Origin: a virus
Virus record (IMG/VR): IMGVR_UViG_3300021964_000215
Location: 1 to 35,882 of that record
Length of the DNA stretch: 35,882 bases
Direction: 5' to 3' (one strand)
In this document: in pieces, positions 1 through 35,882 of the stretch
How positions within the stretch are numbered: position 1 is the stretch's first letter
How the letters are laid out: the number at the start of each line of letters is the position of its first letter
Translations under genes and position numbers: made by a program
The notes under the pieces: generated by a model
Databases searched by the model: none
Seen by the model: only the letters and a program-made list of their open reading frames with translations
What the model was told of the DNA's origin: nothing

Positions 1-120
1 TACTTTCCTAAAAAGGCTATAACTAAAATTACAGAAAAAACAGATATAGAATTACAAGCAATTTCAAGTTCTACATCTTCAGCATCAGGAGGATTTGAGT
101 TAATACTCATAGATAATTAA
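1..120 (+). CDS. C-terminal fragment of a phage structural-region protein (partial)
   Basis: The reading frame is open from the first base and stops at 118-120, giving the last 39 residues of a protein whose start lies outside the window. The tail is rich in Ser, Thr and Ala and ends in a hydrophobic strand followed by DN. The stop overlaps the next ATG by one base (TAATG), as elsewhere in this structural block. It probably belongs to a virion or neck protein by position only; the fragment is too short to recognise. Confidence 0.6.
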   Translation, partial: YFPKKAITKITEKTDIELQAISSSTSSASGGFELILIDN

Positions 121-446
121 TGGCAAATATATATAAAAACGCATTCTTTGATCCAGCTGATACTAGTGCCACATCCGTATATACTGTGCCATCAGATTCA
201 CGTGCCATTGTTCAAAATATACAAATTACAAATGAATCAGGAAGTAAAGTTGCTAAAGTTCATGTTACAGATTCATCAGCAAGTACAGATTATCAAATAG
301 CTTATGCCGATATATCTGGTCCAACGATATGCAACGTGGCCAAAGGACCTGTTGTATTAGAAGAAAATGACGTGTTAAAGATTGAAACATCTGTCGCAGC
401 TGGTATAAGTGCTATTATAAGTATATTAGAAATTAACAGAGATTAG
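120..446 (+). CDS. Small beta-rich structural-region protein, function unknown
   Basis: This 108-residue protein has no signal peptide or membrane segment. Its composition (alternating Val, Ile, Thr and Ser, with few Lys or Arg) suggests an all-beta fold. The ATG overlaps the preceding stop, so translation is probably coupled. It sits among virion genes upstream of the internal-protein block, and small beta-sandwich proteins at this place are often neck, decoration or tail-fibre accessory proteins. That role is inferred from context; I recognise no named family. It is followed after 7 bases by the next gene, whose strong ribosome site AGGAGG overlaps the end of this gene. Confidence 0.75.
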   Translation: MANIYKNAFFDPADTSATSVYTVPSDSRAIVQNIQITNESGSKVAKVHVTDSSASTDYQIAYADISGPTICNVAKGPVVLEENDVLKIETSVAAGISAIISILEINRD

Positions 447-453
447 GAGGAAC

Positions 454-702
454 ATGCCGTTTAAAGAAGAAGGATCAGTCGCATACACCATGATCAATGG
501 CAAAAAGGTGCCAGTGGTTAAATGTGAGACAGAAGTGGTTTTAAGGAACACAGCAACTAATGTAGAGTATAATTCGGATGCGGAAGCAGAAGCAGATATT
601 GCTGACCCAAATACCTCTACAACTAAAGAACAAATCGTAAGATCTGTGAAGATAAAAGTGGCCGCAATGCCACCTTTAGGGGCTTCTTCTAAAGAATTGT
701 AA
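454..702 (+). CDS. Small hypothetical structural-region protein
   Basis: An 82-residue protein with a clear AGGAGG ribosome site ending a few bases before the ATG. It is acidic in the middle (a run of Asp, Ala and Glu near residues 45-52) and has no hydrophobic segment. The N-terminal half looks beta-rich. It lies between a small structural protein and a HlyC-like gene, so a virion-associated role is likely but unproven. A 10-codon reading frame starts on its stop codon (702-731) and leads into a 70-base gap before the next gene. Confidence 0.7.
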   Translation: MPFKEEGSVAYTMINGKKVPVVKCETEVVLRNTATNVEYNSDAEAEADIADPNTSTTKEQIVRSVKIKVAAMPPLGASSKEL

Positions 703-772
703 TGGTTGACGTATTGCTTAAAAACAAGTAAATTAGCAACATTCGGCTTAATTCAAGCATAGCCAACTTGCC

Positions 773-1198
773 ATGGACTTCATTTTTGATAAGGAAAAAC
801 TTAAAGAGCTTAACCAAGTTATCTCTTTATACAAGAAGTTTGATAGATACGAAGATGCCACTAGAGAGGAACTTTTCTATCACTTACTTCCCTCGTTTAA
901 AGTGAACCAATATAAAACTATAAAAGAGGACGACAAAGTGATCGCATTTGCAAATTGGGCTATGTTGAACAAACAAGCCGAAGATGAGTACATTAAAACA
1001 GGAGACTTTGCTGATGATGCATGGCAAAGTGGTTTTAGAACATGGATTATTGATGTTGTATCTGAAAAAGATACAATAAAAATTGGTAATTGGATAAGAT
1101 GGTTTTTTAAAAAATTTATGTTAAAAGGTGAGACACTCAAGTGGATGAGATCAGATAACAAATTTAAAGTATATAGATTAGGCAAAAGAGAATATTAA
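773..1198 (+). CDS. HlyC-like (RTX toxin lysine-acyltransferase family) protein lacking the catalytic His
   Basis: This 141-residue protein resembles the HlyC/ApxC family, GNAT-fold enzymes that acylate lysines of RTX toxins. Matching segments, compared from memory with E. coli HlyC, are LLPSFKVNQY (38-47), FANWAML (59-65), DDAWQSGFRTW (81-91) and IIDVV (92-96). Asp94 sits where HlyC has the catalytic Asp92. The family's catalytic His (SPLHRNW in HlyC) falls at FDRY (23-26), where Asp24 replaces it. The protein is also shorter than HlyC (about 170 residues) and lacks its C-terminal part. No RTX toxin gene is visible. Its place among virion genes suggests a protein-modifying or structural role. 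It has no evident Shine-Dalgarno; the in-frame stop at 749-751 limits upstream starts. Confidence 0.7.
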   Translation: MDFIFDKEKLKELNQVISLYKKFDRYEDATREELFYHLLPSFKVNQYKTIKEDDKVIAFANWAMLNKQAEDEYIKTGDFADDAWQSGFRTWIIDVVSEKDTIKIGNWIRWFFKKFMLKGETLKWMRSDNKFKVYRLGKREY

Positions 1199-2442
1199 TG
1201 GGTAAAGTTTTAAGAAAAATTCCAGGTGTTAGAAATGTAGCTAAGGTTATTGATAAAGTAGTACCTAGAGAAATAAAACCTGCATTACCTTTTATTCTTC
1301 CTTTTATTCCTGGTATTGGTCCAGCTTTATCGAGTATGCAAGGAGCTTTAGCGAGCAAATTAGCTTTTGCTGGTAAGTTCGCTCCTTATTTAGCTCAAGG
1401 AATTACGGCTGCTGGAACACAGGCTTTAACTCAAGAAAATGCAAAAGCAAAAGATTTACTTTTAACTGGAGCTTTAGCTGCAGCTCCTGGCGCACTTAGT
1501 GAAGGACTTGGTTCTTTAAAAGAAGCAGGTCAGCTTCCTGAATTTATGACAAAAGTTGGAAAAGGAAAAGATGCAGTTTCTGCTTACGAAAAATTACAAA
1601 GCACATTACAACCAGAAACTTTTTTAGGTAAGGCAGGAATAGTAGCTACTCAAACGGGTTTATCTCAAGCGCCGATAATAGCAAGAATGAATGAACAAGC
1701 ATTAAGAGATTACGAAGCACAATTAAGAGAACAAGGTATTATGGATAGTGCTGAAAGAAGAAACAAAATATTTGGTTATTTTTCAAATGCTGGATATGAT
1801 TCCGAAGAAGTTAATTCTTTCTTAGATAAATATGGTTATGCATATGGTGGAAGAGTTGGTTATCAAGGTGGTGGCAAAATTGGTATGGAAACTTTATATA
1901 GAGGTCCTATGACAGCAGCTACAAGAAGAGTAGTTGATAGAATAGAAGGTGCTGTTCCTAATGAAGATGATGAAAATTATGAAGATGATGATGGATTTAA
2001 GATATATCCAAAAGGAACAACTTCTACTTATGATCTAAATTTAGATGCTTTTAAAGATGAAGACGAAGGTGAAGAAAAATTAGCAAAAGCTTTAAGAAGA
2101 AGTAATTATGATTTAAGTAAAGGATTACAATCAGCTGTTTCTGGTTTAGAAATGGCTTTTGGTAGACCTATTGACATGAGGCCTGAAAGAACAAGATTTG
2201 GTTTAGCTGATGGCGGACTAATGAATTTAAGAACAGGTGAAATGCCAGCTGAAATGGACATGAGAGGCGGTGGATTTATACCAATCGGTGCAAAAGAAAG
2301 AGCTGATGATATTCCAGCAAGACTTTCTAAAAATGAATTTGTGATGACTGCAGATGCCGTAAGAGCTGCAGGTGGTGGAAGTATTAATAAAGGTGCAAAA
2401 AGAATGTATGATCTAATGAACAAATTGGAGTCTAAAGTATAA
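1198..2442 (+). CDS. Probable internal/ejection virion protein with GG motifs
   Basis: A 414-residue protein. The N-terminal third is hydrophobic and rich in Ala, Gly and Pro (about residues 28-110), suited to membrane or protein-tube interaction. An acidic stretch follows near residues 255-290. Two glycine-pair segments occur: YGGRVGYQGGGKIG near 215-228, and ADGGL near 338 followed by MRGGGFIPIG. The C-terminus carries DDIPARLSKNEFVMTADAV, a variant of the D-x-(V/I)-PA-L-x-x-x-EFV motif common in phage tail tape-measure and injected proteins. It is coupled to neighbours by TAATG at both ends and heads a four-gene block ending in a giant protein, which fits an ejection-protein operon. The exact role is inferred from context. 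Confidence 0.7.
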   Translation: MGKVLRKIPGVRNVAKVIDKVVPREIKPALPFILPFIPGIGPALSSMQGALASKLAFAGKFAPYLAQGITAAGTQALTQENAKAKDLLLTGALAAAPGALSEGLGSLKEAGQLPEFMTKVGKGKDAVSAYEKLQSTLQPETFLGKAGIVATQTGLSQAPIIARMNEQALRDYEAQLREQGIMDSAERRNKIFGYFSNAGYDSEEVNSFLDKYGYAYGGRVGYQGGGKIGMETLYRGPMTAATRRVVDRIEGAVPNEDDENYEDDDGFKIYPKGTTSTYDLNLDAFKDEDEGEEKLAKALRRSNYDLSKGLQSAVSGLEMAFGRPIDMRPERTRFGLADGGLMNLRTGEMPAEMDMRGGGFIPIGAKERADDIPARLSKNEFVMTADAVRAAGGGSINKGAKRMYDLMNKLESKV

Positions 2443-3179
2443 TGTCAACAACAACGACTAGACAGCTTAGAGAACCTTTTGTTGAAACTGCTGGGATAGC
2501 CTTAACAGAAGCAGCCTTACCTTATTTAAAAAAAGCTATACCTACAGCAACCTATACTGGAAAACAATTTGTTGCTCCTCAGACTGCATTAGAACAACAG
2601 GCTGCAACTCAAGCAGCTCAGTTACAAGCAGGACCACAAGCTTATCAAGCTTACATGTCACCGTATCAACAAGAAGTCATTGATACTTCTTTAGCAGCTT
2701 TAGAGAGAGAACAAGCTAAAGGTTTAGGTGCATTAAGACAAAGAGCAATACAAGCAGGTGCGTTTGGTGGTGGAAGAGAAGGTGCAGCAATGGGTGAATA
2801 CCAAGCAACATCGGATATTGCAAGAGCTCAACTCGAAGCACAATTAAGACAACAAGGATTTCAACAAGCACAACAAGCAGCAATTCAAGGATTAACAGCA
2901 CAACAAGGTTTAGGCACTTATCAAACTCAACTCGGTGGTGCTCAAAGACAAATTCAACAAGCACAACTTGCAGCGGAACAAGAAAAAGCTAGAGAAGCAG
3001 CATTTGAACCATTTACAAGACTAGGTTTAATTGGACCACAACTTGCATCAGTAATCGGTGGATTCCCTGCTGCAACACAATTACAGACAACACCTCCTCC
3101 AAGCACAACTCAACAATTACTAGGACTTGGTATTGGTGCTGCTGGATTAGGAGGGGCTGTGAAGTCTATATTTAGCTAA
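2442..3179 (+). CDS. Ala/Gln-rich probable DNA-ejection (internal virion) protein
   Basis: A 245-residue protein dominated by Ala, Gln, Gly and Leu. Residues 50-180 should form long helices: SPYQQEVIDTSLAALERE near 73-90, then a Gly-rich turn at AGAFGGGREG, then further Gln/Ala helices. This SPYQQ...GAFGG arrangement is familiar in marine-phage proteins placed among DNA-injection genes, though I cannot name a Pfam family with certainty. The C-terminus (LGLGIGAAGLGGAVKSIF) is a short glycine-zipper-like hydrophobic segment that could insert in membrane. Start and stop overlap neighbours by TAATG. A role resembling the small ejection proteins of podoviruses is inferred. Confidence 0.68.
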   Translation: MSTTTTRQLREPFVETAGIALTEAALPYLKKAIPTATYTGKQFVAPQTALEQQAATQAAQLQAGPQAYQAYMSPYQQEVIDTSLAALEREQAKGLGALRQRAIQAGAFGGGREGAAMGEYQATSDIARAQLEAQLRQQGFQQAQQAAIQGLTAQQGLGTYQTQLGGAQRQIQQAQLAAEQEKAREAAFEPFTRLGLIGPQLASVIGGFPAATQLQTTPPPSTTQQLLGLGIGAAGLGGAVKSIFS

Positions 3180-4189
3180 TGAGTATTTTAAGAAGACCTA
3201 TGTTTAGAAAAGGTGGTAAGGTTGATGGCCGAGGCACAGGTATTACATCAGGTTTAGATACACCTAAAAGAGGATTAGTTGACGGACCAGGCGGATATGC
3301 TGGTGTTGAAGAAACTTACAAAGAAAAGTTAGCAAAATTAAGATCAGAACAACCTAAACTTTCATTAGGTGATTACTTACAAATTGCTGCAACAGGTGCA
3401 GAGATTGCAGGAGCTCCAAGTATGGGAGGCGGTATCAGTGGTGCATTAACAACTGCTGCTAAACCTTTGGCTACATTAGGTAGAGGACTCGCTGGAAGTT
3501 TTGGTGCAAGAGAAAAAGCAACTTCTGATTTAGCTGGAACTTTAACAGGACTAGAAATTGAAAAAGAAATTGGTATGGCGAAAGTCACAAAACCTTTTGA
3601 AAGTGAAGTTCAAATTAATTTTATTGATGAATACTATAAAGACAAAATTGCAGCAGCTAAAACACAAGTTGAAAAAGATATATTAATTAGACAAAGAGAA
3701 GAAGAAAAAAGAACAATTATGAGAGGCGGTAACTTAGCTTCTAAATATAAAGTGTTCCAACCAGAAATTGTTAAAAACGCACAACAAATTGTTAGAAAAT
3801 CTTTAAAAGAAACTTTAGGTAGAGAGCCTACTGCAGATGAATTAGCAAAAGGAGTTGCTAAATATTTATCAACCATTGCAAGTGAGTTTGGTCAAAACTT
3901 AAAAGACGGTGGTCGTGTAGGATATCAAGAAGGTGGCGAAGTTATGAATCAAACTCAACAAGAAATGGGAGTTGAAGGAGTTGAGACACAAGGAGAAGAA
4001 GCCATGTCTCAAATTAGTTATAATGAATTAAGAGCAAGATTACCTCAAGAAATTACAGATGATATTGTAAAATTATTAGCAAACAGTTATGAAGCGTTAG
4101 CTGATTTTGCTGAAATTAGAACACAAGCAGACGTAGACAACTTTAATCAAAAATATAACGTACAATTAGTCTTACCAGCGGAGGCATAA
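3179..4189 (+). CDS. Probable internal virion protein with GG motifs
   Basis: A 336-residue protein. The N-terminus is basic and carries RKGGKVDGRG at about residues 10-19. A Gly/Ala-rich hydrophobic region spans about 63-110 and is followed by a long charged helix-prone section. A second glycine-pair segment, KDGGRVGYQEGGE, lies near 242-254 and closely matches YGGRVGYQGG of the gene at 1198. A 65-residue acidic helical C-terminus follows. It overlaps both neighbours by TAATG. No enzyme motif is visible. Position, GG motifs and Gly/Ala hydrophobic stretches group it with the other probable ejected proteins. Confidence 0.68.
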   Translation: MSILRRPMFRKGGKVDGRGTGITSGLDTPKRGLVDGPGGYAGVEETYKEKLAKLRSEQPKLSLGDYLQIAATGAEIAGAPSMGGGISGALTTAAKPLATLGRGLAGSFGAREKATSDLAGTLTGLEIEKEIGMAKVTKPFESEVQINFIDEYYKDKIAAAKTQVEKDILIRQREEEKRTIMRGGNLASKYKVFQPEIVKNAQQIVRKSLKETLGREPTADELAKGVAKYLSTIASEFGQNLKDGGRVGYQEGGEVMNQTQQEMGVEGVETQGEEAMSQISYNELRARLPQEITDDIVKLLANSYEALADFAEIRTQADVDNFNQKYNVQLVLPAEA

Positions 4190-7100
4190 TGGCCGACGAT
4201 TTATTTTATCCTCGTAAAAACGAAGTTGATGCAGATTCTGCATTAAAGATTGTAAAAGAACTACAACAAGTTAACGATAAAGATAGACCTAAAACCGTAG
4301 TTAATCCAACATCTTTTTTAAGATTTTTGCCTGGTGGAGAAGCAATTAGAAAACTAGAGTTTGAAAAAAAATTAAGTTTTGAAAAAGAAGGCGAAAGAGA
4401 TTTAGCTAAAGATTTAGAAAGAGGTTTAATCGGTGGTGGCGCTAAAACCGTAAGTTCTCTTTTAGAGTTTATTACTATACCTGTAGATACAGCATTAGAC
4501 ACAAACTTAACTTCTAAATTAGATCAAGTAACCAGGAAATTTGTAAAAGAACATGGGGATCCAGATACACTTGCTGGAGAAGTTACAGACCTTTTAACTC
4601 AATACGGTGTTGGTGGAGGTATTGTACTTAAAGTTATTGGTCAAATTGGTAAGTTAAAAAAAATTAAAAATTTAAACCAAGCGATAGATAAAACAATTAA
4701 AAAACTTCCTAAAGTTTTAGCAGGCACTGCAGGCGTAACAAGAAAAGTTGGAACAGGAGCATTTGCATTAGGAATCACTGATTTAACTGTATCAAGTTCA
4801 GACAGAGATACGTTCTTTGTCAATAAAGTCAGTGAAGAAGGCAAATCAGGAAGAGATTTATCTGTTGCAAGATTAATCAACAAATTAAAATTTGCACAAG
4901 AAGGAGCTATTATTGGAGGTGGTATACCGATTGTAGGAAAAGCATTAAGCCTTGGTGCAAGATTTGGTTTATACACAGGTAAAACTGCATTTGGTATTGG
5001 AGCAAAAACCGCTGATGCATTGATTGTGAATCCTGTATCAAAGTTAGTTGCATTTGATCCTGTAGTTATACCTAGTATTGCAAAAACATTTAGAGCAGGA
5101 GCTGCAAAATTAGGAGATGTTGCAACTAGAGGAATTTTAACTTTTTCTGATGCAAAAATACCAAAGTCAGGTTTACCTCCATTTAAAGATTGGAGAACTT
5201 TTTCTGTACATAGTGGTGATGATTTAAGACGAGTCCTTAAAAAAATAGATAATGCATTATCTAAATTTAGATCTATGGGACAAGAAACACCTGAACAGTT
5301 TGCTATTACACAAAGAGGTGAAAAGGAAATTAGGGCCAAAGCCAGAAAAGTTGAACAACTTATTAAAAGTTTAGAAAGAAAAAACTATCAACTAGTTAAA
5401 GCTTTTGAAAATCAATACAATACTTTAAAGACTTCTCCAGCAGCTCAAGAAAAATATTTAGATGAAGTCATAGAATATTTAGAAGGTAAACGTTCTTTAG
5501 ATAAAATACAAAAAATATTAAGACCCACAGCTAAAAGTTTAAAGAGTATATTAGATGATACAACAAAAACATTTGCTGAATTTTTACCTGATGATAGTGC
5601 ACTTAAAGCAATATTAAGTTCAACTAAAGGTTATGTAAGAAAATCATTTGGCGTATTCACAAATCCTAATTATGCAGTAGATGAAAAATCAGAAATATTT
5701 ACAAATGCAGTTAAGTTTGTAAGAAAAATTATAGACAAAAACATAAGCATGCGAGAAGTTGCTGCTAAAACTTATCAAGGATCAAAAGCAGGAGAAGCAA
5801 GAGATCTTTATGCTAAAGACTTACTTAAAAATATTTTAAGATATGCAAAAACAGATGGCAAAGATCCTATTGTCATATTATCAAACATATCTAAAAAATT
5901 AGATTTACCTGAACAGTTACTTGCAACAGGAGAAGAATTACCTGATGTATTAAGAAAGTTTTTAGGTGAAGAAAAAAGTTTAAAGAATCAAGTTTTACAA
6001 ACCATATCATCGATTAGCACACAAAACGCATCACGTACTATGTATGATAGATTAGCAACAACATTAAAAAATTCAGGTCTTGCTTTTGAAACAGAAGAAG
6101 CTGCAAAAGCTGCGTTCCGATCTGAGAAAATCATTAACATTGGACCCAAACTACCTGGACTAGGTTTATTAAAATCAACAATCAGCGATCTTTATACATC
6201 ACCAGAAATAGCAATCGCAATGAGAAACTTAGATGGTCCATTAGACTTTTTATTAAAATCTGGTTTATATAATAAATTCTTACAACTTAAAACAGCAGCT
6301 CAATACGGCAAGACGGTGTTGTCACCAGCAACACAAACACGTAACTTTTCATCAGGTGGAGGATTCGTGGTTGAAAGAGGTTTAATCGGGAACCGCGCAT
6401 CGCTAACCGACTCTGTAAAGTTAGTGGCTGACGATATATTTAATGTTGGAAAAACAACCGCGGAACGTGAAAAGGCTATACTCGATAATATTGAAGAAGG
6501 AATTAAATACGGAGTATTAGATGAAAACATTGTTGCTTCAGAATTACAAGCAGTCATTAGAGCAATACAAAAAGGCAATATTACTAACGCGGACAATTTA
6601 GCTGCGTTTTTAGAAAAACATAAAGTTACAGAAACTGCAGGAAGAATTTATGCAGGATCAGATAACATTTGGAAATGGTATGCATATAACTGGTACAAAT
6701 CATTTTTAAGTGATTATGCAGGAAAAAATTTAGGTAAAATGACTAAATGGTTTGATGAAATTGCAGGTCAAAGATTAAGTAAAACTAAATTTGATGGAAC
6801 TCCAATGGATTTAGATGAAGCCATTAAACAAGCTTCTTCTTGGTATGTAAAAAATACAATGCCAACTTATAGTTTAGTTCCTGATTTAATTAAAGGTATT
6901 CGTCTATCACCATTTGGTAACTTCGTATCGTTTCCTGCTGAAATTATAAGAACAAGTGTCAATACACTAAGAACAAATTTAAGAGAAATATCTTCAACAG
7001 ATAGAACATTAAGAGCGATGGGCTACAGAGGAGCTATGGGTCAATTTACAGTTATGGGTGGTGCAGGAATCGCAGTTAAAGAAATAGGTGAAACCGTTAC

Positions 7101-8352
7101 AGGTATTGCACAAGAAGCTATGGATGATTACAGGCAATACTTAGCTCCTGAATATCAAAGAAATAATATTTTAGTTCCTATTACTAAAGTAGATGAAAAT
7201 GGAATATTTAAACTAATAGATTTTTCTACTTTCTTTCCATATGACGCAGCAACAAAACCATTTGAAATTATTTTTAGAGAAATTGCAAATCAAAAATTAA
7301 ATCCAAGACAAATGGATGATTTGTTGATTGATATTTTTTTTGGATCAGAAGGCATAGTTATGGAAACAATTATAAGACCGTTCTTGTCTGAACCTATTGG
7401 TATGGAGATAGTAATGGATCTTGTATTTAGAGACGGTGTATCAAGAAAAGGTACACGTATTTATGGACCAAAAGATAGTTTTCAAGAAAAAGTAAATAAA
7501 AGTATTGGCCACTTAATTAGATCAGTTGAACCTGGAATTGTAACAACAGGAAGACAATTATACTACGGATTCTTAAATAAACTAACTCCTACAGGATACA
7601 GCTATGATGCAGAAGACGTAGCTTTTGGAGTAGGTACAGGTATTAAACCACAAAAAGTTGATCTTAAAAAACAATTAGATTTTACTGTAGGTGAATTTAC
7701 AAAGATCAGAACAGATGTTGTAAAAGATAGTGATCTTTATAAGTTCAATATGAATAGTGATGATATTGTCAAAGAGTATATTCGTATTCAAAAAAATGCA
7801 TTTAGAGAGCAAAGAAAAATATATAACTCAATACAAACGTACATCAAATTAGGTTATGATGAATTTGCTATTTTAGAAGAATTAGAATCAAGAAAAGGTA
7901 TTTCTAGTGATCAAATCAGAAGAATTATGGATGGCGAGTTTATGCCAGTTAATTATTCTGAAACTCGTTTCAATGAAAAAATAAAAGACGTTGAAAGACA
8001 AGAAGAAATTATTTCTAAGAAAAAAGGTATTTCACCTAGAATGGTAAATGAAGACGAAGCATTTCCTGTATACCGACTTGATGATGTTAAATATCAATTA
8101 GATGGTATAAGTTTAAAAGAAGATTTTCCAATGCAAGAAGCAGAAGAAGAAGGTGGTTTAAGTTCATTACCTGTAGAACAACCTGCGCAAGTAGCACAAG
8201 CTAAACCTATAACTCCACCATTGCCGCAGCAACCGCAACCTGTTTTACAAGCAACAACACCACAACTTGACCCAACAACTGGCTTGACAAGAACGGAGAC
8301 TGCATTACTATCTCCAAGCGAACAAGCAATTAGACAAAGACAAAGAACATAA
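4189..8352 (+). CDS. Giant internal virion protein (1387 residues)
   Basis: This is the longest gene in the window and the last of the four-gene block. The N-terminal 300 residues hold several glycine-rich hydrophobic stretches (for example near 137-150, 180-200, 240-280) between Lys-rich helices, as expected for a protein that crosses an envelope during DNA ejection. The middle is long, charged and helical. The C-terminus is a low-complexity Pro/Gln linker (about 1320-1365) ending in TGLTRTETALLSPSEQAI. I see no lysozyme-type or transglycosylase motif, although large podovirus ejection proteins often carry one. Size and place directly before the lysis genes support the internal-protein assignment by analogy with T7 gp16-type proteins, not by sequence similarity. 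Confidence 0.72.
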   Translation: MADDLFYPRKNEVDADSALKIVKELQQVNDKDRPKTVVNPTSFLRFLPGGEAIRKLEFEKKLSFEKEGERDLAKDLERGLIGGGAKTVSSLLEFITIPVDTALDTNLTSKLDQVTRKFVKEHGDPDTLAGEVTDLLTQYGVGGGIVLKVIGQIGKLKKIKNLNQAIDKTIKKLPKVLAGTAGVTRKVGTGAFALGITDLTVSSSDRDTFFVNKVSEEGKSGRDLSVARLINKLKFAQEGAIIGGGIPIVGKALSLGARFGLYTGKTAFGIGAKTADALIVNPVSKLVAFDPVVIPSIAKTFRAGAAKLGDVATRGILTFSDAKIPKSGLPPFKDWRTFSVHSGDDLRRVLKKIDNALSKFRSMGQETPEQFAITQRGEKEIRAKARKVEQLIKSLERKNYQLVKAFENQYNTLKTSPAAQEKYLDEVIEYLEGKRSLDKIQKILRPTAKSLKSILDDTTKTFAEFLPDDSALKAILSSTKGYVRKSFGVFTNPNYAVDEKSEIFTNAVKFVRKIIDKNISMREVAAKTYQGSKAGEARDLYAKDLLKNILRYAKTDGKDPIVILSNISKKLDLPEQLLATGEELPDVLRKFLGEEKSLKNQVLQTISSISTQNASRTMYDRLATTLKNSGLAFETEEAAKAAFRSEKIINIGPKLPGLGLLKSTISDLYTSPEIAIAMRNLDGPLDFLLKSGLYNKFLQLKTAAQYGKTVLSPATQTRNFSSGGGFVVERGLIGNRASLTDSVKLVADDIFNVGKTTAEREKAILDNIEEGIKYGVLDENIVASELQAVIRAIQKGNITNADNLAAFLEKHKVTETAGRIYAGSDNIWKWYAYNWYKSFLSDYAGKNLGKMTKWFDEIAGQRLSKTKFDGTPMDLDEAIKQASSWYVKNTMPTYSLVPDLIKGIRLSPFGNFVSFPAEIIRTSVNTLRTNLREISSTDRTLRAMGYRGAMGQFTVMGGAGIAVKEIGETVTGIAQEAMDDYRQYLAPEYQRNNILVPITKVDENGIFKLIDFSTFFPYDAATKPFEIIFREIANQKLNPRQMDDLLIDIFFGSEGIVMETIIRPFLSEPIGMEIVMDLVFRDGVSRKGTRIYGPKDSFQEKVNKSIGHLIRSVEPGIVTTGRQLYYGFLNKLTPTGYSYDAEDVAFGVGTGIKPQKVDLKKQLDFTVGEFTKIRTDVVKDSDLYKFNMNSDDIVKEYIRIQKNAFREQRKIYNSIQTYIKLGYDEFAILEELESRKGISSDQIRRIMDGEFMPVNYSETRFNEKIKDVERQEEIISKKKGISPRMVNEDEAFPVYRLDDVKYQLDGISLKEDFPMQEAEEEGGLSSLPVEQPAQVAQAKPITPPLPQQPQPVLQATTPQLDPTTGLTRTETALLSPSEQAIRQRQRT

Positions 8353-8567
8353 TGGCTATTGAACCAAAGACACAAAGAGAACATTTAATTTCTTTATATG
8401 GACACGTCACTGGCGTGAAAAAAGATGTTTATGCAATAAAGAAAAACCAAACTCATATTCATGATGACATTGAGAAATTGGGCGGAAAAATAGACAAGAT
8501 CTATTGGGTTCTCTTAGCGGCGGTGGGTACAGTCGCGATGTCACTAATAGGAGTATTTTTAAAATGA
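8352..8567 (+). CDS. Holin-like / XhlA-like membrane protein
   Basis: A 71-residue protein with an amphipathic charged N-terminal helix (about residues 8-45, heptad-like) and one C-terminal transmembrane segment (about 50-70) ending in a single Lys. This is the layout of XhlA-type haemolysin/holin-associated proteins. It lies directly upstream of, and overlaps by ATGA, the endolysin gene, so the two form a lysis cassette. The start overlaps the giant virion gene by TAATG. Whether it is the pore-forming holin or an accessory is not decidable from the sequence. Confidence 0.7.
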   Translation: MAIEPKTQREHLISLYGHVTGVKKDVYAIKKNQTHIHDDIEKLGGKIDKIYWVLLAAVGTVAMSLIGVFLK

Positions 8568-9028
8568 AACTAACAACAAATTTCAGTTTAGCAGAACTTA
8601 CAGCCTCACAGGTTGCCGCCCGTAAGGGTATTAATAATAATCCTACTGCTGGACAAATCGAAAATTTAAAAAGACTTTGTGAGTCTATATTACAACCCAT
8701 TCGTAATCACTATGATGCACCTGTTATAGTATCATCAGGATTTAGATCAGCTGAATTATGTATTCATATTGGTAGCACCATTGATTCACAACATGCAAAA
8801 GGTGAGGCTGCAGACATACAAGTTATGGGTGTTGATAATAAAGCTCTAGCAAAATACATCAAAGAGAATTTAGATTTTGATCAATTAATTTTAGAATTTT
8901 ACAAGGAAGAAGAAGGACCTCACAGTGGTTGGGTCCATATTTCATATATAGGTAAAGGAAATCGTAAACAATCTCTAACTGCTACAAGATCTGAAAAAAC
9001 AAAGAAAACAGTCTATTCTCCCTGGTAA
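8564..9028 (+). CDS. Endolysin, zinc D-Ala-D-Ala-type carboxypeptidase (peptidase M15 family)
   Basis: A 154-residue protein matching the M15/VanY-like fold used by many phage lysins. Visible features are SSGFRS (57-62), the zinc motif His77-x6-Asp84 in QHAKGEAADI, and the third ligand His125 in GWVHISY. It should cleave peptide cross-links of host peptidoglycan at lysis. I chose the ATG at 8564 because it overlaps the holin-like stop (ATGA) and begins the usual M15 N-terminus (NFSLAELT); the longer frame upstream only runs through the holin gene. No signal peptide is visible, so release depends on a holin. A terminator follows 9 bases after the stop. Confidence 0.88.
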   Translation: MKLTTNFSLAELTASQVAARKGINNNPTAGQIENLKRLCESILQPIRNHYDAPVIVSSGFRSAELCIHIGSTIDSQHAKGEAADIQVMGVDNKALAKYIKENLDFDQLILEFYKEEEGPHSGWVHISYIGKGNRKQSLTATRSEKTKKTVYSPW

Positions 9029-9036
9029 AAAAGCTC

Positions 9037-9054
9037 CTGAGAGCCTCAGTTTTT
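9037..9054 (+). terminator. Rho-independent terminator after the lysis cassette
   Basis: CTGAG-AGC-CTCAG forms a 5-bp stem with a 3-base loop and is followed at once by TTTTT. It lies just after the endolysin stop and before the Hsp20 promoter, so it would end the late structural/lysis transcript. The stem is short, so efficiency may be partial. Confidence 0.6.
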
Positions 9055-9066
9055 AACGAAACGACC

Positions 9067-9095
9067 TTGACACGACCTCTGGTACCCCCTATATA
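9067..9095 (+). promoter_or_regulatory. Sigma70-type promoter for the Hsp20 gene
   Basis: TTGACA at 9067-9072 and TATATA at 9090-9095 are separated by exactly 17 bases. It lies between the terminator at 9037-9054 and the Hsp20 gene, so this gene has its own near-consensus promoter readable by the host housekeeping polymerase. Confidence 0.7.
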
Positions 9096-9153
9096 TTACG
9101 CAGGTGCAGCAAATGCTGGCCTATTAAACTTTGCTTATAACAAGGAGGTTAAT

Positions 9154-9576
9154 ATGACAGGTTTAGAATTAATTAATAAATTTAACAAAGATCTATGGAA
9201 TCATTCAGACGATATGTTTGGGTCTTCTTTTAGAACGATGTTTGACAACTTAGCAAAAGCTCAGTCTTTTCCATTTTACAATGTGGTAAAATATGGAAAC
9301 AGCGAATACGGCATTGAGTTAGGACTTGCAGGATTCAATAAGAAGAATGTTAAAGTTCAATACAAAGGTGGAGTATTAACTGTATCTGGCCAAGTAGACG
9401 ATAAAGAAAAAGAATACGTTGAAAAAGGTTTAGCAGCTAGAAAATTTTACAAACAATTTTCTTTACATGAAGATGTAGTTGTTAACGAAGCTGAAATGGA
9501 AGATGGTGTTTTAACTGTGAAGTTCGGTGTTAAAGAACCAAAAGACATTGAAGGCATGGACATTAAAGTTAAATAA
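9154..9576 (+). CDS. Small heat-shock protein, Hsp20/alpha-crystallin (IbpA-like)
   Basis: A 140-residue protein with an alpha-crystallin domain over about residues 43-138. Typical elements are NVVKYGNSEYGIELGLAGF (45-63), the VLTVSG strand, RKFYKQFSLHEDV, and the closing EMEDGVLTVKFGV strand. Hsp20 proteins are ATP-independent holdases that keep unfolding proteins soluble, and are frequent auxiliary genes of marine phages. The start is set by a strong site (AAGGAGG, eight to nine bases upstream); a longer frame opening at TTG 9067 begins inside the promoter -35 box and is not real. The gene has its own promoter and lies between lysis and replication blocks. It probably supports virion protein folding or host proteostasis during infection. 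Confidence 0.93.
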   Translation: MTGLELINKFNKDLWNHSDDMFGSSFRTMFDNLAKAQSFPFYNVVKYGNSEYGIELGLAGFNKKNVKVQYKGGVLTVSGQVDDKEKEYVEKGLAARKFYKQFSLHEDVVVNEAEMEDGVLTVKFGVKEPKDIEGMDIKVK

Positions 9577-9683
9577 TGACATTCGGTGATGATCCCTTTG
9601 GGCACAATAAAAATCTCAGAGGGGTCAAACCAATAGAATTTATTATTATCTTTTTACTGGTTTGGTATTTATTAGCGCACTAA
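9576..9683 (+). CDS. 35-residue membrane protein
   Basis: This small frame starts on the Hsp20 stop (TAATG) and encodes a polar N-terminus (MTFGDDPFGHNKNLRG) followed by one transmembrane helix (about residues 19-34, EFIIIFLLVWYLLA). It ends four bases into the convergent helicase gene, so the two genes meet tail to tail. Translational coupling and the clean topology argue that it is expressed. Function unknown. Confidence 0.6.
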   Translation: MTFGDDPFGHNKNLRGVKPIEFIIIFLLVWYLLAH

Positions 9684-11113
9684 ATCCAATCTTTAATTTC
9701 TTCGCCTAATATTTCAGAAGCAATATCTATTTTCTTTCTTAAAGCTTTAACAATTTTTTCATCTACAGTATCTTCAGCAATTAAATCAATATAAGTTACC
9801 GATTTCTTTTGCCCAATACGATGCGCTCTATCTTCTGATTGCAATCTTTTTTCAAGGTCATAACCATTTGAATAATAGATAACAGTATTTGCTGCAGTAA
9901 GCGTAATACCATAGCCACCTGTTTGTGGATTACCAACGAAAAATCTGACTGGGGAATCTTTGTCTTGAAACGCTTCAATATTCTTTTGCCTTTTTTCTGC
10001 TTCAACTGCGCCATAATATTGTACAACAGAATCCGATCCATATTTTTTTTGTATTTCTTTAACAATCGTTTCAATGTCATAAATATAATTAGCCCAAATA
10101 ATCGCTTTTCCCTCTACTTCTTCTAACACATCCATGAGTTCATTTAAACGATTGTTTTTTAATTCAACAATTTCACCATTATCAAGCTTTAAATGGCCAC
10201 AAGTTATTTGATGTAATCGCATAAGTTGTGTTAAAACATTAGGTGCAGTAGTTATTTTACCTTGAAATTCCGCAAGTGCGGCCTGTTTCATTGTTTTATA
10301 TTTCTTGCTTTGTTCTTCTGTTAATTCTACATTTCTTTTGATATAAATTTTATCAGGAAGATCTAAACAATCTTCTTTTAGAACACGATACGAAAACTTT
10401 TTCAGGCTTTCTGATAATTCACCAAGCCGTCTATAAGATGCAACTATCTGAACTTGTCGTCCTCCAAAGTTTCTCGACACCATATGAGCGTATCTTTGAC
10501 GAAAAGAATAATAAGATTGAAATCCAAGTAGGTGGCTGTCAAGGAAATTGCATTGGCTGTAAAGGTCTAAAGGAGATTTAGTTACAGGAGATCCTGTAAG
10601 AATTCTTCTATATTTTGCAAGTAATGCAAGATCAGTAATTGATTTAGTTCTTTTTGCTGTAGGTGTTTTAATAGATGTAGATTCATCTACAGCCATAAGT
10701 GTTTTATGACATCTTAAAAATTTACCAGCAAACTCAACACCTTTTTTAGTAGAAAAGGCCTCAACATTCATGACAAGGATGTGAAGGTCATAGTCTGATT
10801 CAAATAAAGATTGATACTCTTTATCCTTTGCTTTTGATGTTGAAGCGGTCCATAGTACCTTTTTGTGTTGAACGTGGCTAGATAAATGTGTTGGAATTTC
10901 ACCAGAATACCAGTTCCTATAAACACCTTTTGGTGCTATAATTAGCGCCGCATTTATTTTACCTTCATCATAAAGCATACCAATATTATCAACCAGGACT
11001 TTAGATTTACCTGTTCCCATTTCCATAAAATATGCATACTCTTCTTTATCCCATGACATTTCTAATGTTTTTAATTGATGGTCATAAGGTTTAGTTTTAA
11101 ATTTATAGTTCAT
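9680..11113 (-). CDS. SNF2-family DEAD/DEAH-like helicase (SF2)
   Basis: A 477-residue ATP-dependent DNA translocase or helicase. Motif I is MGTGKSKVL (32-40, Walker A). Motif II is AVDEST, a variant DExx box. Motif III is LTGSP. The C-terminal half has GGYGITLTAA (motif V) and DRAHRIGQ (motif VI), the signature of SNF2-type enzymes, followed by the usual SNF2 sequence VTYIDLIAEDTVDEKI. It is compact, as in phage versions. It is the only - strand gene between the lysis block and the accessory region, and its promoter is shared back to back with the + strand replication operon. Likely roles are replication restart, recombination or displacement of bound protein. Confidence 0.9.
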   Translation of the reverse strand: MNYKFKTKPYDHQLKTLEMSWDKEEYAYFMEMGTGKSKVLVDNIGMLYDEGKINAALIIAPKGVYRNWYSGEIPTHLSSHVQHKKVLWTASTSKAKDKEYQSLFESDYDLHILVMNVEAFSTKKGVEFAGKFLRCHKTLMAVDESTSIKTPTAKRTKSITDLALLAKYRRILTGSPVTKSPLDLYSQCNFLDSHLLGFQSYYSFRQRYAHMVSRNFGGRQVQIVASYRRLGELSESLKKFSYRVLKEDCLDLPDKIYIKRNVELTEEQSKKYKTMKQAALAEFQGKITTAPNVLTQLMRLHQITCGHLKLDNGEIVELKNNRLNELMDVLEEVEGKAIIWANYIYDIETIVKEIQKKYGSDSVVQYYGAVEAEKRQKNIEAFQDKDSPVRFFVGNPQTGGYGITLTAANTVIYYSNGYDLEKRLQSEDRAHRIGQKKSVTYIDLIAEDTVDEKIVKALRKKIDIASEILGEEIKDWI

Positions 11114-11132
11114 AATTTTTTTATTCTTTCTA

Positions 11133-11168
11133 TTGACATAGATATAATAATCTTTATATAGTTGTCAA
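11133..11168. promoter_or_regulatory. Face-to-face divergent promoter pair
   Basis: On the + strand, TTGACA (11133-11138) is followed 16 bases later by TATATA (11155-11160). On the - strand, TTGACA (11168-11163) is followed 16 bases later by TATATC (11146-11141). The two -35 boxes form the ends of a symmetric element (TTGACA...TGTCAA) and the -10 boxes overlap its inside, so polymerases on the two promoters would compete. One drives the replication operon, the other the SNF2 helicase. Confidence 0.65.
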
Positions 11169-11190
11169 GAATAAAACAGAAAGTTTAGAA

Positions 11191-11598
11191 ATGAAAAATA
11201 AAATATTTGAATTATATAAAAAAGATTCATTAGAAGAGTTCTTAAAATTTTATAAAGAGAACCCAGATGAAAATTTTGTTTATGTATTACAAACACCACC
11301 TACTAATATTAATATATTAGGCGCATCAGATTTTGGATACTTAGTTATCTGTCTTCCAAATTATGGTCCTGACTCTCAAATCATTTTCTCACCTGCACCA
11401 TTTATATTTAAGATGAGAAAAAATTTAAGAGACTTTAGAAAACAGGATTACATATTGTTAACAGGAGATCCTGCAATTATTGGTATCTCTTGTGCAATTG
11501 TTAGTGACCAAACAAATGGTCAATTTAGACTCTTGAAATGGGATCGAAGAGAGGCTAAATATTATCCAATTAATTTCGATCTCTACCAGAAAGGATAA
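11191..11598 (+). CDS. Hypothetical protein, first gene of the replication operon
   Basis: A 135-residue protein with a Lys/Glu/Phe-rich N-terminal helix (about 1-27), then a beta-rich globular part. There is no membrane segment, cysteine cluster or nucleotide-binding motif. It lies about 30 bases downstream of the + strand promoter at 11133-11160 and just before a DNA-metabolism block, so it is probably an early protein linked to replication. Two bases separate it from the next gene, whose ribosome site (AGAAAGG) lies at its 3' end. I do not recognise the family. Confidence 0.75.
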   Translation: MKNKIFELYKKDSLEEFLKFYKENPDENFVYVLQTPPTNINILGASDFGYLVICLPNYGPDSQIIFSPAPFIFKMRKNLRDFRKQDYILLTGDPAIIGISCAIVSDQTNGQFRLLKWDRREAKYYPINFDLYQKG

Positions 11599-11600
11599 TC

Positions 11601-12152
11601 ATGAGCATTGATTTTGAACAAGACAAAAATGAATTGATGGAGAACACAGATATAAATTCTCTTGCAATTCATGTAGATAAATTAACAGATCTACAAAAAG
11701 CAATAGAGCATACAGAAAAACAAGTTAAAGACTTGAAAGCACAATATGACAAGATTAGTTCAGAGGTGATTCCAAACATACTTGCAGAGCAAGGTTTGGC
11801 ATCTTTGAAACTCGCCGATGGAACGGTACTAGAAGTAAATAAAAAATACAGCTGTACGATTCCAAAAGATCCTGCGAAGAAGGAAGCGGCGTATCAATGG
11901 CTTCGTGAACAAGGTTTAGGTGACATCATTAAAAATGAAGTTGCTGTAACCTTTGGTCGTGGAGAAGATAACAAGGCAGAACATTTGTTAGGCCTTGCGG
12001 CAAAAGAGGGTTATGAGCCTGTACAGAAATCCAAAGTGGAGCCCATGACTCTGAAAGCCCTATACAGGGAGCGTGTCGAGGCTGGCCTCGACATGCCTTC
12101 TGATCTTTTTCATTTATTTGTTAAAGATGAAACTAAACTTAGCCAGAAATAG
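11601..12152 (+). CDS. Hypothetical replication-block protein with N-terminal coiled coil
   Basis: A 183-residue acidic protein. Residues about 20-62 form a charged coiled coil (KLTDLQKAIEHTEKQVKDL is part of it). A compact segment follows with LASLKLADGTVLEV, and an all-alpha/beta C-terminal half ends in MTLKALYRERVEAGLDMP. The combination of a coiled coil and a small DNA-metabolism-like domain recurs next to SSB-like genes in marine phages, but I cannot name the family. It lies directly upstream of the SSB-like gene and is probably co-translated with it. A scaffold or SSB-partner role is only an inference. Confidence 0.75.
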   Translation: MSIDFEQDKNELMENTDINSLAIHVDKLTDLQKAIEHTEKQVKDLKAQYDKISSEVIPNILAEQGLASLKLADGTVLEVNKKYSCTIPKDPAKKEAAYQWLREQGLGDIIKNEVAVTFGRGEDNKAEHLLGLAAKEGYEPVQKSKVEPMTLKALYRERVEAGLDMPSDLFHLFVKDETKLSQK

Positions 12153-12163
12153 GAGAAACGTGA

Positions 12164-12943
12164 ATGTCGAACAGTGAAACGCGAAGCGTGACAAAAAAAG
12201 AAACCAACTTGCCGACAGCAAGTTTGTTTGAAGCCGATGCTCAAGGCGGCTTTGAGAATATGGAACAGCAAGATCTTGCTCTTCCATTTCTTAGGATCTT
12301 GGGTCAACTATCACCACAAGTAAATGAAAGAGATGCAAAGTATGTAGAAGGTGCCAAGCCTGGTATGATCTACAACACTGTAACTTCTGAACTTTACGAT
12401 GGTGTAAAAGGTATCAATGTAATTCCTTGTTATTACAAGAGGGAATACATTGAATGGCAAGATAGAGGTGAGGGCACTGGAGCACCAGTTGCAGTTCATG
12501 CTGCTACAAGTCCAATTATTCATGAAGCTAAAAGAGATAGCATGAATAAAGATAGACTTAAAAGCGGTAACTATCTTGAAAATACTGCATCGTACTTTGT
12601 AATGGTTTGCAAAGATGATAGTGCAGAAACTGCTTTGATTACAATGAAATCAACACAGTTGAAAGCGAGTAAAAACTGGAACTCTTTGATGTCTGGAATA
12701 AAGCTTCAAGGTAAAGATGGTTTGTTTACTCCGCCTATGTTTAGTCATGTGTACAATTTAAAAACTGTACAACAGTCTAACGACAAAGGTACTTGGTTTG
12801 GTTGGTCTGTATCAAAAGTAGGACCTGTACAAAACAAATCATTGTACGAGCAAGCAAAAGTGTTTGCGTCTAGTGTTAAGTCTGGAGATGTTCAGGCAAA
12901 ACATGCGCAAGAAGAGAAGAGTATTGAGGAGGCTCCATTTTAA
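12164..12943 (+). CDS. Probable single-stranded DNA-binding protein
   Basis: A 259-residue protein with a mixed polar core containing scattered Trp, Tyr and Lys residues (for example CYYKREYIEWQ near 86-96, TWFGWSVSKVGP near 208-219), suited to stacking on bases. The C-terminus is a flexible Lys/Ala linker that ends in an acidic tip, EEKSIEEAPF. Bacterial SSBs end in a comparable acidic tip finishing in PF, and T7 gp2.5 also has an acidic tail with a final Phe. The operon position, before ParB-like, primase and helicase genes, supports the call. No OB-fold signature can be read by eye, so the identity rests on tail, composition and context. Confidence 0.6.
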   Translation: MSNSETRSVTKKETNLPTASLFEADAQGGFENMEQQDLALPFLRILGQLSPQVNERDAKYVEGAKPGMIYNTVTSELYDGVKGINVIPCYYKREYIEWQDRGEGTGAPVAVHAATSPIIHEAKRDSMNKDRLKSGNYLENTASYFVMVCKDDSAETALITMKSTQLKASKNWNSLMSGIKLQGKDGLFTPPMFSHVYNLKTVQQSNDKGTWFGWSVSKVGPVQNKSLYEQAKVFASSVKSGDVQAKHAQEEKSIEEAPF

Positions 12944-13683
12944 TGAAGAGTCCTTCAGTGCAAACAACAAAAGACTATGGTCTTTTTAAAATTCTTGGTG
13001 CAAACCGAGACGTTAAAAAGGCTCAAGTCAATGCCCTGGTTGTTGAAATAAAACAAAAAGGGCAACTTATGCCAATCATTGTCAATGGCAAAAATGAAGT
13101 GATTGATGGTCAGCATAGGTTAGAAGCATGTAGAATATTGGGCGTACCTGTTCAATTTCTACGAAGAAATGGAACAACTATTTCAGAAGTTCAGTCAATG
13201 AACAATACACAAAAACCTTGGGGTTTTAGTGATTTTTTGAAAAGTTATAGCCATGAAAGTCATGAGTGTCATGAAGAATACCAAAAGGTACAGAAGCTCA
13301 TGAATCAATATGGTCTATCCATTTCAATTGCTATCTTTCTTTTAACACAGAACTTTCATGATTATGGAAGAACTGATTTTAAGAAGGGTAAGTTTAAAGT
13401 TAAAAGCCTATCATGGGCTGAGACTCAAGCTTCTTATTACAAAGAGATGAAAGGTAGTAATGAGCACATCAATAACAAATTAAAATTTGTTACTAGTTTT
13501 TGTAGACTACAAAGACTAGCTGAATTTGATGCGCTAACTGCTGTATCTCAACTTAAAAAGTTTGGTGTTAAATTTGTTAATAGCAAATGCACTACAACTG
13601 AAGAGTACATGGAAGCTATCATCAAGGCATACAATTATTTATTGAGGCCTAAAAGAAAACACATTAGTTTGAAAAAAATATAA
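12943..13683 (+). CDS. ParB/Srx-like nuclease-domain protein
   Basis: A 246-residue protein whose N-terminal 75 residues show the ParB N-terminal (sulfiredoxin-like) fold: LVVEIKQKGQLMPIIV (32-47), then VIDGQHRLEACRILG (53-67), containing the GxHR-type motif of the family. The C-terminal two-thirds is Lys-rich and helical with no clear helix-turn-helix, and lacks the bacterial ParB dimer domain. Phage proteins of this type have been linked to nicking or CTP-dependent DNA binding. It starts on the stop of the SSB-like gene and its own stop lies in a palindrome (13665-13691). A role in replication or DNA processing is likely; partitioning is not required. Confidence 0.82.
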   Translation: MKSPSVQTTKDYGLFKILGANRDVKKAQVNALVVEIKQKGQLMPIIVNGKNEVIDGQHRLEACRILGVPVQFLRRNGTTISEVQSMNNTQKPWGFSDFLKSYSHESHECHEEYQKVQKLMNQYGLSISIAIFLLTQNFHDYGRTDFKKGKFKVKSLSWAETQASYYKEMKGSNEHINNKLKFVTSFCRLQRLAEFDALTAVSQLKKFGVKFVNSKCTTTEEYMEAIIKAYNYLLRPKRKHISLKKI

Positions 13684-13722
13684 TCAAACTAAAATACCAT
13701 GTTGCGCTTTGCGCAACATGGT
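13665..13722. other. Tandem hairpins between the ParB-like and primase genes
   Basis: An 8-bp inverted repeat (TAGTTTGA 13665-13672, TCAAACTA 13684-13691) straddles the ParB-like stop codon. It is followed by a perfect 12-bp stem (13696-13707 with 13711-13722) closed by a TTT loop and rich in GC. There is no U-tract after it, so it may be an mRNA-processing or stability element or a weak terminator. It ends 10 bases before the primase ribosome site. Confidence 0.65.
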
Positions 13723-13746
13723 TTAAAAACAAAGGAGAATAATAGA

Positions 13747-15261
13747 ATGAATAAGTTCAAAGAAATATTTCAAGGCTTGACCATAGCGTATGGTCAGTAT
13801 CAGAAAGGAGAAAACAATGGAGAAGGTAAACAGAAGGGGAAAGCATTTATTGTTAGAAAGAATGTTACAGACGATCTCTGGGAAAATCATATTAACGGTG
13901 TGGGTCCTGCTCTCGGGATTATACCTATTACTGAGTCTAATACCTGTAAGTGGGGTTGTATTGATATTGATGAGTATGATTTTGACCACAAGGCGTTGGT
14001 TGCTGATATTAGGTCTAATAATTTTCCGTTGGTAGTATGTCGTTCTAAGTCAGGCGGCGCACACGTATTTTTATTTACAAAAGATTTTATACCTGCATCA
14101 CAGATGCAAGGATCGCTAAAAAAGATGGCTGAGGCACTTGGCTATGAAGGTGCAGAAATATTTCCGAAGCAAACAGAAATACTCGTGGAACGTGGAGATA
14201 CAGGTAACTTTTTAAATTTACCATATTACAAAAACACAACAGGTCTTCGTTATGCATTTGATGATGAGGGTAACAGTTTAGATTTAGAAGGATTCTATGA
14301 ACTCTATGATAAGTATGTGCAAGAGTCAGCACCAGAAATAAAAGTTAAAAAGAAAAAACAAGAAGAAGCATTTGAAGATGGACCACCTTGTCTTAACAAA
14401 TTAGCAAAAGATGGTTTTGGTGAAGGTGCAAGAAACAATGCATTATTTAATGTTGCCGTTTATTTTAAACAAGCGGCTCCAGATACCTGGGAAGATGATT
14501 TAGTACAAGCAAATCAAAAATATATGAATCCACCATTGAGTAATAGTGAGGTGCAACAACTCATTAAATCAGTAAACCGTAAAGGTTATGATAAATACAG
14601 ATGCAAGGATGCACCCATCAATGCAGTATGTGATCCTGGGCTATGTAGAATGAAAAGATTTGGTGTAGGTTATGATGAAGAACAAATACCAGAATTGGGA
14701 AATTTAACCAAGTATGCATCAAGACCGCCGCAATGGTTTTTAAACGTAGGTGATGCAAGAATAGAATTAAAAACAGAACAACTTTATAATCCAGGATTTT
14801 TTGCACTAGCATGCTTAGATCAAGCAAATTTAATTATACCATTGGCTAAACCAAAAGATTGGAAACAACATTATCTAAAACCTTTAATGCAAAACTTGCA
14901 GGAAGTAGAACCATTAGAATCTTTGGATCCAATAAATCAAATTACATCTTTACTTCAAGATTGGACTACAAATAGACAATCAGCAAGAACAATAGAAGAC
15001 ATTTTTAATAAACTTCCTTACACAGATGAAAATAAAGAATATACATTTTTTAGAATGGATGACTTCTACGCGTTTTGCAAAAGAAATAATTGGGAAATGG
15101 ATAAAATTAAAACAGGTAATTTAATTAAACAACTCGATTGTTTTGAAAGAGAGATAAGAAAAGAATTAAAAGGAGGTTATCCAAGATTAATTCAAATTAA
15201 AACTATGGAGAAACAAGAAACAACAGTTTCACAAGTTGCGTATCAAGAGGATCATTTTTAA
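13747..15261 (+). CDS. Archaeo-eukaryotic-type primase (TOTE-like AEP domain) with Cys-rich C-terminal domain
   Basis: A 504-residue replication primase or primase-polymerase. The catalytic Asp pair is in WGCIDIDEYD (Asp73, Asp75). The sxH motif is SGGAHVFLF (His106). EIFPKQ (137-142) followed by NFLNLPYY (154-161) matches the TOTE-type AEP pattern. After about residue 211, a region with PPCL, GARNNALFNVAVYF, and Cys214, Cys286, Cys295 and Cys300 resembles a primase C-terminal Zn or Fe-S module. The last 190 residues are helical and specific. No Walker motif is present, so the helicase is a separate protein. The ATG at 13747 follows AAAGGAGA by 7 bases; a longer frame from 13699 would start inside a hairpin. 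The stop is coupled to the next gene by TAATG. Confidence 0.85.
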   Translation: MNKFKEIFQGLTIAYGQYQKGENNGEGKQKGKAFIVRKNVTDDLWENHINGVGPALGIIPITESNTCKWGCIDIDEYDFDHKALVADIRSNNFPLVVCRSKSGGAHVFLFTKDFIPASQMQGSLKKMAEALGYEGAEIFPKQTEILVERGDTGNFLNLPYYKNTTGLRYAFDDEGNSLDLEGFYELYDKYVQESAPEIKVKKKKQEEAFEDGPPCLNKLAKDGFGEGARNNALFNVAVYFKQAAPDTWEDDLVQANQKYMNPPLSNSEVQQLIKSVNRKGYDKYRCKDAPINAVCDPGLCRMKRFGVGYDEEQIPELGNLTKYASRPPQWFLNVGDARIELKTEQLYNPGFFALACLDQANLIIPLAKPKDWKQHYLKPLMQNLQEVEPLESLDPINQITSLLQDWTTNRQSARTIEDIFNKLPYTDENKEYTFFRMDDFYAFCKRNNWEMDKIKTGNLIKQLDCFEREIRKELKGGYPRLIQIKTMEKQETTVSQVAYQEDHF

Positions 15262-15341
15262 TGAACTTTGAAGCAACAATAGTATTTGATTTAGGTTTGA
15301 TTACTTGTTTGTTAATATTTTATTTTATGTTGGGTGTTTAA
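15261..15341 (+). CDS. 26-residue membrane microprotein
   Basis: This frame starts on the primase stop (TAATG) and ends on the next start (TAATG). It encodes a short polar N-terminus and a single hydrophobic helix (about residues 6-25, with LITCLLIFYFMLG). The double coupling makes chance less likely. Function unknown; it may be a membrane anchor or a relay for ribosome re-initiation. Confidence 0.5.
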   Translation: MNFEATIVFDLGLITCLLIFYFMLGV

Positions 15342-15559
15342 TGAAATTCAGTAGGGATGTTGGAATTAATTGGCACTTAAGATTTAGACAGGAAATAAAA
15401 AAACTAACAGAAGAAAATGAAAAGTTAAAAATACAAAACGATTTACTAAGGAGAAAGTTGATAAAACAATATGAAGACGATTGTACTAGGTCCACCAGGA
15501 ACAGGAAAAACGACAACGTTGTTAAATTTAGTCGACCAGTTTATTCAGCAGGGGACTAG
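15341..15559 (+). CDS. Small coiled-coil protein overlapping the helicase start
   Basis: A 72-residue basic protein. Residues 14-48 form a strong coiled coil (QEIKKLTEENEKLKIQND is part of it). The remaining tail is Arg/Asn-rich. The ATG at 15341 overlaps the preceding stop. Its last 89 bases overlap the first 89 of the UvrD-like helicase gene in another frame, so the Walker A codons of the helicase also encode the tail of this protein. It may be a DNA-binding or primase-associated factor; no family is recognised. Confidence 0.5.
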   Translation: MKFSRDVGINWHLRFRQEIKKLTEENEKLKIQNDLLRRKLIKQYEDDCTRSTRNRKNDNVVKFSRPVYSAGD

Positions 15560-16982
15560 ACCAAGACAAATAGGTTATTTTTCTTTTACTAAAAAAGCTG
15601 CAACAGAAGCTGCAACTCGGGCCGCAGAGAAATTTGGTTTGGATATAGATACTGATTTAGAAAACTTTAGGACTTTACACTCTTATGCATTTAAGATGTT
15701 AGGTATGACTAAAGAAAAAATGATGAAGAAAGAAGATTATAAAGAGTTTGGTCAAAAGTGTGGCATTCCTATAAAAGTTGCAAACCATTCTGAGGATGAT
15801 GGCACATTTAATTCTGATAATGAATATTTAACCATCATTAACACAGCAAGAGTTAAACGTTTAGACTTATTAGAATACTATGACAGCAGGCAAAACATAT
15901 TAGATGTAGAAAGAGATACTTTATATTTAATATCAGAAGAACTAGAAAGATATAAAAAAGAAAAAGGTCTTAGAGATTTTACAGACCTCATAGAAGATTT
16001 TATAGACAAAGATGATATTACACCAAAGTTTGAGGTTTTATTTATAGATGAGGCACAAGATTTATCATTGTTGCAGTGGGAGATGGTTAAAAAGATTTGG
16101 AAGAATGCAGATAAAACTTATATTGCAGGTGATGATGACCAGGCTATATTTAAATGGGCGGGTGCAGACGTAGATCACTTTATTGCACTCAAAGAACAAG
16201 TTGATGATATACAAACACTAGATCAATCTTACAGAATACCAGGTGGTCCTATTCATGAATTATCTAAAAAAATTATCGGTAAAATATCAAACCGATATGA
16301 AAAAGAATATAAACCTAGACAGGAAGAAGGTGTATTGAAGAGATACTCTGATGTAACCCAGGTTGATATGTCAGAAGGAAATTGGTTAGTATTGTCCTCC
16401 GCTAACCATTTCCTGGATGACGTAAAAGAATTATGTGAATTAAGAGGATGGTATTATCAATATAAAGGAAGAAATTCTATTAATTTAAAATTGTTGCTTG
16501 CATTAAACAATTGGGAACAATTTAGAAAAGGTGCAGTGTTTGCACATTTAGAATTAAAAAACATGTATAAGTATTTAGGAAGAAATGTTGCAGAGGGGTT
16601 TAGAGAAGGAAAATTATTTCACACTGAAGAAAAATATGACATCAATGATTGTAAAGAAAAATATGGATTGCTTACAGACAAAGTTTGGTTTGAATCGTTT
16701 GAAGGCTTAGATAACTTGACAATTAACTATATTCGTAATATGAGAGCTAATGGTGAGAAGATCAATAAGAATCCTAGAATTATTATGTCAACCATCCATG
16801 GTGCAAAAGGAGGCGAGGCTGATAAGGTACTCTTACTTCAAGATATTACGAATGCGGCTATGGAAACATTTGCGCAGGATCCTGATGAGCTCCACCGATT
16901 GTTCTACACAGGAGCAACAAGAGCAAAGAAGGAACTACATATCGTGGATCCTAAAAATTTTGAAAAAGCGTACTTAATTTAA
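15471..16982 (+). CDS. UvrD/Rep-type SF1A DNA helicase
   Basis: A 503-residue 3'-5' helicase. Motif I is GPPGTGKTTTLL (7-18). FSFTKKAATEA is motif Ia. VLFIDEAQDLS is motif II. GDDDQAIFKWAGA is motif III. DQSYRIP is motif IV-like. STIHGAKGGEADKV is motif V and FYTGATRAKKELHIV is motif VI near the C-terminus. It is shorter than bacterial UvrD (about 720 residues), with reduced 1B/2B insertions, as usual in phages. AAGGAGAA lies upstream of the ATG. It sits between the primase and polymerase genes, so it is a candidate replicative or recombination helicase, since no DnaB-type helicase is visible in the window. Confidence 0.93.
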   Translation: MKTIVLGPPGTGKTTTLLNLVDQFIQQGTRPRQIGYFSFTKKAATEAATRAAEKFGLDIDTDLENFRTLHSYAFKMLGMTKEKMMKKEDYKEFGQKCGIPIKVANHSEDDGTFNSDNEYLTIINTARVKRLDLLEYYDSRQNILDVERDTLYLISEELERYKKEKGLRDFTDLIEDFIDKDDITPKFEVLFIDEAQDLSLLQWEMVKKIWKNADKTYIAGDDDQAIFKWAGADVDHFIALKEQVDDIQTLDQSYRIPGGPIHELSKKIIGKISNRYEKEYKPRQEEGVLKRYSDVTQVDMSEGNWLVLSSANHFLDDVKELCELRGWYYQYKGRNSINLKLLLALNNWEQFRKGAVFAHLELKNMYKYLGRNVAEGFREGKLFHTEEKYDINDCKEKYGLLTDKVWFESFEGLDNLTINYIRNMRANGEKINKNPRIIMSTIHGAKGGEADKVLLLQDITNAAMETFAQDPDELHRLFYTGATRAKKELHIVDPKNFEKAYLI

Positions 16983-16995
16983 CAAAGGAGAGAAG

Positions 16996-17238
16996 ATGAG
17001 CACAAAAGATGAATTAGAAAGAATATTTCCAGAGGAAAAACAAATCGGTGGGAAACACTATAAGATGAAAATTCAACCCTGGACTTTTATTAGAGAGAAC
17101 GATCTTAATCCTTTTCAAGCTAACGTCATTAAATATGCGGTGAGATACGAAAAGAAAAATGGTATTGAAGATTTAAATAAAATTATTCATTACTGTGAAT
17201 TAGAAATTGCACATATGAGAAAGACCTGGGATAAATGA
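16996..17238 (+). CDS. DUF3310 family protein
   Basis: An 80-residue protein matching DUF3310: KQIGGKHYKMKIQPWTFI (15-32), NPFQANVIKYAVRYEKKNG (38-56), IEDLNKIIHYCELEI (57-71). Proteins of this family are common in phage replication and nucleotide-metabolism blocks, and their function is not established. AAAGGAGAG stands just before the ATG, and the stop overlaps the DNA polymerase start (ATGA), so the two are coupled. Confidence 0.87.
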   Translation: MSTKDELERIFPEEKQIGGKHYKMKIQPWTFIRENDLNPFQANVIKYAVRYEKKNGIEDLNKIIHYCELEIAHMRKTWDK

Positions 17239-19097
17239 GAACTATACAAGAGCCATTATTCGTCCCACAAACTGAGTGGGTCATGCCTGATGAACTAAAA
17301 GATTTATCACACTACGATGAGATTGCGATAGATTTAGAGACCTGTGATCCAAACTTAAAGGAACTTGGATCGGGGAACGTGGTTGGTCGTGGACACATTG
17401 CAGGAATTGCAATTGCGGTAGAAGGTTGGAAAGGATATTTTCCTATTGGTCATTTTCAAGGTGGTAATTTAGACAAGAACTTAGTTAAGAATTGGTTACA
17501 AGATATTTGTAAACGAGAAGATAAAACATTTATCTTTCACAATGCCATGTATGATGTGTGTTGGTTAAGAAGTTTTGGTATTGAGATTAAAGGTAAGATT
17601 GTGGATACCATGATTGCGGCATCATTAATTAATGAAAACAGATTAAGTTACCGATTAGATTCTTTGGCAAAAGAATATTGCCGTATCGGTAAAGATGAAA
17701 AAGTATTACAAGCTGCAGCAAAAGAATATGGTTTAGATGCGAAAGCAGAAATGTGGAAGATGCCTGCAATGTTTGTAGGTCAGTATGCAGAGCGAGATGC
17801 AGAATCAACTTTAAAGTTATGGCAAGTATTGCAAAGAGAAATTTATGCGCAAGAACTTACACATATTTTTGATCTTGAAACAAAATTATTTCCATGTCTT
17901 GTTGAAATGAGATTCAAAGGTGTACCTGTAGATTTAGAAAAAGCGGATAAAATTAAAAAACATTTAGAATCTGAAGAAAAGAAAATACTTAATAAAATCA
18001 AACACTTAACAGGTATTGATGTAGAAATTTGGGCTGCTGCATCCATTGCAAAAGTTTTTAACAAATTAAATCTACCTTACGACAAAACAGAAAAAACAGA
18101 TAAACCTAGTTTTACAAAAAACTTTTTACAAAACCATCCTAACGAAACTGCAAAAGCAATTGCTGATGCAAGAGAGTTAAACAAAGCACACACAACTTTT
18201 ATTGATACCATTACTAAACATGCAGTGAATGGAAGAATTCATGCCGACATCAATCAAATAAGATCTGATGATGGTGGAACGGTGACAGGAAGATTTTCTA
18301 TGTCCAATCCAAACTTACAACAAATTCCTGCACGACATAAAGATTTAGGACCCATGATACGATCTATATTTATACCTGAAAAAGATTGTGTATGGGGAAG
18401 CTTTGACTACTCACAACAAGAACCAAGAATCCTGGTGCACTATGCGAAGCTACAAAAGTTAGATGGTGTTGATACGATTGTCGATGCCTACCGAGCGGGG
18501 AACGCGGACTTCCACCAAGCGGTTGCAGATCTTGCTGGCATTGAACGTAAACAAGCCAAGACGATTAATTTAGGTTTGATGTATGGCATGGGTAAAAATA
18601 AATTGATGGCCGAACTAGGATTATTAAAAGAAGAAGCAGAAAAACTTATTCAACAATATCATAAAAGAGCTCCATTTGTTAAACAGCTCATGGATAGTGT
18701 ATCGCGGAAAGCGAATGATGCAGGTAAGATTAGAACTCTTTTAGGTAGAGCATGTCATTTTGAACTATGGCAACCTGTTCAGTTTGGTATTCATAAACCT
18801 TTATCTTTAGAACTGGCTAGAAAAGAATATGGAGAACCTTTAAAAAGAGCATTTACATACAAAGCTTTGAATAGACTTATTCAAGGATCAGCAGCGGATA
18901 TGACTAAAAAATGTATGGTGGATTTATATGAAAACGGTATAATACCTCATATTCAAATTCATGATGAGGTTGATATCTCTGTTGAGTCTGATAAAAAGGC
19001 GGCCCAGATAATTGAGATCATGGAATCTGCGATTGAATTGTCTGTTCCAAATAAAGTTGATTATGAAAAAGGTGCTAATTGGGGAGATATAAAATGA
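17235..19097 (+). CDS. polA: Family A DNA polymerase (DNA polymerase I) with 3'-5' exonuclease
   Basis: A 620-residue replicative polymerase. The proofreading domain shows IDLET (Asp33, Glu35), FHNAMYD (Asn103, Asp107) and YAERD (Tyr184, Asp188). Polymerase motif A is DYSQQEPR (391-398), motif B is RKQAKTINLGLMYG (438-451) and motif C is HDE (576-578). No 5'-nuclease domain is present, as usual for phage enzymes. The residue equivalent to E. coli Phe762 is Leu446. Published work on virioplankton relates this position to enzyme speed and fidelity and to phage lifestyle, with Leu often proposed for temperate or slow phages. Motif A has Gln-Glu-Pro where E. coli has Ile-Glu-Leu. The start overlaps the DUF3310 stop. 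Confidence 0.96.
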   Translation: MRTIQEPLFVPQTEWVMPDELKDLSHYDEIAIDLETCDPNLKELGSGNVVGRGHIAGIAIAVEGWKGYFPIGHFQGGNLDKNLVKNWLQDICKREDKTFIFHNAMYDVCWLRSFGIEIKGKIVDTMIAASLINENRLSYRLDSLAKEYCRIGKDEKVLQAAAKEYGLDAKAEMWKMPAMFVGQYAERDAESTLKLWQVLQREIYAQELTHIFDLETKLFPCLVEMRFKGVPVDLEKADKIKKHLESEEKKILNKIKHLTGIDVEIWAAASIAKVFNKLNLPYDKTEKTDKPSFTKNFLQNHPNETAKAIADARELNKAHTTFIDTITKHAVNGRIHADINQIRSDDGGTVTGRFSMSNPNLQQIPARHKDLGPMIRSIFIPEKDCVWGSFDYSQQEPRILVHYAKLQKLDGVDTIVDAYRAGNADFHQAVADLAGIERKQAKTINLGLMYGMGKNKLMAELGLLKEEAEKLIQQYHKRAPFVKQLMDSVSRKANDAGKIRTLLGRACHFELWQPVQFGIHKPLSLELARKEYGEPLKRAFTYKALNRLIQGSAADMTKKCMVDLYENGIIPHIQIHDEVDISVESDKKAAQIIEIMESAIELSVPNKVDYEKGANWGDIK

Positions 19098-19107
19098 TAG
19101 GAGACAA

Positions 19108-19752
19108 ATGGCATACCTTAACGCGAACATTCCACCCATTTATTGCAAGGTTAAAACCGAGTATCTTTATGATATGGACCTTTCTAAAAGAGGTGAAGAA
19201 GACTGTGTCATCTTTGGTATTGCAAGTATATCAGGACGCGCCTTATTATTTCACATCATGCTCCCGAATGGTGCGGTCTACTATCGCCTGCCTATCTCAG
19301 CTTTTTTCCAAAAACATCTTCAAAGAGCCGAAGTGCCTGATATGTCGGTCGACTTCTTACAGTTGTGGAACTGTTTTAGTTATTATCCTAGCGTTCATTG
19401 CTTTGATTTTTTAGGTGGCATCCACGGCAAGTTTCGTGGTAAAGATAAAAAGTTTTATGAAGGGCAATATCTTTTTACTATTGACTGGGCTCATCCAGAG
19501 ACTAATATACTCAACACAGAGCATTCTGAGATCCCTCAAGAGCATAAGTGTGCACATATACTGGCTCTTGCTAACGGCAATTATGCGGCTCAGCCTAATA
19601 ATCGCATTCTTTGGCACGTTAATAGTTATACTACTGATACATCTTGGCCAGACTATAAGGTCCAAAACACCTATTGGGAAGTGGAGGGGCCTGATTGGAT
19701 AACAGAAGACTCTGATAAAATGTTTTACGACGTGGAGGATAAAAATGGATAG
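19108..19752 (+). CDS. Conserved marine-phage hypothetical protein
   Basis: A 214-residue protein with AGGAGA upstream of the ATG. The first 65 residues (IPPIYCKVKTEYLYD, then VIFGIASISGRALLFHIMLPNGAVYYRLP) form a beta-rich domain I associate with unnamed proteins of marine phages. The rest is rich in His, Trp and Tyr, which may coordinate metal (for example HSEIPQEHKCAH). It directly follows the polymerase and overlaps the next gene by 8 bases. No enzymatic motif is certain; a DNA-metabolism role is suggested only by position. Confidence 0.8.
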   Translation: MAYLNANIPPIYCKVKTEYLYDMDLSKRGEEDCVIFGIASISGRALLFHIMLPNGAVYYRLPISAFFQKHLQRAEVPDMSVDFLQLWNCFSYYPSVHCFDFLGGIHGKFRGKDKKFYEGQYLFTIDWAHPETNILNTEHSEIPQEHKCAHILALANGNYAAQPNNRILWHVNSYTTDTSWPDYKVQNTYWEVEGPDWITEDSDKMFYDVEDKNG

Positions 19753-19951
19753 TAAAGATTTTATTAAAATGATTAAAGAAAAAGTTTCTGAAACCAGTAA
19801 GAAAGCTTTATCTGTATATTCTTATAAACAAAGACAAAGTCGACCAAGAGTTGCAAAAGATATTTTAAGAGAACCAGAAGGTGCTAAGACTTCTAATTGT
19901 GTGACTAACGATTGTACTCACGATTGGGGTGGCGATGAAAATCAGCGATAG
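19745..19951 (+). CDS. Small basic hypothetical protein
   Basis: A 68-residue protein: a Lys-rich helix (about 4-25), a basic segment with SYKQRQSRPRVAKDILREP, and a C-terminal CVTNDCTHD cluster that might bind a metal. GTGGAGGA precedes the ATG. It overlaps its neighbours by 8 bases upstream and 17 bases downstream. Function unknown. Confidence 0.65.
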   Translation: MDSKDFIKMIKEKVSETSKKALSVYSYKQRQSRPRVAKDILREPEGAKTSNCVTNDCTHDWGGDENQR

Positions 19952-20312
19952 CACGTCTGTGGCATTGCCACTTAAAAATTTAATATCTTTAATTGTAGCC
20001 GTAGCTGCAGGACTATGGTTTGCCTTTACTGTTATTGAAAGACTTAATAATCTTGAAACTAAAAATCAATTGTTTGAAAAAGATTTACTAGAAGCATCAG
20101 TTCAAAAACCCATAGACCAAGAACAATTTATGTTAATTGAATATATGACGAAACAAATAGAAAAACACGCAAAACAATTAGAAGATAATGTTCATACAGG
20201 TGTGATGTTAAAACAATATGAAAAAGAAATAGAAAAACTTAAAAAAGATGTAGAAAAATTAAAGGATGCGACAAGAGATATTAAATTTGCAAATGGTAAT
20301 GGAAAACATTAA
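19935..20312 (+). CDS. Membrane-anchored coiled-coil protein (spanin/holin-type candidate)
   Basis: A 125-residue protein with a short N-terminal cytoplasmic part, a transmembrane helix (about residues 12-33, LKNLISLIVAVAAGLWFAF) and a long coiled coil (about 35-115). This N-in, single-span, helical-ectodomain layout is that of an i-spanin or of a membrane-tethered scaffold. It is far from the lysis cassette, so spanin function is only one possibility. I chose the ATG at 19935 over 19929 because it is better spaced from GGGGTGG. The stop overlaps the next start by TAATG. Confidence 0.65.
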   Translation: MKISDSTSVALPLKNLISLIVAVAAGLWFAFTVIERLNNLETKNQLFEKDLLEASVQKPIDQEQFMLIEYMTKQIEKHAKQLEDNVHTGVMLKQYEKEIEKLKKDVEKLKDATRDIKFANGNGKH

Positions 20313-20533
20313 TGATCAAACTCGTTATTGCATTAAGTCTATTTTTAGACGGTAATCTTACAGAATATAGAATTCAAAATTCTATGTCTGATTGTTTAAA
20401 AAGTAAGAGAATAGCTACAAGAAATATGAATATGGATAATAAACAATTTGTATGTGGAGAAGTTAAAGCCGTTATTGATAAAAATGTTGATGGTAGCGAA
20501 AGTATAAGAAAAATTATTATAGAATCTAAATAA
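20312..20533 (+). CDS. Small protein with N-terminal hydrophobic segment and two Cys
   Basis: A 73-residue protein with a short hydrophobic N-terminus (IKLVIALSLFL) that could act as a weak signal sequence. It has two cysteines (Cys28 and Cys48) that could form a disulphide outside the cytoplasm. It is translationally coupled to the membrane coiled-coil protein before it, so the pair may work together in the envelope. No lipobox is seen. Function unknown. Confidence 0.6.
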   Translation: MIKLVIALSLFLDGNLTEYRIQNSMSDCLKSKRIATRNMNMDNKQFVCGEVKAVIDKNVDGSESIRKIIIESK

Positions 20534-20535
20534 TC

Positions 20536-20610
20536 ATGCCTTTAAACTGTGGATCTTTTCAAGAATATGATTATAACTGTGAGTATGAAGAATGCGAATG
20601 GCGCCAATGA
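20536..20610 (+). CDS. 24-residue acidic Cys-containing microprotein
   Basis: A tiny frame starting two bases after the preceding stop and ending on the next start (ATGA). It has three cysteines and many Glu and Tyr residues (NCGSFQEYDYNCEYEECEWR). Position in an unbroken chain of coupled genes is the main support. Function unknown. Confidence 0.4.
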   Translation: MPLNCGSFQEYDYNCEYEECEWRQ

Positions 20611-20849
20611 TTGATGATAAATTTTTAGATAACATTGATACTGTTCATGGGCATTGTCCTGAGTGTGGTGAAGAGACAATTTTAATTGCAATTGTAACCG
20701 ATTACTACCGTTGCACTTCATGTGGAGAAGATACAAGACAATATGTTAATGGAAGCATTAAATATTTAAAATTAACTGAGGAAGATCAAAAATGGCTAAA
20801 AAAGCAAAAGGATTCGGCGTCGACAACTACATCAAAAGAAAAAAAATAA
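20607..20849 (+). CDS. Zinc-ribbon protein
   Basis: An 80-residue protein with a zinc ribbon, CPEC (residues about 16-19) and CTSC (36-39), joined by a beta hairpin, then a Lys-rich helix and Ser/Thr tail. Such ribbons bind nucleic acids or RNA polymerase. I chose the ATG at 20607 because it overlaps the stop of the microgene before it; starts at 20592 or 20598 are possible. Its 3' end overlaps the basic microgene by 58 bases. Confidence 0.72.
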   Translation: MIDDKFLDNIDTVHGHCPECGEETILIAIVTDYYRCTSCGEDTRQYVNGSIKYLKLTEEDQKWLKKQKDSASTTTSKEKK

Positions 20850-20926
20850 AGCGCCCAGGACGACATTCTAAATCACCTAATAAATCTTACACAAAGAAAG
20901 CTAGTGTTGGACAAGGTAGACCTTAA
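20792..20926 (+). CDS. 44-residue strongly basic protein
   Basis: This frame encodes a highly basic peptide (MAKKAKGFGVDNYIKRKKIK, then RPGRHSKSPNKSY and GQGRP at the end). The RPGRH and SPNKSY segments feel familiar from short marine-phage proteins, but I cannot cite a family. It overlaps the zinc-ribbon gene by 58 bases in another frame. The composition suits nucleic-acid or ribosome binding. It is below common length cut-offs and easily missed. Confidence 0.6.
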   Translation: MAKKAKGFGVDNYIKRKKIKRPGRHSKSPNKSYTKKASVGQGRP

Positions 20927-21179
20927 AACACGATTGGGAAGAAAAACCAACGGATCCACTTTGATGCGTTGGATGTTTTTTACTTCTGCTGTTGTTTCTT
21001 GTTTTATTTTAACGTCTTTTAAATTACCGATCTATCAAGCTATCGGATGGGGTCTCAGCGGGATATCTTGCCTCGGATGGGTCTTGATTGCCATAGAAGA
21101 TAAGGACGTGCCTCGGTGTCTCATGGAGATGATGTACGCGGGGTTTGCTTTCTGGGGCCTCATCAACTGGCTTCGGTAA
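20904..21179 (+). CDS. Small integral membrane protein
   Basis: A 91-residue protein if the GTG at 20904 is used, or 71 residues from the ATG at 20964. Neither has a good ribosome site. Three hydrophobic helices can be drawn (about residues 23-39, 45-62 and 75-90). The tail DVPRCLMEMMYAGFAFWGLI resembles small phage membrane proteins. Its last 156 bases lie antisense to the C-terminal part of the gene at 21024-21374. Function unknown; membrane modification is plausible. Confidence 0.55.
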   Translation: MLDKVDLKTRLGRKTNGSTLMRWMFFTSAVVSCFILTSFKLPIYQAIGWGLSGISCLGWVLIAIEDKDVPRCLMEMMYAGFAFWGLINWLR

Positions 21180-21374
21180 TATACATTCTACTTTGTAAGC
21201 AAGTCTATGTTTATTAACGGTATCTTTATCCATTTTACCTAACCAATCTTGTCCAAGGTCATATGCAATTCTTTGACAATCATAAAATGTTTTTATAGGC
21301 TTTGGAAACTGCATGGTTTCTCCACAGTAATTATCCGCAATAGAACATATTTGTATTAATAATATCCAGCCCAT
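21024..21374 (-). CDS. Small exported-type protein, antisense to the neighbouring membrane gene
   Basis: A 116-residue frame on the - strand. A short hydrophobic N-terminus (MGWILLIQICSIA) is followed by Cys17, Cys33 and Cys63, spaced as in small disulphide-bonded exported proteins of marine phages. The Pro/His-rich C-terminal 50 residues coincide with the antisense overlap and may not be under selection. If real, it is the only - strand gene in this stretch and must have its own promoter in 21375-21500. Confidence 0.45.
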   Translation of the reverse strand: MGWILLIQICSIADNYCGETMQFPKPIKTFYDCQRIAYDLGQDWLGKMDKDTVNKHRLAYKVECILPKPVDEAPESKPRVHHLHETPRHVLIFYGNQDPSEARYPAETPSDSLIDR

Positions 21375-21408
21375 TGATTAAGTATATATGAATTGATACA
21401 TAAGTCTA

Positions 21409-21434
21409 CTCGCCCTGAAAGAAATCAGGACGAG
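21409..21434. other. Imperfect hairpin in the 21375-21540 gap
   Basis: CTCGCCCTGA and TCAGGACGAG form a 10-bp stem around AAGAAA. The single non-Watson-Crick pair is A-C in + strand RNA but G-U in - strand RNA, so it folds best in a - strand transcript. It could be the leader of the - strand gene at 21374. No U-tract follows on either strand. Confidence 0.45.
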
Positions 21435-21495
21435 CAAACAAAAGGTGTGAGAAGAGACTTCAACTCATACACGAAAAATTATTTTTTGCAACCCC

Positions 21496-21525
21496 TTGTT
21501 TTTATACTAGACATTCCCATATGTT
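21496..21525 (+). promoter_or_regulatory. Possible promoter with TCCCATAT half-site
   Basis: TTGTTT (21496-21501) and TATGTT (21520-21525) are 18 bases apart. The -10 region overlaps ATTCCCATATG, which resembles the right half of the palindromes at 26934-26966 and the sequence at 29059-29067. It would drive the string of small genes from 21541. Matches to consensus are weak. Confidence 0.35.
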
Positions 21526-21540
21526 CTGTTACAAGAAAGT

Positions 21541-21699
21541 ATGAGAGAGAAATATCAATGTCCAGAATGTAGTAAGAAAGCCATGATAAAGCTCCAGTTA
21601 TTAGAGCGTTGGTGGTGCAAATCTTGCGATGCTGAGATTGATGTTGATCAAACCATAAAACAATGGGCCTTAAATGGCTATAACAGAAAGGATAGTTAA
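21541..21699 (+). CDS. 52-residue zinc-ribbon protein
   Basis: A small protein with CPEC (residues 7-10) and CKSC (26-29), a classic four-cysteine zinc ribbon, and a short acidic and helical tail. It begins a new + strand run after a 165-base gap, and its stop abuts the next ATG. Small zinc ribbons of phages often bind host RNA polymerase or DNA; no specific role can be assigned. Confidence 0.65.
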   Translation: MREKYQCPECSKKAMIKLQLLERWWCKSCDAEIDVDQTIKQWALNGYNRKDS

Positions 21700-21855
21700 A
21701 TGAAAATAAACTTAAACAACATAGAAATTGATAAACGCTCTGAATTATCTGCGTATGTGACGATAGGTGATTGGGTAGTTTATCTTGATAACTCAACAGG
21801 TGAACATATTATTGACGCCTGGACGGAAGGAGAAGAAAATGGCAGATCCAAATAA
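21700..21855 (+). CDS. 51-residue hypothetical protein
   Basis: It starts immediately after the zinc-ribbon stop and overlaps the next gene by 17 bases. It is acidic and beta-rich (AYVTIGDWVVYLDNSTGEHI). No motif is recognised. Support comes from the tight packing on both sides. Confidence 0.5.
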   Translation: MKINLNNIEIDKRSELSAYVTIGDWVVYLDNSTGEHIIDAWTEGEENGRSK

Positions 21856-22012
21856 ATTTAAATCCGTATCTGTGCCAATTAAAACTTACAAGATGTTAAC
21901 CTTCTTGGCTAAGGGACAACTGGCAGATGCAGATTTAACGATATCTAAAGCAATTGAAGTTTTGGCAACAAAACAAGCTAAGGATAAAGGATACAAAAAT
22001 GGTAAAGCATAG
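21839..22012 (+). CDS. Ribbon-helix-helix-like small DNA-binding protein (candidate regulator)
   Basis: A 57-residue protein starting after a strong AAGGAGAAGA site. NKFKSVSVPIKTYKMLTFLA (5-24) would be the strand and first helix, and LTISKAIEVLATKQ (32-45) the second helix of an Arc/MetJ-type fold. Such proteins bind palindromic operators as dimers, so it is a candidate for the TGGGA palindromes near 26.9-28.5 kb, but nothing links them directly. The longer frame from 21785 is an upstream extension without a ribosome site. Confidence 0.6.
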   Translation: MADPNKFKSVSVPIKTYKMLTFLAKGQLADADLTISKAIEVLATKQAKDKGYKNGKA

Positions 22013-22169
22013 GGCTATCTGTTCGAGTTGTAAGGGCAATGGATTTATCTACTTGTCTGACTCATCGTGGACCGAGGTTAAACAATGCGAAACCTGCAAC
22101 AGTGAAGGAGAGATTGATGTCAAAGAACCGACAATCGAGGAACTTGAACAAGCGTCAAGACTTCAGTAA
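21999..22169 (+). CDS. 56-residue DnaJ-type zinc-finger protein
   Basis: It carries CSSCKGNGFI (residues 8-17) and CETCNSEGEI (30-39), matching two CxxCxGxG-like knuckles of the DnaJ central zinc domain, then an acidic helix. It overlaps the previous gene by 14 bases and the next by 53. Likely a zinc-dependent protein- or nucleic-acid-binding module; role unknown. Confidence 0.65.
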   Translation: MVKHRAICSSCKGNGFIYLSDSSWTEVKQCETCNSEGEIDVKEPTIEELEQASRLQ

Positions 22170-22260
22170 AAAAGATATAGGAGGATATTACTTCGATGGT
22201 AAAAAGTCTTACACGATTTATATTAAAGAAAATCGATCATATATGTTGCAAGATAAGTAA
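22117..22260 (+). CDS. 47-residue basic hypothetical protein
   Basis: The ATG at 22117 follows GAAGGAGAGA, a good ribosome site inside the preceding gene. The product is basic at the N-terminus (MSKNRQSRNLNKRQDFSKKD) and beta-like at the C-terminus (GGYYFDGKKSYTIYIKE). No family recognised. The longer frame from 22039 is a shadow of the zinc-finger gene. Confidence 0.5.
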   Translation: MSKNRQSRNLNKRQDFSKKDIGGYYFDGKKSYTIYIKENRSYMLQDK

Positions 22261-22295
22261 CTGGTGTTGGAAAAAACTTTACGCAAAACGTGACC

Positions 22296-22583
22296 ATGAC
22301 CACTACAAACAAAAGTAGAAAAGGTATTATTGCCGAACTTCAAGCGGCTGCACATTTTGCAGAACAAGGTTTTCATGTGGCTAAATCATTGGACCCACAA
22401 TGTCCATTTGATTTAGTCATTACCGATAAAAAAGGCAACTGTTGCTTAATTGATGTTAAGTCAAAAAGTATAAGAAAAACAGACACTTATCAAAATAAAG
22501 CAGGGGATGTGATTAATCGCACGCCTAATAAAAAACAAAAAGCTATGGGAGTTGAAATTTACATCCATGACGAAACGAAATAA
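22296..22583 (+). CDS. PD-(D/E)XK nuclease-like protein (resolvase-type)
   Basis: A 95-residue protein with the core of a PD-(D/E)XK nuclease: KGIIAELQAAAHFAEQGFHV (helix), SLDPQCPFDLVI containing the first Asp, and NCCLIDVKSKSIRK with the D-x-K pair. Similar small proteins act as Holliday-junction resolvases or homing-type endonucleases. The ATG at 22296 is preferred over GTG at 22290. It is overlapped by the next gene by 17 bases and lies two genes before the exonuclease, consistent with a recombination pair. Confidence 0.75.
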   Translation: MTTTNKSRKGIIAELQAAAHFAEQGFHVAKSLDPQCPFDLVITDKKGNCCLIDVKSKSIRKTDTYQNKAGDVINRTPNKKQKAMGVEIYIHDETK

Positions 22584-22737
22584 ATATGCTAAAGAACTTT
22601 GGGAAGATAAACGTTATATGAAAAAAGTGTGTCCAAATAAAAAAGAACGAAAAGAATATGAAAAAGTTTTAAAACGTATGGACAAGGAATACGAAGAAGT
22701 GATGAGAGGATATATACAACAATATGAAAAGGATTAA
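22567..22737 (+). CDS. 56-residue charged helical protein
   Basis: It is Lys/Glu-rich and likely all helical (KKERKEYEKVLKRMDKEYEE). It overlaps both nucleases (17 bases upstream, 14 downstream), so expression is probably coupled to theirs. It might be a small partner of one of them. No family recognised. Confidence 0.5.
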   Translation: MTKRNKYAKELWEDKRYMKKVCPNKKERKEYEKVLKRMDKEYEEVMRGYIQQYEKD

Positions 22738-23398
22738 TAAATATGTTTACCCTGGAACTGTTCGAGAATCTATTGAGGGAAAGAGGCATTATTCGGTTGG
22801 ACAAGAAAAACTTCCTAGTGTCACCACGATTCTTCAAGCAACTCAGCCAGAGGAAAAAAAACAAGCTCTTCAAAGATGGAAGCAGCGTGTTGGTGATGCA
22901 GCAGCCGATGCTATCAAAAATAAGGCAGCAAACCGTGGAACGACTATGCATAAACTTATCGAGAAACATATTCTCGGCGAAGGGTATGCAGATCTTACAG
23001 ACACAGGGGTTGAGGCCACACGAATGGCAAACACGATTATTGAGAAAGGTTTATCCAAATGGGATGCGTGGTACGGCACTGAGGTCACTCAATATTACCC
23101 AGGGCTGTATGCAGGTCAAGGTGACCTGGTCGGAGTTCATGGAGGCGTTGATGCAATCGGAGACTTTAAGCAAAGTAACAAACCCAAAGTTAAAGATTGG
23201 ATTGAAGATTACCTCTTACAATTATCGGCCTACGCTATGGCTCACGATCAAGTCTACGGAACCAAAATAGAAAAGGGGGTCATTATGATGTGTACCCCAG
23301 ATTGCTATTATCAAGAATTCATTATCGAAGGTAGTGAACTTAAAAAACACAAACATAACTGGTTAAGGAGAGTCGATGAATACTATAAAAAAAAGTAG
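22724..23398 (+). CDS. PD-(D/E)XK exonuclease (Cas4/RecB/MGME1-like)
   Basis: A 224-residue nuclease. LPSVTTILQAT (30-40) and NRGTTMHKLIEKHI (71-84, with the motif His) lie in the N-terminal half. YAGQGDLVGVHGG and AIGDFKQSNKPK (near 147-159) supply the catalytic Asp and D-x-K. DYLLQLSAYAMAH contains the Q-x-x-x-Y motif of RecB-family nucleases. Phage enzymes of this type degrade or trim DNA in recombination and genome maturation. It belongs to the string of small genes after the polymerase and overlaps the next gene by 23 bases. Confidence 0.88.
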   Translation: MKRINKYVYPGTVRESIEGKRHYSVGQEKLPSVTTILQATQPEEKKQALQRWKQRVGDAAADAIKNKAANRGTTMHKLIEKHILGEGYADLTDTGVEATRMANTIIEKGLSKWDAWYGTEVTQYYPGLYAGQGDLVGVHGGVDAIGDFKQSNKPKVKDWIEDYLLQLSAYAMAHDQVYGTKIEKGVIMMCTPDCYYQEFIIEGSELKKHKHNWLRRVDEYYKKK

Positions 23399-23561
23399 AC
23401 CTGCAAATTTTGCTCAGGACATGAAGGATTTGGACAATATAGCCAATGCTTATAATACTTGTTCAGATGGGTTCAGGGATACATGGAAACAAAAGTGGTA
23501 CGAGATGGTTGAAGTAATCGCTAAACGTGTACAGACTGTGGATAAGTCAAGGAGGTATTAA
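23376..23561 (+). CDS. 61-residue hypothetical protein
   Basis: AAGGAGAG lies 4-5 bases before the ATG, inside the exonuclease 3' end. The product is helical and has an aromatic segment (GFRDTWKQKWYEMVEVI). The stop shares a base with the next start (TAATG). Unknown function. Confidence 0.6.
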   Translation: MNTIKKSRPANFAQDMKDLDNIANAYNTCSDGFRDTWKQKWYEMVEVIAKRVQTVDKSRRY

Positions 23562-23788
23562 TGTACGTTAAACATTTACAAGAATATTTAGATAAATTTA
23601 CGGATGGTAAGAAAGGTAATGCTGTATCTAACGCTCAGATCTTCATTGAGACCGAATCAGGGCACTTGGAGACCATTCGTAGGATAGAAGTTCAAGAATC
23701 GAATTTGATTGGCACACAGTCCGTCAGAGTCGTTTTAAAGAGTGAGAATATGGATAAACTGGTTTCACCTACCTTTAAACAAACGTAA
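23561..23788 (+). CDS. 75-residue hypothetical protein
   Basis: A strong AAGGAGG site precedes the ATG. The protein looks like a small alpha/beta domain (a helix at 3-14, then strands such as AQIFIETESGHLETIRRIEV). Its stop overlaps the next start (TAATG). No family recognised; the gene closes the + strand run that starts at 21541, apart from a tiny membrane frame. Confidence 0.62.
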   Translation: MYVKHLQEYLDKFTDGKKGNAVSNAQIFIETESGHLETIRRIEVQESNLIGTQSVRVVLKSENMDKLVSPTFKQT

Positions 23789-23859
23789 TGAACGAAGATT
23801 TTATTATACATTTAGCATTTGCGGCACTCGCAATAGCTGTGTTGTGGTGGAAATATTAA
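23788..23859 (+). CDS. 23-residue membrane microprotein
   Basis: The frame starts on the preceding stop and encodes a single hydrophobic helix (IIHLAFAALAIAVLWWKY). It is the third such TAATG-coupled mini membrane frame in this window, after 9576-9683 and 15261-15341. Function unknown. Confidence 0.42.
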   Translation: MNEDFIIHLAFAALAIAVLWWKY

Positions 23860-23916
23860 CGTTCCGCGCACCATGGTGTGATAAATATGCAACACTGTTG
23901 CCGAAATACAACACAT

Positions 23917-23964
23917 TGTGGTCTAAATGTGGCACGTGGAGCGTGGATCGTGGCTAAATTGTGG
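23917..23964. repeat. GTGG iteron-like array
   Basis: Six copies of (T/C)GTGG start at 23917, 23928, 23935, 23942, 23949 and 23960. Spacings are 11, 7, 7, 7 and 11 bases, so the array is nearly symmetric. The outer gaps both contain CTAAA. Short dyads (CACCATGGTG at 23869-23878, CACATTGTG at 23912-23920) flank or overlap it. It lies in a non-coding region; candidate protein-binding array or replication origin. Confidence 0.6.
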
Positions 23965-23974
23965 CAATTACCAA

Positions 23975-24127
23975 ATGTATAGTGGAGGTTGGGGGTGCTA
24001 CTTTTACAAATGAAAACAAATTTTTTTAGAGTGGTGGTATGGTCATTTGGTCATTTTGTACTCGGCGCGCGAGCTCATTTTTGTATCAATATTTTGCTTT
24101 ATAGCACCCCTAATCTCCACTATACAT
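23975..24127 (+). repeat. Long-range 26-bp inverted repeat, candidate structured RNA or origin element
   Basis: Arms 23975-24000 and 24102-24127 pair over all 26 positions, with two G-U pairs (23988 with 24114, 23991 with 24111) when read as + strand RNA. On the - strand these would be A-C mismatches. The 101-base loop holds a run of seven T, a GGTCATTT tandem pair (24041-24056) and a GC palindromic core near 24061-24073. The right arm ends 6 bases before the ATG at 24134. This, with the GTGG array, makes up most of the non-coding stretch 23860-24133. Confidence 0.75.
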
Positions 24128-24133
24128 CTGAGC

Positions 24134-24418
24134 ATGACTAAAAAGAAGGCTAAATATAGATCTATCTTGATAAACAAGAAACGATATTATTTCTATAAGA
24201 TCATATGGGCTGATATTCTTGGAGACTCAGGACATGCAGATGCTGCAGAGTTTATGCAAATGAAACCTGCAATTATGGAAACCTATGCCTATGTATTTAA
24301 CAAAGATAAAAAAGTTTTAAGAACTTTTGCTAGTTATGATACTAGTTCTGAATCGTTTTCTGATCGGAATGTATTTCCTCTTGGATGTGTTCAGAAGATG
24401 GAGAAGATTCCTCTGTAA
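24134..24418 (+). CDS. Conserved marine-phage hypothetical protein
   Basis: A 94-residue protein: a basic N-terminus, then SILINKKRYYFYKIIWADI (10-28), GDSGHADAAEFMQMKP and an acidic/aromatic C-terminus with SDRNVFPLGCV. The strand-rich pattern around GDSGHA is familiar from unnamed marine-phage proteins. The ATG at 24134 starts the recognisable part; upstream codons in the same frame run through the inverted repeat and have no ribosome site. It lies just after the 26-bp stem, so it may be controlled by it. Its last 77 bases overlap the convergent small-terminase gene. Confidence 0.7.
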   Translation: MTKKKAKYRSILINKKRYYFYKIIWADILGDSGHADAAEFMQMKPAIMETYAYVFNKDKKVLRTFASYDTSSESFSDRNVFPLGCVQKMEKIPL

Positions 24419-24878
24419 CATCTTCATAGTCTACACCTTCTAATAATGTTTTATGGTCTGATAAAATTTGCTTCAACTTACCTTCTAATTCTTGTTCTGA
24501 CATACTATCTAAATTTTTAGTCATAACTAATTTCTGGTCCACATATAAACCACCTGCTTTACCACGTGCAACTTCTGCATTAATTGCTGCAGCCCAAGCA
24601 CCTTTCTTCATCGCATCATCTCTAAGTTTTGATAACTCTGCAAGATGTCTATCAAGTGATATTCCATGCTTCTCTTGAACTTCTGCCCTTAACTCACCAA
24701 TGTATTTAACAACGAGCGGAGAGTATTTAGGATTTCTGAGTTCAGCCGCTGCTTGTCTTGGTCTTGTTTTATATCCTGCTTCAAAGGCAGCTTCACCAGG
24801 AGACATGCGTCCTTCGTTGTAAACATACAACTCTGCAAACTTACGTTGTTGATCAGTTAGTTTTTTCTGCTGTGTCAT
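24342..24878 (-). CDS. terS: Terminase small subunit (Terminase_2-like)
   Basis: A 178-residue DNA-recognition subunit of the packaging motor. The N-terminal part LTDQQRKFAELYVYNEGRMS (7-26) followed by GEAAFEAGY and AAAELRNPKY matches the helix-turn-helix region of the Terminase_2 family. The middle is helical for oligomer formation, and the C-terminus is acidic (SEQELEGKLKQILSD, then many Glu and Ser). It is on the opposite strand to, and nearly 5 kb from, the large subunit gene, with a whole accessory region between them. The 3' ends of this gene and the + strand gene at 24134 overlap by 77 bases. Confidence 0.85.
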   Translation of the reverse strand: MTQQKKLTDQQRKFAELYVYNEGRMSPGEAAFEAGYKTRPRQAAAELRNPKYSPLVVKYIGELRAEVQEKHGISLDRHLAELSKLRDDAMKKGAWAAAINAEVARGKAGGLYVDQKLVMTKNLDSMSEQELEGKLKQILSDHKTLLEGVDYEDVTEESSPSSEHIQEEIHSDQKTIQN

Positions 24879-24946
24879 TCTTGACTGTTACCGTAATTTA
24901 ACGTAAATTGCAATTTGTAAAAACAAATAAATTGTTGGTTTATTGG

Positions 24947-24976
24947 ATGTGAGATGACAATGTGGTTGTCTCACAT
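24947..24976. promoter_or_regulatory. Dyad in the divergent gap between small terminase and nuclease
   Basis: ATGTGAG (24947-24953) and CTCACAT (24970-24976), plus inner ACAA/TTGT, pair around a TGTGG loop with a 3-base bulge. It lies in the 124-base gap between divergent genes, which also holds a 12-bp palindrome AAATTGCAATTT (24905-24916) and a weak + strand promoter (TTGACT 24881, TAAATT 17 bases on). Operator or leader hairpin. Confidence 0.45.
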
Positions 24977-25002
24977 TTTAAATTTTTGAAAGGATATGTT
25001 CG

Positions 25003-25383
25003 GTGAAACCAGAGTCAAGATTTTGGCAAGAGGTGAAGAAAAATACACCCAATATTCAGTGGACAAGACTAGAGTCTTGGGCCAGTCATGGTCTACCAGA
25101 TCTGTTGGGATATAATAGTTTTTGTGGTTTTTTCATGGTTGAACTCAAGGTCGTTTCAAAGGGCAAACCGCGCTTCTCGCCACATCAAATTATGTTTCAT
25201 ACAACCAGAACAGTTCGGAATTTTATCTTGCTTAAAGCCCTCGCTCCGCGCTCCATAAAACTTTATGAAAGCTCCGCGCTCAACGGTCAAGGCAAACTGG
25301 TTCACGATCCGCTGGTCGTGGACAACTGGTCCAACATACAGGCACACCTTATACACGGATACGATCACCCGCTTGACGCTTGA
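25003..25383 (+). CDS. PD-(D/E)XK (VRR-type) nuclease
   Basis: A 126-residue nuclease-like protein. WTRLESWASHGLPDLLGY (20-37) carries the first Asp, and FFMVELKVVSKGK (43-55) the E-x-K, followed by RFSPHQIMFH, the usual Q-containing helix of the VRR-NUC group. It starts at GTG 25003, 8-9 bases after GAAAGGAT. The last codons and the stop lie in the heptamer array (25370-25456), so the C-terminus is written by repeat units. It is alone on the + strand, convergent with the - strand operon. Role in recombination or genome processing is inferred. Confidence 0.8.
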   Translation: MKPESRFWQEVKKNTPNIQWTRLESWASHGLPDLLGYNSFCGFFMVELKVVSKGKPRFSPHQIMFHTTRTVRNFILLKALAPRSIKLYESSALNGQGKLVHDPLVVDNWSNIQAHLIHGYDHPLDA

Positions 25384-25456
25384 CGCTTGACGCTTGTAGC
25401 TTGTTGCTTCTAATCGCTCGACGCTTGAAGCTTGACGCTTGTCGCTTGCCGCTTTT
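25370..25456. repeat. Heptamer tandem array I (consensus NGCTTGN)
   Basis: About a dozen degenerate 7-base units, such as CGCTTGA (three in a row from 25370), CGCTTGT, AGCTTGT, AGCTTGA and CGCTTGC, run through 25456 with a break near 25411-25419. Seven-base units change frame each copy, so three units make a 7-codon period. The array encodes the 3' ends of the + strand nuclease and of the - strand gene at 25410-25595. Confidence 0.8.
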
Positions 25457-25595
25457 CCCTGGCTTCAAGATAACGGACCACGGTCCGCAGCCAGCAATCA
25501 TATAACGCTGGACCCAGCTCCAAATAGTCACGGCGCTTGAAGCTTGGATTCTTCATTCTTAATTCTTCGATTTGTTTTGATGTTGAAAGCTTCAT
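25410..25595 (-). CDS. 61-residue protein with repeat-encoded C-terminus
   Basis: The ATG directly follows the GP88 stop (TAGATG), so this is the last gene of the - strand operon. The N-terminal 47 residues (KQIEELRMKNPSFKRRDYLE, then LGPALYDCWLRTVVRYLEARE) look like a real helical domain. The tail KRQATSVKLQASSD is written by heptamer array I and ends in a stop within the array. The codons for SFKRR contain two heptamers themselves (25534-25547). Function unknown. Confidence 0.6.
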   Translation of the reverse strand: MKLSTSKQIEELRMKNPSFKRRDYLELGPALYDCWLRTVVRYLEAREKRQATSVKLQASSD

Positions 25596-26192
25596 CTAGT
25601 GTGCAGCATATGCCACGTTCTTAACTTCAGGATCCCAACAAGCTCTGCAATCTTTGCAGGCGTTGCCCTGGGATGGTGCTGGACAATTGGCTTGACTTGA
25701 ATCAGTAACCACGGTCGAGGTATTCGGCCATGAGCTCGGCGCTGCCTGGTTCACCATCGTGGCGCTAAATCTTATAACAAGATTGCCTGGGGCCTTGTGT
25801 AAGTACTTCTTGACCCACGCTTCGCGGGTCGGCATCCAGTGCTGGATGCCTGGTGTTAACTTACAAACTTTGAATATCTTCAATAAATGTTTCAGGTTCT
25901 GAACGTCCCCTGAATCGTGCCATCTAAAAAACGTTGAGCGCTTCGCGCTTATCTGAGCTGCCATCGCTTTAACCCATAACGGATGTTTAATTGCTTCTAG
26001 CCGCTTGTATTGTGCAGCCTGAACAACCTTAAACACATAACAACCTTTGAGCGCGTAACAGCTGGAGCAGGTGCTGCCCTCCACTTTGGCAAGCTTCGAT
26101 CCAGTTTTGCACTCTTTCGCTGGCAGGCCATAGGCGTGTCCAGGCATTTTTGAAGGCTTACTGAGTGAGCCAGTTATTTCTTTATAGTTCAT
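25596..26192 (-). CDS. GP88-family protein
   Basis: A 198-residue protein matching the phage GP88 family from memory of its hallmarks: PGHAYGLPAKECKTGSKLA (18-36), CSSCYALKGCY (42-52), FFRWHDSGDVQNLKHL (88-103), HWMPTREAWV (near 117-126), and the C-terminal cluster CPAPSQGNACKDCRACWD. The conserved Cys and His residues point to a metal-binding, probably zinc-containing, protein. Its biochemical function is not established. The start overlaps the preceding gene's stop (ATGA), and the stop abuts the next start. CGCTTCGCG-like hairpins occur inside the gene (near 25819-25833 and 25929-25945). Confidence 0.85.
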   Translation of the reverse strand: MNYKEITGSLSKPSKMPGHAYGLPAKECKTGSKLAKVEGSTCSSCYALKGCYVFKVVQAAQYKRLEAIKHPLWVKAMAAQISAKRSTFFRWHDSGDVQNLKHLLKIFKVCKLTPGIQHWMPTREAWVKKYLHKAPGNLVIRFSATMVNQAAPSSWPNTSTVVTDSSQANCPAPSQGNACKDCRACWDPEVKNVAYAAH

Positions 26193-26425
26193 TTTTGATT
26201 CTCTCTTTCTGTTTTCTTGTCTAACATAGTTGTGAACAAATTACAACGCTTGCCGCTTGCCGCTTGCCGCTTCTCAACCGCTCCCGCGATTAACATGTGC
26301 CTATTTTGATTTTCTTTTAGCTCGTCAAAAAATTCTTGGCAGCTCTTAACATAGCTGGCTGGCAGCGTTGCGTGGTCCTCCAGGAACCACGCTGTTAGAT
26401 CATGTTTTTTAATTCTTCTCTTCAT
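26189..26425 (-). CDS. 78-residue protein containing heptamer-encoded segment
   Basis: A basic N-terminus (MKRRIKKHDLTAWFLEDH) and a helical centre (KSCQEFFDELKEN) are followed by VEKRQAASGKRC, which is written by heptamer array II. It overlaps the upstream gene by 17 bases and the GP88 gene by 4 (ATGA). It is unrecognised; the repeat insert looks like an extension of an ordinary small protein. Confidence 0.55.
   Translation of the reverse strand: MKRRIKKHDLTAWFLEDHATLPASYVKSCQEFFDELKENQNRHMLIAGAVEKRQAASGKRCNLFTTMLDKKTERENQK
26247..26274. repeat. Heptamer tandem array II
   Basis: Three perfect CGCTTGC units (26247-26267) and a CGCTTCT unit (26268-26274) in direct order. It lies inside the - strand gene 26189-26425 and adds a KRQAASGKR-type segment to its product. 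Confidence 0.82.
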
Positions 26426-26510
26426 GTCTCTCCATATCCTTCTTCACCAGGCGAAGTATTTCTTCCATCGCGTCGGCGATCCGTTTTAACTGTTCTGCAC
26501 TTGCATCCAT
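26409..26510 (-). CDS. 33-residue helical microprotein
   Basis: A charged helix (MDASAEQLKRIADAMEEILR, then LVKKDMERHEEKN). AGAAAGGAAAA precedes the ATG, the same leader as other genes of this region, and a promoter lies just upstream (26562-26534). It is the first gene of the operon continuing to 25410. Function unknown; it may be a peptide inhibitor or just a leader gene. Confidence 0.55.
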   Translation of the reverse strand: MDASAEQLKRIADAMEEILRLVKKDMERHEEKN

Positions 26511-26533
26511 AATTTTCCTTTCTGTTTTATCCT

Positions 26534-26562
26534 ATAATATCCCAGCTCTCGAAGCATGTCAA
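26534..26562 (-). promoter_or_regulatory. Sigma70-type promoter P1 for the GP88 operon
   Basis: On the - strand TTGACA (26562-26557) is followed by TATTAT (26539-26534) with a 17-base spacer. The spacer ends in CTGGGA, a half-site like those of the other promoters of this region. The upstream side of the -35 box touches heptamer array III. Confidence 0.65.
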
Positions 26563-26589
26563 GCTTGGCGCTTGGAGCTTGTAGCTTTT
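26562..26589. repeat. Heptamer tandem array III
   Basis: AGCTTGG, CGCTTGG, AGCTTGT and AGCTTTT follow one another from 26562. The array adjoins the -35 box of promoter P1 and lies in a non-coding gap (26511-26669), so here the repeats are not translated. Confidence 0.72.
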
Positions 26590-26639
26590 TTCTAAAATTA
26601 AAATTTTAAATTCAATTACAGGTTGTACACGCATTAGTT

Positions 26640-26661
26640 GCGCGGGCCTTGCGGCCCGCGC
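26640..26661 (-). terminator. GC-rich hairpin after the DUF3846-like gene
   Basis: A perfect 9-bp stem (GCGCGGGCC 26640-26648, GGCCCGCGC 26653-26661) with a TTGC loop stands 9 bases past the stop of the - strand gene 26670-26915. It is strikingly GC-rich against an AT-rich background. No U-tract follows on the - strand, so it is a probable but not classical terminator. Confidence 0.55.
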
Positions 26662-26669
26662 TCCTTGGT

Positions 26670-26915
26670 TTACCATCCCTTGTTAACTTCTGCTTTCACC
26701 AGGATTGCATTGCCGACAATATAGTCGGTCCCCTCACCCCAGCTTTCGTCCCAAACTTTTTGCGCATCTGGATTGTGTGGCAAATTTTTAAGTTTGCCTT
26801 CCTCGTCGCAAAGTAGCGAGTCACCGTTTTCTAGCGGCACGCTTTGAATATAACCTCCGATAAACTTTCTTGCCTCATCGTAGGTTGGTTCTTTTTGATC
26901 ATATATTTTAAACAT
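26670..26915 (-). CDS. DUF3846-like protein
   Basis: An 81-residue protein. The core (FIGGYIQSVPLENGDSLLCD, then EEGKLKNLPHNPDAQ and YIVGNAILVKAE) matches my memory of DUF3846, a small family of phage and bacterial proteins without known function. It has its own promoter with palindrome P2, the common leader (AGAAAGGAAAATAAA) and a terminator-like hairpin behind it, so it is a self-contained transcription unit. Confidence 0.7.
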   Translation of the reverse strand: MFKIYDQKEPTYDEARKFIGGYIQSVPLENGDSLLCDEEGKLKNLPHNPDAQKVWDESWGEGTDYIVGNAILVKAEVNKGW

Positions 26916-26933
26916 TTTATTTTCCTTTCTGTT

Positions 26934-26971
26934 ATATGGGATAACCTATAATAGATTATCCCATATGTCAA
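26934..26971 (-). promoter_or_regulatory. Promoter P2 with overlapping 11-bp palindrome operator
   Basis: On the - strand TTGACA (26971-26966) and TAGGTT (26948-26943) are separated by 17 bases. Arms ATATGGGATAA and TTATCCCATAT (26934-26944 and 26956-26966) are perfectly complementary around 11 bases. They cover the spacer, the edge of the -10 box and the expected start site, so a bound protein would block initiation. Confidence 0.65.
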
Positions 26972-26979
26972 TACACCTT

Positions 26980-27162
26980 TTACGCGACTTGTTTAATTAT
27001 CCACGTATCGGTTGCAGTTCTGTATCCATTTTTTTCAATGTCAAAATAACAATAACATTTTCTGCCATTTTTACTTTCAAACTTTTTAGACTTGTCATCA
27101 TGCTTACCAAGTCTTTTAACAGTTTGTTTATCTTTCTGTGAGTAGTAGGTTATTTCAAACAT
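26980..27162 (-). CDS. 60-residue basic hypothetical protein
   Basis: A Lys-rich, beta-type small protein (MFEITYYSQKDKQTVKRLGK, later GRKCYCYFDIEKNGYRT). The start shares bases with the stop of the upstream gene (TAATG), so the two form a pair transcribed from promoter P3. No family recognised. The stop lies 9 bases before the -35 box of P2, so no terminator fits between the units. Confidence 0.6.
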   Translation of the reverse strand: MFEITYYSQKDKQTVKRLGKHDDKSKKFESKNGRKCYCYFDIEKNGYRTATDTWIIKQVA

Positions 27163-27329
27163 TACGCTACAATCCTTTCTACGATAAAAAACTCTACGTC
27201 ATCTTTATCGTTTAAAGTTTGTAGGGCTAACACTTTTTCATGTGCCTCATCAATTGTTGCATAACCTTTATCTGCTGGGTAGGTTGTTGAAACTGATTTG
27301 TCCCAGTTTTTTTTTAGTATGTAGTACAT
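27162..27329 (-). CDS. 55-residue hypothetical protein
   Basis: The leader AAAGAAAGGAAAATAAA immediately precedes the ATG, and promoter P3 lies just upstream. The product (MYYILKKNWDKSVSTTYPAD, then GYATIDEAHEKVLALQ and DVEFFIVERIVA) looks like a compact alpha/beta protein. Unknown function. The gene is below a 60-residue cut-off and easily missed. Confidence 0.6.
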   Translation of the reverse strand: MYYILKKNWDKSVSTTYPADKGYATIDEAHEKVLALQTLNDKDDVEFFIVERIVA

Positions 27330-27359
27330 TTTATTTTCCTTTCTTTAGTTTATAAAAGT

Positions 27360-27388
27360 AGCATATATTAGATAATCCCATAAGTCAA
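27360..27388 (-). promoter_or_regulatory. Promoter P3 with TATGGGATTATC half-site
   Basis: On the - strand TTGACT (27388-27383) and TATGCT (27365-27360) are 17 bases apart. The spacer begins TATGGGATTATCTAAT, closely matching the left arms of P2 and P4, but no complementary right arm follows. It would drive the gene pair 27329-26980. Confidence 0.6.
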
Positions 27389-27435
27389 TAATAAAAAATA
27401 AATAATTAACAGGGCTGTGGATAACTCTTTAGCTC

Positions 27436-27458
27436 GGGCACAACTATAAGTTGTGCCC
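27436..27458. other. Perfect 10-bp hairpin upstream of the 27547 gene
   Basis: GGGCACAACT (27436-27445) and AGTTGTGCCC (27449-27458) pair around an ATA loop. It lies in the divergent gap 27330-27546, about 30 bases before TTGACA at 27490-27495, which has only a poor -10 match (TACAAG, 16 bases on). Operator or terminator; no U-run follows. Confidence 0.55.
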
Positions 27459-27546
27459 TTGAAAGGAATATATTATTCCCAGATAGTCCTTGACAATAAT
27501 ATTTCAAGTGGTACAAGAAATTAAATTGCAAAAGAAAGGATATACA

Positions 27547-28512
27547 ATGACTGCAATAACAAAAGACGCAAGACTGAACGCTGACAAGCGAAAGTCTTTA
27601 GTAGCGATTTACGAGGACTATATTCGTAATCAAAAAACCAAAGTTAGAATTGCTTATGACAAGGCAAAAGAAAACTTTGACAATCTATTTCCAAAGACAT
27701 GGGAACTGATTGAAAATGTAGTAAGACAAAAACAACCGCAAGATGATGTCGATACTATTAACTCTATGAGATTAAAGTATGGGGATAATGGTGGTCAAAT
27801 TCATCAAGATAGTTGTTTTTATTTCACTAATCCAAGTGAAGAAACTTATCAATCATACGAGGGCGAAACAAAAACTAGGATAAACGAAAATGAAATTTAT
27901 CTTAAAATGAACTTAAAAGATGATGAGATTTTCGCTTATGCCTATTACTATGATGATTTAAAATCAAAAGGGCTTAACCCAGATTTTGAATATAAGTGGA
28001 AAGGCGAAAAGCGTAATCCTACTTATTATCAAGCTGAAAGTGATGTAAGAGATTATCTTGGTTTCAGTCGTGGAAAAAATGATGATAGTAAAGACAAGCC
28101 AATTAACAACTCAATGTGGAATAAAACTATTCCTACAATTGGAACGAGTTATTGTCATAGTAGACAATTTAAAGTTGATGACATTACACACTCGGTCTTA
28201 AATCAATTTGTAATCGCAAAAGAAAAATTAGTTCAAACACATGAACAAATGTTTGATTATATCAATGCGAAAGTACAAAAGATTGAACAAGGTTTAAAGA
28301 CTTACACTAAGTACAGTCAAGCAAAAGAGTTGTTTGATAAACTTGGAATACCTTTAAACGAAAGTCAAATCAACGAGCAATCATCAATGGCTTTAAGTGT
28401 ATTCAGTCCTACAAATCTTGCAGATATGCTAACTGATAAAGATGATGAGTTTGCAAGTCGTGAAGAAAAGATTGCACACTTTAAAGCATTACAATCAGCG
28501 AGTATAAATTAA
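27547..28512 (+). CDS. Hypothetical protein, 321 residues
   Basis: The ATG at 27547 follows AAAGAAAGGATA; the longer frame to 27490 begins at the TTG of a promoter-like box. The protein is highly charged, with helices at about 10-55 and 210-260 and a central polar domain rich in Asn, Asp, Lys and Tyr. No cysteine cluster beyond Cys in QDSCFYF and SYCHS, no nucleotide-binding motif and no membrane segment are visible. It is the largest gene of the accessory region. Individually controlled transcription suggests an early host-interaction role. I do not recognise the family. Confidence 0.75.
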   Translation: MTAITKDARLNADKRKSLVAIYEDYIRNQKTKVRIAYDKAKENFDNLFPKTWELIENVVRQKQPQDDVDTINSMRLKYGDNGGQIHQDSCFYFTNPSEETYQSYEGETKTRINENEIYLKMNLKDDEIFAYAYYYDDLKSKGLNPDFEYKWKGEKRNPTYYQAESDVRDYLGFSRGKNDDSKDKPINNSMWNKTIPTIGTSYCHSRQFKVDDITHSVLNQFVIAKEKLVQTHEQMFDYINAKVQKIEQGLKTYTKYSQAKELFDKLGIPLNESQINEQSSMALSVFSPTNLADMLTDKDDEFASREEKIAHFKALQSASIN

Positions 28513-28515
28513 TAC

Positions 28516-28551
28516 TTGACACATGGGACAATCTTTAATAGATTGTCCCAT
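28516..28551 (+). promoter_or_regulatory. Promoter P4 with overlapping 12-bp palindrome operator
   Basis: TTGACA (28516-28521) and TAGATT (28539-28544) are 17 bases apart. ATGGGACAATCT (28523-28534) and AGATTGTCCCAT (28540-28551) are perfect complements around 5 bases. They cover the spacer, the -10 box and the probable start site, so this is best read as a DNA operator and not a transcribed hairpin. The leader AAAGAAAGGAAAATAAAAT follows. Confidence 0.72.
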
Positions 28552-28574
28552 AACAAAAGAAAGGAAAATAAAAT

Positions 28575-28721
28575 ATGAGTACAATGATGTTAGTCGCTTT
28601 CGGAATTGCATTATTCGGAATAGTGATATTCGGAATAATAGGCTGTATTGCAACGATAGAAGAAATAGATGAGCAGAATAAAAGAGCAAGGTTTGAGTTC
28701 AACGAAAGGAATAGAAAATGA
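28575..28721 (+). CDS. 48-residue membrane protein
   Basis: One strongly hydrophobic helix (about residues 4-27, LVAFGIALFGIVIFGIIGCI) is followed by a charged helical tail. It is the first gene after P4 and overlaps the next gene by ATGA. It may modify the host membrane; function unknown. Confidence 0.6.
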   Translation: MSTMMLVAFGIALFGIVIFGIIGCIATIEEIDEQNKRARFEFNERNRK

Positions 28722-29041
28722 GTGACTGGAATTATTGTCATGGACCGAACTGCCATACCTATCATACACAGTCTAGAATTAGAGGCGTGAAAGGTAACAA
28801 GGTATTAAGGACCAGAAAGGTAAGTCGCAAGAGTTGGTGGAGTCAAGAGTGGAATACAAGGTATTGGCATTACTTCTGTGATGACAGGTGCAAGCATGAC
28901 TTTCTTGATAAACATCTACAAGCAATCATTAACCTAGAGCCACGCAACGAGCCGCTCGAAACACCAGTTGATATAATCAAGGAAGAAAAGACTGGGCACT
29001 GGGGAAACTATATTGATACACAAATAATAGAAAGGACATAA
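28718..29041 (+). CDS. Zinc-finger-type protein
   Basis: A 107-residue protein with YCHGPNCHTYHTQ (6-18) and YFCDDRCKHDFL (about 52-63). The Cys/His pairs on either side of a basic segment (GNKVLRTRKVSRKSWW) look like a TRASH/MYM-type zinc finger. The C-terminal 40 residues are acidic. It is coupled to the membrane protein before it. A nucleic-acid or protein-binding role is likely; the family is unnamed as far as I can tell. Confidence 0.68.
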   Translation: MSDWNYCHGPNCHTYHTQSRIRGVKGNKVLRTRKVSRKSWWSQEWNTRYWHYFCDDRCKHDFLDKHLQAIINLEPRNEPLETPVDIIKEEKTGHWGNYIDTQIIERT

Positions 29042-29049
29042 ATAAAGTG

Positions 29050-29121
29050 TTGACATATATTCCCATATAATATAAACAGATAATGGCTCCTGGGTCATGA
29101 GCCTTGATAATAACTGACCCA
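29050..29121 (+). promoter_or_regulatory. Regulatory region P5 upstream of the 29141 gene
   Basis: TTGACA (29050-29055) is followed by ATTCCCATATAATAT; no -10 box fits well at 17 bases (TAAACA), and TATAAT is only 12 bases away. Downstream, TGGGTCA (29091-29097) and TGACCCA (29115-29121) are inverted around 17 bases. The leader ACGAAAGGACATAT precedes the ATG. It resembles the other cassettes but with a variant palindrome. Confidence 0.5.
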
Positions 29122-29140
29122 TAAAAACGAAAGGACATAT

Positions 29141-29350
29141 ATGAAAGAACTAAAAGATGAGTACAAACCAGGCGGCGCTAAGCGTCAATACATATTAGAT
29201 AAAGCAGTTAATTATCTAAGAGATAATAAACTGATGGCTACACAACAAGCGCGTCACGCGTTTTGCACTGATGAGTTGATGATGACTGAAACAGAATATC
29301 TTGAGTGTTTAAACAAAGCTACCAACGGCGAGTTCCTTAATTCCATTTAA
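29141..29350 (+). CDS. 69-residue hypothetical protein
   Basis: A small mainly helical protein (QYILDKAVNYLRDNKLMATQ, then TETEYLECLNKATNGEF). CGAAAGGA stands before the ATG. It is the last gene of the accessory block before the non-coding gap and the large terminase. No motif recognised. Confidence 0.6.
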   Translation: MKELKDEYKPGGAKRQYILDKAVNYLRDNKLMATQQARHAFCTDELMMTETEYLECLNKATNGEFLNSI

Positions 29351-29362
29351 ACTGTAGGTTGT

Positions 29363-29383
29363 GCGCCGCGCTTCGCGCGGCGC
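29363..29383. other. Perfect 9-bp GC-only hairpin in the pre-terminase gap
   Basis: GCGCCGCGC (29363-29371) and GCGCGGCGC (29375-29383) pair around TTC. It lies 13 bases past the stop of the 29141 gene. No U-tract follows. It could be a terminator-like or packaging-related structure. Confidence 0.65.
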
Positions 29384-29385
29384 GA

Positions 29386-29553
29386 GGGGTCCCTATCCAA
29401 TCCTAAAATCGCTTGGAACCTTGGGCCCACCCACCCATTTTTGTAAAAAGGGGTCCCACTACTCTAGGTTGTATTGCTTGATTTACATTTAAATAGCCGT
29501 TAAAATACTTATCGGTTATAAACAAAGGTGCAAAAATTTTGCGGAAAATTTTT
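29386..29553. other. Structured non-coding region before the large terminase (possible cos/pac)
   Basis: The nonamer AGGGGTCCC occurs twice in direct orientation (29385-29393 and 29449-29457). Between them is a run of C-rich ACCCACCC-type sequence and a small TTTTTGTAAAAA dyad (29438-29449). An A/T stem, AAAAATTTT (29532-29540) with AAAATTTTT (29545-29553), ends 5 bases before the terminase ATG. No open frame of note is present. Such a gap beside the terminase is a natural place for a packaging site. Confidence 0.45.
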
Positions 29554-29558
29554 TTCGA

Positions 29559-31028
29559 ATGAACTTAGATAAAATAAATTTAGATAAACTACCTCCTGAC
29601 GCCAAAAAGGAATTTATGAAGTATGCCATTAAGTTGGCAGAAAAGAAAAAAAGCTCCAAGGTCCACGATGATTTCATGTCGTTTGTCAAACACGTTTGGC
29701 CAGAATTTATTGAAGGTAAGCATCACAAAATTATTGCAGAAAAATTTAATAGGATTGCAAAAGGCGAACTCAAGCGTGTGATCATTAACATGCCACCGCG
29801 GCACACGAAGTCTGAATTTAGTTCCTTCCTACTCCCTGCATGGATGATTGGAAGAAATCCTAAACTCAAAATTATTCAATCCACACACACCACAGAACTT
29901 GCAGTGCGTTTCGGTCGTAAAGCAAAAACACTCATGGACACCGAAGAGTACAAACAAGTTTTTGATACAAGGCTTAGAGAAGATTCTCAGGCCGCGGGTA
30001 AATGGGAAACATCCCAGGGCGGCGAATATTATGCAGCGGGTGTTGGATCAGCCATCACGGGCCGTGGAGCGGATTTATTGATTATCGATGACCCACACTC
30101 AGAGCAAGACGCGCTGAATCCTTTGTCCATGGAACGCGCTTATGAATGGTATACATCAGGACCACGTCAGCGTTTGCAGCCAGGCGGAACCATTGTGTTG
30201 GTCATGACAAGATGGAACACCAAAGATCTAACAGGTAAGCTTTTAAAAAATCAAAAGGAAATGAAATCCGATCAATGGGATGTGATTGAGTTTCCTGCTA
30301 TCATGCCGTCAGGTGGTCCTGTATGGCCAGAGTTTTGGAAACTGGAAGAACTTGAAGGAGTGAAAGCATCTTTGAGTATTGGAAAGTGGAACGCGCAGTG
30401 GATGCAAAATCCAACGGCAGAAGAAGGATCGATCATTAAACGTGAATGGTGGAACGTGTGGGACCATGATTACGTGCCAACTTTGCACCATGTGATTCAA
30501 AGTTATGATACCGCTTTTCTTAAAAAAGAAACCGCAGACTACAGTGCCATTACCACCTGGGGCGTTTTTTATCCATCTGAAGACAGCGGACCGAATTTAA
30601 TTTTACTCGATGCCGTCAAAGAAAGGCTCGAGTTTCCAGAACTTAGACGTAAAGCTTTAGAGCAATATAGCTATTGGAATCCTGAAACAGTTGTGATAGA
30701 ATCTAAGGCTTCTGGACTTCCATTGACGTACGAGCTACGAAAGATGGGAATCCCCGTTGTCAATTTCACTCCTAGTAAAGGGAATGATAAACACGCTCGA
30801 GTGAACTCAGTAGCACCTATTTTTGAAGCAGGTCAAGTCTGGGCTCCAGAACAAAAGTTTGCAGAAGAGGTAATCGAGGAGTGTGCGGCGTTTCCCTATG
30901 GAGACAATGATGATCTTGTCGATAGTACGACTCAAGCGCTTATGCGTTTTAGGCAGGGAGGTTTTGTGGAACATCCTGAAGACTATCAAGACGAGCCACT
31001 CGAACAACAGGAGCGTAGCTACTATTAA
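29559..31028 (+). CDS. terL: Terminase large subunit
   Basis: A 489-residue packaging ATPase and nuclease. Walker A is the variant PPRHTKSE (79-86), Walker B is LLIIDDPH (173-180), and MTRWNTKDL (216-224) is the coupling motif. The C-terminal RNase H-like nuclease shows SYDTAF, VIESKASG and DDLVDSTTQA with its acidic residues. The overall pattern matches the TIGR01630 group of phage terminases. No Shine-Dalgarno is visible before the ATG; an A/T stem lies there instead. The stop overlaps the next gene (TAATG). The small subunit is encoded about 4.7 kb away on the other strand. Confidence 0.95.
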   Translation: MNLDKINLDKLPPDAKKEFMKYAIKLAEKKKSSKVHDDFMSFVKHVWPEFIEGKHHKIIAEKFNRIAKGELKRVIINMPPRHTKSEFSSFLLPAWMIGRNPKLKIIQSTHTTELAVRFGRKAKTLMDTEEYKQVFDTRLREDSQAAGKWETSQGGEYYAAGVGSAITGRGADLLIIDDPHSEQDALNPLSMERAYEWYTSGPRQRLQPGGTIVLVMTRWNTKDLTGKLLKNQKEMKSDQWDVIEFPAIMPSGGPVWPEFWKLEELEGVKASLSIGKWNAQWMQNPTAEEGSIIKREWWNVWDHDYVPTLHHVIQSYDTAFLKKETADYSAITTWGVFYPSEDSGPNLILLDAVKERLEFPELRRKALEQYSYWNPETVVIESKASGLPLTYELRKMGIPVVNFTPSKGNDKHARVNSVAPIFEAGQVWAPEQKFAEEVIEECAAFPYGDNDDLVDSTTQALMRFRQGGFVEHPEDYQDEPLEQQERSYY

Positions 31029-32374
31029 TGTCAATTTTAAAATTACTGTTTGCACTTAACCCGAAGAATCTCAAACTTGTAAAAGCTGCAGAGATGACTC
31101 CAAAGATGGCACAAGAGATTGATTCCTTTCTAGGTAAGATGGGTGCAGTCGTTAATATTGGAAAGTATGAACTAACTCCAAGTCAAGCTAAGTATTGGAG
31201 AGCCCAAAGAAAAGAACTTACGAAATACGAAAACAAATTAAAAGAACTGCAAGAGAGAAATAAACTCTCAAAGAAAAAAGAAGGTATAGAAACTTTACCT
31301 GAAGCAGACATTATAGATTTTCCTGTTAAACCTAAACCACCCGAAGGTGAACCATTTAAAGACGGTGGACCCGTTGATAAAAAAGATGAAGACACGGTTC
31401 CACTAGATCCAAATGAGTTTGATGAAATGTTTAGAAAAATGTTTAGTGAATGGGAATGGGAAAAGAAAAAAGATTCTTGGAAAGATAAAGACTATGCAGA
31501 CGGCGGACGCGTTGAAATGGTGGCAGGTGGAATTACAAAAATAAAAAAACTTGCAGACCTTGCAAAGAAAACAAAATCAAAATTAGGTGAAGCTCCAAAG
31601 ACAGATTTAAAAAAAGTTAGAGCAAGAGCTGCATCAGATAAAAAATCAACAGAAGAACTTGCAAAGTCAGAACAGATTCCTGTGAGAGATGACACAGGAG
31701 GAGTTTCGAGAAGAGATTTTTTAAAAGGAACAGGTGCAGTCGGAGTTATGGCTGCAACAGGAACAGGAATTAAGGCAGCACGAAAAGCAAAAAAAGTAAA
31801 AGAAGGAAGAGACATGCAAATCATATTGAGAAAAGATTATGATGAAGGAGATTATGCAGGAATCACTGCATCAATTACTCCTAGTACTAGAAAGGGATTT
31901 GAGTTTTTAGAAGAAATGGTAAAGCAAGGAAAAATAAGAAGACCTGGATCAACAAAGGGAGGCATGTTTGATACTTACTATGTTGATATTGATGATTTTA
32001 CTACTAAAGGAAATGACATCACAGTATTTAAAGATTTGAAAAATAGAGATCTTAAAGCTGAAGTTTTGCAAAGAGAAGTAGGTCTTGATCCTGCTCGTGA
32101 TATTGCTGAAGATTTTATTGAGGCAGTAGATTTAAGAAGCAAAAAAAGTGTTTTAACAGATGATTATAGAAACTATGGTGTATCTTCAGGGCAGTTTGAA
32201 GACGACGCAACAGAATTTTTTGCAGACATCATGCAACCTAAATCTATGAAGCAACAGTTGCAAGATAGATTAAAAAAAATTGAACTACAAAATAGAATCG
32301 ATGCCATCAATAAAAAATATCGTACGGAAAAAGCAGACGGCGGTGTTGCAACGTTGTTCGAGGAGCGTGGATAA
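31028..32374 (+). CDS. Virion-module protein with internal Tat-like motif and GG motifs
   Basis: A 448-residue protein between the large terminase and the portal. The first 100 residues are a basic helical part with a coiled coil. GG motifs occur as KDGGPVDKK (near 110), ADGGRVEMVAGG (157-168) and, at the C-terminus, ADGGVATLFEERG. An internal SRRDFLKG (227-234) is followed by an Ala/Gly/Val hydrophobic stretch (VGVMAATGTGI) and then AARKAKK, the exact outline of a twin-arginine signal but 227 residues from the start. The rest is charged alpha/beta. It overlaps both neighbours. Probable internal or portal-proximal virion protein; function unknown. Confidence 0.7.
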   Translation: MSILKLLFALNPKNLKLVKAAEMTPKMAQEIDSFLGKMGAVVNIGKYELTPSQAKYWRAQRKELTKYENKLKELQERNKLSKKKEGIETLPEADIIDFPVKPKPPEGEPFKDGGPVDKKDEDTVPLDPNEFDEMFRKMFSEWEWEKKKDSWKDKDYADGGRVEMVAGGITKIKKLADLAKKTKSKLGEAPKTDLKKVRARAASDKKSTEELAKSEQIPVRDDTGGVSRRDFLKGTGAVGVMAATGTGIKAARKAKKVKEGRDMQIILRKDYDEGDYAGITASITPSTRKGFEFLEEMVKQGKIRRPGSTKGGMFDTYYVDIDDFTTKGNDITVFKDLKNRDLKAEVLQREVGLDPARDIAEDFIEAVDLRSKKSVLTDDYRNYGVSSGQFEDDATEFFADIMQPKSMKQQLQDRLKKIELQNRIDAINKKYRTEKADGGVATLFEERG

Positions 32375-34122
32375 TGTTTGAACAAATTTTAGATAATGTC
32401 ACTGGAAAATCATCTGACGCTACAATCAAAGCTAGAAATATTTTAGCTCAAACACCAAGAGGAACTACGATTAATATTTCAGATCTTGCAAGACAAACAG
32501 GAGCACAAAGAAAAACATTAACGAATTTAATTAATAGAGAATTTCCAAATCAATTTAATTTATTGGGTAGATCGGAAGCAAGTAAACAGGTTCAACAAAA
32601 ACTAAAAGAAAAAAGAGCAGCAACAGCTGTAACTAAACCTACATTAGTTTCTGAAGGTAGAAAATTTGTTGATGTCAGATTTCCAAATGAAGAGATGAGA
32701 AAAGAATACTTAAATGATTTACAAAAGAAAAAATCAGCACCTAAAAGTTCATCAAAAGAATTTTCTAATAAAGCATTAGCTAAAAAATATTTTGGCGATG
32801 AGAAAAAGGCTTTTCAAATTGAAAGAATGAATCAAGTATTAAGTAAACAGAAAGGTCTTGAATATGTAAAAGGAAAACCTTCTCAATCTTATATTACAAG
32901 ACAATCAAGAAAAAAAGAAAGTCAAAAATATTTAAGTGATTTTGAAAAAGGTATTTTAAAAAGACAAGAAGTTCAAAAAAGAACTTTAAACAATTATTTT
33001 AAAAACAACTCAGGGCAGTTGTATAAAAATAAAGATTTGAAAAATTTAGTGGATGCTAAATTAGTTGATGGTAAAATAGATTTATCTCCAAGGTATAAAA
33101 CTGAAGCAGAATATAAAAATTTAGCAAAATCTGGAAAATTATTTGATGAATACGATATTTCTCCAATTAGAGGAGAGAAAAGAAGTATTCAGTATCCAGT
33201 TAATAAAAACATATCACCAGGAAAATTTAATCAAGGTTTTATTAGACAAGTAGAAAGTTATTTTGAAAAAACAAAAGGAGATACTTCTCCTAAAGTTGTA
33301 CAGAACAAAAAACAAATTAATAATTTTTTAAAAAAATATGGTTATCGTTTGGAAATACCAGGAGAAGGTTATATTGGTGCAAAATCATTACCCGCAATTA
33401 ATAGAAAAACAGAGGCACTCCCAAATATTAAAAACACATTAAATAAAATAGGTCTTGGAAATTTATCTCAATCTAAACAAACATTTAGAGCTCAAGGTCT
33501 CGGTCCAATTTTTGTCGCTGAATTACCTTTATACACAATGGCAGAAGGAAAACCTTTTGTAGAAACTTTAGATCCTTTAACTTTTGGTGCAGTTAATCCT
33601 GTAACTTACGCAGCTAAAAAACAAGCAGGTCTTTCTGATGCAGAAAAACTTGCAATGCAAAGAGAAAAAAATCTTAATTTACTTAGAACTGGAATTGGTA
33701 ACACATCGAGACAAGAAATGTTAGGAATGAAAGATCCTGAGTATAGAGCACTTGGTTCAGGTAAACCAAGTTACTTAGATTTCTTAATACAGAAAATGGA
33801 GCAACCTGATTATGTTGGATCTTTAACATCAGGGCAACAAAAGATAGAAGACAAAGCTCAGGAACTAAGACAAAAAATAATGACACCAGAAAAAACGGAA
33901 GCTGCTAAAACAAGATATGAAAGTTTTCAAAAAGCATTTCCAATCGTACCTTTAGTTACTAATTTTTTAGAATCAATGATTACAGGAGAAAAAGTTAATC
34001 CATATCAAAAAACTCTTGAACAAATTCAAGGCCCTACATATCAAGAAAATCAAATATACAAAAAAGGTGGAATTGTAGCATTAGACGAGTATAAGGAATT
34101 AAGGAAAAAATATGGACCGTAG
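32374..34122 (+). CDS. Virion-module protein with N-terminal HTH-like region and C-terminal GG motif
   Basis: A 582-residue, very basic protein. Residues 20-62 (TIKARNILAQTPRGTTINIS, then DLARQTGAQRKTLTNLINRE) look like a helix-turn-helix or winged-helix domain. A long Lys-rich region follows, then a Gly/Ala/Pro part with a mildly hydrophobic segment (near 370-390). The C-terminus has KKGGIVALDEYKELRKKYGP, the same GG motif family as its neighbours. It begins on the stop of the preceding gene and overlaps the next by 11 bases. Charge and HTH suggest DNA contact inside the capsid; this is inference. Confidence 0.68.
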   Translation: MFEQILDNVTGKSSDATIKARNILAQTPRGTTINISDLARQTGAQRKTLTNLINREFPNQFNLLGRSEASKQVQQKLKEKRAATAVTKPTLVSEGRKFVDVRFPNEEMRKEYLNDLQKKKSAPKSSSKEFSNKALAKKYFGDEKKAFQIERMNQVLSKQKGLEYVKGKPSQSYITRQSRKKESQKYLSDFEKGILKRQEVQKRTLNNYFKNNSGQLYKNKDLKNLVDAKLVDGKIDLSPRYKTEAEYKNLAKSGKLFDEYDISPIRGEKRSIQYPVNKNISPGKFNQGFIRQVESYFEKTKGDTSPKVVQNKKQINNFLKKYGYRLEIPGEGYIGAKSLPAINRKTEALPNIKNTLNKIGLGNLSQSKQTFRAQGLGPIFVAELPLYTMAEGKPFVETLDPLTFGAVNPVTYAAKKQAGLSDAEKLAMQREKNLNLLRTGIGNTSRQEMLGMKDPEYRALGSGKPSYLDFLIQKMEQPDYVGSLTSGQQKIEDKAQELRQKIMTPEKTEAAKTRYESFQKAFPIVPLVTNFLESMITGEKVNPYQKTLEQIQGPTYQENQIYKKGGIVALDEYKELRKKYGP

Positions 34123-35089
34123 AAAATTTTTAAAATTAATGACTGGTGTTGCGTCATTACCTGTAATAGGTAGTTTAGGTAAAGGAACACAAAAAGCTAA
34201 AAAAGGAATTGTGGCTGCAGGACAAGCAGCAAAAATGACTCCAACACAATCTATTCTCCCAGATTTAATTGCAACAGTTATGAAAAAAGGAAAAGAGTTT
34301 GATACAGGTATTCCAAATTCAATGGGTAAACAATACAAAGGGGTGCGAGTTTATGAATCTCCTGATGAAATCAATGTAGAGTTTATGACTGATAAAGGAA
34401 ACGGAGCCTTTGCTTCTGTTAAAAAAGCAGATTATGTAGTTGATGAAAAAACAGGTAAAGCAACTTATGTTCCACCCGACTACGAAGAAGGACAACAAAT
34501 ATACAGAGCATACGGACCAGATGATTATTCAAAAGATGTAGAGTTTGAAATTATGGACAGCGTTTCTGGTATTAAAAAAATTGCAATGGAAGGAAAAGTT
34601 TCTGAAAAAATAAAAGACGTTGCTGGAAGAATCGCAAAAAGAGAAGGTAAATCAGGCGGCGGTATTGCAGGTTCACCTCCTGTGTATCAAACTAATGATC
34701 CAAAAGAAGCACTCAAAGAAATTATTAGACGCACTCCACAATTAGGTGGGTCAGGAGAAGTACTTCCTATTTACAGTAATGAAAATATGAACATAGAAAC
34801 CTATCTTGGATCACCACAAGATGCGGTAAGTTATGGACTAGGAGCATTTACAGACAGAGGAGATATTATGCTTAATCAGCTAAGAAGTGGAGACAAACAG
34901 ATAGGATTTGAATTTGGTACAACATCAACTCCTAATACGACTTTTGGTCTTGGTTATACAGAAGGACAAGGACCACGATTCGGTCTTCAATATGAACGAA
35001 GATTTGCAGAAGGAGGTGTTGCATCAGGCCCACCACCAGAAAGAGGACCTATGCCACAAGGCCTTGAAACTTTATTCCAAACAAGATAG
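34112..35089 (+). CDS. Virion-module protein with N-terminal Tat-like signal
   Basis: A 325-residue protein. The N-terminus reads MDRRKFLKLMTGVASLPVIG, a near-perfect twin-arginine signal (RRKFLK, then a hydrophobic stretch and a basic segment GKGTQKAKK); no clear A-x-A cleavage site follows. The body is charged and Gly/Pro-rich, with beta-type segments near the end (FGTTSTPNTTFGLGYTEGQG, resembling an outer-membrane-like strand). The C-terminus has AEGGVASGPPPERGPMPQG, another GG motif. It overlaps the previous gene by 11 bases and precedes the portal by 9 bases. Export, membrane insertion during ejection, or mimicry are all possible. Confidence 0.7.
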   Translation: MDRRKFLKLMTGVASLPVIGSLGKGTQKAKKGIVAAGQAAKMTPTQSILPDLIATVMKKGKEFDTGIPNSMGKQYKGVRVYESPDEINVEFMTDKGNGAFASVKKADYVVDEKTGKATYVPPDYEEGQQIYRAYGPDDYSKDVEFEIMDSVSGIKKIAMEGKVSEKIKDVAGRIAKREGKSGGGIAGSPPVYQTNDPKEALKEIIRRTPQLGGSGEVLPIYSNENMNIETYLGSPQDAVSYGLGAFTDRGDIMLNQLRSGDKQIGFEFGTTSTPNTTFGLGYTEGQGPRFGLQYERRFAEGGVASGPPPERGPMPQGLETLFQTR

Positions 35090-35098
35090 GATGTCGCG

Positions 35099-35882
35099 AT
35101 GGCAGAAATAGATAAATCATTACCCAATCAACCTGAAGATATAGCTCCAGAAGAAGCAGTGGAGGTTGTTGAAGAACAAACAACTGAACCGACAACAGAT
35201 GAAATTGAAGTGGTTACCACTGAAGATGGTGGTGCTGAAATTTCATTTGACCCAACAGCAACAGAGATGCCTGAGATGGGTCACTTTGCAAATCTTGCAG
35301 AAGTATTAGACGACGACATTTTAGATCCCATTGGATCACAACTTACATCAGATTATTTAGACTACAGACAATCTAGAAAAGATTGGGAAGATACTTACAA
35401 AAATGGTTTAGATCTTTTAGGTTTTAAATATGAAAAAAGAACAGAACCTTTTAGAGGTGCATCAGGTGTAAACCATCCAGTCTTAGCAGAAGCCGTTACA
35501 CAATTTCAAGCACAAGCGTATAAAGAACTTCTTCCAGCAGATGGACCTGTCAGAACACAAGTTTTAGGAAAAACAGATATCGCAAAAGAAGATCAAGCAA
35601 AACGTGTTAAAGATTTTATGAATTACCAAATCATGGACCAGATGAAAGAGTATGAACCTGAGTTCGATCAAATGTTATTCTACCTTCCCCTGTCAGGATC
35701 AACATTTAAAAAAGTTTACTATGATGAACTTTTAGATCGTGCAGTTTCTAAATTTATACCTGCCGATGATTTGGTAGTCCCTTATTCTGCAACTAACTTA
35801 GATGATGCAGAGTCGGTCATTCATGAAATTAAAATTTCATCTAATGAACTAAGAAAACAACAAGTCGGTGGTTTTTACAAAG
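35099..35882 (+). CDS. Portal protein, P22-like (N-terminal part, cut by window end)
   Basis: The frame opens at ATG 35099 and runs off the window with 261 codons. After an acidic, Glu/Thr-rich leader (1-60) come DYLDYRQSRKDWEDTYKNGL (near 84-103), EKRTEPFRGASGVNHPVLAE, and AQAYKELLPADGPVR, the typical N-terminal part of P22-like portals of marine phages. Later LPLSGSTFKKVYYDE and PADDLVVPYSATNLDDAE match the clip/stem side of that family. The portal is the DNA gate of the capsid and docks the terminase. The rest of the protein, and presumably scaffold and capsid genes, lie beyond the window. Confidence 0.85.
   Translation, partial: MAEIDKSLPNQPEDIAPEEAVEVVEEQTTEPTTDEIEVVTTEDGGAEISFDPTATEMPEMGHFANLAEVLDDDILDPIGSQLTSDYLDYRQSRKDWEDTYKNGLDLLGFKYEKRTEPFRGASGVNHPVLAEAVTQFQAQAYKELLPADGPVRTQVLGKTDIAKEDQAKRVKDFMNYQIMDQMKEYEPEFDQMLFYLPLSGSTFKKVYYDELLDRAVSKFIPADDLVVPYSATNLDDAESVIHEIKISSNELRKQQVGGFYK

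Follow-up and report, generated by a model that had tools for sequence, protein, structure and literature searches.

Why should a phage protein encoded between the large terminase subunit and the portal begin with what looks like a twin-arginine (Tat) export signal? The question is raised by a 35,882-nucleotide stretch of DNA, IMG/VR record IMGVR_UViG_3300021964_000215, positions 1 to 35,882 (hereafter the window), which belongs to an HTVC027P-like pelagiphage. The host is probably SAR11, as judged from the relative HTVC027P. On the plus strand, the genes are ordered terL, p2, p3, p4 (the protein in question), and portal (Table 1). The terL product is 74% identical to that of Pelagibacter phage HTVC027P and 78% identical to that of phage 023Pt_psg01. 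A non-exhaustive literature search found no paper on Tat-type signals in phage packaging-region proteins.

Table 1. Features of the terL-portal slot in the window.
Feature	Coordinates	Strand	Details
Large terminase subunit, terL	29559..31028	+	Upstream border of the slot; phrog_38, 2.5e-105
Neighbour p2	31028..32374	+	448 aa; within the slot
Internal Tat-like signal of p2	31700..31765	+	GVSRRDFLKGTGAVGVMAATG; SRRDFLK (R228-R229); residues 226-245
Neighbour p3	32374..34122	+	582 aa; 11-base overlap with the start of the p4 ORF
p4	34112..35089	+	325 aa; ATG start; within the slot
Tat-like signal of p4	34112..34190	+	n-region MDRRKFLK, 12 uncharged residues LMTGVASLPVIG, then SLGKGTQKAKKG
Layout of p4			Tat-like signal; alpha/beta domain (~47-145); 7-strand beta meander (~216-294); C-terminal GG motif and ETLFQTR
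Beta meander of p4	34757..34993		Residues 216-294
Portal	35099..35881	+	Truncated at the end of the window; downstream border of the slot; phrog_1216, 7.2e-19; 68% identity to HTVC027P gp43

The N-terminus of p4 reads MDRRKFLKLMTGVASLPVIGSLGKG (MDRRKFLKLMTGVASLPVIGSLGKGTQKAKKG), and AAGGA was seen by eye immediately 5' of the ATG. The signal opens its own open reading frame, like a normal Tat signal. Its two arginines (residues 3-4) are invariant in nine relatives, and its maximum KD19 of 1.14 is under the usual transmembrane threshold. A clear signal-peptidase site was not seen by eye. Full-length p4 has no match in Pfam or NCBIfam, including their Tat profiles, and a tblastn search against named phages returned none. 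The pattern RRxF[LMI][KQ] occurs twice in the 27 plus-strand ORFs of at least 100 aa in the window, against a mean of 0.014 and a maximum of one in 2000 shuffles.

The second Tat-like signal, in p2, is matched by the Pfam TAT_signal profile over residues 226-245 (29.5 bits, cutoff 22.7, 6.1e-07) and by NCBIfam TIGR01409 (25.5, cutoff 16.7). This copy, SRRDFLKGTGAVGVMAATG, is internal and unrelated to the p4 module. The domain downstream of it is 60% identical to that of the p2 protein of locus L005, which keeps RRGFLK and differs from the window p2 in the hydrophobic stretch. Relatives of this domain were found on only two contigs, one of them that of the window, and both have RR. Other p2 relatives, L007 among them, are 94% identical to p2 up to residue 226 and continue with unrelated sequence from the start of the signal. 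Because the p2 relatives switch sequence exactly at the signal, the part that bears it is a module that can be swapped.

The module of p4 opens with RRxF[L/M]K, continues with some 12 uncharged residues of weak hydrophobicity and a conserved lysine, and has its small alpha/beta domain behind a flexible linker. The combination of signal and small domain is phage-specific and is fused to many different N-terminal parts. It is present in more than 450 viral stretches, and a module scan of viral contigs gave at least 524 encoding stretches; RRxF was the search pattern of that scan, which was left out of the conservation counts. The earlier note described a classic N-terminal Tat signal on a single protein. 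The signal is real and N-terminal in p4, but it has many carriers and is usually internal: most relatives are proteins of up to 1245 aa with the signal about 170-190 residues before the C-terminus. Apart from p4 itself, the signal stands at the ORF start in about 10 of 104 loci (11 minus one truncated contig) and is internal in the rest. In most relatives the module thus ends a longer protein, in an arrangement that resembles an internal (signal-anchor) Tat signal. The signal of the relatives is preceded by a GG motif, GGRIGYKDGPDQPG-RRKFMKIMGGLAALPIIGKFFK or GGRIGFKKGMD-RRTFMK..., and followed by the small domain, PSYFFDLVNKIK...YKNYEL.EDLTTGD..., and a C-terminal GGGIARMLGE. HTVC027P (MN698241) gp42 occupies the same slot and has a homologous module at its C-terminal end; it differs in being a fusion of p3-type and p4-type proteins, with SKRKFIK about 730 residues in, and in having KR, not RR (SKRKFIKLGAGLMSLPIIG). 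Translation start at the methionine of MDRR or MSRR inside the carriers was considered but dropped: PDQPGRR, which has no methionine, is found in many of them, and no well-spaced Shine-Dalgarno sequence was seen by eye at the internal MDRR/MSRR methionines.

Among 84,980 prokaryote genomes, the module scan picked up 194 pattern matches and no relative, and a search of 297 SAR11-family genomes, run with no positive control, gave nothing. For the module domain, PHROGs offered no consistent family and a PDB sequence search no match. Of 14 modules, 11 have a match to the Pfam TAT_signal profile at E<=1. Weak matches to Pfam Dicistro_VP4 (best 7e-4) cover the hydrophobic segment in 9 of 14 modules (alignment A3).

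The position of the signal protein between terL and the portal, to which the earlier note had drawn attention, is fixed in relatives. Wherever terL and the portal are present, they are upstream and downstream of the module, respectively (74 of 74 ordered loci, none in the wrong order). In the relatives 023Pt_psg01, HTVC023P, and DSL-LC04 the slot lacks the RRxFLK module, which is therefore accessory: phages of this type can do without it. The slot protein gp30 of HTVC023P (L010 13490-14095) starts with MSKKSRRRNRALGVIAGLMGAKALGMFG, a similar layout of basic residues, apolar residues, and lysine without RRxFLK. In phage DSL-LC04, the slot is occupied by an annotated PcfJ-like protein (L012 13508-15985), which suggests that the slot hosts exchangeable cargo proteins.

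Conservation of the motif was measured in a scan that took as query the domain behind it by itself (alignment A4), which avoids selection for the motif. The scan identified 80 loci, of which six are truncated and 74 include upstream sequence; they all belong to one phage lineage with many near-duplicates, which limits the independent evidence in these numbers. Homologues that lose the arginine pair while keeping the rest of the protein, which would have spoken against a Tat signal, were looked for: all 74 testable loci keep RR or KR within [RK]RxF[LIM][KQR], with isoleucine in place of phenylalanine in one. Among the 52 distinct segments, the first motif residue is arginine in 46 and lysine in six, and RK and KK never occur. 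The second arginine is present in all 52 and the phenylalanine in 51; L, M, or I follows, and then K (46), Q (5), or R (1). The positions before RR and between RR and F are free, and in almost all segments a lysine follows at position 17 or 18. A separate count of 111 motif instances gave 108 RR and three KR. That KR is the sole variant of RR at the motif favours a Tat reading; a bacterial Tat signal that lacks one arginine, in TtrB, also has KR. The other basic pairs of the same proteins are KK (54%), RK (23%), KR (17%), and RR (6%), and since KK dominates there, charge alone cannot explain RR at the motif. The codons of the motif arginines vary among the homologues.

The stretch after the motif behaves differently. 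It varies by group (KIMGGLAALPIIGKFF, KVAGAGGAVAIAKLLG, KMLAGLGGGIAAAKTG) and falls into only four loose clusters, which further limits the independent evidence; the two main groups differ widely. It is composed of 11-13 uncharged residues with a mean KD of 1.61, contains no aspartate or glutamate in any of the 52 segments, and does not exceed a KD19 of 1.6, the level of transmembrane-like stretches, in any of the 74. Judged by sequence, a fixed motif next to a weakly hydrophobic core kept only in composition is the constraint pattern known for Tat signals. The strict preference for arginine together with the weak hydrophobicity favours recognition by TatC over a plain membrane helix, and selection for Tat-type recognition very likely acts on the signal. 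The motif noticed on the protein starting at 34112 is Tat-like in every position and conserved across divergent relatives.

The Tat consensus is S-R-R-x-F-L-K, with phenylalanine as the commonest semi-conserved residue, and lysine is poorly tolerated in the arginine pair (PMC7317946). That article refers to Hinsley 2001 for one natural bacterial Tat signal without one of the arginines. Like the signals described by PF10518 and TIGR01409, the phage module has RR, F at +2, L or M at +3, and K or Q at +4, then a weakly hydrophobic, acid-free h-region, a basic residue, and a compact domain. It differs from them in being mostly internal in large proteins, in its core of 11-13 residues followed by a conserved lysine, and in having no clear cleavage site, and its export is a prediction. 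The probable host has the machinery: TatC was found in three of four SAR11 genomes, the fourth of which (0.7 Mb) may be partial, and TatC of Pelagibacter ubique is mentioned in PMC3827258. A SAR11 Rieske protein has a Tat signal of the NRRDFL type, NRRDFLFTATAAAGAVGVGAAVWPLV, with an uncharged core of about 20 residues versus 11-13 in the phage module. Internal Tat signals do exist, and the known ones, such as that of the actinobacterial Rieske protein Sco2149, follow Sec-inserted helices (PMC5449189). The phage carriers resemble such dual Sec-Tat proteins in that the twin arginines lie inside the chain ahead of a weak helix and a domain that folds at the C-terminal end. However, a transmembrane-like stretch (KD19 >1.6) upstream of the signal is present in five of 68 phage carriers and absent from 63, and an internal signal without preceding Sec-type helices speaks against the Tat reading in most relatives. 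The short core, the lack of a clear cleavage site, and the missing profile match of full-length p4 also count against it.

The predicted structure of p4 has a mean pLDDT of 53, with values of about 70-81 for residues 51-100. A model of the module based on 59 sequences has pLDDT of ~70-88 over residues 47-110 and below 50 over the signal and linker. In the module model, the signal and linker are ill defined and the alpha/beta domain behind them is compact, a typical signal-plus-passenger layout. A PDB fold search with the module domain gave no match at E<=0.001; the best (VIA Z 5.8, to TipC2) is within the range of common arrangements. The viral library returned a single homologue, from an uncultured virus. 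The beta meander of p4 matches outer-membrane barrels (BrkA, Z 8.7; PapC, Z 8.6). A beta-meander piece ending in FA.GG is shuffled among carriers, before or after the signal, and lies N-terminal to it in L028, L034-L036, L042, and L043. A barrel role of p4 is not claimed: the pLDDT of the meander is ~55-66, and similar meanders are N-terminal to the signal elsewhere.

We tentatively favour the reading that the module functions as a Tat targeting signal, by which the domain behind it is tethered or exported, export itself being predicted. The observed motif, its conservation, the slot, and the host Tat system suggest that the pelagiphage uses the folded-protein export machine of its host; from them we infer the TatC binding, topology, export, timing, and domain function of the following scheme. 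The phage protein would be made in, or injected into, the host cytoplasm, where its motif would dock on host TatC. The weak helix would insert as a hairpin, and the small C-terminal domain would cross to the periplasmic side in its folded state. The long forms would keep their N-terminal part in the cytoplasm, resulting in a membrane-tethered phage protein.

A somewhat unlikely alternative is that the carriers are virion-packaged ejection proteins, whose membrane-active helix enters the inner membrane during DNA delivery and resembles a Tat signal by convergence. The terL-portal position of all ordered loci is consistent with this, as are links to an ejection-type operon located at 1198-4189 in the window and at gp82-gp84 in HTVC027P, which includes the phrog_4287 DNA ejection protein. 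HTVC027P gp82 is 65% identical to an L137 carrier over 71 aa (E 4e-22), and the protein encoded at 3179-4186 in the window is 59% identical to the slot proteins of L019 and L021 over 32 aa. As slot proteins share modules with the ejection operon, they may be packaged in virions; the shared modules point to virions, not to export. The Dicistro_VP4 matches and GGRxGY motifs common to both sets of proteins also fit an ejection helix. However, a plain membrane-active peptide needs neither arginine over lysine nor F at +2 and L or M at +3, and the motif never has RK or KK, although lysine prevails in the rest of these proteins. Furthermore, 023Pt_psg01, whose terL is 78% identical to that of the window, has no module, which is therefore not essential for ejection. 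The motif GGR(I/V)GY, found in both ejection-operon and terL-portal slot proteins, is possibly a packaging or cleavage tag.

Delivery in the virion and Tat targeting could also be combined, although we consider this unlikely. A virion-delivered protein would then be re-exported early through the host Tat system by its internal signal, which would bring the small domain to the periplasm. In this unlikely reading, the signal would act behind a soluble N-terminal part of up to ~1100 residues from the first minutes of infection onward, and the re-exported domain could serve the phage in the periplasm, for example by excluding rival phages. Polyvalent or injected phage proteins (Iyer et al. 2017, PMC5512222) are likewise large, modular, fast-changing, and encoded among packaging genes, and the PcfJ-like protein of DSL-LC04 is in the same slot as the module carriers. 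The carriers differ from them: polyvalent proteins combine at least two known effector or antirestriction domains in one chain, and Pfam and PHROGs found no known polyvalent effector, antirestriction, or enzymatic domain in eight carriers. The text of PMC5512222 does not contain the term 'signal peptide'.

It is doubtful that RRxFLK and its helix are a docking motif for assembly or packaging, with the portal, terminase, or capsid as its partner, that brings the variable slot proteins into the head. The strict terL-portal location and the modular, rapidly changing carriers would fit a cargo tag, but the GG motif, present in ejection-operon proteins as well, is the better candidate for one. The same slot is filled without RRxFLK in the three relatives named above, and a hydrophobic stretch so free to change is odd for a protein-protein interface. 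A decoy that engages TatBC of the host in order to jam or occupy it, not for transport, would draw on the same motif evidence as a transported signal and on the missing cleavage site; it is very improbable, as a conserved folded domain, which a decoy does not need, is always present behind the signal. Basic-hydrophobic segments are common, but a chance resemblance without function is refuted for practical purposes by the two occurrences in the window against 0.014 expected and by conservation in 74 of 74 homologues with varied arginine codons.

Between terL and the portal lies a large family of genes without annotation, and the module offers a way into it. If the signals work as Tat targeting signals, the most abundant marine bacteria have phages that use their hosts' folded-protein exporter. 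A Tat signal would then be functional even behind a long soluble N-terminal region, a point of direct relevance to substrate recognition by TatC.
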